This document shows positions 1 through 49,545 of a stretch of 49,545 nt of DNA, piece by piece. Positions within the stretch are counted from its first letter, which is position 1. Each line of letters begins with the position of its first letter. Origin of the DNA: an uncultured Hyphomicrobiaceae bacterium (GTDB taxonomy: Bacteria; Pseudomonadota; Alphaproteobacteria; Rhizobiales; CAMYJA01). The notes beneath the pieces are model-generated. The model searched no databases. It was not told the origin of the DNA and saw only the letters and a program-made list of their open reading frames with translations. The translations under genes were made by a program, and so were the position numbers. The DNA is taken from contig CAMYJA010000012.1 of the NCBI GenBank assembly GCA_947258705.1, positions 1 to 49,545 on the forward strand. Direction: 5' to 3'.

Positions 1-236
1 ATGCTTGACCATGAAAAATATTTTCACCAAAACTTAATCGGAGATCATAGAACAATATAAAATGCAGGGATCTATTTCGGCTGAACAATTGCATTACAAT
101 TTGTCCAATAAGATTCATAGAAACTTCACCATGAACTCTTGTTGAGTCCTGAAAACGATCGAATGGGATTGACATTCATTGCCGCTGGAGAGATTTTTTT
201 TATTTCTCTCTCTATCAAGCGAAACGATATCGAACT
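1..236. other. Left-edge stretch with no supported gene
   Basis: This AT-rich stretch lies downstream of the stop codon of the minus-strand receiver-kinase gene. Short open frames exist but none has a ribosome binding site or recognisable protein features. No clear terminator hairpin was seen. Confidence 0.5.
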
Positions 237-1427
237 TCAGGAGCCAACCGCGGCAATTTCATGCATCTGCCCGGTGACTGTCACCCGATGGGCGGGAAAT
301 ACCAGCGAGACGGTTGAGCCCGCTTCCGGCGCGGAATGAACGGAAAGATAGCCGCAATGGGCTGTGCAAATCATGTTGCTGATGGCGAGGCCAAGTCCCA
401 GGCCATTTGCCGAACGGCTCGATGACATATCGTTCTGGGAAAAGATCTCGAGCGATTTTTTTATCTGGTTTTGCGACATGCCCGGCCCCTGATCCTTGAC
501 GCTGAAGAACAGGTCGCCCTGTTCGGTGAGGCCCGCAGTGACAGTGATCGGGCTCGCTGGCGGCGAGAACCTTACAGCATTGTCGAGAATATGCATGGCG
601 GCCCTTTGAAACATGTCCCGGTCGCAAAGGATCTCGGCATCATCGGGCAGTGAGGGATCGATTGCGATGGTGATATCGCGATCCGGCGCCTGGTTTTCCT
701 TAAACGACTGAACGGTCTTCGCGACAAGATCCGAGGCATGATAATCATCCTCGCATAAATTGTCGGTGCCGTTGAAATTGGAAGAAACAAGCAAAATGTC
801 GCCAAGGATCTTGTTCAACCGGGCAGCCGCACCGGTTATTTCGTCAAGATTGTCTGACAGCTCGGCACTTTGAGACACTGAGGTGACTTGCTTTTTGATC
901 AGTTTTGAAAAACCGCTGATCGCATGAATGGGCGTGCGGAATTCATGCGAAATAATCGATAGAAGGTTTCCCTTCATCCGACTTGCTTCCTCGGCCTCTT
1001 GCTTGGATATCCGTAATTCCTTCGCCAATTGACTTGCGCGGATGGCAAAGCGGACATGATGAACCATGACATTCCATTTGATAGGCTTGACCTCAAAGGA
1101 CGTGGCGCCAAGATCATAGGATTTTTCAACGGCTACGGGATCGGCCCGCGTGGTAACAACGATTACCGGCAGGTGCCTGTGACGTGGATGGGCGTTCAAC
1201 TCCTCCAAAACCTTGAAACCGTTCATTACCGGCATTTCAAGGTCGAGAATGACCAGATCATAGTCCTGCTTGTCGATCAGGGACAGGGCCTCGCCACCGT
1301 CCGCCGCTTCATCGACATCAAAGGCTTCCGCCCGCAAAGCCATGGAGGCCACGGCATTCTGTATTGGATCGTCATCAACAAGCAGAATGCGAGGTAGCCG
1401 GTGGCTCTCGGTTTTTGCTTTCTCCAT
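237..1427 (-). CDS. Response-regulator/histidine-kinase fusion (REC-HisKA-HATPase)
   Basis: This is a soluble two-component protein of about 396 residues with the receiver at the N-terminus, ahead of the kinase. The receiver (about 12-125) has the acidic cluster LVDDD, a phosphoacceptor Asp near 62 in VILDLEMP and a conserved Lys near 114. HisKA follows with SIISHEFRTP (His near 161). The ATPase domain has an N box (DNAVRF), a G1 box (DQGPG) and a G2 box (NGLGLGL). No membrane segment or sensor domain is visible, so input is likely phosphate arriving on the receiver. The ATG at 1427 is chosen because AGGCAGG lies just upstream; a TTG at 1451 behind AAGGTAGGA is an alternative. It is divergent from the hybrid kinase at 1601 across about 170 bases, which suggests shared control and perhaps a shared phosphorelay (inference). 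Confidence 0.88.
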   Translation of the reverse strand: MEKAKTESHRLPRILLVDDDPIQNAVASMALRAEAFDVDEAADGGEALSLIDKQDYDLVILDLEMPVMNGFKVLEELNAHPRHRHLPVIVVTTRADPVAVEKSYDLGATSFEVKPIKWNVMVHHVRFAIRASQLAKELRISKQEAEEASRMKGNLLSIISHEFRTPIHAISGFSKLIKKQVTSVSQSAELSDNLDEITGAAARLNKILGDILLVSSNFNGTDNLCEDDYHASDLVAKTVQSFKENQAPDRDITIAIDPSLPDDAEILCDRDMFQRAAMHILDNAVRFSPPASPITVTAGLTEQGDLFFSVKDQGPGMSQNQIKKSLEIFSQNDMSSSRSANGLGLGLAISNMICTAHCGYLSVHSAPEAGSTVSLVFPAHRVTVTGQMHEIAAVGS

Positions 1428-1600
1428 TAAGCCTGCCTGCACTTTAATCAATTGGTAATCCTACCTTTATGAATGTACAGGCGGGCCGATAAAAATTCGT
1501 GAACAAGTATAGTTAATCAAATTAGATCTATCTCGTAGCTGAGTTTTTTAATCATTCTCTGAGAAACACAATGTGATCAATTGGGTTATTGGAGATGTGA

Positions 1601-4381
1601 ATGTTCCGGAGCATAGGCGCGCAAGGGGCAGGCGTGAAAAAACCGATCAGGCAAAGCTTGATCACAATGGTGCTCATTGCGATTGGCGCAACGAGCGCCT
1701 TGACGATGGCCGCCAACTCGTGGTTCGAGATCAGCCGCTTCAACGAAGGACGTGAAAAAGACGCCTATGCCGCGGCTCATATATTTTCCGCGGCCGTCTC
1801 CGATCCGCTTTTTGAGCGCGACCGCTTGGGTGTGTACAAATCATTGCGGGCCATAGCGAAAATACCTTCCTTTCAAATGGTTCTGGTGAAAGACGAGCAG
1901 GGGCGTAATATTGCGGAACTCGGAAGCGCTATCCAGATCAAGACGCGAGAGGATAAATCGGCTCTTTTCAGGCGCAATTTGAGCGTGTCGGTGCCCGTCG
2001 TCAAAAACGGAGGCAAAATCGGCAAGCTGACCGTGATTGTCGACACGAGCGACCTGATGGGGCGGCTTCTGGAACAGCTCATGGTCGGACTTCTCATAAC
2101 GGTCGTGGCGGCCATGGCGGGAATTATCATCGCGCTGAGACTGCAGGAGAAAATCACCTCGCCATTGAGCGAGCTGACACGGAAGATGCTCGAGATCCGC
2201 GAAACGCAGAATTTCCGGCATGTGGTGGCGCGCCGGTCGGACGACGAAACCGGTCAGCTCGTCGATAGTTTCAACGACATGATGGCGCAGATAAGCAAGC
2301 GCGACGCAAAACTCGAAAAGCACAGGGAGAACCTCGAAGACGAAGTCGAACGGCGGACAGTCGAGTTGAAAGAAGCGAAAACGGTCGCGGAAAACGCCAA
2401 TGCCGCGAAGTCGAGTTTTCTGGCGACAATGAGCCATGAGATCCGAACGCCGATGAACGGCATACTGGTTATGGCGGAACTTCTGGCGCGGACAAAAATG
2501 CAGCCCCAGCACAGGCGCTATGCCGATGTCATAGTCCGGTCAGGCGAGAGCCTGATGGCGATCATCAATGATATTCTCGATTTTTCAAAAATTGAATCGG
2601 GCAAGCTCGAACTTGAAAATATTCCTCTCGACCTGCCTCAGACCATCAACCAGGTGCTCAATCTTTTCTGGGAGCGCGCGCAATCATCGGGGCTCGATAT
2701 TGGTGCTCACATCGCGCCAGATATCCCGGACAGCATCGAAGGCGATCCGGTACGCATCAATCAGATCGTCTCGAATCTAATGAACAATGCCCTTAAATTC
2801 ACCGAACAGGGTTCCGTTTTCGTGACCGTCCGGCGGAAATCAAAACTTTCCTCATCGGGACGATGCGTACTTGAATTCAGCGTCAGCGATACCGGGATCG
2901 GCATTGCAGAAGACAAGCTGGACGATATCTTCAAATCCTTTTCACAGGCGGATCAATCGACGACACGACAGTTTGGCGGGACCGGTCTCGGCCTGGCGAT
3001 ATGCAAAAAGCTGATCGAAGCCATGAAGGGAAAAATATCCGTCGAGAGCAGATTGGGCAAAGGCTCGACGTTCAAATTCACAATGCCGACGAAATTTCTG
3101 TCAGAGACGGCATCGCCAACCAGGGAGGAAAAACTGCCGGGCGATACCGGCATGAGCGCGCTGGTTGTGCATTCCCTGCCCGCGACCTCGAAGGCGATCA
3201 GCACCTATCTTCGGGATAATAATATCGATGCCGACGTCATCTCCCCTGAGGACTTTGGGAAGGAACATCTGAGCGGCGCGAACATGATGTTCGCGGAGGC
3301 GGAAACCTTTCAAAAAATTGCTCAGGAAAACTTAAGAGAAAAACTCAACGAAGAACCGGTCTTTGTCGTGGTGTCTTCACCTGGAAATCTGGATGACGCA
3401 TCTGTGTTCGAGCTTGGATTAGCACAGGATCTGCTCATGTGTCCGATCGACAGAACAGATATGCAGTCGCTTATCGGCCGGCTGAAACGAGGTGAGCCGC
3501 TCGGGGCCGCGTCATTCGAGACGCAATGCGGACCTGATCGCAATCTTCCGCAATTCAGGGATATGCGTGTCCTCGTGGCCGATGACAGCGAAATCAATCT
3601 GGAGGTCGCCCGCGAGGCGCTGGCTCAACTCAATATCGAGCCCGATTTCGCCCGTGACGGCATCGAGGCGGTCGCGGCGGCGGTTAATAAAAAATACGAC
3701 GCAATATTAATGGATTGTTCCATGCCGGAGTTAAACGGCTTCGATGCGACAAGAGCAATTCGCAAGGAAGAGCGCGCGCACGGGCAGGCCAGGGTTCCGA
3801 TCGTGGCGCTGACGGCCCATGTGGCCGGCGGCGTTGCCGACGAATGGAAACATGCCGGCATGGACCGTCACCTCACCAAACCGTTCAATATTTCCGATTT
3901 GTCCGCCTGTATCGAAGAGCTCTGCCCCGACAAGCTGAGCACGGCAAACTTAGCCCGACTTCACGCGGACAAGGAGCAGCAGAATACAAAAGCCGAGGTT
4001 TCGGATATTTCTCCGGCCGGGAAACCGGCAGGCGCCGTGCTCGATACATCGCAACTCACCTCCTCTCTTGGGCTTGAAAGTTCCGCGGGACAGGAAATGA
4101 TTGCGCGAATACTTGCCATGTTTGTCGAGCATGCTCCGAATGCAATGGCAAAGCTGGTCAACGATGATGAGATGGACGGAGAAAGTATCGCAAGCGCCGC
4201 TCATGCCCTGAAATCGATGTGCGGCAATATCGGGGCGGAACGGCTCCATCACACTTGCGGCATTCTCGAGAACACCATGCGCGAGAACAGCGATAGCGAT
4301 CCAGGAGAATTAATCGCCAAGGTCCAGGAGGAACTGGACCTTGTGATGCGGCATATAGAACAAATGCAAATGGCCGCCTGA
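1601..4381 (+). CDS. Membrane hybrid histidine kinase with HAMP, receivers and HPt
   Basis: This 926-residue protein holds a whole phosphorelay. Two membrane segments (about 18-40 and 158-180) enclose a periplasmic region of about 115 residues that looks CHASE8-like. HAMP (181-234) and a coiled coil follow, then HisKA with [10 protein letters not shown] (His279) and an ATPase domain ending near 497 with GGTGLGLAI. Residues about 515-640 have the size and spacing of a receiver but no phosphoacceptor Asp. A complete receiver follows (about 655-775, VADDSEIN, Asp705 in LMDCSMP), then a C-terminal HPt domain with [10 protein letters not shown] (His868). The predicted flow is His279 to Asp705 to His868 and on to an outside regulator. 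A GTG at 1634 preceded by AGGGG is an alternative start. The ligand and output regulator are not evident from the sequence. Confidence 0.93.
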
Positions 4382-4409
4382 AACCGGAAGAGAGGTTTTT
4401 TCCATCCGG

Positions 4410-4424
4410 TTAACTGAAGATTAT
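4410..4424. promoter_or_regulatory. CtrA-like box (one mismatch) before the pseudokinase gene
   Basis: TTAA, seven bases, then TTAT, against the CtrA consensus TTAA-N7-TTAA. It sits 56 bases before the chosen start of the pseudokinase gene and 29 bases after the hybrid-kinase stop. One mismatch in eight positions can occur by chance in an AT-rich gap, so the call is tentative. Confidence 0.3.
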
Positions 4425-4479
4425 TGCCTGATCGTTAATCTGACCACTCATGGAGTTTTTGTAACGATTGTTGGCCGCC

Positions 4480-5310
4480 ATGCTGAAATATTCTGAAGAA
4501 AACAAGAAGCGCTCTCTTATTGAAGAGTACTCAAATATGGTGGTGAAGTCCCAGCTCAGGAGCCGGGCGGATATAGCGGTGAACGAAAGGGATATCAGCT
4601 CCGAAAACTTCATCAGTCTAAAATCCTATCTCGTCTCCGGTTTGATAAACAGGCTGCTGCCCGACTTGACTAAAACAGTCGAATGGGCAGAGCGTTTTCA
4701 GGCCGACAACGAAAAAATTCTCAGGCTGAATGCCGAGCAGAACGATTCGGAAACGATTGTGGAGACGATGCAGTCGATGCTGTCATTTTTGCAGGAGCTC
4801 AAGGATGCCGCGCATTTGGAGGCCGGCAATTTATCCATCGCATATGAGGCAATCAATCTTAACGATATTATCCGTTCAGCGTGTCTGGAAGCCGAAGTCC
4901 TAGCGCAGAAGAATGGCGCGCGGGTCGTATTCGACCCAGGATTTGAGAATTTATATCTGCTTGGAGACCGCGGCAGACTCCATCAGATGTTTTCGAATAT
5001 TTTCTGCTTTACCGCGGATGGATTGCAACCGGATGACGAAATTACCGTTACGACGGAAAAGCTGTCTGAACTGTATCTGGCGGTCGTCGTCAAAGGCCCG
5101 GTGAGAGACCTGACAGAGGGTGAAATCACAAGATTGCTGACCTCCAATAAACTCGTCGAAAGTACGATTGCGATCAGTTCTAAGAATATTCCTTCAAGGA
5201 TGCCGGTCGCCAAAGCCATTGCCGAGCTTCATAGCGGCGAACTCTCCATACCCAATGGCGCGGAAGATGGCGTTTTCGCCAGGATCACGCTACCCAATCA
5301 CGTTATATGA
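4480..5310 (+). CDS. Degenerate histidine-kinase-like protein (probable pseudokinase)
   Basis: This soluble protein of about 276 residues follows the order of a histidine kinase without its catalytic residues. Residues about 43-63 and the following helices resemble a DHp dimerisation hairpin, but no His-Glu/Asp pair stands where phosphorylation would occur. The helix segment DRGRLHQMFSNIFCF (about 163-177) aligns with an N box but lacks the Asn-Ala core. No DxGxG or GxGxG motif is present. The C-terminal part (MPVAKAIAELHSGELSI and on) matches the last helix and strands of the ATPase fold. It is probably a non-catalytic scaffold or phosphotransfer-like domain, by analogy with ChpT, which also uses a degenerate ATPase fold. 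It lies 98 bases after the hybrid kinase on the same strand and could be its partner. The start is uncertain: TTG at 4468 and 4471 lie 12 and 15 bases from a GGAG. Confidence 0.72.
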   Translation: MLKYSEENKKRSLIEEYSNMVVKSQLRSRADIAVNERDISSENFISLKSYLVSGLINRLLPDLTKTVEWAERFQADNEKILRLNAEQNDSETIVETMQSMLSFLQELKDAAHLEAGNLSIAYEAINLNDIIRSACLEAEVLAQKNGARVVFDPGFENLYLLGDRGRLHQMFSNIFCFTADGLQPDDEITVTTEKLSELYLAVVVKGPVRDLTEGEITRLLTSNKLVESTIAISSKNIPSRMPVAKAIAELHSGELSIPNGAEDGVFARITLPNHVI

Positions 5311-5375
5311 AACGAGGGCCATTTTCCCGGGGGTAGAGGCGAACGGCGTCTGGCGGCTGCCAAATCCGGTCAACT

Positions 5376-5440
5376 CCATTCCATGCCATTTCATCCCATT
5401 CCATTCCATCCCTTTACATTCCAACCTATTCCATCCTTTT
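5376..5440. repeat. Pentanucleotide (CCATT)n low-complexity tract
   Basis: Thirteen consecutive 5-base units in strict register, mostly CCATT, CCATC or one-base variants. The plus strand has almost no G. It lies in the 384-base gap between the pseudokinase and the TadG-like gene, which otherwise holds nothing I can name. Confidence 0.85.
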
Positions 5441-5694
5441 CGATACTATCCCCATACTCAACGGGCATTTGCGTTCTCACGTCACCGCGCCACCGCTTTA
5501 AACGCGCTGAAGCATGAGGGAGGAAATGTGGCAATGCCGCGGATCGTCTTGTAACGGAGGAAAAAGGGGAGAAATACTGCGCCAGGATAGATAATAGATA
5601 CAATTTTATCGGTTTGTTTCGTCAAGTTCTAACTAGTTATGTGTAGGGTGGGATCGTTAAGTTCAGCAGTCCGGAATAGTGGGAATTTGTTGTT

Positions 5695-6870
5695 ATGTTC
5701 GTATCTTGGTTAGGAAAACTGTTAAGCGACACCAGAGGAGCGACTGCCGTTGCCTTCGGCATCACTGTTCCTGCACTGGTCGTGGTCTCCGGTTTCTCAC
5801 TCGAATATGCCGGTGCGGTTGTACAGAGATCCCACCTTCAAAACGTTGCCGACATCTCGGCCGTGGCGGGGGCCAAGCAGATGAGCCTGTCGACCCCGGA
5901 GAACGATGCATCCGTAATGGCCGTGGTGAAGGCGATCGTAGACGAGGCCATCAGCGATAAAAGCGGAAGCAAGGGGCAGGCTGTGACCAGGTCGGTCGTT
6001 GTGGACCGCGACAACAACAAGGTTCTCGTCTCGCTGACACAACCCAATGTTAATGAATTTCTCGTTGCCGGCCTGAATATAAGCGAGGTTTCTGTCACGG
6101 CCGAGGCATCGGTTGTCGGCACGCTCCGGACATGCGTTCTCGCTCTCGATGAAAGCGCAGAAAATACCATTGGGCTCGATTCCAATGCGCGCGGTCTGAT
6201 ATGTTCGGCAGGTGGAAATTATGGCGGAGCAACCAATTTCGAACCGGAAGTCCTGACGGATTGTCCTCCGATTGACGATCCACTCAGCAACCGGTCCGAA
6301 CCCTCTGTCGGGGGCTGTACGTATACCGATCTTGAGGTCATTGACGAAACCCGGACCCTGTTGCCGGGAACGTATTGCGGCGGTCTTAGAATTGACGGCA
6401 ATGCTGTTGTGACGCTTGAGCCCGGTGTTTACATTATTAAAGACGGTCCGTTTATCGTCGATTCCAATTCGATCGTAAACGGGACGTATGTCAGCTTATT
6501 TTTTACCGGCGACACTTCGACTTTCACTTTCAACAGCAATGCCAATGTCAGCCTTTCAGCGCCGAGGGACGGAGCCATGGCGGGTATACTGATGTTTGAA
6601 AGCCGGTCCGCCCCCCTGAACAGGACGTTCAATATTTTCAGCAATTACACGCGAAACCTTCTCGGAACCATATATCTTTCGCGCGGACATCTGAACGTGG
6701 ATGCTGACAATCCTGTTGCCGACCAGTCGGCCTATACGGCAGTCGTCGTCCGCCGGCTTCTTCTCAATTCCGGACCGAACCTTGTTTTGAACACCAATTA
6801 CGGCGCCACCGATATTCCGGTGCCGGAGAATATCAAGGGTCTGTCCAGCAATGTCGCGCTGTCGAAATAA
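5695..6870 (+). CDS. TadG-like Flp pilus-associated protein with beta-rich C-terminal domain
   Basis: The first 60 residues match the N-terminal domain of TadG/TadE-type pseudopilin-like proteins: a short basic segment, RGATAVAFGITVPALVV around residue 18 and one membrane helix to about residue 42, then a region starting RSHLQNVADISAVAG. Residues about 130-391 form a Cys-containing, beta-rich domain with repeated short strands (for example SNARGLICSAGG, TYCGGLRIDGNAVVTL), common downstream of this N-terminus in alphaproteobacterial proteins. TadG-family proteins take part in tight-adherence pilus assembly at the membrane. No other tad/cpa gene lies within this window, so it is an orphan here and the pilus role is inference. 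The ribosome binding site is weak. A strong terminator follows 60 bases after the stop. Confidence 0.82.
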   Translation: MFVSWLGKLLSDTRGATAVAFGITVPALVVVSGFSLEYAGAVVQRSHLQNVADISAVAGAKQMSLSTPENDASVMAVVKAIVDEAISDKSGSKGQAVTRSVVVDRDNNKVLVSLTQPNVNEFLVAGLNISEVSVTAEASVVGTLRTCVLALDESAENTIGLDSNARGLICSAGGNYGGATNFEPEVLTDCPPIDDPLSNRSEPSVGGCTYTDLEVIDETRTLLPGTYCGGLRIDGNAVVTLEPGVYIIKDGPFIVDSNSIVNGTYVSLFFTGDTSTFTFNSNANVSLSAPRDGAMAGILMFESRSAPLNRTFNIFSNYTRNLLGTIYLSRGHLNVDADNPVADQSAYTAVVVRRLLLNSGPNLVLNTNYGATDIPVPENIKGLSSNVALSK

Positions 6871-6930
6871 CCGGGACCGATTGCAAGCCGCCCTTAATTG
6901 AGGAGCTTATCCGGTGCCGGTCACAAAAAG

Positions 6931-6963
6931 CCTTCCTGGCAATATCCGCCAGGAAGGTTTTTT
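6931..6963. terminator. Bidirectional Rho-independent terminator
   Basis: A perfect 10-bp stem (CCTTCCTGGC with GCCAGGAAGG) encloses a 7-base loop. It is followed by six T on the plus strand and preceded by a run of A (ACAAAAAG), which reads as a T tract on the minus strand. It can end transcription of the TadG-like gene and of a minus-strand transcript from the 7.0-7.1 kb side. Confidence 0.93.
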
Positions 6964-6965
6964 AT

Positions 6966-7085
6966 TCATGAGCCGAGATATTTCAGCAGTGCAATTAAGA
7001 AAGAAGCGCCCAGTGAAATAATCACGGCGCCATCGCCGAGCCCCGCGCAGGCGATCAGGTTGGGCAGGGCCGTCCAGACAGCCAT
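6966..7085 (-). CDS. Possible 39-residue hydrophobic small protein
   Basis: An open frame starting MAVWTALPNLIAC has one strongly hydrophobic stretch of about 20 residues and ends in KYLGS. Its stop codon lies three bases from the bidirectional terminator, so a minus-strand transcript ending there would carry it. The frame can extend upstream to a GTG at 7136. No good ribosome binding site precedes either start (CGAGG abuts the ATG), which keeps confidence low. I do not recognise the family. Confidence 0.28.
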   Translation of the reverse strand: MAVWTALPNLIACAGLGDGAVIISLGASFLIALLKYLGS

Positions 7086-7325
7086 CCTCGAAACATCAGT
7101 CTTCGTCGCTCCTGGCGACTTTAGCAAACGGATCACGATACATTATTCGGCGGTTGAGCGAATGAGCCGATTAAAGCCTCGAATAAGGTGTGTGAGAGGC
7201 GCGGAAAACGGCCGGAATTTGTCGTCTTGCAATGGGGGGTGGGCCTGACTCACGCAATATTCCCGCAAAGGGCCGTTTGAGGAAAGGGAGGATGTGAAAA
7301 AACTAGCCCAAGTCTTTGAAAAGAT

Positions 7326-7402
7326 TGGTAGCGGAGGAGGGACTCGAACCCCCGACACGCGGATTATGATTCCGCTGCTCTAACCACCTGAGCTACTCCG
7401 CC
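7326..7402 (-). tRNA. tRNA-Met(CAT), elongator type
   Basis: The minus strand folds as a complete cloverleaf with an encoded CCA end. The acceptor begins GGCGGAG, the D arm is GCTC/GAGC, the anticodon stem is GCGGA/TCCGC with loop ATCATAA (anticodon CAT), and the T loop is TTCGAGT. The first pair is G-U. It lacks the initiator features (CGCGGGG start and three G-C pairs in the anticodon stem), so it is elongator Met. A tRNA-Ile carrying lysidine also has CAT, but the sequence reads more like elongator Met. Confidence 0.93.
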
Positions 7403-7544
7403 ATTTGATGAAGAGGGCGATATAAGCCACGGGCGCGCGCATTTTGTCAAGACGCGTGCCATGTCGCAGATATTGCATGAAATGCCGCCGCCGAAGCCCG
7501 GCAATACCGACCGGTCTTAGTTAATCGGGCGTGGCGCTCCCGAC

Positions 7545-8327
7545 CTATTCCGCCGCGATCAACCTCTTCGCTTCATCGCTGCAGGTTTCGCCGTCAGAAC
7601 TCCCGGAGCCGGTTGCGCGCTTTTCGAAGCGCAGCATGGTGAACAGGCCCGCCGGGCGCAGGGCCTTGCGTTCCTTGAGCTCGAGCTCGTCGGATATCAT
7701 GACACGCTCGACGTCGAATACAGGGTGCCAGCCAAGCTGTTCGGCGAAGGGGGCCATGCAGCGCTCCGCCCATGCGCGCGGACCCTCTTCCTGGCTGAAA
7801 TGGTTGACCAGAAGAACCTGGCCGCCCGGTGCACAGACACGGACCAGTTCGCGCATGACCTTTTCGGGGTCCGGCACCACGGTCATGACATACATGGCGA
7901 CCACGGTATCGAACGAGCCGTCTTCGAAATCAAGCTCGCCGGCATCCATGACATGGAGCGCGTCGATATTCGTCAGGCCCTCTTCCGAGACGCGTTTTTG
8001 CGCGATATCAAGCATTTCGGGCGACAGGTCGATGCCCGTGACCCGCAAATGCGCCTTGTAGTCGGGCAGCGACAGTCCGGTACCGACGCCGACCTCAAGC
8101 ACATGGCCATGAGACTGATTGATGATTTCAACAGAATGATGCCGGCCCTCGGATGCGACGCGGCCAAAGGTGCGGTCATAAACCGGCGCCCAGCGGCGAT
8201 AGGCCGAAAGGACGGCGTTTTCATCCATGCGGCCGATACGGGCGCGGCGCACCTGGCGGGATTTTACAAGAATTTTTCTGATTGGTGCGGGTATACGTGC
8301 AGCCCTGCTTCTTGCCAGTCCAGACAT
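7545..8327 (-). CDS. pmtA: SAM-dependent methyltransferase, probably phosphatidylethanolamine N-methyltransferase (PmtA type)
   Basis: This 260-residue class I methyltransferase has SAM motif I (HVLEVGVGTGLSLP) and an acidic residue ending the next strand (VTGIDLSPEML). The segment AYRRWAPVYDRTFG before the fold and the EVGVGTGLSLP form are typical of the Rhodobacter-type soluble PmtA group, which methylates phosphatidylethanolamine toward phosphatidylcholine. UbiE-like enzymes are relatives and cannot be excluded without alignment. The ATG at 8327 is chosen because AAGGAG lies 11 bases upstream; a GTG at 8339 overlaps that site. It is on the same strand as mnmA, 92 bases downstream, and may be cotranscribed. 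The C-terminal tail is poorly conserved. Confidence 0.75.
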   Translation of the reverse strand: MSGLARSRAARIPAPIRKILVKSRQVRRARIGRMDENAVLSAYRRWAPVYDRTFGRVASEGRHHSVEIINQSHGHVLEVGVGTGLSLPDYKAHLRVTGIDLSPEMLDIAQKRVSEEGLTNIDALHVMDAGELDFEDGSFDTVVAMYVMTVVPDPEKVMRELVRVCAPGGQVLLVNHFSQEEGPRAWAERCMAPFAEQLGWHPVFDVERVMISDELELKERKALRPAGLFTMLRFEKRATGSGSSDGETCSDEAKRLIAAE

Positions 8328-8419
8328 GATGGAGAACACTCCTTATCAAAATCGACACATTATCGACATCAACGAATTAATCAGTTTTCACATTTCTGCC
8401 CCGCCGCTGAGAAGATTTC

Positions 8420-9628
8420 TCAGTTTGCGGGGATCTCATTCTCGGTCAACGCGGAGGGGAAAGGGTATTCTAACTCCGGCCGGACAATCCATCCACCCCC
8501 CAAAACACGTGCGCCGCTGTCCGGCTTATCATAAAAAACACAGGCCTGGCCAGGCGAGACACCATATTCGCCGTTATTTAACAGGACGTGTACTTTATGT
8601 TCAATAGAGCACAAATTGGCCGAAATTGGACTCTGTGTCGAGCGAACTTTCGCATAAATATCATATGAAGTGCCGGCAGCGTTGCCAAAAAGCGGCAATT
8701 CGCCGAGCCAATTGACATCGCGAAGGCTGATTTTATGGGTCAGGAGGGATTCACGCGGACCAACAATCACCTGGTTTTTTTCAGCATCGATGCGTGTAAC
8801 AAAAAGCCGCTCACCGGTAGCTAAGCCGAGGCCACGCCTCTGTCCGACGGTAAAATTGATGATGCCGTCATGCCGACCCATGACCCGGCCGTCCTCGTGC
8901 AGGATCGTTCCCGGCGAAGCGGCGCCAGGGTGGAGCTTTTCGATGACATCGGCATAGCGGCCGTTGGGCACGAAACAGATGTCCTGGCTGTCGGACTTTT
9001 CCGCCACCGGCAGGTCATAGTGACGGGCCAGCTCGCGCACCCTCGATTTGGTGATGCCGCCCAGGGGGAAGCGCAGAAATGGCAGAAGGTCGCGCTGTGT
9101 CGTAAAAAGAAAATAGCTCTGATCGCGCTCGCTATCGACAGCGCTCAGGAGCTCCCAGCCCGAAGGTCCGGGCCGGTTCTGAACATAATGTCCCGTCGCC
9201 AGGGCGTCGGCGCCAAGTTTTTTCGCCGTTTCGACCAGATCGTGAAATTTTACCGACTGGTTGCAGGTAACGCAGGGAATGGGCGTTTCGCCGGCAAGAT
9301 AGCTCGCGACAAATTCATCCATAACGCTGTCGCGAAAGCGGTTCTCGTAATCGAGAACGTAATGGGGGATGTCGAGCTGATGGGCAATGTTGCGCGCGTC
9401 ATGGATATCCTGGCCGGCGCAACAGGCGCCCTTGCGGTGAACGGCCTCGCCATGATCGTAAAGCTGCAGGGTGATGCCGATGACATTGTAACCCCGGTCC
9501 TTGAGCAGCGCTGCAACAAGGGACGAATCGACGCCACCCGACATGGCCACGACAATGCACAGCTCTTCGGGCGGGCGGTCGAAATGAAGATCGCCGATCA
9601 GGGATTCGATGTCCGTGTCAGTTGGCAT
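8420..9628 (-). CDS. mnmA: tRNA-specific 2-thiouridylase MnmA
   Basis: MnmA thiolates U34 of tRNA-Lys, -Glu and -Gln in the cytoplasm, taking sulfur from a persulfide relay and using ATP. The 402-residue protein shows the PP-loop SGGVDSS (30-36), the first catalytic Cys in CVTCNQSVKF (Cys122) and the second in SQDICFVP (Cys218), with a C-terminal beta-barrel domain starting around 290. The length is slightly above the usual 360-380 owing to about 20 extra N-terminal residues. It is divergent from sciP across 285 bases. Substrate tRNA-Glu is also encoded in the window (25.1 kb), although with anticodon CTC. Confidence 0.97.
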   Translation of the reverse strand: MPTDTDIESLIGDLHFDRPPEELCIVVAMSGGVDSSLVAALLKDRGYNVIGITLQLYDHGEAVHRKGACCAGQDIHDARNIAHQLDIPHYVLDYENRFRDSVMDEFVASYLAGETPIPCVTCNQSVKFHDLVETAKKLGADALATGHYVQNRPGPSGWELLSAVDSERDQSYFLFTTQRDLLPFLRFPLGGITKSRVRELARHYDLPVAEKSDSQDICFVPNGRYADVIEKLHPGAASPGTILHEDGRVMGRHDGIINFTVGQRRGLGLATGERLFVTRIDAEKNQVIVGPRESLLTHKISLRDVNWLGELPLFGNAAGTSYDIYAKVRSTQSPISANLCSIEHKVHVLLNNGEYGVSPGQACVFYDKPDSGARVLGGGWIVRPELEYPFPSALTENEIPAN

Positions 9629-9843
9629 AATTCACACCAAGGTTAATTCAGCTTTTGCTTTTAGCCAAATGCGGGGGCAAAGGCCATGTTTTTAAACCAA
9701 TGCGCAACGGCATTCACCCGCGCAGCGATGATTTGGCGCTCATTTAAAATAAGGATCGAGGGGCTTAATTTCCATGGCCGGGAAATTAATATGCGTTTGT
9801 GCCAAAGCATGACAGTTGGGACGGTTATTTTTTACCATGGGCT

Positions 9844-9858
9844 TTAGGCAGTTTTTAA
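9844..9858. promoter_or_regulatory. CtrA-like box (one mismatch) before sciP
   Basis: TTAG, seven bases, then TTAA followed by C, 55 bases before the sciP start. The CtrA consensus is TTAA-N7-TTAA(C). In Caulobacter sciP is itself activated by CtrA, so the site fits the known circuit. Confidence 0.48.
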
Positions 9859-9913
9859 CGTCACTTCGCTATTCTCGTCGGATCAAGTGGCATTTAACTA
9901 GTAATGAGTAATA

Positions 9914-10192
9914 ATGGCCGATCAACAATACAGGGCGCGCGTTAAGTATGTCATGGGTCCCGACGGGAGCCCGTTGACGATTGCAGACCTTCCTGCAGCA
10001 GATACGAAACGCTGGGTAATCCGCCGCAAGGCGGAAGTGGTGGCAGCAGTACGTGGCGGACTTCTGAGCCTCGACGAGGCGTGTGAACGCTACAAGCTCA
10101 CAGTGGACGAGTTTTTAAGCTGGCAGCGTTCGATCGATCAGCATGGACTGGCCGGACTGCGGGCAACGCGTCTGCAGGATTACCGCGACTAA
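9914..10192 (+). CDS. sciP: CtrA inhibitor SciP (DUF1153)
   Basis: This 92-residue protein matches SciP along its whole length: an N-terminal segment with KYVMGPDGSPLT, TKRWVIRRKAEVVAAVRGG, and a helix-turn-helix with SLDEACERYKLTVDEFLSWQ. SciP binds CtrA and blocks its recruitment of RNA polymerase in G1-like cells, and it also binds DNA. The gene is divergent from mnmA and converges with the lipoprotein gene at 10874. It sits about 2 kb from ctrA, as in many Hyphomicrobiales. A CtrA-like box at 9844-9858 suggests the usual CtrA-SciP feedback loop. Confidence 0.95.
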   Translation: MADQQYRARVKYVMGPDGSPLTIADLPAADTKRWVIRRKAEVVAAVRGGLLSLDEACERYKLTVDEFLSWQRSIDQHGLAGLRATRLQDYRD

Positions 10193-10243
10193 GCGGATAT
10201 ATCCGGATCAGCAGGAACGTGCCGCACAAGCTGCGATCTTCAT

Positions 10244-10311
10244 TATACATGCGTACATTATATATGTGACATCTGCATATATGTGACCTAGGCATATATG
10301 TGACCGCTGCG
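10244..10311. repeat. 17-bp direct repeat array (3 copies plus a degenerate one)
   Basis: TATATGTGAC recurs at 10261, 10278 and 10295 at an exact 17-base period, with the other seven bases of each unit variable. A fourth unit at 10244 keeps only the TATA start. The array lies between the 3' ends of convergent sciP and the lipoprotein gene. Confidence 0.88.
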
Positions 10312-10338
10312 CCGGAGCGCGGGCGGCGCGCTTCATAT

Positions 10339-10408
10339 TGACAATCAGATCCTGACAATCAGGCTCTGACAATCGCACCTCGACAATTGCACCCCGACTA
10401 TCGCGCCG
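10339..10408. repeat. 14-bp direct repeat array (5 copies)
   Basis: TGACAATC or a close variant starts at 10339, 10353, 10367, 10381 and 10395, an exact 14-base period. Copies decay from left to right (the last two begin CGAC). The right end overlaps the last codons of the minus-strand lipoprotein gene. It begins 28 bases after the 17-bp array ends. Confidence 0.88.
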
Positions 10409-10874
10409 AGACCGCAGGAAGCTCAGGTTTCCACCGCTTTTGCGTGGCAGCGTTGCAGCCCAGCTCCAGATTTGCCCATCGCCTGACATCGCGGGACAGC
10501 CTGGACGAGGTTTTTTTATCCAGATCAATATTGCGGGTGGAGTAAAGCGTGTTGGCGCCGGCCGGGACAAGGCCGATAATGAACGACTTCGCGCCCGGCT
10601 TGCCTTTTTTCGTGCGCCGGCGAATGCTGATTTCCACTTTTCCGCCCTGGGCCTGCGGATCGGCACTGGCGAAAAACATATGGTTTTTTTTAATGAGACC
10701 GTTCGGCCTGAACCAGCAGGCCTTCGCCTGACGGGCGATACGGGCGTAGACATCGGATGTCTCGCCGGGCGCCGTATTGGCGCCCACGGTGGCTGCAACG
10801 GACAGGATTTCGGTATCGCCGCATGCGGCGAACGGCAGGGCCATTAATATTGTGACGACGAGTACTCTACGCAT
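10398..10874 (-). CDS. Putative lipoprotein of unknown function
   Basis: This 158-residue protein begins with a short basic segment, a hydrophobic stretch and a lipobox LPFAAC (Cys18), so it is probably a lipid-anchored envelope protein. The mature part has two further Cys (in KACWFRPNG and LELGCNAA), which could pair, and a basic central region (RRRTKKGKPGAK). I do not recognise a named family. It converges with sciP, and the 14-bp repeat array runs into its 3' end. Confidence 0.72.
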   Translation of the reverse strand: MRRVLVVTILMALPFAACGDTEILSVAATVGANTAPGETSDVYARIARQAKACWFRPNGLIKKNHMFFASADPQAQGGKVEISIRRRTKKGKPGAKSFIIGLVPAGANTLYSTRNIDLDKKTSSRLSRDVRRWANLELGCNAATQKRWKPELPAVSAR

Positions 10875-10952
10875 ACCGGCATAATAGAGTAATTATCCGT
10901 CCCGAGGCAATTTCTCTATATTGGCATCGGCGGCAAGGGGAAATTGCAGCAG

Positions 10953-11333
10953 TCAGCTGCGCTGGGGAGACTGATGGCCCTCTAGATGGGGCTTGGGGGC
11001 CTTGCTGTCGCGCATCTTCACCTGTTCGGCTTTCGACATCTCGTCCATCGCCTGCTGCGTCTCGACCCGGGCCATTTCCAACCTGCTTTCAAGGTCTTCG
11101 ACAGAAGTGATGAGATTGTCACGGCGTTCGATCGCGGCCTTGGCAAAGGTCGGATATGCAAAATGATTGACATCGGAGATGCCGGCCTTTTCCTGCTCGG
11201 CAAGGATCTGATGGTCGAGGTTCGACACCATCTGGCGAAAATCGCTGATCATGGCTTCGAGGGACTCGACCTTGCGCTGTCTCTTTTCAACTTCAAAACG
11301 ATATGTTTGAAGAAAGTGCGTGTTTGTCTTCAT
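10953..11333 (-). CDS. fliJ: FliJ-like flagellar export chaperone
   Basis: This protein of about 126 residues is almost entirely two long helices predicted to form a coiled-coil hairpin. The order is YRFEVEKRQRKVESLE, a conserved-looking turn near YPTFAKAAIERRDNLI, then a second helix. This matches the alphaproteobacterial FliJ family, which links the FliI ATPase to the flagellar export gate. The ATG at 11333 preceded by GGGG is preferred; an in-frame extension to 11552 looks non-coding. Its place between sciP and ctrA fits Hyphomicrobiales gene order and CtrA control of flagellar genes. fliI is not in the window. Short coiled coils are easily misassigned, so confidence is moderate. Confidence 0.62.
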   Translation of the reverse strand: MKTNTHFLQTYRFEVEKRQRKVESLEAMISDFRQMVSNLDHQILAEQEKAGISDVNHFAYPTFAKAAIERRDNLITSVEDLESRLEMARVETQQAMDEMSKAEQVKMRDSKAPKPHLEGHQSPQRS

Positions 11334-12253
11334 TGTTCGATACCCCAAACTAATTCGAACGTTACCGATATGCAGGTGACCGTCTTGATTCACATATTCC
11401 TGTATTTTCACGCTTCTCAATGTTTGAGGATCGTGAAAAGTGGATCGCGCCAGTCTAAATTCAAGGATCGTGCCATTTAAAAAAACAGAACGGCCGACGG
11501 GCCGCCAGTTTTTATCTCTCGATTTACGTCGCCTGACGTCCGGCCGATCCATCGTCTCTTTGCCGCGTTCAACCGACTTTCACATAAAGCGATTAAGTTG
11601 GCGTAAATTTATTTCATTTCGGATTGAAATATGTTGCGACCACAGACTGATCTAGGTTTTTTAACATGTGGATATCTGGTATTAAATAAACACAAAAGTG
11701 ATTCGCGCGTTTCTTAAAAATGATTCGATTTCGAGGCGGAGGTGTCCCTGGGGGGTGATAATTCCGCATATTTCAAGTCGTATTCATGCGCAGGCTTTAG
11801 GGGGAATATATAATGATGCGGTCAAACGCGTTCGCATATCGTCATTGTTCTGCGCTTTCGGGCGCAACGGCTTTTGCGCATCAGGCTCCCCGATTTCAGA
11901 CATACAAAGATCAGTTAAACAGGCGACGGTTCGTCCGGCCTGGTTTGATTGCCTTTTTTTTCAATCCGGCATCGAGGAACCGGGCTCATAGAAAAGCCGC
12001 ATGAAGTGATCTTAAGTCCAGTTTTATCCTTGTACAGAGCGTTAAGTTTTCGGGTCGTTAATTTATAGGGCATTGCTTTCATCCGCTCGATGAGGCTCCA
12101 AGTCTTCAAATTATGAGTTTTTTCTTACCGATCATTAGGTTTTGTTAACCTCTCGCGCCTAAATTGTTGCTTATCAGTTAACCGTATTTGTCGATGCGTT
12201 TTGAAGAACCGGGGCAGTGTCCTGTTTTCGGGACAGATGAGAAGAGGGTTAGG
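11334..12253. promoter_or_regulatory. Long intergenic control region between fliJ-like gene and ctrA
   Basis: About 920 bases separate the divergent fliJ-like gene and ctrA. It contains two GATTC sites (11700-11704 and 11722-11726) matching the CcrM motif GANTC, an imperfect TTAA-N7-TAAA at 11593-11607, the motif GAGGCGGAGGTGTC (11733-11746) shared with the eipA upstream region, and a CtrA-like box at 12134-12148. Caulobacter ctrA is controlled from two promoters by GcrA/CcrM methylation and by CtrA itself, and this layout is consistent with that. A 63-codon open frame at 11813 behind AGGGGG is possible but unsupported. Confidence 0.6.
12134..12148. promoter_or_regulatory. CtrA-like box upstream of ctrA
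   Basis: ATTA, the seven bases GGTTTTG, then TTAA followed by CC, 105 bases before the ctrA start. The right half-site is perfect and the left is degenerate. The spacer closely resembles that of the perfect box at 29170. It is a candidate autoregulatory site. Confidence 0.42.
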
Positions 12254-12949
12254 ATGAGGGTCCTTTTAATTGAAGACGACAGTGCGACTGCGCAAAGCAT
12301 CGAATTGATGCTCCAGTCGGACGGATTTAACGTTTACACTACAGATCTCGGCGAAGAGGGTGTCGATCTAGGCAAATTCTACGATTACGACATTATTCTT
12401 CTGGATCTCAATTTACCAGACATGAGCGGCTATGAAGTCCTGAAAATGCTCCGCGTGAGCAAGGTTCAGACACCGATACTGATCCTTTCGGGTCTTGCCG
12501 GTATAGACGACAAGGTGCGCGGTCTCGGCTTTGGCGCCGACGACTATATGACCAAGCCGTTCCACAAGGACGAGCTTGTCGCACGCATTCATGCTATCGT
12601 CCGGCGCTCCAAAGGTCATGCGCAGTCGATTATTTCGACTGGAGACCTCAAGGTCAATCTCGATGCGAAAACCGTCGAGATCGCAGGCCAGCGGGTGCAT
12701 TTGACCGGCAAGGAATATCAGATGCTGGAACTGCTTTCCCTGCGCAAGGGAACGACGCTGACCAAAGAAATGTTCCTCAATCATCTTTATGGCGGCATGG
12801 ACGAGCCCGAACTGAAGATTATCGACGTCTTTATCTGCAAACTGCGCAAGAAGCTCGCGGTTGCCACGGGCGGCGCCAATTATATCGAGACGGTATGGGG
12901 GCGCGGATATGTTCTGCGCGATCCGGAAGGTGAAACCGCCGCTGCCTGA
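12254..12949 (+). CDS. ctrA: Cell-cycle master response regulator CtrA
   Basis: This OmpR/PhoB-type regulator of 231 residues has the same length as Caulobacter CtrA. The receiver starts [20 protein letters not shown], with phosphoacceptor Asp51 in [14 protein letters not shown] and Lys in [12 protein letters not shown]. The winged-helix domain shows [17 protein letters not shown] and [15 protein letters not shown]. The C-terminus ends in three Ala, matching the exposed Ala-Ala signal for ClpXP destruction. The ATG at 12254 is preferred over upstream in-frame starts because MRVLLIEDD is the family N-terminus and GAGGG precedes it. CtrA receives phosphate from ChpT, also encoded here (13.8 kb), and binds TTAA-N7-TTAA. 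A strong terminator follows at 13039. Confidence 0.98.
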
Positions 12950-12977
12950 TCCTTCGCCGCTGACTAGTCAGACTGAC

Positions 12978-12995
12978 TAAGCCAGACTTGGCTTA
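12978..12995. other. Small inverted repeat after ctrA
   Basis: TAAGCC and GGCTTA are separated by AGACTT, just after a separate 10-base palindrome TGACTAGTCA (12962-12971). Neither has a T tract. They may help 3'-end folding ahead of the main terminator. Confidence 0.4.
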
Positions 12996-13038
12996 CCGGA
13001 GCGGCTGGCGGTGGAAACGGTTTCGAGACAGAAGTTAT

Positions 13039-13069
13039 AAAGGGCCCTGAATATACGGGCCCTTTTTTT
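13039..13069 (+). terminator. Rho-independent terminator of ctrA
   Basis: The GGGCCC arms, flanked by A on the left and T on the right, form a stem of about 9 bp with a short AT-rich loop. A run of seven T follows. Confidence 0.92.
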
Positions 13070-13143
13070 ATGCCGTCACGAAGCGGTGGGCGCGCTCAAT
13101 GCAATTTCATATGGCGGGGAATCCACAGGGATGCGGCCGGCTA

Positions 13144-13185
13144 CCATCAGCCATCAGCCATCAGCCACCAGCCACCAGCCACCAG
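13144..13185. repeat. Heptanucleotide tandem repeat (six copies)
   Basis: Three CCATCAG units are followed by three CCACCAG units in perfect 7-base register. It lies between the ctrA terminator and the 3' end of the minus-strand receiver gene, outside any supported gene. Confidence 0.9.
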
Positions 13186-13222
13186 CGGTACGACCGCCTG
13201 GATGCGGTGAGGCCAGGGCCGC

Positions 13223-13597
13223 TCAGACCAGACCGGCTTCCATCAGTTTTGTCTTGATGGATTCACGATCGAGGGGCTTGAGCATATAGCTATCCGCACC
13301 CGCATCAAATGCGGCTGTGATGTCTTTCGGATCGTTTTCGGTGGCGCAATAAATAATGTAGGGCAGTTCTTGGGTTTCGCTGGCGAGGGACGAGATGAAT
13401 TCCGTGCCCGTCATGTCGGGCATGCGCCAATCGACCATGATGGCGTCGGGCATTTGCAGCCGGCAGCGCTCAAGCGCATTTTCGCCCGTATCTACTTCAC
13501 TCGCCTTGAGATCCAGACCTTCTACGAGGTGACATGCAACCTTGCGGATTATGTCAGAGCTATCGATAATAAGGCAGTGCTTCCTGTCCATGTTCAT
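13223..13597 (-). CDS. Single-domain CheY-like response regulator next to chpT
   Basis: This 124-residue stand-alone receiver has phosphoacceptor Asp56 in IMVDWRMPDMTG, a Thr/Ala switch region (YCATEND) and Lys107 in YMLKPLDRE. The usual metal-binding acidic pair is reduced to one: Asp12 is followed by Ser in LIIDSSD. It has no output domain, so it acts by protein contact or as a phosphate sink. Its place next to chpT on the same strand (219 bases downstream of the chpT start side, same direction) matches a receiver commonly found beside chpT in alphaproteobacteria. CpdR and DivK are the other single-domain regulators of this pathway, but the N-terminus does not look like either, so I leave it unnamed. 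Confidence 0.85.
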   Translation of the reverse strand: MNMDRKHCLIIDSSDIIRKVACHLVEGLDLKASEVDTGENALERCRLQMPDAIMVDWRMPDMTGTEFISSLASETQELPYIIYCATENDPKDITAAFDAGADSYMLKPLDRESIKTKLMEAGLV

Positions 13598-13815
13598 GTC
13601 CCAACCGAATTCATATTTATTGATGCATCACTCTTGAATGAGGGCCGGACACATAGCCTGCCCAGGCGACCTCATGATCATTGACTTTGAGTGTCCGCCG
13701 CCTCGGCAGTGTGCATAATATTGGTTAATTTTGGCTGAACATCATTGCCGGAACGGCGCATTCGCCACCCGTGGAAACAATCGTCAGGGCGGGGTATTGC
13801 CCGCGATCAAGCCGT

Positions 13816-14460
13816 TTACTGGTTGGGTGTCGCCGTCAGGATAATGTCGCTGCCGTCCAGGTGCACCTTGAGACGCATACCGGCCAGGCCGGCCAGCCTC
13901 GACGTGTAATAAGGCTGAATGGTCAGGGCGTCGAGATTGCCGCGGAAATCGCCAGAGACGAATTCCTCAAGATGCTGCGGCGGGCGGGCGCCGGCCCCTC
14001 GGCAATGCACGCCGAATGCGGCCTGTTCTCCCTCGCCATTAATGCTGACGGTGAGTTCCCCGCCGCGCGGCAGAGCCGACAAACCGCTGAGTATGAGATT
14101 AAGCAGAAGCTTCACCCGGTCTTTGCCCATCTGCATGGCCGGGGCGTTCCAATTGAGCGTATGCTTGCCCGTTTCGACGAAGCCGCGCGTGATCTGCTCG
14201 GCTGTCGTCAGGTCGATCAGGCTGCCGGCGGAACCGGCCGCGCCAAAGGCAAAACGCGCGAATTGCAGCTTTGCCGATGCCTGAACGGTGAAATTCCTGA
14301 TGACCTCAAGCGCGTAAGCCTTGGAGCTTTCGTCATTGCCTTCCTCGTCGAGGACCTCAAGACCATTATAAATCGCTCCAACCGGGCCGATGACGTCATG
14401 GCAGATTTTACTGGCGAGCAGTGCCGCAATCTCAAGATCGTCAAGTTTATCCATGCCCAT
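13816..14460 (-). CDS. chpT: Histidine phosphotransferase ChpT
   Basis: ChpT moves phosphate from the CckA receiver to CtrA and CpdR. This 214-residue protein shows the signature LASKICHDVIGPVGAIYNGL with the phosphorylated His at 21, then a four-helix dimerisation region, and a C-terminal degenerate ATPase-like fold (KLLLNLILSGLSALPRGG) that does not bind ATP in characterised members. The ATG at 14460 is preferred (a second ATG lies at 14454); the longer frame upstream lacks family similarity. It lies 1.5 kb from ctrA, so two of the three phosphorelay parts are linked here; CckA is not in the window. Confidence 0.94.
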   Translation of the reverse strand: MGMDKLDDLEIAALLASKICHDVIGPVGAIYNGLEVLDEEGNDESSKAYALEVIRNFTVQASAKLQFARFAFGAAGSAGSLIDLTTAEQITRGFVETGKHTLNWNAPAMQMGKDRVKLLLNLILSGLSALPRGGELTVSINGEGEQAAFGVHCRGAGARPPQHLEEFVSGDFRGNLDALTIQPYYTSRLAGLAGMRLKVHLDGSDIILTATPNQ

Positions 14461-14693
14461 AATATCGGTACCCCCGGTGATTGTCGGCTGTCTGTTGTGC
14501 AAACATCTACGCGGGACATGCGATGTATGACGTAAAAGGAGTTGCTGCAAGCAATACACCGATTTCAGGCGCGGGCCAAATGGCAGAGATTCAATTTATT
14601 TAACTTATTGAAAATAATGAATAAATATAACCACGCTTGATCGGCAGAACCGACGCGGGGGAAGCGGACCGCGCCTGCGCCGAATCACGCGAT

Positions 14694-14713
14694 CATGTCC
14701 CGGCATGGACATG
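14694..14713. other. Inverted repeat in the chpT-cysQ gap
   Basis: CATGTCC and GGACATG flank a 6-base loop in the intergenic region between divergent chpT and cysQ. There is no T tract, so it is not a terminator. It could be an operator or an RNA hairpin in the cysQ leader. Confidence 0.4.
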
Positions 14714-14793
14714 TTGACATTCAGCGTTTGAGGCCGCAGAGACAGGCGGCTGAATTTTTTACGCCATGTCAGGTGTTCCACGGAGAAACAGGC

Positions 14794-15606
14794 TTGTCTG
14801 ATCAGTTTTTTGAACGCCTTGTCAGAGCGCTGGTGCCGGTTGTGCAGGAGGCGGGGAAGGCTATATTGGCCGTCCGCGAAGGCGGTTACGAGGTCGACCG
14901 CAAGGATGACGAAAGCCCGGTGACGCAGGCCGACCGGGAAGCGGAGGCGATCATCCTCGCCGCGCTGACGCGACTGGCGCCCGATATTCCGGTGGTCGGC
15001 GAGGAAGCGGCATCGGAGGGGCATGTTCCCGAAATCGGGCAGCGGTTCTTTCTGGTCGATCCCCTCGACGGCACAAAGGAATTCATCGCCGGCCGAAGCG
15101 AGTTCACGGTCAATATCGCACTCATCGAGGATGCCCGGCCAGTGCTCGGCATGGTCTATGCACCGATGCTGAAAAAGCTCTACCTGACACCGCGCCCGGG
15201 ACAAGCGGCTTTGATGCCGCTCGATTCCGAGGCAGCACCGGTCGGCGCGGGCGGTATCGATCCCGTCGCGATCGGCTGCCGCGAGGCATCCGGGTCGGGC
15301 CTCAGTGTCCTTGCCAGCCTGTCGCACATGAACGCGGCGACCGAGGCATTTCTCGAAGACATCGAGGTGGCGGAGTTTCTCCAAGCCGGATCCTCGCTCA
15401 AATTCTGCCTTATTGCCGAGGGGAAGGCCGATTTATATCCGCGACTTGCGCCAACCATGGAATGGGATACGGCTGCTGGGCAGGCGGTGCTCGAGGCCGC
15501 CGGCGGGCGGGTGGAAGCCGAGGACGGCACGCCGCTTGTTTACGGCAAGAGCGACCGCGGCTTTGTCAATGGCGGTTTCATCGCCAGGGGTGCCGGAAGC
15601 GCCTGA
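14794..15606 (+). CDS. cysQ: 3'(2'),5'-bisphosphate nucleotidase CysQ
   Basis: CysQ hydrolyses 3'-phosphoadenosine 5'-phosphate to AMP, recycling the by-product of sulfate activation. About 270 residues of the inositol monophosphatase fold carry the metal-binding motifs VVGEEAASEG, FLVDPLDGTKEF and MEWDTAAGQAVL, plus the substrate segment GSSLKFCLIAEGKADLYPR. I choose the TTG at 14794 because GGAG lies 8 bases upstream and the protein then starts like family members; the longer frame from 14695 reads into the upstream inverted repeat. The next gene is convergent. Confidence 0.92.
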   Translation: MSDQFFERLVRALVPVVQEAGKAILAVREGGYEVDRKDDESPVTQADREAEAIILAALTRLAPDIPVVGEEAASEGHVPEIGQRFFLVDPLDGTKEFIAGRSEFTVNIALIEDARPVLGMVYAPMLKKLYLTPRPGQAALMPLDSEAAPVGAGGIDPVAIGCREASGSGLSVLASLSHMNAATEAFLEDIEVAEFLQAGSSLKFCLIAEGKADLYPRLAPTMEWDTAAGQAVLEAAGGRVEAEDGTPLVYGKSDRGFVNGGFIARGAGSA

Positions 15607-15618
15607 AGGGCCGATGCG

Positions 15619-16272
15619 TCAGGACTGCCTGACATCGATCGCAACGGTTTTTGCGTCACCCGAGGTGGCGCCGGAGCCGTCGACGACAATAACGTCGAAA
15701 CTCGCATCAGTGATGCGGCCGCCATTGTGCACGAACATCACCTTTCCGGATTCGAGATCGGCCTGGGTGAATTTGCCGATGGGGGCGGCCGGGGCGTTTG
15801 CAAACGCGACGATACCGCCTTTGGCATTGCTGACGGTGAAGGTCAGAGCGGTAGCGCCGTCGTCGGGATCGAATGCGGACAAATCCGACAATGTGATTGG
15901 GACGGACTTACCCCTGGAAACGTTGAGATGGAGGTCGCCGCCGATTTCGGGAGGGATGTTTCGTAACTCGGCGCTCAGTTCGCCGCCGCTTTCAAGCGCC
16001 AGGCGGCCGTATTTGACATTGCCCGTCACGGATCCCGTACGGTCGATGTTCATGAGGTTCCTGATGGTGATATCACCCTGGACTGTGCCGCCGATATCGG
16101 CTTCGCCGGCATGCAGGGTGCCGAACAGCTTTCCGCCCTCGTGAACGATAATTTTTTCAACCTTGATATCACCCTCCACGTATCCGTAGATCTCGAGGTG
16201 GCGGCCCGATTTGATATCTCCCTTGAGCTGGGTGTTTTGACTGATTATCGTGAGGTTTTCGCTATTGTTCAT
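15619..16272 (-). CDS. Bactofilin domain fused to a cadherin-like repeat
   Basis: Residues about 8-110 form a bactofilin domain, a right-handed beta-helix with regular short repeats (for example LKGDIKSGRHLEIYGYVEGD, LFGTLHAGEADIGGTVQGDI). Bactofilins polymerise without nucleotide in the cytoplasm, often at the membrane, and scaffold wall or stalk enzymes. Residues about 130-217 instead look like one cadherin-like (Cadherin_3/CSPG-type) repeat: PITLSDLSAFDPDDG, then TQADLESGKVMFVHNGG and a Val-rich last strand. That module is normally found in large surface proteins. The ATG at 16272 has GGGAG 6 bases upstream. There is no signal peptide, so the cadherin-like part is apparently cytoplasmic unless exported another way. 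Confidence 0.82.
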   Translation of the reverse strand: MNNSENLTIISQNTQLKGDIKSGRHLEIYGYVEGDIKVEKIIVHEGGKLFGTLHAGEADIGGTVQGDITIRNLMNIDRTGSVTGNVKYGRLALESGGELSAELRNIPPEIGGDLHLNVSRGKSVPITLSDLSAFDPDDGATALTFTVSNAKGGIVAFANAPAAPIGKFTQADLESGKVMFVHNGGRITDASFDVIVVDGSGATSGDAKTVAIDVRQS

Positions 16273-16496
16273 TGTCGCTCCCCGACCGCGTGTGCATTGC
16301 CCGTTGCGGCCATCCGCATAAAACGAACCGCAGGTTACTGAAATCAAGCCCGGACAATATCATCCCGCACCGTCTCTGCCCACCCTGACATGATTGAAAG
16401 AACATCGCCTCTATAGCTCAAATTGGCCATAGTTTCGTAACACTTTCCTAGGATAATCGCCTGACAGGATCCTCTGTCCGATGGCACAAAGCGCCA

Positions 16497-16510
16497 GAGG
16501 CGGAGGTGTC
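16497..16510. promoter_or_regulatory. GAGGCGGAGGTGTC motif upstream of eipA (also upstream of ctrA)
   Basis: The same 14 bases occur at 11733-11746 in the ctrA upstream region, and both are followed within a few bases by a G-rich stretch (five or more G) and TGA. At this copy the motif is about 40 bases from the eipA start. The function is unknown; it may be a protein site or a leader-RNA element. Confidence 0.4.
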
Positions 16511-16550
16511 TTGGTGGGGGTGAATTAACCTAATTAACTTGGAAATGCGG

Positions 16551-17423
16551 ATGATGAAATTCTGGCACGCAGTCATTGCGACATTAGGCATCGGTTTCAT
16601 GAGCGTTCTGGCTCCGGCGGACACGCGCGCGGCCGAGGATCTGCCCTGGGGGCAGACGCAACCGCCCCGGGTGATTACGCCGGACAGCGGACCGATCGTG
16701 GTTTCGCCTCAGGGAAATCAGGGCAGTTATGGCAATGACGGAACCTATGGGCGTCAACCCGCACAAGATCATTATGGCCAGGGAAACGGGCAGGCGCCAC
16801 GCTATGGCGACGGCACACGCGGCAACGGGCAATATGATCCGCGTTATGGCGGCCGGAACGGCGGCGCCGATCCTTACGCGCGGCCCTATCCTCCCGCTCC
16901 GCCGGGGCAGGCTCCGGGACCCTATGCGAACGGTCAAAACGGCGATTTCAGTTCCGAGGAAATCGCCGAGGCCGGGCGCAATTTTTTCGGCTCGGTATCG
17001 AGCGGGCTTGCCAGCGTTATCGAATATGCGTTCCAGAAGCAGGGGCGGCCGAACGGCTACATTCTGGGCGAAGAGGCAGGCGGCGCGTTCGTCGCCGGGC
17101 TCCGCTACGGCGAAGGGACGCTGCACACCAGGAGTGCGGGGCCGCACAAAGTCTACTGGCAGGGACCGTCGCTTGGATATGATTTTGGCGCCGAAGGTTC
17201 CAAGACGATGATTCTGGTATATAATCTGAATTACCCGGAACAGATTTACCAAAGGTTTTCCGGGATTGACGGTTCCGCATATCTGGTCGGCGGCGTCGGC
17301 ATCACGTTCCAGAAGCGCGGCGATGTCGTTTTGGCTCCAATCCGCTCAGGTGTCGGCCTGCGTCTGGGCGCCAATGTCGGTTATCTGAAATATACCCGCT
17401 ATCCGACATGGAATCCCTTCTGA
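16551..17423 (+). CDS. eipA: DUF1134 envelope integrity protein (EipA-like)
   Basis: The C-terminal 170 residues match DUF1134: GRPNGYILGEEAGGAFVAGL, HKVYWQGPSLGYDFG, MILVYNL, GVGITFQKRGDVVLAPIRSG and a TWNPF end. Brucella EipA is a periplasmic member of this family needed for envelope integrity. Residues 1-27 are a signal peptide (hydrophobic helix, then ADTRAAED). Between them lies an unusually long Gly/Tyr/Pro/Gln-rich linker of about 110 residues with repeats such as RYGDGTRGNG, likely disordered. Start choice is uncertain among ATG codons at 16545, 16551 and 16554; 16551 has a GGA seven bases upstream. Two TTAA sites 5 bases apart precede the gene, which is not CtrA spacing. Confidence 0.9.
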   Translation: MMKFWHAVIATLGIGFMSVLAPADTRAAEDLPWGQTQPPRVITPDSGPIVVSPQGNQGSYGNDGTYGRQPAQDHYGQGNGQAPRYGDGTRGNGQYDPRYGGRNGGADPYARPYPPAPPGQAPGPYANGQNGDFSSEEIAEAGRNFFGSVSSGLASVIEYAFQKQGRPNGYILGEEAGGAFVAGLRYGEGTLHTRSAGPHKVYWQGPSLGYDFGAEGSKTMILVYNLNYPEQIYQRFSGIDGSAYLVGGVGITFQKRGDVVLAPIRSGVGLRLGANVGYLKYTRYPTWNPF

Positions 17424-17537
17424 CAACGGCGCGGTGGAATCCGGAACCGGAATGAGGTAGACCCTCATCATAGATGTTGCCTCACCAGGGGCTGCGCTAA
17501 ACTGATGTGAATATTTTTTGGATGGAGCCCGCCTTTT

Positions 17538-19088
17538 ATGATCCAGTCTGTCATGCTGGTATTGCTGGGCTTTTTTGCCGCGGGCTTGCTGGTGCTGCTG
17601 GTGGCGCCCGCCTATTGGCGCCGCGCGGTTCGCATCACGACCGAACACATGAAGCGCACGATGCCGATGACTACGGCGGAGATCAGGGCCGACAAGGACC
17701 GGATCAGGGCCGAATCGGCTATCAGAATCCATCGCCTTCAGAAGAAAGCCGAGCAGCTGAAACTCAATGAAGCGCGGCAATTGATCGAGCTGAACCGCCG
17801 CGATGCGCGGATCAACGAATTCGATCAGGATGTGAAGAAGCTGAAATCGGATCTCACCGAAAATCAAAATGCGCGCAGGGTGATGGAACAGACCATCAAT
17901 TACCGGCTGCCGCAGATCGAGGCGCGGCTGCTTGAATCGAAACGGCTGTTGTCGGCGCGTGACCGGGATATGGTCAATTTTGTCAAATCGGCGCGAAAGC
18001 AGGACGAGGTTCTTGCCGAGGCGCGGGCGTTTCACGAGCAACAGCGGCGTGAAATCGATCGTTTGCGCAATGCACTGACATTGCAGCAGACGCGCGACCG
18101 GGGCCGGGTACGCGATCCGGTCTTTGGCAGCGAATTGGCGCTCAAGTCCGAAATCGAAGCCCTGCGGTCACGCAACCGGGATCAGACGTCTGTGATCGAA
18201 CGCCTGCAATTGGAGGTCGTCCGCCTGAACAGCAGCGGTTCACGCGCAAAACCGGCCAATGGGAAAAGTACAGAAAAGGAAGGGGATTTGAATGCGGCGG
18301 CGCTGGCCGAGCGCAACAGAATACTCTCCGAAGAGGTCGAGGCCCTGAAACTCAAATTGTCGGGTAGCGAGAAGGGGGCGCTAATGGGCGCTGGTGGTTC
18401 AGGTGACCGCGATCAGCCCGAAGCCAAGGTCGATCCGCAACTTCTGCAGAGCGAAATCAAGAAGCTGCGGGCGAAGACCGAAGCGCAGTCCGAGGAAATT
18501 GCCGGGCTCACATCGGAACTGAAGGCCGTATACGATTCGAGCGAAGAAGCCGGCCGGCCGTTGCCCCGGATTACGAAACGGGTTCTCGATTCCAAAATCA
18601 GCGCCCTTGAGAAGCGAACCGAGCGTCAAGCAGAAACGGTTGCTCGATTGCGCGCGGAGCTGGCCTCGGCCAATGAGCGCTCGGCGCGACAGGCGGCCCA
18701 TTATATGAAAGAAATGCGCCAGCTCGGCGTCGGTCCACTATCGCAGCCATATGAAGTGAAGTCGAAAGAGGACGTTTATTCCGTCGGCGCACCGAAAACA
18801 GTCCGTCCGGGCTCCAAAGACAATGAAAATGGAAACGGCACATCCAACGCTCCCCCCCGAGGCGGGAGAAGACCCGCACGCGTCAAAGTTTTCGATCAGC
18901 CCGACAATGCCGGTTCGGGCCAGGGCGATAAGCAGGGGGCGACGCCGAAGGACCCTGCAAAAGACCGCACTGGAACTTCCAGCGGCAGCGGCGACAAGGA
19001 CATGGCACAATCTCCGGTCGCGGCAAAAGGGCGCGATGCGGGGAGAAAACGACTGATCGACCGCATATCGGGTTCGAAAAAGACGTGA
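17538..19088 (+). CDS. Membrane-anchored coiled-coil protein of unknown function
   Basis: This 516-residue protein has one N-terminal membrane helix (about 5-27, SVMLVLLGFFAAGLLVLLVA) and a juxtamembrane segment WRRAVRITTEHMKRTMPMTT. About 330 residues of heptad-rich coiled coil follow (60-190, 220-250, 255-400). The last 110 residues are low complexity, basic and Gly/Ser/Lys-rich. The N-terminal 60 residues look like a family I have seen only as hypothetical proteins in Hyphomicrobiales. The architecture suggests a cytoplasmic filament or spacer tethered to the inner membrane. It lies in a run of plus-strand envelope genes between eipA and the TAXI-type protein. No catalytic motif is visible. 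Confidence 0.8.
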   Translation: MIQSVMLVLLGFFAAGLLVLLVAPAYWRRAVRITTEHMKRTMPMTTAEIRADKDRIRAESAIRIHRLQKKAEQLKLNEARQLIELNRRDARINEFDQDVKKLKSDLTENQNARRVMEQTINYRLPQIEARLLESKRLLSARDRDMVNFVKSARKQDEVLAEARAFHEQQRREIDRLRNALTLQQTRDRGRVRDPVFGSELALKSEIEALRSRNRDQTSVIERLQLEVVRLNSSGSRAKPANGKSTEKEGDLNAAALAERNRILSEEVEALKLKLSGSEKGALMGAGGSGDRDQPEAKVDPQLLQSEIKKLRAKTEAQSEEIAGLTSELKAVYDSSEEAGRPLPRITKRVLDSKISALEKRTERQAETVARLRAELASANERSARQAAHYMKEMRQLGVGPLSQPYEVKSKEDVYSVGAPKTVRPGSKDNENGNGTSNAPPRGGRRPARVKVFDQPDNAGSGQGDKQGATPKDPAKDRTGTSSGSGDKDMAQSPVAAKGRDAGRKRLIDRISGSKKT

Positions 19089-19403
19089 TTTTGTGTTTCG
19101 CCCCGTCTATAATATTTACCTAATACATTGAATAACATATAAAAGCGGGTGAAACGCGCTTTATATTGTTTTTGGATCGCGCCTCCCGGGACAGGGGCGG
19201 CGGAGGTTGCCACCGGGTTGTGGCGTCTGTTCCTGTTCGCGGTGGATATACCGTGGCGGAGGCGGGTGCCGCAATATAAGCTTATTTTGCGTTTAGTTGT
19301 TGATGGAGAACCGCTTGCTCAAATACAATAGTTTTATTGTTCGTGCCGAGTTATCAAGTCTGGTTTTTTACCCCGATCATCTGTCAGACGTCGGAGTAAT
19401 GTA
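19089..19403. other. Intergenic stretch with one hairpin
   Basis: This 315-base gap holds an inverted repeat at about 19140-19166 (AAAGCG with CGCTTT, followed by an AT stretch and five T). It may be a weak terminator for the coiled-coil gene. I see no gene in the rest. Confidence 0.4.
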
Positions 19404-20603
19404 ATGCAGGTACCAGACGCGCCAAAAAGGGGAGTGTGCCTTATGGTATGGGGACTTATGCGTATTACCGCTGTCGCGGTTCTCGCCAATCCGTTTATGC
19501 TTTCTCAAATTCTGTCGAAAGAAGCCGACGCACAACAGGTCGCGCCGCGCAGTGCCGGCGCATTACGCGCTAATTCAGGCGTCGTGGGCATCATGTCGGG
19601 CGAATTGGGCAGCACGTCACTGGCCATGACAAACGATCTCGCGCAGGTTCTTGACCGGCCCGGCCATGTACGCATCGTGCCGATGCTCGGCCGTGGACCG
19701 GAACAGAGCATTCGCGATATCCTCTATTTGCGCGGCACGGATCTGGGGATCGTAAGGTCGGACATTCTCAACCATTTCAAAAACCAAAGCGGCACCACAT
19801 CCCTGGGCGAACGTCTTCACTTCATCGCAAAACTGCATAATGAAGAAGTTCATGTGCTGTCACGGATGAAATATCTTTGTCTGGACGACCTCAAGGACAA
19901 GCGCGTGAATTTCGGCATCAAGGGCAGCGGCAGCAACATTACGGCCTCTCTGGTATTTGAGGCCCATAAAATCAAAGTGAAGCCCGTTTATTACGATCAG
20001 GCGGTGGCTTTGCAAAAATTGAAAAACGGAGAGATAGACGCCGCGGTCATCGTCTCCGGCAAACCCTCGCCCATTTTCAACAGCATCAAATATACCGACC
20101 GCGTGCATTTTCTCGATGTCGGATTTGCACAGGCGCTGAAGTCCGTTTACGTGCCCGCGGTCATGTCGTTCGACGATTACCCGGATCTCGTCTCGCGCAA
20201 CGAGAAGGTCAAGACGGTTTCGGTAAGCGCCGTGATGGCGGTCTACAACTGGAATCCGGCGACGGACCGCTATCGGAAAGTTTCCCGCTTCGTCGATTCA
20301 TTTTTCAAGAATTTCGATAAATTCAAGGTTCGTGGGCGACACGCCAAATGGCGCGAAGTCAATCTCGGCGACGACGTCCCCGGCTGGTCCCGCTTTTCGG
20401 CGGCACGCAACTGGATCAGGAAGAACAAGCCTGAACTGCTGGCCACGGCCACGGCCAAGCCCAAGAAAAATGTGAAAACGGCATTTCAGGAGTTTCTCAA
20501 GCAACAGGCAGCAGCAGGGGTGACAAAGAAAAAACTGACTCCGCAGGAGCAGGAGAGCCTGTTTAACCAATTTGTCGGGTGGATGAACAAGCAGGACCAA
20601 TAG
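19404..20603 (+). CDS. TAXI-type periplasmic solute-binding protein
   Basis: This 399-residue protein has an N-terminal hydrophobic signal segment ending near ADAQQ and then a two-lobed binding-protein fold. Segments such as VGIMSGELGSTSLAMTNDLA, RGTDLGIVRSDIL, LKDKRVNFGIKGSGSNITA and LKNGEIDAAVIVSGKP are typical of the TAXI (TRAP-associated extracytoplasmic immunogenic) and NMT1-like group. Such proteins usually deliver a substrate to a TRAP permease, but no permease gene lies nearby, so it may serve a distant permease or a signalling role. GGAG lies 8 bases before the ATG. The C-terminal 60 residues are Lys/Gln-rich and beyond the fold. The next gene follows after 95 bases on the same strand. 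Confidence 0.82.
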   Translation: MQVPDAPKRGVCLMVWGLMRITAVAVLANPFMLSQILSKEADAQQVAPRSAGALRANSGVVGIMSGELGSTSLAMTNDLAQVLDRPGHVRIVPMLGRGPEQSIRDILYLRGTDLGIVRSDILNHFKNQSGTTSLGERLHFIAKLHNEEVHVLSRMKYLCLDDLKDKRVNFGIKGSGSNITASLVFEAHKIKVKPVYYDQAVALQKLKNGEIDAAVIVSGKPSPIFNSIKYTDRVHFLDVGFAQALKSVYVPAVMSFDDYPDLVSRNEKVKTVSVSAVMAVYNWNPATDRYRKVSRFVDSFFKNFDKFKVRGRHAKWREVNLGDDVPGWSRFSAARNWIRKNKPELLATATAKPKKNVKTAFQEFLKQQAAAGVTKKKLTPQEQESLFNQFVGWMNKQDQ

Positions 20604-20698
20604 TCGAGAGATCAAGCAACGTAAAAGTGCACGGATGGCAATTCAGATAAGTGGCAGCAAGTCTGATGTGCTCATGACGAATTGTGCAGGAGTTATAG

Positions 20699-22858
20699 AT
20701 GTCGGGTTCAGATCAACGGTGCGATAAGAACGGCCGACCCAATGGATTGTCCATCGTCAGTTCGATGGACGGAAAACCGGCGGACGGTATGAATGATGCG
20801 CCTGACGATGAAGTTCAGGGCGAAAGCACCTTGTCACGCCAGCCGCTCAATCAGCCGATAGATACGGATGCCGACACAAGTGATGACGGTGAAGATTCGC
20901 TGGGCGATCTGGAGCAGCGGCTGGAAACTGTTTTGGCGTGCGTTGTCGCGGCAACAAATGGCGAGGAAATACAGGAAGAGCCGGGCCAGGATGAGCAAGG
21001 CCAGGATGGGCCGGGCCAGGATGAGCATGGCGAGGATGAGCCAGGCCTGGAAGAGGCGCTCGACGGCACCGAGCCGGCCGGGGAGCCCGGGGACGCCAAC
21101 ACCGAGCCGCAGCAATTTCAGGTCACGGAAGCGCTGGAGCCGCTGACGATCGGTTTTGAAAGTCCCGAGACCGCCATGCTAAGCACAGAAGCACTGGACT
21201 GGGCCGAGATGGGCATTGCGCCCGAGAAAAATTCACAGGGTCCTGCGGGCGGGTATACCAACGGCGGACATGCGCCCGAGCCAAGGAATGCGCCTGCTCA
21301 TGAGGGCGACTCCTTCACCGCCCCCCTTTCATTCCATCCGGCCGCCAACCTGCCAGCAACAGCAGGCGGGGAGTACAGTCAGAACCGGGGGCACCCGGTC
21401 GGTCCGCCCAACGAGCCCGGACCGATGTATAATCCAGAGCCGCTTTACAATCCCGAGCCGGCATATAATCCCGAACCGGCATATAATCCTGATCCGGCAT
21501 ATAATCCCGAAGCGACCAACAATCTTCATACGACAAACAATAACGAACAAAATTACGAGGCCGCACCAAAAGACAATCTGGAACCGAACTACGATCCCGA
21601 GCCGGCATATGAAACGGACCGGCTGACGACAATTCTGGTTCCTAAAGAACTCGATTACGATCCGCCGCCACTTTCAACCCATCTCAACAGGGCGGAAAGC
21701 CGACCCGACGGGAGGAAGTCGCTTATGCTGGCGGCTTTTCTGGGCGGGCTCCTGATCGCTGTCGTCGGCATATGGGGCTATTCGTACATGCAGGCGAATG
21801 ACGACCTCGGACCGACACAGCTCGCTACCAAGGCCGATCGCGAAACGGACGCCTCATTCACAAAACCGATCCGGAAACTCGATCTCAAAGCATCCGATAT
21901 CGTGGCGGGGGCGGCGCAACCGGCCGCATTGAAAATCGCCATCGGCGGCACATCGCGCCCGGGAAGCGTTTTTCTCAAGCTCGAAGGCCTGCCGGAGGGC
22001 TCGCTTCTTTCCTCCGGTTCGCCGCTCGGCAATGGCGACTGGCTTGTACCGGGAGACCAATTGCGCAATTTAAGCATTACGCTGAACGCCGGCCTGAAGG
22101 CGACCACCGCCATTACAGCCAAGCTGGTCGAAAAAGACGGGGCGACGGAGGTCGGAAATTATGCGAGTTTTGCTATCCGGCCCATGCCCGTAAAACTGCC
22201 GGAAAGCAACCTTGCGACAGGCCAGCTGGCAGCCAGCACCGCCATTCCGGTGCCGAGGCTAGCCGAGAGAAACGCGTTGCTTCCCTCTTCTCCCTTAGTC
22301 GATCAGGCTCCGCCGGAGGATGAAGAAGAGGCCTTTGGAGCGTTGCCGGAGGATATTACGGCGAGCGGCGGCCAAGCGGGCGGCGCGCGGGCCGATGTGA
22401 GAGAAGCAGTTCAGGACGTGCCGGTTGCGCCACCGGCGCGGGCGCGGCGCAATGTTCAAAGACGCGAACTGCCGGGGCTGGTTTATCAGGGCCCGGCTCC
22501 ACGCGCGCGATCGCGCGCGCCGGCAGAAAACCGGGTGGCGGCGCTGCCGGGTGGCGCAATGCGCCCGATGACCGTTGAGGAACGCGTGGCGATCCAGCAG
22601 GGAGACCAGTTGCTGAGGGCGGGGGACATCAGCAAGGCCCGTCAGTTTTATCAACGCGCTCAAAAAGACAATGTGCCCGAAGCGCATCTGGCGCTCGGGC
22701 GAACCTATGATCCCTATTATCTCAACCGGATCGTCAATTCGACGGAAGAAGCCGATGCCGCCAAGGCGCTCAGCCTTTACCGCCGTGCGCTCGCGGGTGG
22801 CCTGGCCAGCGCCAAGGTCAAGATCGACCGCCTGGTGAAATCCACCGGGGCTCAGTGA
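20699..22858 (+). CDS. Large single-span protein with acidic repeat-rich N-terminus and TPR-like C-terminus
   Basis: This 719-residue protein has four visible parts. Residues 1-340 are acidic and probably disordered cytoplasmic sequence containing Gly-Gln-Asp-Glu repeats (about 95-120) and five tandem YNPEPA-type hexapeptides (244-272; 18-bp units at 21428-21514). A membrane helix follows at about 342-362 (LMLAAFLGGLLIAVVGIWGY). Residues 400-500 form a beta-rich periplasmic part with LKIAIGGTSRPGSVFLKLEG. The C-terminus (about 620-715) has two helical pairs of TPR/Sel1 type (AIQQGDQLLRAGDISKARQF, AKALSLYRRALAGGLASAKV). The plan resembles polar-localisation or cell-wall scaffold proteins, but I recognise no named family. 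AGGAG lies 7 bases before the ATG. It is probably cotranscribed with the TAXI-type gene. Confidence 0.85.
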   Translation: MSGSDQRCDKNGRPNGLSIVSSMDGKPADGMNDAPDDEVQGESTLSRQPLNQPIDTDADTSDDGEDSLGDLEQRLETVLACVVAATNGEEIQEEPGQDEQGQDGPGQDEHGEDEPGLEEALDGTEPAGEPGDANTEPQQFQVTEALEPLTIGFESPETAMLSTEALDWAEMGIAPEKNSQGPAGGYTNGGHAPEPRNAPAHEGDSFTAPLSFHPAANLPATAGGEYSQNRGHPVGPPNEPGPMYNPEPLYNPEPAYNPEPAYNPDPAYNPEATNNLHTTNNNEQNYEAAPKDNLEPNYDPEPAYETDRLTTILVPKELDYDPPPLSTHLNRAESRPDGRKSLMLAAFLGGLLIAVVGIWGYSYMQANDDLGPTQLATKADRETDASFTKPIRKLDLKASDIVAGAAQPAALKIAIGGTSRPGSVFLKLEGLPEGSLLSSGSPLGNGDWLVPGDQLRNLSITLNAGLKATTAITAKLVEKDGATEVGNYASFAIRPMPVKLPESNLATGQLAASTAIPVPRLAERNALLPSSPLVDQAPPEDEEEAFGALPEDITASGGQAGGARADVREAVQDVPVAPPARARRNVQRRELPGLVYQGPAPRARSRAPAENRVAALPGGAMRPMTVEERVAIQQGDQLLRAGDISKARQFYQRAQKDNVPEAHLALGRTYDPYYLNRIVNSTEEADAAKALSLYRRALAGGLASAKVKIDRLVKSTGAQ

Positions 22859-23106
22859 CGCCTGCGTCTCGGTGACATTCGGCGCTTCGATACGCCGCGA
22901 CATTTCTTCGACAATGTGCATGACTTCCGGTCTGTATTCTCAGTCTGCTTCCTCGCCGCAAGACTCAGTCAACGGTCCTGCCGCAGAGTCGGCCCCGATC
23001 ACTCGATTGTTATTGATCCCTACTCAAGCCTGAATTGACAGCCTGGAGATAAACTGGGAGCCTAGAAAGAAACAGGGACCTCGGAACGATCAGGGTGGGG
23101 GATGTC

Positions 23107-23772
23107 ATGGGCCGGACTATTGCGCGTTTTCTTATCGTCTTTTTGCTGAGCAGCGGCGTTGCTCACGGGCAGAAGGCTCAGGATATCGAAGCCGGTGTCT
23201 ACAGCATCGATGCGGCCCGCTCCGATATTTATTTCCTCATTTACAAGGCGGGTGCGCTGTCGGGGTTTGGGCATAATCATATCGTCTCGGTGGGCCGATT
23301 GAAGGGGACGGTTAGCTTGCATTCGACATTCGACCGCTCAACATTCGAGATGATGATCCCGGTCAACGGGTTGATTGTCGATGATGCGAAATTGAGACGA
23401 GTCGAGGGGAAAGATTTTTCCTCCCAGCCAACGCAATCCGACAGAGACGGGACGCGCGGCAACATGCTCGGCAAGAAGCTCCTCAATGCGGGGCGCTTTC
23501 CCAATGTCAGGGTGACGGGCCGGCTGGACGGCAAGGCGGGCAGTCAAAAAGCGACGCTCAGGCTGTCGGTCGAACTCCTTGGCAGGGTCAAGAAGCTGAC
23601 GGTCCCGGTTGTTCTGAAACTGACGGGGAACCGGCTGGAAGCATCGGGCACGCGAAAAATCTCGCATCGGGAATTGGGACTGAAACCATTTACGGCGCTG
23701 TTTGGAGCGCTTGCGGTTGCCGAGGGGATGGAACTCAAATACAAGATCCGTGCGCAGCGGCGGGGGCCGTGA
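23107..23772 (+). CDS. Secreted YceI-family protein
   Basis: This protein of about 221 residues has a signal peptide (MGRTIARFLIVFLLSSGVAHG). It carries the YceI lipocalin-like fold: VYSIDAARSDIYFLIYKAG, FGHNHIVSVGRLKGTVSLH, PNVRVTGRL and TVPVVLKLTG. YceI proteins are periplasmic beta-barrels that bind isoprenoid or other hydrophobic ligands; the ligand here is unknown. The ATG at 23107 with GGTGGGGG upstream is preferred over a GTG at 23095. The gap of about 250 bases before it holds no supported gene. Confidence 0.87.
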   Translation: MGRTIARFLIVFLLSSGVAHGQKAQDIEAGVYSIDAARSDIYFLIYKAGALSGFGHNHIVSVGRLKGTVSLHSTFDRSTFEMMIPVNGLIVDDAKLRRVEGKDFSSQPTQSDRDGTRGNMLGKKLLNAGRFPNVRVTGRLDGKAGSQKATLRLSVELLGRVKKLTVPVVLKLTGNRLEASGTRKISHRELGLKPFTALFGALAVAEGMELKYKIRAQRRGP

Positions 23773-23964
23773 CGCTCCAGTGAACCTGCCATGAATTTTC
23801 GCCTGGCAAGTGAAGGGCGGCAAGGCCAGGCGCTCACGGCGCGGCACCGAGGGATTTCAGGGCGCTTGCAATTTCGAGACTGGATCTGTCTAGTTTTGCT
23901 CCCTGGCGCAGCCTGGCTTATACGTGATGGAATTTGCAAGGTGGCTATGACGGGCTGGTTTCTA

Positions 23965-24522
23965 TTAGCGCCGCACCAGCATTTCGAAGATGATTTCAAA
24001 TTGTTCGGACAGGCGGTCCTTTGGCCCGGCAGGCGCGCCCATGGCGAATTGCCCGATAAGCGCTTGGTAGACGAAACGCGCCCGCGCCTTTGCCTCTTCC
24101 GGTGCAAAGCCCAGCTCTTCAAACAGAGCTTCCACATAATCGAGGCGGGTTCGATCAACCCGTAACAGCGCTGCCCGCGCATGCCGGTCTTTTGCCGCCC
24201 AGGCGCGGATTTCCATGTCCAGGCGGCCGGTTCCCGAAAGAACAATCGTAAACAGGGCGCGCAACCGCGCCTGCGCATCGCCGCCGCGCCTGTCGACCTC
24301 GGTGATGACGTTCATGGTGGCGCGCGCACGCCATTCATCAAGCAAAGCCTTGAGGAAGGCGTCGCGGTTTTTGAAATGCCAGTAGAAGCTGCCTTTGGTG
24401 ACGCCGAGCGCCTTGGCCAGCGGTTCGACCCGGACCGCCTCGATCCCATCGCCCGCCAGGGTTTTCAGTCCCGCAAGGATCCAGTCCTGCCGGTTCAGTC
24501 TCACATTGCCGCTTTTGTTCAT
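23965..24522 (-). CDS. TetR-family transcriptional repressor
   Basis: This protein of about 185 residues has a TetR helix-turn-helix near the N-terminus (RQDWILAGLKTLAGDGIEAV, LAKALGVTKGSFYWHFKNRD) and an all-helical ligand-binding domain. The ATG at 24522 follows AAAGAG; an in-frame extension to 24609 would run into the operators and is rejected. It is divergent from a small membrane-protein gene. Two inverted repeats of the form CCATACG/CGTAT lie in the 136-base gap, one overlapping the ribosome binding site of the neighbour. It probably represses both itself and the neighbour until it binds an unknown ligand. Confidence 0.9.
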   Translation of the reverse strand: MNKSGNVRLNRQDWILAGLKTLAGDGIEAVRVEPLAKALGVTKGSFYWHFKNRDAFLKALLDEWRARATMNVITEVDRRGGDAQARLRALFTIVLSGTGRLDMEIRAWAAKDRHARAALLRVDRTRLDYVEALFEELGFAPEEAKARARFVYQALIGQFAMGAPAGPKDRLSEQFEIIFEMLVRR

Positions 24523-24581
24523 GCTCTTTTTCGTGTGCCTGAATTTTAGGGGCCTGATTTTAGGGGCGTGTGCATCACGTA

Positions 24582-24599
24582 CCATACGGGGGCGTATTG
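24582..24599. promoter_or_regulatory. Probable TetR operator 1 (imperfect)
   Basis: CCATACG, four G, CGTATTG: an inverted repeat with one mismatched end pair, 60 bases from the TetR start. Its half-site is the same as in the perfect palindrome at 24629. Confidence 0.7.
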
Positions 24600-24628
24600 A
24601 CAAGCACAAAGTTGCCGATTAGCCTTTA

Positions 24629-24646
24629 CCATACGCAAGCGTATGG
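24629..24646. promoter_or_regulatory. Probable TetR operator 2 (perfect palindrome)
   Basis: CCATACGC-AA-GCGTATGG, a perfect 18-base palindrome ending 12 bases before the start codon of the membrane-protein gene and touching its GGAGGAGG ribosome binding site. A repressor here would block transcription of that gene. Confidence 0.8.
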
Positions 24647-24658
24647 AGGAGGTTCGAT

Positions 24659-25039
24659 ATGGTCAATTCAACCCTTGTTGTCGCGGCGGTTCTCAGTTTC
24701 GCGTGCGGCGCGGTTCACTCATGGCTCGGGGAGCGGTGGCTGATCGGGCCGCTGGTCGCTCCCGCGCATCGTCGAGGCATTCTGGAAAAGAGTGCGCTGG
24801 CGCGGCAGACCCTGCGCTTTGCCTGGCACATCACGACCCTTGCCTGGTGGGGGATGGGCGCCACGCTGATGGCGCTGGCTTACCGGCCGCTCAACGGGAC
24901 CGGGCTTGTGGTATTGGGCATCATTGCCACGACGTTTCTGGCGACAGGCATTATCGCGCTTGCGACGAGCCGCGGGCGGCATCTGTCATGGCCGGTTTTT
25001 CTCGCCATAGCCGGCCTTTCGGCTCTACCGCTTCTCTAG
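24659..25039 (+). CDS. Small four-helix membrane protein under TetR control
   Basis: This 126-residue protein has four predicted membrane helices at about 5-22, 55-75, 80-98 and 106-124. A loop motif HSWLGERWLIGPL follows the first helix, and a basic stretch HRRGILEKSALARQT precedes the second. The ribosome binding site GGAGGAGG is excellent. I do not recognise a named family; transport or membrane stress functions are common for TetR-linked small membrane proteins, but nothing here proves either. The palindromic operator immediately upstream ties it to the divergent TetR gene. Confidence 0.85.
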   Translation: MVNSTLVVAAVLSFACGAVHSWLGERWLIGPLVAPAHRRGILEKSALARQTLRFAWHITTLAWWGMGATLMALAYRPLNGTGLVVLGIIATTFLATGIIALATSRGRHLSWPVFLAIAGLSALPLL

Positions 25040-25072
25040 GCCGTGTGCGTTAATCCGATGGTTTGGGCACCC

Positions 25073-25147
25073 TGGCACCCCGTAGGGGAATCGAACCCCT
25101 GTTTCCGGCGTGAGAGGCCGGCGTCCTAACCGCTAGACGAACGGGGC
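25073..25147 (-). tRNA. tRNA-Glu(CTC)
   Basis: The minus strand gives a full cloverleaf with encoded CCA: acceptor GCCCCGT, D arm GTC/GAC, anticodon stem CCGGC/GCCGG with loop CTCTCAC (anticodon CTC), and T stem AGGGG/CCCCT. Discriminator base is G and the first pair is G-U. Confidence 0.95.
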
Positions 25148-25345
25148 ATATGAAATGCCGGGCAGAGTTTTGGACAGATCGGACGACCAAGATGTAGAAC
25201 GGTCGCGCACTTGTTGCAATAGCTGGTTGTGGCCTGGGCTTGCGGTTGGAGGATGCAAAGGCATCCGGAGCACAACATCGTGGTGAGGAGGCACAATCAC
25301 TAAGTGACAAGGGCCGTCTCGTACCAGGGGAGACGGACAGCTCCA

Positions 25346-25394
25346 TCCTTCGAGACGACACGGGCCACTGAGTGGCCGTGTCCCTCAGGATGAG
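25346..25394. repeat. REP-like palindrome (CATCCTTCGAG ... CTCAGGATG)
   Basis: Outer arms CATCCT and AGGATG enclose ACACGGGCCACT and AGTGGCCGTGT arms. The form CATCCTTCGAGACG...CTCAGGATGAG is a recurrent intergenic palindrome in Bradyrhizobium-like alphaproteobacteria (known from memory, not searched). Confidence 0.7.
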
Positions 25395-25428
25395 GTTGAT
25401 ATTTTACGGCTGGCCACGTGAAACTCCA

Positions 25429-25480
25429 TCCTCATGGTGAGGGGGCGTATGAAATACGCTGTCTCGAACCATGGGAAACC
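25429..25480. repeat. REP-like palindrome (CCTCATGGTGAGG ... CTCGAACCATG)
   Basis: A partner element to the one just upstream: CATGGT and ACCATG outer arms with a perfect GCGTAT/ATACGC inner hairpin. Such CCTCATGGTGAG...GTCTCGAACCATG elements often accompany the CATCCTTCGAG type. Confidence 0.65.
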
Positions 25481-25513
25481 AAAGGACAGGTTGGGGGGCT
25501 GCGGCTTTGCCGC

Positions 25514-25590
25514 TTTTGCCTCACGTGCCGTTCATTGCTTCGCAATGGCACTCCGGCGGGGCGGCGCAAGGCGCCGGGGCGCAAGCGCCC
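25514..25590. repeat. Two-hairpin interspersed repeat, copy A
   Basis: TTTTGCCTCAC, then hairpin 1 with GTGC/GCAC outer arms and CATTGC-TTC-GCAATG inner arms, the constant linker TCCGGCGGGG, then hairpin 2 CGGCGC-AAG-GCGCCG and a further GGGCGC/GCGCCC hairpin. Constant parts match copies B-D after rpoH (28173-28544), while the stems differ in sequence but keep pairing. The rest of the 520-base gap from 25148 to 25669 holds the two REP palindromes and a GAGCTGACA/TGTCAGCTC hairpin, but no gene. Confidence 0.8.
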
Positions 25591-25669
25591 AGTCCGAGCT
25601 GACAATCCATGTCAGCTCCTCCGTTAAACTTGGCACTGCAGCTCTTTTCTTGCGCGCCCAACAGGGCAA

Positions 25670-26092
25670 CTATGGTCCGGGGATGAGTTCGGTCCGGCTG
25701 AGAATTCCGCCCGACCGCGTATCCACGATCATGACCGAAATGCCTGCGCCCGTTTTCAGGGTGATGGCGAGGCGATGACCGTCCAGGGCGGTTTCGATAA
25801 TTTCAGCGCCCAAAGGGATCGGGACTTTCGTCACGGGGATTTTCGTGCCCGGTATATTGACAGGCGGGCCGCCAGCGGCGCCGGTTCCGTCTCCTTCAGG
25901 GACGGCGGACGAGGCCGTACTTGACGGATTGCCCAATTGCGATGCCTGATAGACGATGGTAATAGCCACAGTCGCAAAGCCAAGCAAAAGCAGAATACCC
26001 ATGCCTATGACGACGAATTTCAGAATACGCACCTGGCGGTTGTTGAAGACAGTGCCCTCGACGGGGGCATCAGGGCTGTCGTCTTGTGTCAT
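25670..26092 (-). CDS. Small membrane-anchored protein (DUF6476-like)
   Basis: This 140-residue protein has a single membrane helix at about 24-48 (LKFVVIGMGILLLLGFATVA) and a Pro/Gly-rich linker. A compact C-terminal beta domain follows, with PLGAEIIETALDGHRLAITL and GISVMIVDTRSG, probably periplasmic. It matches small proteins found divergent from rluD in Hyphomicrobiales, which I associate with DUF6476. The ATG at 26092 has GGAG 9 bases upstream and leaves 27 bases to the divergent rluD start. Function unknown. Confidence 0.78.
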   Translation of the reverse strand: MTQDDSPDAPVEGTVFNNRQVRILKFVVIGMGILLLLGFATVAITIVYQASQLGNPSSTASSAVPEGDGTGAAGGPPVNIPGTKIPVTKVPIPLGAEIIETALDGHRLAITLKTGAGISVMIVDTRSGGILSRTELIPGP

Positions 26093-26119
26093 GGGGCGCG
26101 CTCCGGGGCTGAGTTCATA

Positions 26120-27121
26120 ATGGGTGTTGAGGATATAGACCTTCAGGACTTGTCTGTCACGGAAGATGAGGCGGGGGAGCGGATCGACCGCTATCTCGCA
26201 GTCAAGCTCGACGGTTTCAGCCGGTCGCGCCTCAAAGCGCTGATCAAGGAAGGCGAGCTCAGGCTTAACGGCGCGGAAATGATCGAACCAAATTACCGGA
26301 TCAAGGCCGGCGATGCGATCTCGCTCAATCTGCCGCCGCCCGTCGATCCAGTGCCGAAGCCCGAAAACATACCGCTCGACGTGGTGTTCGAGGACGAGCA
26401 TCTCATCGTCATCAACAAGCCGCCCGGACTGGTCGTGCATCCGGCGGCGGGCAACTGGTCCGGCACGCTGGTCAATGCGCTGATCGCTCATTGCGGCGAA
26501 AGCCTGTCGGGGATCGGCGGCGTGCGCCGGCCGGGTATCGTGCACCGGCTCGACAAGGACACGTCCGGGCTGATGGTGGTCGCGAAAACCGACAAGGCGC
26601 ATCGTTCGCTGTCAGAGCAATTCGCGGCCCATGGCCGTGACGGCCGCATGGAACGGGCCTATCTCGCAGTGGTCTGGGGCAAACCGCCGCAGCCCAAGGG
26701 CGTGATTTCAGCAAATCTCGGCCGGGCCCAGGGCAACCGGACAAAAATGGCCGTTGTACCGCGCGGGGGCCGAGAGGCGGTTACCCGATATGAAGTACTG
26801 CGCTCTTTTTCAGGGAGCGACGGCTCGACGATCGTGGCGAGCCTTGTGCGCTGCGTGCTCGAAACCGGGCGGACCCATCAGATCAGGGTGCATATGGCGC
26901 ATATCGGCTGCCCCGTGCTTGGTGATACAACTTATGGCGCCGGCTTCAAGGCCAGCGCACGGCGACTGGGAGAGGATGCGCAAGCGGCGCTCAGCCGACT
27001 CAAACGGCAGGCATTGCATGCGGAACTGCTAGGATTCGACCATCCTGAAACGGGCCGGCACGAAAATTTTTCAAAAAAGCCGCCTGATGATATTAATGAG
27101 TTAATTCAATGCCTTAGATAG
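26120..27121 (+). CDS. rluD: Ribosomal large subunit pseudouridine synthase RluD
   Basis: RluD makes pseudouridines in helix 69 of 23S rRNA. The 333-residue protein has an N-terminal S4 RNA-binding domain (ERIDRYLAVKLDGFSRSRLK). The RluA-family catalytic domain has the motif GIVHRLDKDTSGLMVVAKTD with the catalytic Asp, and later GRTHQIRVHMAHIGCPVLGD. I choose the ATG at 26120, where the family similarity begins; the longer open frame overlaps the divergent gene. RluC/RluA relatives differ in the S4 region, and the length favours RluD. Confidence 0.93.
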   Translation: MGVEDIDLQDLSVTEDEAGERIDRYLAVKLDGFSRSRLKALIKEGELRLNGAEMIEPNYRIKAGDAISLNLPPPVDPVPKPENIPLDVVFEDEHLIVINKPPGLVVHPAAGNWSGTLVNALIAHCGESLSGIGGVRRPGIVHRLDKDTSGLMVVAKTDKAHRSLSEQFAAHGRDGRMERAYLAVVWGKPPQPKGVISANLGRAQGNRTKMAVVPRGGREAVTRYEVLRSFSGSDGSTIVASLVRCVLETGRTHQIRVHMAHIGCPVLGDTTYGAGFKASARRLGEDAQAALSRLKRQALHAELLGFDHPETGRHENFSKKPPDDINELIQCLR

Positions 27122-27173
27122 AAAACATAGGTGAAATTCACATCAAATTGAGATATATTTGACGGTAAAAAAT

Positions 27174-27202
27174 TTGCCCTTGGGCACGGGAGTTCCTATT
27201 TT
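27174..27202 (+). promoter_or_regulatory. Candidate promoter of rpoH
   Basis: TTGCCC and TATTTT separated by 17 bases, 66 bases before the rpoH start. The match is partial and other assignments in this AT-rich stretch are possible. Confidence 0.35.
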
Positions 27203-27267
27203 ATTCCTATATGCGTACAGATAAATAAACAGGGATTCCGTGTGTTAAAACCACGGGGCTGAAGATT

Positions 27268-28161
27268 ATGGCTACTCCAAAATTGCCGACGGTCTCCGCC
27301 GGACAGGGTGGATTGTCGCGTTATCTCGCGGAAACACGCAAATTTCCAATATTGGAACCGGATGAGGAATTCATGCTGGCCAAGCGTTGGGTTGAGCATG
27401 AGGATTCCGAGGCCGCGCACAAGCTTGTCACGTCCCATCTGCGTCTCGTGGCAAAAATAGCCCTTGGCTATCGCGGTTACGGCCTGCCCATTGGCGAGGT
27501 GATTTCGGAAGGCAATGTCGGACTGATGCAGGCGGTCAAGCGGTTCGATCCCGACAAGGGTTTCCGTCTCGCCACCTATGCGATGTGGTGGATCCGGGCC
27601 TCTATACAGGAATATGTGCTGCGCTCGTGGAGCCTCGTGAAAATGGGAACCACGGCGGCGCAGAAAAAGCTTTTCTTCAATCTGCGCAAAATCAAGGGGC
27701 AGATGAAGGCGCTTGAAGAAGGCGACCTCAGGCCGGATCAGGTCGAGGAGATTGCCACGCGGCTCGGCGTTCCGGAAGTCGATGTGGTGAATATGAACCG
27801 GCGCCTTTCGGGCGACAGCTCGCTGAATGCGCCGGTGCGCAACGATTCGGAAAGCGGCGAGTGGATGGATTGGCTGGTTGACGATAGTGTCGACCAGGAA
27901 ACGGAACTTGCCGATAATGACGAGTTTGAACAGCGCAAGTCCTTTCTCATGGATGCCATGGGCCAGCTCAACGATCGCGAGCGGCGTATCTTCACGGCCC
28001 GCAGGCTCGATGAAGATCCGTTGACACTCGAAGAATTATCCAAGGAGTTCGACGTCAGCCGCGAGCGCATCCGCCAGATCGAGGTGCGCGCTTTCGAGAA
28101 AGTCCAGAGCGCCGTGCAGAACGCCGCTGCCGAGGATGCCGCAAACACATTAGGCGGCTAG
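27268..28161 (+). CDS. rpoH: Heat-shock sigma factor RpoH (sigma-32)
   Basis: RpoH directs RNA polymerase to heat-shock promoters. The 297-residue protein shows region 2 (SHLRLVAKIALGYRGYGLPI, FDPDKGFRLATYAMWWIRAS), the RpoH box QKKLFFNLRKIK, and region 4 (LNDRERRIFTARRL, LTLEELSKEFDVSRERIRQI). Length and motifs match alphaproteobacterial RpoH. Alphaproteobacteria often carry two RpoH paralogues, and this one cannot be assigned to RpoH1 or RpoH2 by eye. GGGCTGAAG precedes the ATG. Downstream the 154-bp tandem repeats begin 12 bases after the stop, so they lie in its 3' untranslated region. Confidence 0.97.
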   Translation: MATPKLPTVSAGQGGLSRYLAETRKFPILEPDEEFMLAKRWVEHEDSEAAHKLVTSHLRLVAKIALGYRGYGLPIGEVISEGNVGLMQAVKRFDPDKGFRLATYAMWWIRASIQEYVLRSWSLVKMGTTAAQKKLFFNLRKIKGQMKALEEGDLRPDQVEEIATRLGVPEVDVVNMNRRLSGDSSLNAPVRNDSESGEWMDWLVDDSVDQETELADNDEFEQRKSFLMDAMGQLNDRERRIFTARRLDEDPLTLEELSKEFDVSRERIRQIEVRAFEKVQSAVQNAAAEDAANTLGG

Positions 28162-28172
28162 GGGGATAAGTC

Positions 28173-28544
28173 TTTTGCCTCACGTGCTGATCGCCGTTAC
28201 ACGGCGGCACTCCGGCGGGGCGGGCCTAAGGCCCGGTATTTACTACTGAGGTTTGGTTCGGCTCAACCCACATGTTTATGCGGCACGGTTGGTGCCGGTT
28301 GAGAGGCGAGACTGCCTCGGGCTCTGTTTTGCCTCACGTGCTGCTCGCCGTTACACGGCGGCACTCCGGCGGGGCGGGCCTAAGGCCCGGCATCGACTAC
28401 AGCGGATATGTTCGGCTCAACCTATATGTTCATGCGGCACGGTTGGTGATGGCTGAGATGCCGGACTGCCTCGGATTCTGTTTTGCCTCACGTGCTGCTC
28501 GCTGTTACACGGCGGCACTCCGGCGGGGCGGGCCTAAGGCCCGG
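28173..28544. repeat. 154-bp tandem repeat with two-hairpin core (copies B, C, partial D)
   Basis: TTTTGCCTCACGTGC recurs at 28173, 28327 and 28481, an exact 154-base period; the third copy stops after about 64 bases. The first 64 bases of each are nearly identical and fold into hairpin 1 (GTGC-N4-CGCCGT-TAC-ACGGCG-GCAC) and hairpin 2 (CGGGCC-TAA-GGCCCG) joined by TCCGGCGGGG. The remaining 90 bases are more diverged. Copy D has one T-G wobble in hairpin 1. A further copy lies at 25514. Confidence 0.93.
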
Positions 28545-28702
28545 GGACCCTTGGTCCCTTGTCGCAGAAAATAGCTATTTTTTTCTGCTCCTGTTTTCGC
28601 TCACGCGGCGAGAATAACAATTCCGTATTGCCCATGAAGATGGGCATCCAAGCACGTATTCGGGGGACGTGACATTTGCGGCGTCGCGTACGCTGATGGT
28701 CG

Positions 28703-28733
28703 CATGGATTCCCGCCTTCGCGGGAAAGACGAA
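28703..28733. repeat. REP-like palindrome (TCCCGC-CTTC-GCGGGA)
   Basis: GGATTCCCGCCTTCGCGGGAA, a common alphaproteobacterial intergenic palindrome. It lies in opposite orientation to the related element at 28879. Confidence 0.75.
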
Positions 28734-28878
28734 GAGTGTGTTAGTTTCTGCATACAACATAATCTCATGGCGAGGAGGCTCTTTTGCCTGCACGTCTTCG
28801 ACATGACGCCACCTCTGGCGGTGGGCGCTTCAAAACCGGGCGCCGGGCCTGGAGGATGTTATCAGCCTTACCCCAAAA

Positions 28879-28908
28879 CGTCATTCCTGCGCAGGCAGGA
28901 ACCCATAT
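28879..28908. repeat. REP-like palindrome (CGTCATTCCTGC ... GCAGGAA)
   Basis: CGTCATTCCTGCGCAGGCAGGAACC is the inverse-orientation relative of the element at 28703. The roughly 145 bases between them encode nothing recognisable. The wider gap from 28545 to 29169 shows only these palindromes. Confidence 0.7.
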
Positions 28909-29169
28909 CACTTCGCAATTGGAGCGGTGTCGTTCAATTTTTGATCTCTCACCTCGACGATGGTCGCTTAGGCACCTGGCATCCAGATGCACTTCGCGGG
29001 TGTGACGTGAGTATTGGATGAGGGGTGGATTTTAGCTCGTTTGCCGGGCCGGGACAGGAATATCAGCTCTTTCGTAGACATTATTGTTGCGCCCGTGCCG
29101 GACCCGCCGCTATTACCGGGCCGGTTAGACATCAATTATACTTATATAAATCAACACCCTATCGTGCCG

Positions 29170-29184
29170 TTAACCTTTTGTTAA
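29170..29184 (+). promoter_or_regulatory. Perfect CtrA box TTAA-N7-TTAA
   Basis: TTAA-CCTTTTG-TTAA followed by CCAT, an exact match to the CtrA site (TTAA-N7-TTAAC). It is the only perfect match I found in the window. It lies 131 bases before a small ORF with a strong ribosome binding site (29315), which makes that unit a likely CtrA target. Confidence 0.68.
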
Positions 29185-29314
29185 CCATTTCGGACGCACA
29201 CTTGCCATGCGCTTGAGCAATGCGCTCATGCGCACCGCCTATTGGGGCTGGGGGCTTTGGCCTTGATTGAGTACGGTTGTGTTTTCTCATTTCGGTTTTA
29301 ACTCGGGAGAGTGA

Positions 29315-29650
29315 ATGCGCGATAAACGGTACTTGAACTCTTTGGGAACGCTGTGGAAACGGACGGAACCACAGCGCGATGTTCTTGAGGCATGGTTCCA
29401 CTGGGCATATTCGCCTTCCGTCCGCATCAGCTATGTCACTCCGGTCATTATGGCAATCGCGTTCGCGACGACACAAGCGCACCCGCTCGGTATGGGTGTG
29501 ATGGTGTTTGCGGGCCTGTTGCCGATCTTGCTTGACTGGAGAAGTCCCGCGTCCGGCGTGGCTTATATAAAGATAGATGGAGCAACACATGCAGAAACGC
29601 ATGTTTTATGTCGATCTGGACTCACGATTGAGAAAGACCAAGACACCTGA
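29315..29650 (+). CDS. Small protein with one hydrophobic segment, downstream of CtrA box
   Basis: This 111-codon ORF has GGGAG 6 bases before its ATG. The N-terminal part is charged and aromatic (DKRYLNSLGTLWKRTEPQRD, then EAWFHWAYSP). Residues about 40-75 form one or two hydrophobic segments (YVTPVIMAIAFATTQA, GMGVMVFAGLLPILL). The last 35 residues look less protein-like and overlap the next ORF in another frame. I know no family for it. The upstream CtrA box, good ribosome binding site and shared downstream terminator make it more credible than its length alone would. Confidence 0.5.
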   Translation: MRDKRYLNSLGTLWKRTEPQRDVLEAWFHWAYSPSVRISYVTPVIMAIAFATTQAHPLGMGVMVFAGLLPILLDWRSPASGVAYIKIDGATHAETHVLCRSGLTIEKDQDT

Positions 29651-29729
29651 GGGCAAGCATCCAAAATATGCGCTCAGCATGATTGATCTCTTGCGTATTT
29701 CCAGAAATCTCCATCCTCCGAGTATCTGA
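29589..29729 (+). CDS. Possible 46-residue basic small protein overlapping the previous ORF
   Basis: This ORF begins inside the previous gene in the +1 frame, with GGAG 6 bases before the ATG. It encodes MQKRMFYVDLDSRLRKTKTP and then GKHPKYALSMIDLLRISRNL, a basic soluble peptide without membrane segments. It ends 51 bases before a strong terminator. An overlapping start could mean translational coupling. No family recognised. Confidence 0.42.
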   Translation: MQKRMFYVDLDSRLRKTKTPEGKHPKYALSMIDLLRISRNLHPPSI

Positions 29730-29780
29730 TCACTCAGATTATTGCTGACAGGAATTCAAACAGGTCAGCCACGCGAGGTG

Positions 29781-29812
29781 AACCGGCTCTTTTCGAGGAG
29801 CCGGTTTTTTTT
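29781..29812 (+). terminator. Rho-independent terminator of the small-gene unit
   Basis: AACCGGCTC and GAGCCGGTT arms with a TTTTCGAG-type loop, followed by a run of eight T. It closes the plus-strand unit that starts near 29.2 kb. Confidence 0.93.
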
Positions 29813-29907
29813 GTGCGTTCCGTCCGGGATGCGGTCAAGGCGCATGGTGCGCTGAACGCCATCCGCATCCGCCGGACGTCAAAGGTGAAGATCGAGCGTC
29901 TGAAACG

Positions 29908-30102
29908 CTAGATGCCGCGAAACACGACCGCGATCCAGAGGAGCGCATAGCCGATAATCGCCGCTTCGAACAGATTTCCGCCGACCAAGGGACCGACAAC
30001 CGGCACCATTGAGGAAACGCCGAAATAGCGGATGGCGATGACGAAACCAATGATCAGGGTGGAAATAAGCCAGAGGCCCCATGAGGGAGGTGTAAGACGC
30101 AT
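29908..30102 (-). CDS. Small two-helix membrane protein
   Basis: This 64-residue protein starts MRLTPPSWGLWLIS, with AAAGGA 7 bases before the ATG. Two hydrophobic helices (about 9-25 and 43-62) are separated by a short loop with VPVVGPLVGG. An upstream in-frame start at 30180 is less likely. The protein resembles small hypothetical membrane proteins of alphaproteobacteria but I cannot name a function. It is transcribed away from the SGNH hydrolase gene at 30363. Confidence 0.72.
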   Translation of the reverse strand: MRLTPPSWGLWLISTLIIGFVIAIRYFGVSSMVPVVGPLVGGNLFEAAIIGYALLWIAVVFRGI

Positions 30103-30362
30103 GTCGTGTCCTTTCGGATGTTGTTTTGTAAACGTGACAAAGACCAGGACGCGGGAAAACGCGGCCGCAGCGGAAATCACTTATGTGACTTCGTATCGCG
30201 TGGAACTGCGAATCGCGGCCGAATCCCATGATTGGGATCTCATTAGTGAATTGATGGCGACGCGTCACGGTTCTCCTGCATATTTTCTGTTGATTACCCA
30301 TATCTTGTCCAGATTTTGGGGTTATAGGTGGCGGTCAGGCTGATTGGCAGGCGGGAAACGCG

Positions 30363-32258
30363 ATGAAAAAGACTGTTTACAGGGTTGTGATCTGGGCTCT
30401 TGCCGCCTTTGGCGCGGCGGCGGGAACACCCGCGCATTCGGGTGATATCACCTGGCGGGTGGACCATCCGTTCCGCTATTTGTCGAAGGCCCGGGATCTC
30501 GAATTGCACCGCTCGATTTTCCGCGGCCTTTCGGCTCAGGAAAGAGACAATCCGATCCTGAGCGCCGAACGCCGCCTTGGCCGACTTTATCCGCGCGGCT
30601 GGGCCGAGAAGGTTTTCACGAAGATCTGCAACGGCAGGTCAGCCGCTAATGGCGGCTGCGATCCGGCCCATAACATCGTTATGCCACGAGAGCATCGCGT
30701 GGTGGCCAATTATACCGGCACCGGCCCGGACGCGCGGTCGGGGCGTTGCAGCTGGCGTATCCGGGCGGTGCGCCGCAAAATGAAAAAATACGACAAGACG
30801 TTAACGGCAGCATGCGGGGTAGCGGTTGAATTCAAAGTTCCCTATCCGGGCGGCGTAAGCGTGAAGGTGTATCATGGAGGGAGGCCGGCCGGGCGCGTCC
30901 GGGCCAGCGACCGGGTCCGCGTCAAGGATATATTCGTTGTCGGGATGGGCGACTCGTTCGCATCCGGTGAGGGGAATCCCGATTCCCCCGTGACTTTCTC
31001 GCGCGAAAGGTCGGCGGTTTACGGCAAACTGCCCCAAGGCGCCATGCTTGCCGGCTATCCGGCCCGCGTCGGCGCCTGGCGTAAAATCGGCGATGCCGAA
31101 TTCGTCAAATCCAACGCGCGCTGGAGCAATCAGGCCTGCCACCGGTCGCTCTATTCGCATCAGTTCCGTACAGCCCTGCAACTCAGCATGGAGGAGCCGC
31201 ACCGGGCCGTGACCTATGCCGACTTCGCCTGCGCGGGGGCAGAAATAACGTACGGCCTGTTCCGGCTCGACAAGGGCAATGAATGGGCGCCCGAACGGCC
31301 CTCGCTTTCGCAATTGAGCGCCGTGGCCGATGCGCAATGCGGCACGCGGGGGGCGCCGGACCGCGATTACCCCCATGCCTATCATATGAAGCGTGTCCTG
31401 CCGGATCTCGAGGACATCGTATTGAAAAAATGCCCGAAGAAGCAGGCCCGGAAGATCGACCTTCTCCTGCTCTCGGTCGGCGGCAATGATGTCGGCTTCA
31501 CACGCCTCGTCGCCAATGCCGTGCTGGCGGACGAAACGATACTGAGACGCCTCGGCGGCTGGATGGGTCTCGTTTACGGCTCCGAGCAGGCCAATGGCGA
31601 TGTCAAAGAGCTGAAAACCCGCTACAAGGCGCTTAATCGGGCCATACACAATCTTCTTCACATTCCATGGTCGCAACCGGACCGGGTGATCCTTACGGCC
31701 TATCCCGTGCTTGCCCTTCTCGAGGACGGACGCTCGGTTTGTCCAGACAGCCGGGCGGGCATGAGCGTTCTGCCCGATTTTTCCCTGAATAATGAAAAGG
31801 CGCGCGATGGCGAGGTGCTGTCCGACCTTCTGCACGGCGAAATGCGCAAGGGGGCGCGCCGGCATGGCTGGAGCTTCGCCCACCGGCACCGCACGGTTTT
31901 CGCAGGGCACAGCATCTGTGCGGGATCGGACAATGGGGATCGGGATTTAGCGAACGACCTCAGAATCCCGAAATATGTAAACGGCCAATGGCATCCTTTC
32001 AACCCGGCCGACTATGAACCCTATGCGCCGCGCGCCCGCTGGTTCCGAACGCCGAACGACGCCTATCTCACGGGTCATTTTCACGTCAACCGCACGATTG
32101 CGCGCAAGCTCCTGAAAAACAAGAAGCTGAGATGGTTTCAACTGGTTCTGGCCAGCACTTATTCGGGCGCATTTCATCCGACCGCCGAAGGTCAGGCGGT
32201 CATCGCCGACGAGGTGACGCGGGTGGCGCGCAAGGTTCTCGATAAATACGGACAGTGA
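30363..32258 (+). CDS. Secreted SGNH/GDSL-family hydrolase
   Basis: This 631-residue protein has a signal peptide (about 1-26, ending AHSGD). It shows the SGNH blocks: block I VVGMGDSFASGEGNP with nucleophile Ser198, block III LSVGGNDVGF with Asn375, and block V FHPTAEGQAVI with His605. Family members are esterases or lipases acting on esters, lipids or acetylated glycans. The 170 residues before block I are an extra basic domain with Cys residues of unknown role, and the enzyme is about twice the usual GDSL length, with inserts between blocks. The GDSFASGEG form resembles actinobacterial secreted lipases. The substrate cannot be read from the sequence. Confidence 0.9.
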   Translation: MKKTVYRVVIWALAAFGAAAGTPAHSGDITWRVDHPFRYLSKARDLELHRSIFRGLSAQERDNPILSAERRLGRLYPRGWAEKVFTKICNGRSAANGGCDPAHNIVMPREHRVVANYTGTGPDARSGRCSWRIRAVRRKMKKYDKTLTAACGVAVEFKVPYPGGVSVKVYHGGRPAGRVRASDRVRVKDIFVVGMGDSFASGEGNPDSPVTFSRERSAVYGKLPQGAMLAGYPARVGAWRKIGDAEFVKSNARWSNQACHRSLYSHQFRTALQLSMEEPHRAVTYADFACAGAEITYGLFRLDKGNEWAPERPSLSQLSAVADAQCGTRGAPDRDYPHAYHMKRVLPDLEDIVLKKCPKKQARKIDLLLLSVGGNDVGFTRLVANAVLADETILRRLGGWMGLVYGSEQANGDVKELKTRYKALNRAIHNLLHIPWSQPDRVILTAYPVLALLEDGRSVCPDSRAGMSVLPDFSLNNEKARDGEVLSDLLHGEMRKGARRHGWSFAHRHRTVFAGHSICAGSDNGDRDLANDLRIPKYVNGQWHPFNPADYEPYAPRARWFRTPNDAYLTGHFHVNRTIARKLLKNKKLRWFQLVLASTYSGAFHPTAEGQAVIADEVTRVARKVLDKYGQ

Positions 32259-32304
32259 TCAGGCCGGGGGCGGGTCCGCCATGCTGTGGCGCCGCCCGAT
32301 TTCA

Positions 32305-32838
32305 TCATGACGAGGTATTGGCCGCGACGAATTTCAGCGCCACGCCGTTGATGCAATGGCGCTTGCCGGTGGGCCTGGGACCATCGTTGAAAATATGACC
32401 CAGATGTCCGCCGCAGCGGCGGCAATGGACTTCCGTGCGGGCCATGAAAAGCTTGCGGTCGATTTTCGTGCCGACGGCGTTTTCGGCGATCGGCCGGGTG
32501 AAGCTCGGCCAGCCGGTGCGGCTGTCATATTTGTCTTTCGAGGCATAGAGCGGCAGATCGCAGGCGGCGCAATGATAGGCACCGTCGCGCTTTTCGTTGA
32601 GGAGGGCGCTCGTCCAGGGCCGTTCGGTGCCCTCTTGCCGCATCACGGAAAATTGTTGCGCCGTGAGCAGTTTTCGCCATTCCGCGTCCGTTTTCACGAT
32701 CTCGAACACGCCTTCGCGGGCCTGACTTCTGTTGCTCCAGAAGCCGCCCAGAAAGATCGACGTCGTGGCCGCGGCCGTACCGAGCCCAAGGCCGCCCATG
32801 AGCAGATTTCTGCGGTTAAGTCCTTTGTTTTCCTGCAT
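32305..32838 (-). CDS. msrB: Peptide-methionine (R)-S-oxide reductase MsrB, exported
   Basis: MsrB reduces the R-sulfoxide of methionine in proteins. The 177-residue protein has a twin-arginine-type leader (NRRNLLMGGLGLGTAAATTS), indicating a periplasmic enzyme. The catalytic domain has both zinc-binding pairs (CAAC and CRRC), SRTGWPSFTRP, VHCRRCGGHLGHIF and the active-site Cys in KRHCINGVAL. Export through Tat fits folding around zinc in the cytoplasm. An MsrB acting in the periplasm would repair oxidised envelope proteins. Confidence 0.95.
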   Translation of the reverse strand: MQENKGLNRRNLLMGGLGLGTAAATTSIFLGGFWSNRSQAREGVFEIVKTDAEWRKLLTAQQFSVMRQEGTERPWTSALLNEKRDGAYHCAACDLPLYASKDKYDSRTGWPSFTRPIAENAVGTKIDRKLFMARTEVHCRRCGGHLGHIFNDGPRPTGKRHCINGVALKFVAANTSS

Positions 32839-33094
32839 TTTTTTCCATTTCTCCGGTCAATATTCGCTGTCCGGCAATGGCCTTTGGAGGGTGTGAACCC
32901 TGCTTGCCGGTTGCCGCCCGCACTGTGCGTTTGCTGATGTCTTATACTAATATAGTGCATATTTTATTCATGCACATGGGGGGCAGGGGGACAGGACACA
33001 GCTTCTCTCTTCTCCTGTCACATCGACCTTCGCCGGAATGGCGTTATTGAGGAGTGTTATGGTGTGGTGCAGTGAACAGGCTGCATCACTGCTT

Positions 33095-34519
33095 TCACTC
33101 CGCGGCGACGCGCCCGCCGGTCTCGGCCAGCCATGTAGTGAAATCCTCGAGAGCGCGGGCCGTGAGGGCCTTTTTGCGCGCGACTTTCCGCTCACCGCGC
33201 TTGAGGCGCTTGCCGTCCTTGCCATGGGTGGGGGCGTCGATGCCGGGGAAGAGGCCGAAATTCACATTCATCGGCTGGAAACTGTGCTTCAGCCCTTCCG
33301 CCTCGCCCGGTAGATGACCGCCGGTGATGTGGCCGAGAAGCGCGCCAAAAGCGGAGGTGACGGGCGGTGGGGTGATTTTCGCCCCCAGCCGGTCGGCGCC
33401 GGCAAAGCGTCCGGCCAGCAAGCCGATGGCGGAGGATTCCACATAGCCCTCGACGCCGGTGATCTGTCCGGCAAAGCGGAGCCGGGGTTCTGATTTGAGG
33501 CGCAGGGATGGGTCCAGCACGACGGGGCTGTTCAGGAAGGTGTTGCGGTGGAGCCCGCCAAGCCGCGCGAACACCGCCTTTTCCAGTCCGGGGATCATGT
33601 GGAACACATCCGATTGCACGCCATATTTCAATTTGGTTTGAAAGCCGACCATGTTCCAGAGCGTGCCCAGGGCGTTGTCCTGCCGGAGCTGCACCACGGC
33701 ATAGGGCTTGACGTCCGGGTTATGGGCATTGGTGAGGCCCATGGGCTTCATCGGCCCGTGCCGCAGCGTCTCGCGTCCACGCGCCGCCATTACCTCGATG
33801 GGCAGGCAGCCGTCGAAATAAGGCGTCGATTTTTCCCAGTCCTTGAATTCGGTCACATCGCCTGTAATCAGGGCGTCGATAAAATCATTATACTGTTTTT
33901 CGTCGAGCGGGCAGTTGATGTAGTCCGCGCCCGTTCCGCCCGGCCCAACCTTGTCGTAACGCGATTGCATCCAGACCTGGTCGAAATCAATGCTCTCCTT
34001 GTGCACAATGGGCGCGATGGCATCGAAAAAGGCGAGTTGCTCCTCGCCGGTGACCTCGAGAATGGCCGCGCTCAAGGCGTCCGAGGTGAGGGGGCCGGTG
34101 GCGATGACGACATTGTCCCAGCCGGGTGGCGGCAATCCTGCGATCTCGCCGCGCTCGATGGTTATCAGGGGATGGTTTTCGATGCGCGCGGTGACTTCGG
34201 CCGAGAAGCCGTGGCGGTCAACCGCCAGCGCGCTGCCTGCGGGCAGTTTATGGGCGTCAGCGGCGGACATGATGAGCGATCCCGCCCGGCGCATCTCCTC
34301 GTGCAGGAGCCCCACCGCATTGGTTTCCCAATCATCGGAGCGGAAGGAGTTGGAGCAGACGAGCTCAGCCAGACCGTCCGTCTGATGGGCTTCGGTTTCT
34401 CTCAGGGGGCGCATTTCATGGAGCACGACAGGGACGCCGGCCTTGGCCGCCGCCCAGGCCGCTTCGCAGCCCGCAAGGCCGCCGCCGATAATGTGTATTG
34501 GTTCAATCCGGTCAGTCAT
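33095..34519 (-). CDS. trmFO: tRNA (uracil-54-C5)-methyltransferase TrmFO
   Basis: TrmFO makes m5U54 in the T loop of tRNA using methylenetetrahydrofolate and FAD. This protein of about 474 residues has the FAD-binding start [20 protein letters not shown], the family segment [20 protein letters not shown], and [18 protein letters not shown]. TrmFO replaces TrmA in many alphaproteobacteria. The ATG at 34519 is preferred because family similarity begins there. The gene ends close to tRNA-Ser on the opposite strand, but no functional link is implied. Confidence 0.96.
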
Positions 34520-34619
34520 TTCATTGAAATGGGCGAAATAGCAGGGCGCGTCAATATCAATCCTGAGAGGCGGCATAAACGCCTTGATTTATGCGGCTCT
34601 GAGCCGTATCTACGGCGGT

Positions 34620-34712
34620 GGAGAGGTGGCCGAGTGGTCGAAGGCGCTCCCCTGCTAAGGGAGTAGGCGGTTTGTAGCTGTCTCGAGGGTTCGAATCCCT
34701 TCCTCTCCGCCA
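34620..34712 (+). tRNA. tRNA-Ser(GCT)
   Basis: A 93-base class II tRNA with long variable arm: acceptor GGAGAGG/CCTCTCC, anticodon stem CTCCC/GGGAG with loop CTGCTAA (anticodon GCT), variable arm around GCGGTTTGTAGCTGTC, T arm AGGGTTCGAATCCCT, discriminator G and encoded CCA. Its 3' end (from 34688) is the first copy of a 93-bp repeat that continues downstream. Confidence 0.97.
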
Positions 34713-34992
34713 GTTCTCACCACATGGCGAACCCTCGATTTGTTGGCTTTGCCGCCTGACCTGGCCGGTCCGGCGACGGTGGTTCGAATCCCTTCCTCTC
34801 CGCCAGTTCTCACCACATGGCGAACCCTCGATTTGTTCGCTTTGCCGCCTGACCTGGCCGGTCCGGCGACGGTGGTTCGAATCCCTTCCTCTCCGCCAGT
34901 CCTCACCGCATGGCGAACCCTCGATTTATTGGCTTTGCCGCCTGACCTGGCCGGTCCGGCGACGGTGGTTCGAATTTCTTCCTCTGCGCCAG
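34688..34992. repeat. 93-bp tandem repeats carrying the tRNA-Ser 3' end
   Basis: GGTTCGAATCCCTTCCTCTC (the T arm and acceptor strand of tRNA-Ser, through CCA) recurs at 34688, 34781, 34874 and 34967, an exact 93-base period. Each full unit is 25 bases of tRNA tail plus a 68-base spacer starting GTTCTCACCACATGG, and the spacers are nearly identical. The second and third tails are perfect; the last has changes (AATTTC, CTCTGCG) that would break the acceptor stem, and no spacer follows it. No tRNA 5' half accompanies the extra tails. Because 93 is divisible by 3, both strands have long open frames of 31-residue repeats; I do not call these genes. From 34993 to 35290 I see no gene. Confidence 0.96.
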
Positions 34993-35290
34993 AATTCCTG
35001 CCGATTTTGCCCTTTGCGCGACCGGACCGCCGCTGTCCGACGTCATTGCCGTGCGCGTCAACCGGATGCGGCGCGGGGCAAGCCGTCTATCTCAGACCTT
35101 GAACCGGTGCTTGCATTGACTATAGTATGGCGCGCGACAATAATAATGCCAAGAATGGCCGATAACGGCCCGGAATGACGGGCGCGACAGCCGGACCGGG
35201 GAACGGCGCTGCCGCTGCGGGACGGCCGAAGGCCAACGTCCTGAAATCCACAGGGAACATGGCAAGGGAACTTCGAGGGAGATATTCGAC

Positions 35291-37174
35291 ATGAATTGCA
35301 AGCCGTTACGCTGGCTATGGGGATTGCTGCCGCTCGCCTTGATTGGCTATCTTGTCAATTATTCCGCCCGGCCGATGGTGGAAGCCGATCTCAAGTCGCG
35401 CGGGGAGGCCGCCCTGAAGGCTGCGGGCCTGCCATGGGCGGGGCTGACCTTCGAGGGACGCGACGGCGTCTTGAGCGGACTGGCATATGACGAAGGCGCG
35501 CGCGGCAGGGCCATGGACATCATCCATAGCACATGGGGTGTCCGTGTCGTCGACGACCGCGCCAGCCTGGTTGAACTCACGGATAATTTTTTCTGGCTGG
35601 CGACACGGGAGAGCGGCCGGATCCGCATCAAGGGATTTGTGCCGAATGACGAGCTTCGCAAAACGATCATCGGCATGGCATCGGCGAGTTTCCCGGGTCA
35701 TGAAATCGACGACCGGATGAAGCTTGCCCGCGGCGGTCCGCCTGACGACGTCTGGCTCGGTGGCGTGAATTTCGGCTTCCGGCAGCTGGGACAGCTGAAA
35801 AGCGGCCGCGCCCGGCTTGACGCCGCGGATTTCACCATTGTCGGCGAGGCCGCGGACATCGAGTCTTACAACAAAATCGACATGGCGCTGAACGAGCGTA
35901 TTCCCAAGGGCATCAAATTGCGCAGCCGGAACATTCTGGCGCCGAAAGTATCCCCGTTCACCTGGTCGGCCGATATTCACGGCAGTCAACTCGTCATGCG
36001 CGGCTATGTTCCGAGTTCCGGCATGCGCGCGCAGCTCCTCAAGGACGCCAGGAAAAAGTTTCCAAAATTGACAGTCGTCGACAATCTGACCATTGCCGGC
36101 GGCGCGCCGAAAGGCTGGCTTACGGGTACAGGGATAGCGTTGGCCGCGCTCAACCGTCTCGGCAATGGCCGGGCCAGCATGACGGATACAAATGTAAGCC
36201 TGATGGGCTCGACCAAGAACGCCGTCCTGTCCGGCAGCATCGACGAAATGCTATCGTCAGGTCTGCCGGAAGGATATGGCAGGAAAATCGATATTGCCTA
36301 TCTCAAACCGAAGCCGCTCAAGCTCGACTGGCGCGCGGTGATGCAAAACGGCTCCATTATTCTCGAGGGGGAAGTTCCCGACCGGGCGACCCAAAAGCTG
36401 TTCGTCGACAAGGCGCGCACGGCATTTCCCGGCCGGCGGGTGGTCAATCGCATGAACGTCAAATCCGGCGTGGCACCGGATGGCTGGACCGATACGGCAG
36501 GCCGGGCGCTCGAGCTCATGACCAGACTTGCGGAAGGCGAAGTGACGCTGAACGACAAAACACTCCGTGTTTCCGGCGTTGCCCGCGATGCCAACAGCGT
36601 CGAGACTATCCGGGAGACGGTCACGTCCTATCTGCCCGATGGATATAGCGGGCATGAGTTCGTCAAACCGCCGGTGCAGGAATTCAACAGCTATGATTTT
36701 ACCGAAACCGAGGAAGAAGGCGATAGCTACTGGCGCAAGCAAGTGGCGGCTCTGAAGAAAAAAGAAGAGATTGCCAAGAAACCGGTGACGGCGAATGTTT
36801 GCGAAAAGATGCTCAACGAAGTCGCCAAAACGGGCATTGTCCGCTTCGAAACCAATAGCGCCGATATAAAGCCGGTGAGCTTTCCGACACTGAACAAGCT
36901 GGCCGAAGTCGCGAATTCATGTCCCGACGCCAAGGTTGAGATCTCAGGTCATACGGATTCCGACGGCTCCGCAAAATACAATCAGAAGCTGTCTTTGATG
37001 CGGGCCAGGTCCATCACAACCTATCTGGTCAAGCAAGGCGTCGGCGCATCACGCCTGACCAGTGCCGGCTATGGCGAGACACGTCCTATTGCGCCGAACA
37101 ATACCGATGAAAACAAAGCCAGGAACCGCAGGATAGAATTCAAGATTACAGCCAATAACGCCAAAACCGAATAG
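35291..37174 (+). CDS. OmpA-family protein with BON-like repeats and N-terminal membrane anchor
   Basis: This 627-residue protein has a membrane helix near the N-terminus (about 9-24, WGLLPLALIGYLV). Then come several BON-like or ArfA-like domains of about 75 residues (GRIRIKGFVPNDELRKTI, SQLVMRGYVPSSGMRAQL, GSIILEGEVPDRATQKLF, KTLRVSGVARDANSVETI), each with the pattern strand-Gly-x-Val-Pro-helix. The C-terminus (about 500-615) is a peptidoglycan-binding OmpA domain (IVRFETNSADIKPVSFPTLN, ISGHTDSDGSAKYNQKLS, RNRRIEF). It likely anchors the inner membrane to the wall. The layout recalls mycobacterial OmpATb/ArfA. It heads a unit with two more membrane genes (gaps 71 and 62 bases). Confidence 0.92.
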   Translation: MNCKPLRWLWGLLPLALIGYLVNYSARPMVEADLKSRGEAALKAAGLPWAGLTFEGRDGVLSGLAYDEGARGRAMDIIHSTWGVRVVDDRASLVELTDNFFWLATRESGRIRIKGFVPNDELRKTIIGMASASFPGHEIDDRMKLARGGPPDDVWLGGVNFGFRQLGQLKSGRARLDAADFTIVGEAADIESYNKIDMALNERIPKGIKLRSRNILAPKVSPFTWSADIHGSQLVMRGYVPSSGMRAQLLKDARKKFPKLTVVDNLTIAGGAPKGWLTGTGIALAALNRLGNGRASMTDTNVSLMGSTKNAVLSGSIDEMLSSGLPEGYGRKIDIAYLKPKPLKLDWRAVMQNGSIILEGEVPDRATQKLFVDKARTAFPGRRVVNRMNVKSGVAPDGWTDTAGRALELMTRLAEGEVTLNDKTLRVSGVARDANSVETIRETVTSYLPDGYSGHEFVKPPVQEFNSYDFTETEEEGDSYWRKQVAALKKKEEIAKKPVTANVCEKMLNEVAKTGIVRFETNSADIKPVSFPTLNKLAEVANSCPDAKVEISGHTDSDGSAKYNQKLSLMRARSITTYLVKQGVGASRLTSAGYGETRPIAPNNTDENKARNRRIEFKITANNAKTE

Positions 37175-37245
37175 ACGAACAGCACCGTGCGCGCGACCGG
37201 TTCAGCATGGCCGGGCCGCGGTGCGATCGAAAGGAACGCCGCATC

Positions 37246-37347
37246 ATGACTTATCTCATCATCAAGCTCTGGCCCTTTCTCGTCGCGGCCCTGATTATCG
37301 GGCTGCTCGTGGGGACGCTCTCCTGCGCCCGCTATGAGGACGACTGA
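37246..37347 (+). CDS. 33-residue membrane protein between OmpA-type and HhH genes
   Basis: An ORF MTYLIIKLWPFLVAALIIGL continues to a short Cys-containing, acidic tail ending YEDD. AAGGAA lies 9 bases before the ATG. It is one membrane helix and little else. Its start and helix resemble the first 30 residues of the next gene (MTYFVIQSALLLLAAYLVGA), so the two may share ancestry or a partner. Position inside a co-directional unit and a good ribosome binding site support it as a real gene. Confidence 0.7.
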   Translation: MTYLIIKLWPFLVAALIIGLLVGTLSCARYEDD

Positions 37348-37409
37348 GCGAATTGCTGCCGAGCTGAAATAGAGGTCAGATTGACCGTTACCGTATCTGG
37401 AAGAGATTT

Positions 37410-39059
37410 ATGACTTATTTTGTGATTCAATCCGCTTTGCTTCTGCTCGCTGCCTATCTTGTCGGCGCGCTACTTGGATGCATTCTCCGCTCACTGATGT
37501 ATGCCGGCCGTGAAGCAGCGACGGCGCGGGCAGACATGTCAGCCGACACGTCCGCATCGGCCGGGGATCAGATGCGAGCGGCAGAGGTACAGAGGGGTGT
37601 CTCTTCGGAAGCGGTTGCGGGCGGCGCTGCCGCAATGGCGGCGGCGAGCGTGGCAGCGGCGTCAACAGCTCCGGAACCGGCGCCTGTCGAAACCAGTGCG
37701 ACGACAATCGCAGCCGAGGCGGCCGAGGCCATCGATGTGGCGAACGGGGGGCATGGCACGGCTGAACCTGTGGGCGAAAGTGGCGCGGCGGAAGAAACAT
37801 TGGCGGCAAGCGTGGCCGAAGCGGCCGCCCAGACGGCGCAAAATCATGTCCATGAAGACAAGAGCGCGGAAACGGGTGCCGAAGAAGAACCGGAACCGGC
37901 AGCGGAAGCCACGCCTGAACCTGCACCTGAGCCTGAGCCTGAGCCGGAACCTGCACCTGATCCAGAACCAGAACCTGCACCTGAGCCGGAGACGGCGCCA
38001 GATGCGCCAGAGGCATCGGAAGAAGGGGCTCAAGGTCAATCGGAAACCATTGCCCTGGCGACCAGTGCCGCCGCTGCGGCTGCGGCCGCCGCGATATCGG
38101 GAACCTCGGAGGATGCCGCGCCGGCGATGGCGGAAAGCGCCGGCGATGCGGCGACGGAAGACATGGCTGCCGTCGCGTCGGAAGCGGACGATCTGAAACG
38201 CATTCAGGGCATTGGGCCGGAAATCGAGACGGCGTTGAATGCCAATGGCATTCGCGAATATCGCCAGATAGCCAATTGGAGCGCTGCCGATATTGAGCGC
38301 TTTTCACGTGACCTCGACATAGCCGACCGGGTTTCCACGGAAAACTGGATCGAACAGGCGCAGATCCTGTCGGCGGGAGGGGCGACGAAATATTCCGAAC
38401 GGATCGACAGCAATGAATTCGCGGTGGATTATGAAGCCGGCGCGGATGACGGAAACGCGGATGACGGAAACAATGGCAGTGACGGCGGCAGCACGCTGGG
38501 CATCGCCGCTGCGGCCGGAGCGGTGGCTGCGGCCTCTTCCGGTGCGGCGGCAGACACGGCATCCAGTTCAGACCGGGCGGCGTCCGACGCCGGCGCGCCA
38601 CCCTCCGCCGAACAGGATCAAAAATTGCGGTCAGTGCGCGATGACAGGGATCAGCTGCGATCCGTCCGTTCGGAGGCTTTGACCGGGCGCGACCCCAGAG
38701 AACCGCGCGAGCCTCGCGGGGAAAGAGAAGCACGCGAGCCTCGTGGGGAAAGAGAACCGCGCGAGCCTCGTGGGGACAGGGCTCCGCGCCTGCGCAGTGC
38801 CGCAAATCCGGATGACCTCAAGCAGATCAAGGGTATCGGCGTCAGCCTCGAAAAGAAGCTGAATGCCAAGGGCGTTACAAGTTTCGAGCAAATCGCCTCC
38901 TGGACGAGTGAGGACATCGAGGAGATGAACAAGGTTTTGTCCTTTCAGGGACGCATCGAGCGTGAAAACTGGATCGAGCAGGCGCAGATTCTGGCCGAGG
39001 GCGGTCAGACGGATTTCGCCTCACGGGTGGCGCGCGGAGAAGTCAAGTCGAGCCAGTAG
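37410..39059 (+). CDS. Membrane-anchored protein with two helix-hairpin-helix domains and low-complexity linkers
   Basis: This 549-residue protein has an N-terminal membrane helix (about 5-27). A long Ala/Glu-rich linker follows, including Glu-Pro repeats (about 160-195). A helix-hairpin-helix-like domain lies at about 262-335 (DDLKRIQGIGPEIETALN ... NWIEQAQILSAGG). A second linker has three 9-residue REPREPRGE-type repeats (27-bp units at 38700-38780). A second copy of the domain is at about 470-545 (DDLKQIKGIGVSLEKKLN ... NWIEQAQILAEGG). Such domains bind DNA non-specifically or mediate protein contacts, and are also found appended to NuoE or L21 in alphaproteobacteria. A membrane-tethered pair of HhH domains could tie DNA to the envelope (inference). 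It is third in the OmpA unit. Confidence 0.86.
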   Translation: MTYFVIQSALLLLAAYLVGALLGCILRSLMYAGREAATARADMSADTSASAGDQMRAAEVQRGVSSEAVAGGAAAMAAASVAAASTAPEPAPVETSATTIAAEAAEAIDVANGGHGTAEPVGESGAAEETLAASVAEAAAQTAQNHVHEDKSAETGAEEEPEPAAEATPEPAPEPEPEPEPAPDPEPEPAPEPETAPDAPEASEEGAQGQSETIALATSAAAAAAAAAISGTSEDAAPAMAESAGDAATEDMAAVASEADDLKRIQGIGPEIETALNANGIREYRQIANWSAADIERFSRDLDIADRVSTENWIEQAQILSAGGATKYSERIDSNEFAVDYEAGADDGNADDGNNGSDGGSTLGIAAAAGAVAAASSGAAADTASSSDRAASDAGAPPSAEQDQKLRSVRDDRDQLRSVRSEALTGRDPREPREPRGEREAREPRGEREPREPRGDRAPRLRSAANPDDLKQIKGIGVSLEKKLNAKGVTSFEQIASWTSEDIEEMNKVLSFQGRIERENWIEQAQILAEGGQTDFASRVARGEVKSSQ

Positions 39060-39143
39060 GAGAGGACGGCAGGGTTTGGCGAACCAGCCTTTCCGGGCCG
39101 AATGTCCAGACCGCCTGTTTCGGCCGCCGGTCGGGTCTGCCGG

Positions 39144-40073
39144 CTAAGCCGCGTAATTGTGAAGTTTTCTGCCGCGTTTTATTTCGTCAGCCTCGATAAG
39201 AAAATGCGCGATGGCCTCGACCGTCGGCTGATCCCGGAGCAGAGGGGCATGGCCCTGGTCGGCCACGGTATATGCCACCAGATCGGGATGATGGATGATC
39301 ATTTTGTCGACGGTCGCGGCACTCAGGATATCGGAATTCGCCCCTCTGACCACCATTACGGGAATTTTGCTCAGGGAATCGAATTGCGGCCACATGGCCG
39401 GAATGTCGTTCTCCGGATCGAGCATGGTTATGGATTTTGACAGATTGGGATCGTAGCCCATGCTGGGCGCGCCATTGACGTCGTTGTAGATCTGGCGGGC
39501 GAATTCTTCCCACTCGTCATCGCCGATTTTGGGAAAATCCCTTTGATTTATCTCTTTTGTCAAATGCGCGGCATCGTTCCAGTCCACCGGCACGGGTATC
39601 TTTCCGACATATCCGATGATCCGGGTCAGCCCTTCGGGTTCGACCACCGGGCCGATATCGTTCAAGACCACGGCGCCGACACTTGTGGGGCGCAAGGTTC
39701 CCATGATCATGGCAATGATCCCGCCCCGTGACGTGCCGATTATCGCGACATCGTGGAGCTGAAACGTGGTCATGAAATCCAGCACATCGAGCATTTCGAT
39801 ATAGGGGGAATAATTGCGCCAGTCGCTATCGAATTCCGACAGTCCCCTGCCACGATAGTCGAGAACGTAGACATCCCGCCTGTGACGCGAAGGATCGTTG
39901 AGATAGGAGGCGATAACGTGGAAATCTTTGGCGTTGCGCGTCAGACCCGGCAGGCACAGAACCGGGCGGCGGCCGCTGTTCCTGACCTCGTAATGACGGG
40001 CATGAAGGCGCAGCCCGTCACGGGACGTGTAATAGAGGTCTTTCCAGTTTTGCGGCTTATCCGTTTGTTTCAT
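39144..40073 (-). CDS. Alpha/beta hydrolase
   Basis: This 309-residue alpha/beta-fold enzyme has the oxyanion-strand motif LCLPGLTRNAKDFHVIASYL and RGRGLSEFD. The nucleophile elbow is GTSRGG (Ser in the middle), a candidate acid is Asp in VRGANSDIL, and the catalytic His is in DQGHAPLL. There is no signal peptide, so it acts in the cytoplasm. The substrate is unknown; the family includes esterases, lactonases and haloperoxidase-like enzymes. It lies 118 bases downstream of the SGNH gene on the same strand. Confidence 0.9.
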   Translation of the reverse strand: MKQTDKPQNWKDLYYTSRDGLRLHARHYEVRNSGRRPVLCLPGLTRNAKDFHVIASYLNDPSRHRRDVYVLDYRGRGLSEFDSDWRNYSPYIEMLDVLDFMTTFQLHDVAIIGTSRGGIIAMIMGTLRPTSVGAVVLNDIGPVVEPEGLTRIIGYVGKIPVPVDWNDAAHLTKEINQRDFPKIGDDEWEEFARQIYNDVNGAPSMGYDPNLSKSITMLDPENDIPAMWPQFDSLSKIPVMVVRGANSDILSAATVDKMIIHHPDLVAYTVADQGHAPLLRDQPTVEAIAHFLIEADEIKRGRKLHNYAA

Positions 40074-40191
40074 GCTGGATCTCCAGATTGCCCACGCCGC
40101 AACAATTTCCGCGTTTCAACGGCAAAACGATGGCATGGAAGGACGCGCCGTACAAGAGGGCTTGAAAGCTGGCGAGCGGGCGATTTACAGA

Positions 40192-41472
40192 TCAATTTCC
40201 TGCAGCGGCAGCAGACGCGGCCGGCCCAGGAGCTGCACCATATGGCGTGCCTGAGCGCCGTGCCTCGATTTTTTTCAGGAGGGCCTTCGCCATGATGTCC
40301 GCCACACGGCGCGAGCCTGTTTCCGTAAGATGGAGACCGTCGTAAACGTCTTCCCTGGTCCAGGCCCGGGCCCGGGCCAGGTCGATCAGCAGCGCACCTT
40401 CCTGCTTCGCGGTTTCACGTATGATCGCATTGGCGTAATCGTGGATGATCTTGAGGCTTTCGCTGTCCAGTTTTGCCCGCTGCAGCTCCTTTTTCGATAA
40501 AAAGGCGCCTTCGCGTTCATCGCGTTCAATTTCCCGGTCGGCGACAAGAATTTGCGTGCTCAAGACCGGTTGCGATCCCCATGCCCCGACCAGACGCACA
40601 AAACTCAGGAGGGCCGGCCTGAAATTCTCATCGAGCAGCCGCTTCTTGCGTTCGAGATCGGCGGCGGGATCATGGCCTGCCGGGTCCGTTTGCAAATCCG
40701 GGCGCCGGGCCGTCCCGGCGTTCTTTCCGTTGCCGCCCAGGAGGGAAGCGATATTGTGCTTGACCATTTTGAACTTGAACGAAAAGAAACGCGCGGTCGT
40801 CGGGATGGTGGCGTCGAGAAGATTCTGGAACAGTTTTTCGACCGGCGTATTCGTCGCCATGGTGCTCTCGGTCTCGATGAGACCACTGGACGTTCCGTTC
40901 CAATAGGATTCGAACCGGCCCAAAATGCCGATATCGTTGGTGGCGTGCATGAGCACCACATAGGCGGGCCTGCGCGGCGCGATTTTACCGAGATAGTTGA
41001 GCAGGGAATGCATGGTGACATTGCCCGACCTGGCCGCGTTGAGCGCGTTTATCTTGAGCTTCGTTTGCGTTTCGAGGTTGCGCCCTATGAGGTAGGGAAA
41101 CCGGAATTCGGGCCTGATATAAAGACATTCTGTGGTTGAGCCGCCGAGAAAGGCGATCTCCATATCCGGCTTGTCATGGATGACCGAGGGCCAGATGAAA
41201 CCATGACCGTCTGTTCTGAGTTCGTAGGTTTCCTGGACCGGTCCCCGGGGATCGTTTGCACGGATTTTCGGAGCGCGAAATATACGGGTTCTGTCACGCT
41301 TCCACTCGCGCATCATCAGTGCACGGGTTTCCGAATTGCCGCCTGCCCGGTAAAGCCCGCTGCCGGCATAAATCGTATTGAGCGCGAACTCGACCATGGA
41401 CAACAAGAGGACCGTCAGCAGGAAAAAAACGGCGAGAAAGGTAAGGCGGGGATATTTTTCGAAACGGTTCAT
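40192..41472 (-). CDS. Membrane-anchored SGNH-type hydrolase-like protein
   Basis: This 426-residue protein has an N-terminal membrane helix (about 10-32, LTFLAVFFLLTVLLLSMVEF) and an SGNH-type domain facing the periplasm. Block I is FLGGSTTECLY (Ser), block III includes VVLMHATNDIG with Asn-Asp, and block V is DGLHLTETGSRRVAD with Asp and His. Such proteins often deacetylate or acylate surface polysaccharides. Segments NGTSSGLIETES and TARFFSFKFKMVKHN are typical insertions whose role is unknown. The C-terminus is Ala/Gly-rich. No polysaccharide gene lies beside it. Confidence 0.85.
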   Translation of the reverse strand: MNRFEKYPRLTFLAVFFLLTVLLLSMVEFALNTIYAGSGLYRAGGNSETRALMMREWKRDRTRIFRAPKIRANDPRGPVQETYELRTDGHGFIWPSVIHDKPDMEIAFLGGSTTECLYIRPEFRFPYLIGRNLETQTKLKINALNAARSGNVTMHSLLNYLGKIAPRRPAYVVLMHATNDIGILGRFESYWNGTSSGLIETESTMATNTPVEKLFQNLLDATIPTTARFFSFKFKMVKHNIASLLGGNGKNAGTARRPDLQTDPAGHDPAADLERKKRLLDENFRPALLSFVRLVGAWGSQPVLSTQILVADREIERDEREGAFLSKKELQRAKLDSESLKIIHDYANAIIRETAKQEGALLIDLARARAWTREDVYDGLHLTETGSRRVADIMAKALLKKIEARRSGTPYGAAPGPAASAAAAGN

Positions 41473-41623
41473 TGCGCAGCTCGAAACATGTCGCTCTAAA
41501 GGTCCGGTGGGTTGGACGCTTTATAGCCGAACCTGCCTTTGGTGTCGCCCTTTCATGCACAAATAAAACCGCATTGATATCCGGGTGCCATGTACGCGGG
41601 CCAAGGTGGGAATTTTCCGCGGG

Positions 41624-43915
41624 CTAATTATCCGCGCGCCTTTTCGCCGCGTGTCTGGAGGGGCCGAATGCGCCCCGCTCGATGTCGTCGCGTATGCGCA
41701 GCGCATTTTTGTGATCTCCGAGGCGGGCGCGATAAATCTGAAGGTTGGCCATGACCTTTTTCACATAATGGCGGGTTTCCTTGATGTGAATGAGTTCGAT
41801 CCAGTCGATGGGGTCGATATCGGGATCGCGCGGATCGCCGTTTTTTCTTATCCAGTAGCGCGCCCGTCCGGGACCTGCATTATAGCCTGCGAATGTCAGG
41901 ATATAGGAGCCGCCGAATTCGTCCTTTCGGTCGCCAATATAGGCGCTGGCAAGGGAGGCATTGAAGGGGGGATCATTCGAGAGACGGCGCTTGAGATGGG
42001 CGCGCGAGCCGCATTTTATCTTGTAGTCGCGGCAGACATGGCGCGCGGTCACACCCATGACCTGCAATACGCCGCGTGCGCCCGCGATGCTGGTTATCAG
42101 CGTGTTGAACTCGCTTTCCTGCCTTGCCAGGGCATAGAGCATCGGCGTTTCCGGCGATGGCCTCAAGGGCTTGAATTTCGGCATGGCATGAGTCGGATAA
42201 GCGTATCGGGCGAGATTGAAGCCGCGTCCGATGCCGGTCTTGCCCGTGCGCACGGCCATTTGCGTGTCGCCGAGGGATTTCGCGAGATGGGCGGCGAGGA
42301 CCATTTCCTGTTCGGTTTTGAAATGACGCCTGTAATGCAGAAGAAAACGGCGCATGACACTGCGGTTCCTGGCCTGATGGACGATCATCAGAGCCTTCAG
42401 GCCATCGCGTTCGACAAAGCTGTCGATGACGTCCTGCGACGGCACCACGGGCGGCTCGATTGTGAGCTCGCGTCCGTCGGGTTTCAGGGTCTGGCGCGCC
42501 AATTGACCGTAAAACGTGTTGAACTCATTGGCCGACTTCTCGAAATGTTTACGGGCTTCGTCTTGCCGACCAAGGTCCTGATAGGTGCGGCCCTGCCAAT
42601 AGGCCGCGCGCGACCGGCTGCGCGGTCCGTCAGCGGATTGCGCCAAGGCGTCAAAATGCTCAAGCGCCTGTTTCGGCCGGTTGAGAAAGCGCAGTGCGAT
42701 CCATCCGGCCATGAAGGCGGATTCATTCCGTTCATTGACGCTGAGCGGTCCTGTCCTGGCGACGATTTGATAGGCGATTTCGTATTTTTTCCGGTAGAGC
42801 GCGTCATAGGCGTTGACCCGCCGCTCGATCCACCAATGATCGGGATAGTAAACTTTCTCCGCTTCCACAGGCGCGCTCAACAGCATTTTCCAGGCCTCTT
42901 CATGTCTGCCCCGGCGGCGCGTCATCTGGACCTTGTGAAAAAAGAGCCCCCAATCAGCCGGTCCCTCGGAGGGGAGTTTTTTGATTAATTTCGATGCGGC
43001 TTTCAGTCGTGCGCTGCGCCGACGTTTTGAATAGCTGCGCCAAATGGTGAGACGTATATCGGCTTTTTTTCGGTCGATGCCTCGAAGATATTTTGCAACC
43101 TTTTTGGCCCGCTTGAGCCGGCCCGGGCGGCCATAGCGGCTGTCGTTCAATAAAAAGCGGTTGAGGCGCCAATTGTGATCCTCGGTGGTGAGCTCTTTTG
43201 CAAAGCGCTTTGCGATGGCACGTTCGGTTCTGTCGTCGAGGTCGTGTTGCCGCCAGGCCGAGCGAATGAGCGGCAATGCCGCATCAGCCCTGCCCTGTGC
43301 GATGTGAGCGCCGGCGAGGGAGGCCTTGCCGGCCGCATAGCGCGGCGGCTCAGTGGCGAAAAAACTGATGATTGCGGCCGGTGGTTCGGCTCCGAAAAAG
43401 AGCGCTTCCTCTGCGCGCCGGCGCAGCCTCTTCTGGTCCGGCCAGTCCGGATTTGCCAATCGAAAATCCTCGATCTGCCTGGCGCCGGCCTGCGAATCCT
43501 GAGACCGCAGGCGGTACCAGGTGACGAGTTTCCGGCCGACCGGATCTTTTATCCCGGACCTTTTCTGCATGGCGCCCACCATGTCGCCTTTGTAAACCAT
43601 CTTGAAGGCGTCCTTGATGCGCTTGATATCGGGGGCACTCAATCGAAACGAGGTAAGTGGCGCTATGGCGGCATCGAGCGAGGATTGCGGTTTAGCGACC
43701 GCGGAGGCCTTGTCCGCACCGGTTATTTTTACCGCAATTGTCCCGGCGCCCGGGGCTTTCAGGACAATCTTGGGCCTGGGCGTGTCCGGGTGCCGTTCGG
43801 GCAGGGGCGGCGAAATATCGCGCGCATGGGCGGTCGATGCGGCCGAGGCGACCGCGCAGGCGGCAACAAAACAGACGCTTAATTTTCTCAAACTGATCAC
43901 AATATATCCCGTCAT
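41624..43915 (-). CDS. Soluble lytic murein transglycosylase (Slt-like)
   Basis: This 763-residue protein has an N-terminal signal segment (KLSVCFVAACAVASAASTAH), a long alpha-superhelical region (about 80-570) and a C-terminal goose-type lysozyme (SLT) domain. The catalytic Glu is in MLYALARQESEF, followed by SIAGARGVLQVMGVTARHV and the motif LTFAGYNAGPGRARYW. The domain usually has GLMQLMP where this protein reads GVLQVMG, a conservative change. Slt enzymes cut peptidoglycan to make 1,6-anhydro-muropeptides during recycling or complex insertion. It is periplasmic and probably monocistronic. Confidence 0.93.
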   Translation of the reverse strand: MTGYIVISLRKLSVCFVAACAVASAASTAHARDISPPLPERHPDTPRPKIVLKAPGAGTIAVKITGADKASAVAKPQSSLDAAIAPLTSFRLSAPDIKRIKDAFKMVYKGDMVGAMQKRSGIKDPVGRKLVTWYRLRSQDSQAGARQIEDFRLANPDWPDQKRLRRRAEEALFFGAEPPAAIISFFATEPPRYAAGKASLAGAHIAQGRADAALPLIRSAWRQHDLDDRTERAIAKRFAKELTTEDHNWRLNRFLLNDSRYGRPGRLKRAKKVAKYLRGIDRKKADIRLTIWRSYSKRRRSARLKAASKLIKKLPSEGPADWGLFFHKVQMTRRRGRHEEAWKMLLSAPVEAEKVYYPDHWWIERRVNAYDALYRKKYEIAYQIVARTGPLSVNERNESAFMAGWIALRFLNRPKQALEHFDALAQSADGPRSRSRAAYWQGRTYQDLGRQDEARKHFEKSANEFNTFYGQLARQTLKPDGRELTIEPPVVPSQDVIDSFVERDGLKALMIVHQARNRSVMRRFLLHYRRHFKTEQEMVLAAHLAKSLGDTQMAVRTGKTGIGRGFNLARYAYPTHAMPKFKPLRPSPETPMLYALARQESEFNTLITSIAGARGVLQVMGVTARHVCRDYKIKCGSRAHLKRRLSNDPPFNASLASAYIGDRKDEFGGSYILTFAGYNAGPGRARYWIRKNGDPRDPDIDPIDWIELIHIKETRHYVKKVMANLQIYRARLGDHKNALRIRDDIERGAFGPSRHAAKRRADN

Positions 43916-44689
43916 TCCGTGAATCTCTTAATTAGCACGCCTGCATAGCACCCGTCTGCGGTCAAAACATGGAAAAGCGGGGCGGGTATCGCCGGAGCCC
44001 ATGAAATGTGTATCCGGGCGATGGAATTTATCGCCGGGCATGCCGATTTTATCCTATTTTACAGGCTGTTAAAGCACTTCATGCCAGTATGCTCAATGGC
44101 GCCTGAACGCCGGCGTGGACGTCCCAGGATGTCAGCGGCCAGAGACACCAGGGTCGTTTGAGCATATTATATACCAATGAGTTCGCTCTTTTCTTCTTCG
44201 TGATCCCATTTGCGCAGTGGTTTCTTGAAGCCAGCCCACTCACCTGCCTCGTCCTTTTTCTCATCCGGGCCGGGTGGATGCTGGCCATCCTTCTTGCTTA
44301 CTACGCGATCCGCTCACGGCCATTGATACTCGATCCGTCCATGGATGTTGATACGGGCTTGAAGAAGACTTCGTGAAACGCGCAGAGGGCCCGGGGTACG
44401 ATTTCGCTTGCCAATTTTTGCGAACCATGACATAGACCGCCATCGCCCGAAACTAGTCGGGCGACCATCAGCGCTCCCGCGGCGTGAAAAGGACAGGGCC
44501 ATAGCCACGTCGCAAGACATGACGGATCCCTGTTTCTCCAGCGGAGTGCCTCGGTAAATTTCCAAAAAATGATTCCCCGGACACGCAGGGCATCCGGATG
44601 CAGGCATCGACATGCTGTGCATCCCTGACGCGTCGCGTTCATCCCCGTGTGGCCGAATGTATCGGCCCACCGGCAATGCGCGGTCGCAT
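43916..44689. other. 770-base intergenic region
   Basis: This gap separates divergent slt-like and helicase genes. It holds an inverted repeat GGCGAT/ATCGCC (44017-44035) and one possible small hydrophobic ORF (44158). No RNA gene or repeat family member was seen. The helicase may have a long leader. Confidence 0.45.
44158..44376 (+). CDS. Possible small hydrophobic protein
   Basis: A 72-codon frame beginning with TTG encodes two hydrophobic stretches (EFALFFFVIPFAQWFLEA and LVLFLIRAGWMLAILLAYYA). AGGG lies 6 bases before the TTG. There is no ATG in frame and no conserved context, so this may be chance. Family unknown. Confidence 0.22.
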   Translation: MSILYTNEFALFFFVIPFAQWFLEASPLTCLVLFLIRAGWMLAILLAYYAIRSRPLILDPSMDVDTGLKKTS

Positions 44690-46153
44690 ATGAAAGAATT
44701 TGAATTGACACAATTTACAGAACTCGGATTGCATGGCGCACTTCTCAAGTCGCTAAAAGCCGAGGGCTATTCAGCGCCGACGCCCATTCAGGCTCAGGCC
44801 ATTCCAAAAATTATGGCGGGTAGCGACCTACTTGGCATCGCCCAGACAGGCACCGGCAAGACGGCAGCATTTGCGCTGCCGATACTGCACCGGCTTCTCG
44901 GCGGCAACGGGCAGGCGAAGAAGCGCTGCGTCCGTGCGCTTATACTTTCGCCGACACGGGAACTCGCCTCACAGATCGGCGCGAGTTTCAAAACCTACGG
45001 ACGCGACACGGGTCTGAGCGTCGCCGTAATATTTGGCGGCGTCGGGCCACGGTCTCAAATCTCTACACTGAAGCGCGGCGTCGATATCCTTGTTGCGACG
45101 CCCGGCCGTCTTCTCGATCATCTCGATCAGGGCAACGTCACACTTTCCGGCACAGAGATTCTGGTACTCGACGAGGCGGATCAGATGCTCGATATGGGTT
45201 TTGTTCGTCCCATCAGGAAAATATTGTCGACGCTTCCGCGCAAGCGCCAGAGCCTTTTCTTCTCGGCAACCATGCCGGGCGAAATTGCCAGGCTTTCTTC
45301 GGAGATGCTCAACAATCCGGAACGGGTGTCGGTAGCGCCCGCGTCCAGGACGGCCGATCGCGTCGCGCAAAGCGTGATCCATATCGAAACGGCGAAGAAA
45401 AACGCGCTGCTCGTCGAATTATTCGGAAATGACGCGATGCACCGGGTGATCGTGTTTACCCGCACCAAACATGGGGCGGACAAGGTGGGGCGCTGCCTGA
45501 ACAAGGCCGGTATAAAAATCGGCGTGATTCACGGCAATAAATCCCAAGGCCAGCGCAGGGCCGCTCTTGACGCTTTCAAGGCCGGGAAAATCCGCGGTCT
45601 CGTCGCGACGGATGTCGCCGCGCGCGGCATCGATATCGATCAGGTCAGCCACGTCATCAATTATAATCTGCCGCATGTTCCGGAGAGCTATGTCCACCGG
45701 ATCGGCCGCACGGCACGTGCGGGCGCCGAAGGCATTGCCATATCGCTTTGCGATGGCGAGGAGCGGGCTTTATTGCGCGGCATCGAGCGCCTGATCAGGC
45801 AGACGATACCGAGCGAAGATCGCCGTGGCGATGGAGATCTTCTCGCTGCAGCCGCTGTCGGCGGGACAGACATGAAACGCACGCATAACAACGGTTCGGG
45901 CAAAAAACGCCGCCGTCCACATAGGGGCAAACCAGGCAAACCGCAATCGCAAAGCGGTCAGTCGCAAGGCGCCAAACGGCGGGACAGTACGCGGGATGGT
46001 GACATACAATCCGGCAACACGCAGAATGGCGGGGCGGCAAATGCTATCGCACCACGAGGTGAAAAGCCGAACCGTGGCAAACCACGCAGCGAAAAGCCGA
46101 GCAGGATACGCCGGCGTCAGCGCCGGGCCGCTGCCGCGGCGGCAGCGGTCTAG
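44690..46153 (+). CDS. rhlE: DEAD-box RNA helicase (RhlE type)
   Basis: This ATP-dependent RNA helicase of about 487 residues has the Q motif (FTELGLHGALLKSLKAEGY, TPIQAQAIP), Walker A AQTGTGKTAA, PTRELASQI, DEAD, SAT, TDVAARGIDID and HRIGRTARAG. RhlE-type enzymes remodel RNA in ribosome assembly, cold adaptation and RNA decay. Residues about 395-487 form a basic, Lys/Arg/Gly/Gln-rich tail that ends in RRRQRR and an Ala run, probably for RNA binding. The ATG at 44690 is chosen because helicase similarity begins there; an extension to 44612 is unlikely. The gene converges with selO, 7 bases apart. Confidence 0.93.
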   Translation: MKEFELTQFTELGLHGALLKSLKAEGYSAPTPIQAQAIPKIMAGSDLLGIAQTGTGKTAAFALPILHRLLGGNGQAKKRCVRALILSPTRELASQIGASFKTYGRDTGLSVAVIFGGVGPRSQISTLKRGVDILVATPGRLLDHLDQGNVTLSGTEILVLDEADQMLDMGFVRPIRKILSTLPRKRQSLFFSATMPGEIARLSSEMLNNPERVSVAPASRTADRVAQSVIHIETAKKNALLVELFGNDAMHRVIVFTRTKHGADKVGRCLNKAGIKIGVIHGNKSQGQRRAALDAFKAGKIRGLVATDVAARGIDIDQVSHVINYNLPHVPESYVHRIGRTARAGAEGIAISLCDGEERALLRGIERLIRQTIPSEDRRGDGDLLAAAAVGGTDMKRTHNNGSGKKRRRPHRGKPGKPQSQSGQSQGAKRRDSTRDGDIQSGNTQNGGAANAIAPRGEKPNRGKPRSEKPSRIRRRQRRAAAAAAAV

Positions 46154-46160
46154 TTTCCGC

Positions 46161-47642
46161 TCAGGTGCCGCAAAAGGTTTCGTGAACGATCTGGTCGGGA
46201 CGCGGTGGATTGCCGTATTTGTGCCCGACCGATTGAGCTTCGAACGGATTTGACAGGACGGCCGTCAGCTCTTCAAAGGCCTGAAAATCATCCTGTCCGG
46301 CGGCATCAATGGCTTCTTCGATGAGATGATTGCGCGGAATGTAAGCCGGATTGACGCGGTGCATGGCCTGGTTGCGGTTCGTCTCGCAGCGGCCCTCCTG
46401 TGACAATCTGATGCGCCATTGCTTGAGCCAATCATCGATTGCGCCGGGATGCTCAAAGAGGGCATGGAATGGCGCGTCGTCACCTGTTTCCCCGTTTTTG
46501 AGATCGCTCAACCGTCTGAAGGCGAGCGTGAAATCGGTCTTGTTTTCAGCCATGGCGTTGAGAAAATCCTGGGCGAGCGTCATATCCGCCGGATGGGCAT
46601 CTTCAAGGCCCAGTTTTTCTCTCATGCCGCGGATCCAGGCTGTCTCGAAAAGGGCGGGGAAGCGGGCGACGGCCGTCTCTGCTTCCTCGTTGGCGGCCTC
46701 ATCGTCCGCATCGAGAAGCGGCAACAGGGTCCGGGCGAGACAGGCGAGATTCCATTGCGCGACGGGCGGCTGGTTGCCATAGGCATAGCGGCCCCGGTGG
46801 TCGATCGAGCTGAACACGGTTCCCGGATGGTAATGATCCATGAAGGCGCAGGGTCCATAATCGATGGTCTCGCCGGCAATGGACATATTGTCGGTATTCA
46901 TGACGCCATGGATGAAGCCGACAAGAACCCATTTGGCGATCAGACCGGCCTGGCGCTCAATGACCGCATCGAGGAATGCGCGATAGGGATTTTCCGCTTC
47001 CCGGGCATGGGGGTAATGGCGGGCAATGGCATAATCGGCGAGTTGGGTGAGCGCCGCGATGTCGCCGCGGGCTGCGAAATACTGAAAAGTGCCGATGCGG
47101 ATATGGCTGCGGGCGACGCGCGTGAGAATAGCGCCGGGGAGCATGGTTTCGCGACGGATTTCCTCGCCCGTGGTGGCAATAGCAAGGGCGCGGGTAGTCG
47201 GCACGCCCAGAGCCGCCATGGCCTCCGAAACGATATATTCGCGCAGCACCGGCCCGAGCGCGGCGCGGCCATCGCCATGGCGCGAAAACGCCGTGCGCCC
47301 GGCGCCTTTGAGCTGAATGTCGCGGCGTTCACCGTGCAGATCGATCAACTCGCCAAGCAGGACGGCGCGACCATCGCCAAGCTCCGGCACCCAATGGCCG
47401 AATTGATGACCGGCATAGGCCATGGCGATGGGCAATGCGCCTTCGGGCACCCGATTGCCGGCGAAAATTTCCGCGCCTTCGTGGCTCTCGAGCGCGTCCG
47501 GATCAAGGCCGATGTCCGACGCCAGACCGCGGTTCAACCTGATCAGGCGGGGAGCGGGCACGGCGGTGGGATTCTGTCGCGCGTAAAACCGCTCCGGCAA
47601 CCGGGCGTAAGAATTATCGAAAGGAAAAGGTATTTTTTCCAT
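46161..47642 (-). CDS. selO: Protein adenylyltransferase SelO (YdiU)
   Basis: SelO has a kinase fold that binds ATP upside down and AMPylates proteins in redox control. The protein of about 493 residues shows FDNSYARLPERFYARQNPT, AYAGHQFGHWVPELGDGRAV, DIQLKGAGRTAFSRHGDGRA (ATP-binding Lys and Arg), GFIHGVMNTDNMSIAGETID (catalytic Asp/Asn) and FMDHYHPGTVFSSIDHRGRY. The C-terminus ends in FCGT; its Cys lies near where animal SelO has selenocysteine in a CU motif. The ATG at 47642 is preferred; one at 47696 in frame is possible. It is transcribed toward the helicase gene. Confidence 0.95.
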   Translation of the reverse strand: MEKIPFPFDNSYARLPERFYARQNPTAVPAPRLIRLNRGLASDIGLDPDALESHEGAEIFAGNRVPEGALPIAMAYAGHQFGHWVPELGDGRAVLLGELIDLHGERRDIQLKGAGRTAFSRHGDGRAALGPVLREYIVSEAMAALGVPTTRALAIATTGEEIRRETMLPGAILTRVARSHIRIGTFQYFAARGDIAALTQLADYAIARHYPHAREAENPYRAFLDAVIERQAGLIAKWVLVGFIHGVMNTDNMSIAGETIDYGPCAFMDHYHPGTVFSSIDHRGRYAYGNQPPVAQWNLACLARTLLPLLDADDEAANEEAETAVARFPALFETAWIRGMREKLGLEDAHPADMTLAQDFLNAMAENKTDFTLAFRRLSDLKNGETGDDAPFHALFEHPGAIDDWLKQWRIRLSQEGRCETNRNQAMHRVNPAYIPRNHLIEEAIDAAGQDDFQAFEELTAVLSNPFEAQSVGHKYGNPPRPDQIVHETFCGT

Positions 47643-47851
47643 TGCCTGTTCGTTTATGTCCGTTTCAGGGTGTTTCGCGCCGGCGCGGCGGCTCATTTTA
47701 TGGAGCCTGGGCTCAGATGGTGATATTATGCCGGGTGATTTTCATCATCGCTAGCACAGGGTGCCGGCCAAACCAAATCAATCTTCCTCTTGCCGAGGGT
47801 ACGTGAAAACCCTACTCTCCGGCCGAATTGAAAACTGACGGAGCCAAGAAG

Positions 47852-48739
47852 ATGTTCAAGGGGTCCATAACCGCCCTTATCACGCCGTTCAAGGATGGCG
47901 TGCTGGATGAAGAAGCTTTTCAGAAGCTGGTCGAATGGCAGATCGGCGAGGGTAGCCACGGCCTTGTTCCGGTCGGCACCACGGGCGAAAGCCCGACGCT
48001 CAGCCATGCGGAGCACAAGCGCGTTGTCGAGCTCTGTGTCGAGGCGGCCGGCGGCCGCGTGCCGGTTATTGCGGGCGCGGGATCGAATGCGACGGTCGAG
48101 GCGGTGGAATTTACGCGCCATGCCAAGTCGGCGGGCGCCGACGGGGTGCTGGTGGTTACGCCCTATTACAACAAGCCGACGCAATCGGGGCTCATTGCGC
48201 ATTACACGGCGGTCAATAATTGTGCCGACATCCCGATTATCATATACAACATTCCGGGCCGTTCGGTGGTCGACATGTCCGTCGAAACCATGACGGAGCT
48301 TTTCAAACTGCCGAATATCGTCGGCCTCAAGGACGCCACGGCCGATCTGGCGCGGCCTTCGCAGCAACGCATGGCCATGGGGCCCGATTTCATACAGCTG
48401 TCGGGTGAAGATGCGACGGCGCTTGGTTTTATGGCGCATGGCGGGCGGGGCTGCATTTCCGTGACGGCCAATATAGCACCTTCGCAATGCGCCGCGTTTC
48501 AAACGGCCTGCATGAAGGGCGATTATGCGAAGGCGCTTGAATTGCAGGACCGGTTGATGCCGCTGCATGACGCGCTGTTCGTGGAATCCAATCCGGGTCC
48601 GGTGAAATATGCGGCCTCCCGTCTCGGCCTGTGCACCCCCGATACGCGCCTGCCGCTGGCGCCGATTACGGAGGCCACAAAGGCTGTGGTCGATGCCGCG
48701 CTTGAAAAAGCAGGGATTGGCGCCCGGGTCGATGCGTGA
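47852..48739 (+). CDS. dapA: 4-hydroxy-tetrahydrodipicolinate synthase DapA
   Basis: DapA condenses pyruvate with aspartate semialdehyde, the first committed step to diaminopimelate and lysine. The 295-residue TIM barrel has the Schiff-base Lys160 in [12 protein letters not shown], Tyr132 in [10 protein letters not shown] with Arg137, and the Thr pair in [10 protein letters not shown]. The length fits. The ATG at 47852 has GGAG 9 bases upstream; the upstream frame start at 47828 is not needed. It is followed after 86 bases by smpB, an order seen in many alphaproteobacteria. Confidence 0.97.
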
Positions 48740-48825
48740 CCTGATATGCCCTGTTCACCGAGACAGGGACAGGGACGCGAAAGAGCACGCGTTTTTATTT
48801 TCCATGCGGTTGAAAGCACGTTCTC

Positions 48826-49308
48826 ATGGCCAAGCAGGCTGACAAAAAGAAAGACAATCGCAAAGTCATCGCCCTCAACCGGAAGGCCCGTCACAATTAC
48901 GACATCGAGGAGGTGTTCGAGGCGGGCATCGTGCTGACGGGGAGCGAGGTCAAATCGTTGCGCAATGGCAAGGCGAATATCGCCGAATCCTATGCGTCCG
49001 ACGAAGACGGGGAAATTTTTCTCATCAACTCGCATATTCCGGAATACAAGCAGGCCGGGCGGGACAATCACGAGCCCAGGCGGCACAGGAAATTACTGCT
49101 GCACGCGCGCGAGGTCGACCGCCTGCTGGGCGCCATACAGCGCGAAGGCTTGACGGTGGTGCCGCTGAAGCTTTATTTCAACAAACGCGGCATCGCAAAG
49201 GTTGAAATCGGGCTGGCACGCGGCAAGAAGCTGCACGACAAGCGCGAGACGGCCAAGAAACGCGACTGGGACCGCCAGAAAGCGCGGATCATGCGCGAAA
49301 AGGGGTGA
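48826..49308 (+). CDS. smpB: SsrA-binding protein SmpB
   Basis: SmpB brings tmRNA to stalled ribosomes for trans-translation. The 160-residue protein has [20 protein letters not shown], the Leu-rich [11 protein letters not shown]-like segment [19 protein letters not shown], and [15 protein letters not shown]. The basic C-terminal tail ([20 protein letters not shown]) enters the mRNA channel. Trans-translation by SmpB/SsrA affects CtrA-linked cell-cycle timing in Caulobacter, which ties it loosely to the hub at 9.9-14.5 kb. The ssrA gene is not in the window. Confidence 0.97.
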
Positions 49309-49333
49309 AGGAATTGGCGCGATTGGCGCTTAT

Positions 49334-49410
49334 GGTTCCGTAGCTCAACTGGATAGAGCAGCGGACTTCGAATCCGCAGGTTGCAGGTTCGAGTCCTGCC
49401 GGGATCGCCA
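49334..49410 (+). tRNA. tRNA-Arg(TCG)
   Basis: A 77-base tRNA with encoded CCA: acceptor GGTTCCG with CGGGATC (two G-U pairs), D arm GCTC/GAGC, anticodon stem GCGGA/TCCGC with loop CTTCGAA (anticodon TCG), T stem GCAGG/CCTGC. It starts 25 bases after the smpB stop and may be cotranscribed. Confidence 0.9.
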
Positions 49411-49501
49411 TTTACCCCCCATTATGAGGTCTAGAAACCGCATATCGAAACCTTCTACGGTTTCCGTACCTGTTCCGGTCACATCATGATCGCGTGCCGA
49501 T

Positions 49502-49545
49502 CGCTTCATGCGTCGATCACGCCCGCATCACGCGTCGATCACGCC
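49502..49545. repeat. 22-bp direct repeat at window edge
   Basis: Two adjacent 22-base units ending GCGTCGATCACGCC differ at two positions. The second ends exactly at the window edge, so the array may continue. A weaker copy may precede them. Confidence 0.75.

What the first reader, a model, noticed from the sequence alone, without database searches (positions are those of the whole stretch)
34620..34992. tRNA-Ser followed by 93-bp tandem repeats of its own 3' end
Sequence: the last 25 bases of tRNA-Ser (T arm, acceptor strand, CCA) recur three more times at an exact 93-base period, each complete copy followed by an almost identical 68-base spacer; the last tail has decayed. The period also equals the tRNA length. 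Known parallel: the E. coli tyrT locus has 178-bp repeats each carrying the 3' end of tRNA-Tyr, transcribed as rtT RNA and overlapping a small basic protein. Inference: this is an independent alphaproteobacterial version of that arrangement, in which 3' processing enzymes would meet several tRNA-like ends and could release a 68-93 base RNA. It could also serve as a decoy for RNase P/Z or as a recombination scar. No integrase is nearby, so it is not an obvious attachment site.
Basis: partly seen in the sequence, partly recalled or inferred. Interest (0 to 1): 0.78.

Follow-up and report, generated by a model that had tools for sequence, protein, structure and literature searches.

The report
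Self-antisense repeats behind tRNA genes
Behind a serine tRNA gene sits a small tandem repeat built from a copy of the tRNA's own tail, a short antisense of its T-arm and a hairpin; the same plan, refitted to each host tRNA, turns up behind many tRNA genes, mostly in Alphaproteobacteria, and looks like a tiny unnamed insertion element.

Summary
The array is real: three 93-bp units follow tRNA-Ser(GCT), each ending in the tRNA's last 25 bases (25/25, 25/25, 22/25). It is not a one-off. The same genome has a second such locus behind tRNA-Ser(TGA), and public genomes brought the set to 52 elements behind 14 tRNA anticodon types (picked by patterns). At a base the pattern left open, the antisense fits its own tRNA in 31 of 33 loci. 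In 33 of 53 rows no repeat of the trailer was detected after the copy, yet in 27 of these the copy is nearly perfect: a 25-bp direct repeat around an insert, as insertion at the T-loop would leave. E. coli tyrT/rttR repeats are a cousin with antisense to the other side. Distribution is sporadic (1% or less of sampled genomes). Best reading: tiny gene-less insertion elements that keep the tRNA 3' end intact. The enzyme is unknown (no Y1 or IS110 transposase here); no empty site or transcript was shown.

The parts
34620..34712 (+). tRNA-Ser(GCT) gene, CCA encoded
   Evidence: ARAGORN; Rfam RF00005 59.1 bits
34683..34693 (+). T-arm left half and T-loop start (TCGAGGGTTCG) whose reverse complement recurs in every unit
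34713..34727 (+). trailer of unit 1 (15 nt)
34728..34738 (+). own-tRNA antisense (CGAACCCTCGA), unit 1
34739..34780 (+). linker and hairpin of unit 1 (in this locus not more stable than shuffles, z -0.3)
34781..34805 (+). first copy of tRNA 3' end (G52 to CCA), 25/25
34806..34898 (+). unit 2: trailer, antisense 34821-34831, linker and hairpin, second copy 34874-34898 (25/25)
34899..34991 (+). unit 3: trailer, antisense 34914-34924, linker and hairpin, decayed copy 34967-34991 (22/25)
34655..34906 (-). 83-aa open frame through the array; no protein family above cut-off; not thought to be a gene
34740..35102 (+). 120-aa open frame through the array; no protein family above cut-off; not thought to be a gene

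Best explanation
The array is three tandem copies of a very small, gene-less insertion element that targets the T-loop of tRNA genes. Shown: the plan [tRNA 3' end from about G52 to CCA] - trailer - [reverse complement of the host tRNA's own bases about 44-57] - AT-rich linker - GC hairpin - [tRNA 3' end again], its fit to the host tRNA, and its recurrence behind many tRNA genes. Inferred: the unit enters at the T-loop (cut near G57/A58, with GGTTCG as the overlap), brings or duplicates the 25-base tRNA end so that the tRNA stays intact, and pushes the old end downstream. The antisense pairs with the tRNA's T-arm strand just 5' of the cut and, with the hairpin, positions the enzyme (a guide-like role). 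Further units insert in tandem or arise by unequal exchange. The enzyme would be supplied in trans by another element or the host.
For: A second locus in the same genome behind tRNA-Ser(TGA) has the same plan; of 44 ARAGORN rows scanned (some tRNAs listed twice) only these two loci have a downstream copy. A pattern scan of GTDB representatives gave 105 stretches; of 82 loci then tested (window, L074, L099-L178) 33 have a tRNA within 120 bases upstream, and in 31 of these 33 the base that the pattern left open among three fits the own tRNA; the extra complementarity is 96 against a mean of 41 (maximum 73) in 10,000 swaps. Set of 53 rows (52 elements, L172 counted twice): linker median 11 nt, hairpin median one base from the copy, inner MFE z mean -2.04, 39 of 53 below -1. 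Antisense runs longer with the own tRNA than with the copy in 52 of 53. Six further places chosen by me from a looser pattern's list sit behind Gly-TCC, His, Arg-CCT, Asn, Arg-TCT and Ser-CGA genes and fit those tRNAs by 10-14 bases; a tRNA-Thr with a TTCAA loop in L181, sought by no pattern, does too. In 33 of 53 rows the trailer is not detectably repeated after the copy, 27 of these with at least 22 identical copy bases. Within a genome, elements at different tRNAs share trailer and inner part more than between genomes (13 against 1313 pairs, p 7e-5 and 1e-6), as L154 and L191, yet antisense and tail differ to fit each tRNA. Searches for the copy alone (397 and 385 genomes) found six genomes with true arrays, the window's included; five of six have at least eight antisense bases, four of five without the window's.
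Against: No enzyme is identified: this genome has no Y1 transposase and no IS110 recombinase, and its four tyrosine recombinases (which may include the housekeeping XerC/D) are on other contigs. No empty site was found; in one genus of eight genomes the flanks of the two element-bearing tRNA-Ser genes match none of the others by eye. In L132 the copy fits another tRNA-Ser of the genome better than its own. In 20 of 53 rows the trailer is repeated after the copy, as plain tandem duplication would give, and several of the 33 'not repeated' are borderline (L133 p 0.015, L272 0.03, L208 0.05) or, for L181, missed because the copy is interrupted. In the window the hairpin is weak (z -0.3), and the window and its second locus share trailer and inner part no more than unrelated pairs. 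Most of the 53 were picked by a pattern that forces part of the plan, including the antisense edge at G57.
Confidence: 0.45

Rival explanations
1. Replication template switching. A nascent strand that stalls at the palindromic T-arm makes two U-turns, leaving a short inverted piece (the antisense) and a forward duplication of the tRNA end; later slippage from the hairpin foot to the T-arm makes tandem units. No mobile element is involved.
For: An antisense followed by the forward copy is what two strand switches give; the copy's fit to the tRNA falls off just 5' of G51 (identity 70% at the base before GGTTC, 13% at the next), close to the centre of the T-arm palindrome, and the bases before it are often G, as microhomology would give; 20 of 53 rows have the trailer repeated.
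Against: Linker and hairpin geometry is much the same across lineages; linker and hairpin are not tRNA sequence and are shared between different tRNA loci of one genome in several cases; 27 rows have an almost perfect 25-base copy with no detected trailer repeat.
Confidence: 0.25
2. Ordinary scars of phage or island integration: left and right attachment sites of tyrosine integrases of the T-loop type, with the element between them lost.
For: The direct repeat runs from T-loop to tRNA 3' end; on one viral contig a tyrosine integrase gene lies just behind the element (L208); an integrase with arm-binding domain is near another (L117) and an AlpA-type regulator near a third (L118).
Against: Known attachment sites are not expected to carry an antisense of the host tRNA plus a hairpin at fixed spacing (recalled, not searched); in L117 and L118 a tRNA 3' end precedes the element, so the island seems to have entered upstream of an element already there (by eye); of the 53 rows only two come from viral contigs.
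Confidence: 0.15
3. A functional RNA like E. coli rtT: the array is transcribed with the tRNA; the antisense pairs either with the tRNA's T-arm or with the copy and so tunes tRNA maturation or acts as a decoy for processing enzymes.
For: E. coli rttR is annotated as a small RNA and has antisense, hairpin and copy; the antisense can pair with either partner (mean runs 9.9 and 6.9 bases); trailers of 15-20 nt leave no room for a terminator (inference).
Against: A terminator-like hairpin with a T run lies between tRNA and antisense in the second locus of this genome and in L168 (by eye); presence is sporadic even among tRNA-Ser genes of one genus; the whole-array fold is only modestly stable (z -1.77); no Rfam family other than tRNA in the window and 18 loci.
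Confidence: 0.12

Closest known systems
E. coli tyrT/tyrV 178-bp repeats with rttR RNA and tpr
   Same: Tandem units right behind a tRNA; each ends with the tRNA 3' end cut in the T-loop; hairpin just before the copy and antisense of the tRNA inside the unit (by eye).
   Different: Copy starts at A58 (19 nt) rather than G52 (25 nt); antisense matches the 3' side (T-stem 3' strand and acceptor) rather than the 5' side; longer unit with several hairpins; annotated as a named RNA.
tRNA-targeting integrative elements (tyrosine integrases, T-loop type)
   Same: Direct repeat from T-loop to CCA; tRNA stays intact; tRNA genes are insertion hot spots (recalled).
   Different: Insert of 56-108 bp (period less 25) apart from two outliers, no gene, own-tRNA antisense and hairpin.
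IS200/IS605 and REP/RAYT ends
   Same: Guide, hairpin, then cleavage-site layout, with the guide pairing to the site just 5' of the inferred cut (layout recalled).
   Different: Guide of 9-14 nt rather than about 4 (recalled); no Y1 transposase in this genome.
IS110 bridge RNA target loop
   Same: Reverse complement of the target's left half and direct copy of its right half around a hairpin (recalled).
   Different: No IS110 recombinase in this genome; the right half runs on to CCA; no IS ends.

Membership tests
E. coli tyrT/rttR-type repeats | Tandem units behind a tRNA, each carrying its 3' end | tested here: met
E. coli tyrT/rttR-type repeats | Copy begins at A58, 19 nt | tested here: not met
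   here G52, 25 nt
E. coli tyrT/rttR-type repeats | Stable RNA from the array | not testable with these tools
   no expression data
E. coli tyrT/rttR-type repeats | Overlapping small basic protein (tpr) | tested here: inconclusive
   two frames are open, neither matches a family above cut-off; periods elsewhere are often not multiples of 3
T-loop tyrosine-integrase element | Direct repeat from T-loop to tRNA 3' end | tested here: met
T-loop tyrosine-integrase element | Integrase gene beside the site | tested here: not met
   four PF00589 genes in the genome, none on this contig or on that of the second locus
IS200/IS605 or REP/RAYT | Y1 transposase (PF01797) in the genome | tested here: not met
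   none in G000; 14 of 44 element genomes against 17 of 86 sampled class genomes, G000 in both sets
IS110 bridge-RNA element | DEDD recombinase (PF01548) | tested here: not met
   none in G000
IS91/Helitron-like rolling-circle element | Y2 transposase in the genome | not tested
Rfam RNA family | Match above gathering score | tested here: not met
   only tRNA in the window and 18 loci

The most novel reading that the evidence does not exclude
A new class of gene-less mobile element, about 80-130 bp, that homes to tRNA genes by a built-in antisense of the target T-arm and is refitted to each new tRNA it enters, with E. coli rttR as a distant, mirror-image member.
Probability: 0.33. Interest if true: 0.9.

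Novelty: new variant of a known kind. Interest (0 to 1): 0.7.

Why it matters
To my knowledge (recalled, not searched further) the E. coli tyrT repeats have been a curiosity of one locus. Here the same idea recurs at many tRNAs and in many lineages with a regular architecture and an antisense that tracks its host tRNA, so the question how such repeats arise becomes testable by comparison of strains. If insertion is right, these would be remarkably small mobile elements and a case of target choice by base pairing; if template switching is right, they are a record of how T-arm palindromes disturb replication.

Tried and rejected
IS200/RAYT-type transposase as agent: not supported. IS110 bridge RNA: no recombinase in this genome. 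Coding function: no family above cut-off for either frame, and periods in the family are often not multiples of three. Simple tandem duplication of tRNA end plus trailer: does not explain most of the 33 of 53 rows without a detected trailer repeat. A general property of tRNA trailers: none of the tRNA-Ser loci of relatives L006-L034 (fetched by tail similarity) is among the 51 of 174 tRNAs with a nine-base antisense within 300 bases downstream; upstream 3 of 174; direct copies of the nine bases 8 downstream and 1 upstream (the 174 are mostly pattern-picked loci). Dispersed palindrome in this genome: the linker-hairpin parts of both loci had no other match better than E 0.11 in the 265,016 bases held, about a tenth of the genome, overlaps counted. 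Integron attC: the copy reads GTTCGAA, which does not fit the recalled R box GTTRRRY. Empty site: tried in one genus of 8 genomes, without success. Relatives of the L208 integrase in viral contigs: only itself. Papers: searches gave no paper that, from the listing and abstract starts, describes these elements; none was opened, and the one paper asked for by DOI is not held. The statement that the family seems undescribed rests on those six searches and on Rfam only.

Full report
What is there. tRNA-Ser(GCT) at 34620-34712 is followed by three units of 93 bases. Each unit ends with the tRNA's last 25 bases; the first two copies are perfect, the third has three changes and nothing of the array follows it. 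On one side lies trmFO, the gene of the tRNA U54 methyltransferase, on the other a BON/OmpA-type protein gene. The two open frames through the array match no family above its cut-off.

A second locus in the same genome. A search of the whole genome with the unit found, besides the array, a weak hit behind tRNA-Ser(TGA) on another contig. Reading it showed the same arrangement: the tRNA, a terminator-like hairpin (by eye), then CGAACCCAC, a hairpin and a perfect copy of that tRNA's own 25-base end. Rfam finds 43 tRNA rows in the genome, one below the cut-off; among 44 ARAGORN rows of the stretches fetched around them, some the same tRNA seen twice and a few with under 500 bases downstream, a downstream copy is seen at these two loci only.

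The hidden common plan. In both loci the spacer holds the reverse complement of the tRNA's own T-stem 5' strand. A search of 397 genomes of the order for the copy alone, not for the antisense, gave four further genomes (sequences). A second such search in the class (385 genomes) added G518; its hit in G524 is two real tRNAs in tandem. Of the six genomes with true arrays, five have at least eight antisense bases (L093 eight, by eye); L097 of G056 has none. Without the window's genome it is four of five. A pattern scan of GTDB representatives for antisense plus copy gave 105 stretches. Many hits without a tRNA upstream are in Streptomyces, archaea and others and look like chance or other things. 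Of 82 loci tested (window, L074, L099-L178), 33 have a tRNA within 120 bases upstream; 49 were dropped for want of one or because the match lies in a tRNA. In 31 of the 33 the antisense base that the pattern left open among three fits the own tRNA; the two misfits are an archaeal locus (L108) and an acidimicrobial one (L128), and L128 has another, closer antisense that does fit (17 bases by eye). The summed further complementarity is 96, against a mean of 41 and a maximum of 73 when tRNAs are swapped between loci 10,000 times. Of the 29 fitting named loci, 25 bear the name of an alphaproteobacterial taxon, two only Proteobacteria or Pseudomonadota, one Actinomycetes and one Marinimicrobia (titles; that the taxa are alphaproteobacterial is general knowledge).

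Anatomy over 53 rows (which required nine exact antisense bases and a copy, over all loci held at that time; L172 appears twice because two tRNA-Gly genes stand in tandem before one element, so 52 elements, the window's two included). Counting from the tRNA: trailer of 15-57 nt in 51 of 53, with a sharp lower limit of 15; antisense of 9-14 nt in 52 of 53, 18 in one; linker of median 11 nt and low G+C (first ten bases of the inner part 36%, last twenty 74%); hairpin; one base (median); copy. Mean inner folding z is -2.04 and 39 of 53 are below -1; the window's own unit is among the weak ones (-0.3) while its sister locus has -3.6. The antisense is complementary to the own tRNA for longer than to the copy in 52 of 53, equal in one. 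Part of this is imposed by the search (nine bases ending at G57); the open base, the swaps and the copy-only searches are not.

It is not tied to serine. Six further places that I chose from the list of a looser pattern in element-bearing genomes were fetched. All six stand directly behind a tRNA: Gly-TCC, His, Arg-CCT, Asn, Arg-TCT and Ser-CGA, and in each the antisense fits that tRNA by 10-14 bases. I chose them because they looked like the plan, so six of six is a check of the fit, not a rate; they are among the 53. In L181 a tRNA-Thr with a TTCAA T-loop, not sought by any pattern, has its own version with a decayed copy (not among the 53). L163 (Ruminococcaceae, tRNA-Gln) and L147 (Actinomycetes, tRNA-Ser) show the plan outside Proteobacteria.

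Insertion or duplication. In 20 of 53 rows the trailer is repeated after the copy; in 33 no repeat is detected at p below 0.01, and 27 of those 33 still have a copy with at least 22 identical bases (L172 twice in both counts). The limit is not sharp: L133 (p 0.015), L272 (0.03) and L208 (0.05) may be repeats, L096 shares its first six bases, and in L181 the trailer does return after an interrupted copy. A near-perfect 25-base repeat that stops at CCA, around sequence that is not repeated, is what site-specific insertion at the T-loop leaves. Within one genome, elements at different tRNAs often share trailer and inner part: L154 with L191, L103 with L201, L110 with L132 and, less, L106 with L198; overall 13 within-genome pairs against 1313 others, one-sided p 7e-5 for trailers and 1e-6 for the inner part, pairs not being independent. 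Several within-genome pairs do not stand out, the window and its second locus among them. In L154 and L191 the shared parts are about 80% alike by eye, while antisense and tail differ where the two tRNAs differ. So something seems to move, and the tRNA-fitting parts are renewed or selected at each place. Against this, L132 carries a copy that fits tRNA-Ser(TGA) of its genome rather than its own tRNA.

Spread. The strict antisense pattern occurs in 3 of 289 class genomes, and the copy-only pattern in 5 of 397 and 3 of 385; the window's own genome is one of the hits in all three, and G524 in the last is not an array. In 40 genomes known to hold one element, a looser pattern showed further likely elements in several (list cut). 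In one genus of eight genomes, two carry an element at a tRNA-Ser, at different isoacceptors; the flanks of these two match none of the others by eye, though some of the others share flanks among themselves. The elements are thus sporadic and probably young.

Agent. Y1 transposases are absent from this genome and present in 14 of 44 element genomes against 17 of 86 sampled ones (G000 is in both sets, and G710 and G518 appear to be one organism). IS110 recombinases are absent. Four tyrosine recombinases are present, none on the array's contig or that of the second locus. Integrase or island genes stand near a few elements elsewhere, but in L117 and L118 the island seems to have entered between the tRNA and an element already there (by eye). 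IS91-type enzymes could not be checked.

The E. coli cousin. In MG1655 the three 178-bp units behind tyrV each end in AATCC...CCA, i.e. cut at A58; by eye in the same output, a small hairpin stands just before each copy and each unit holds GGGGAAGGAT, complementary to the tRNA's ATCCTTCCCC. No statistic was run on this.

Judgement. Insertion at the T-loop fits most facts, template switching is the main rival, and an RNA function is neither shown nor excluded. That the family is unnamed rests on Rfam and six paper searches, read as listings only.

Noticed in passing
window 33095-34576 (-): trmFO, whose product methylates U54 in the T-loop, lies divergently next to the tRNA-Ser whose T-loop is the edge of the repeats; probably coincidence.
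   Followed up: partly
L139, L181, L271 (copy region): The copied tRNA end is itself interrupted by a second, unrelated palindrome in its acceptor part (by eye).
   Followed up: no
L122 6165 onward (reverse strand): Rickettsiales MAG with a different tandem array behind tRNA-Ser(TGA): trailer repeated with diverged tRNA ends.
   Followed up: no
window 28173-28544: 154-bp tandem repeat, 2.4 copies, 90% matches, not examined.
   Followed up: no
window 30363-32258 (+): 631-aa frame without NCBIfam match; reads GDSFASGEGN, which recalls a GDSL-type hydrolase motif (by eye).
   Followed up: partly
L103 tRNA-Ser(CGA) 1852-1941: The tRNA's T-stem has a T-T mismatch while both downstream copies carry the base that would pair, as if the tRNA now wears a foreign tail (by eye).
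   Followed up: no
L132 and L110: The copy behind tRNA-Ser(GGA) fits the tail of tRNA-Ser(TGA) of the same genome.
   Followed up: partly
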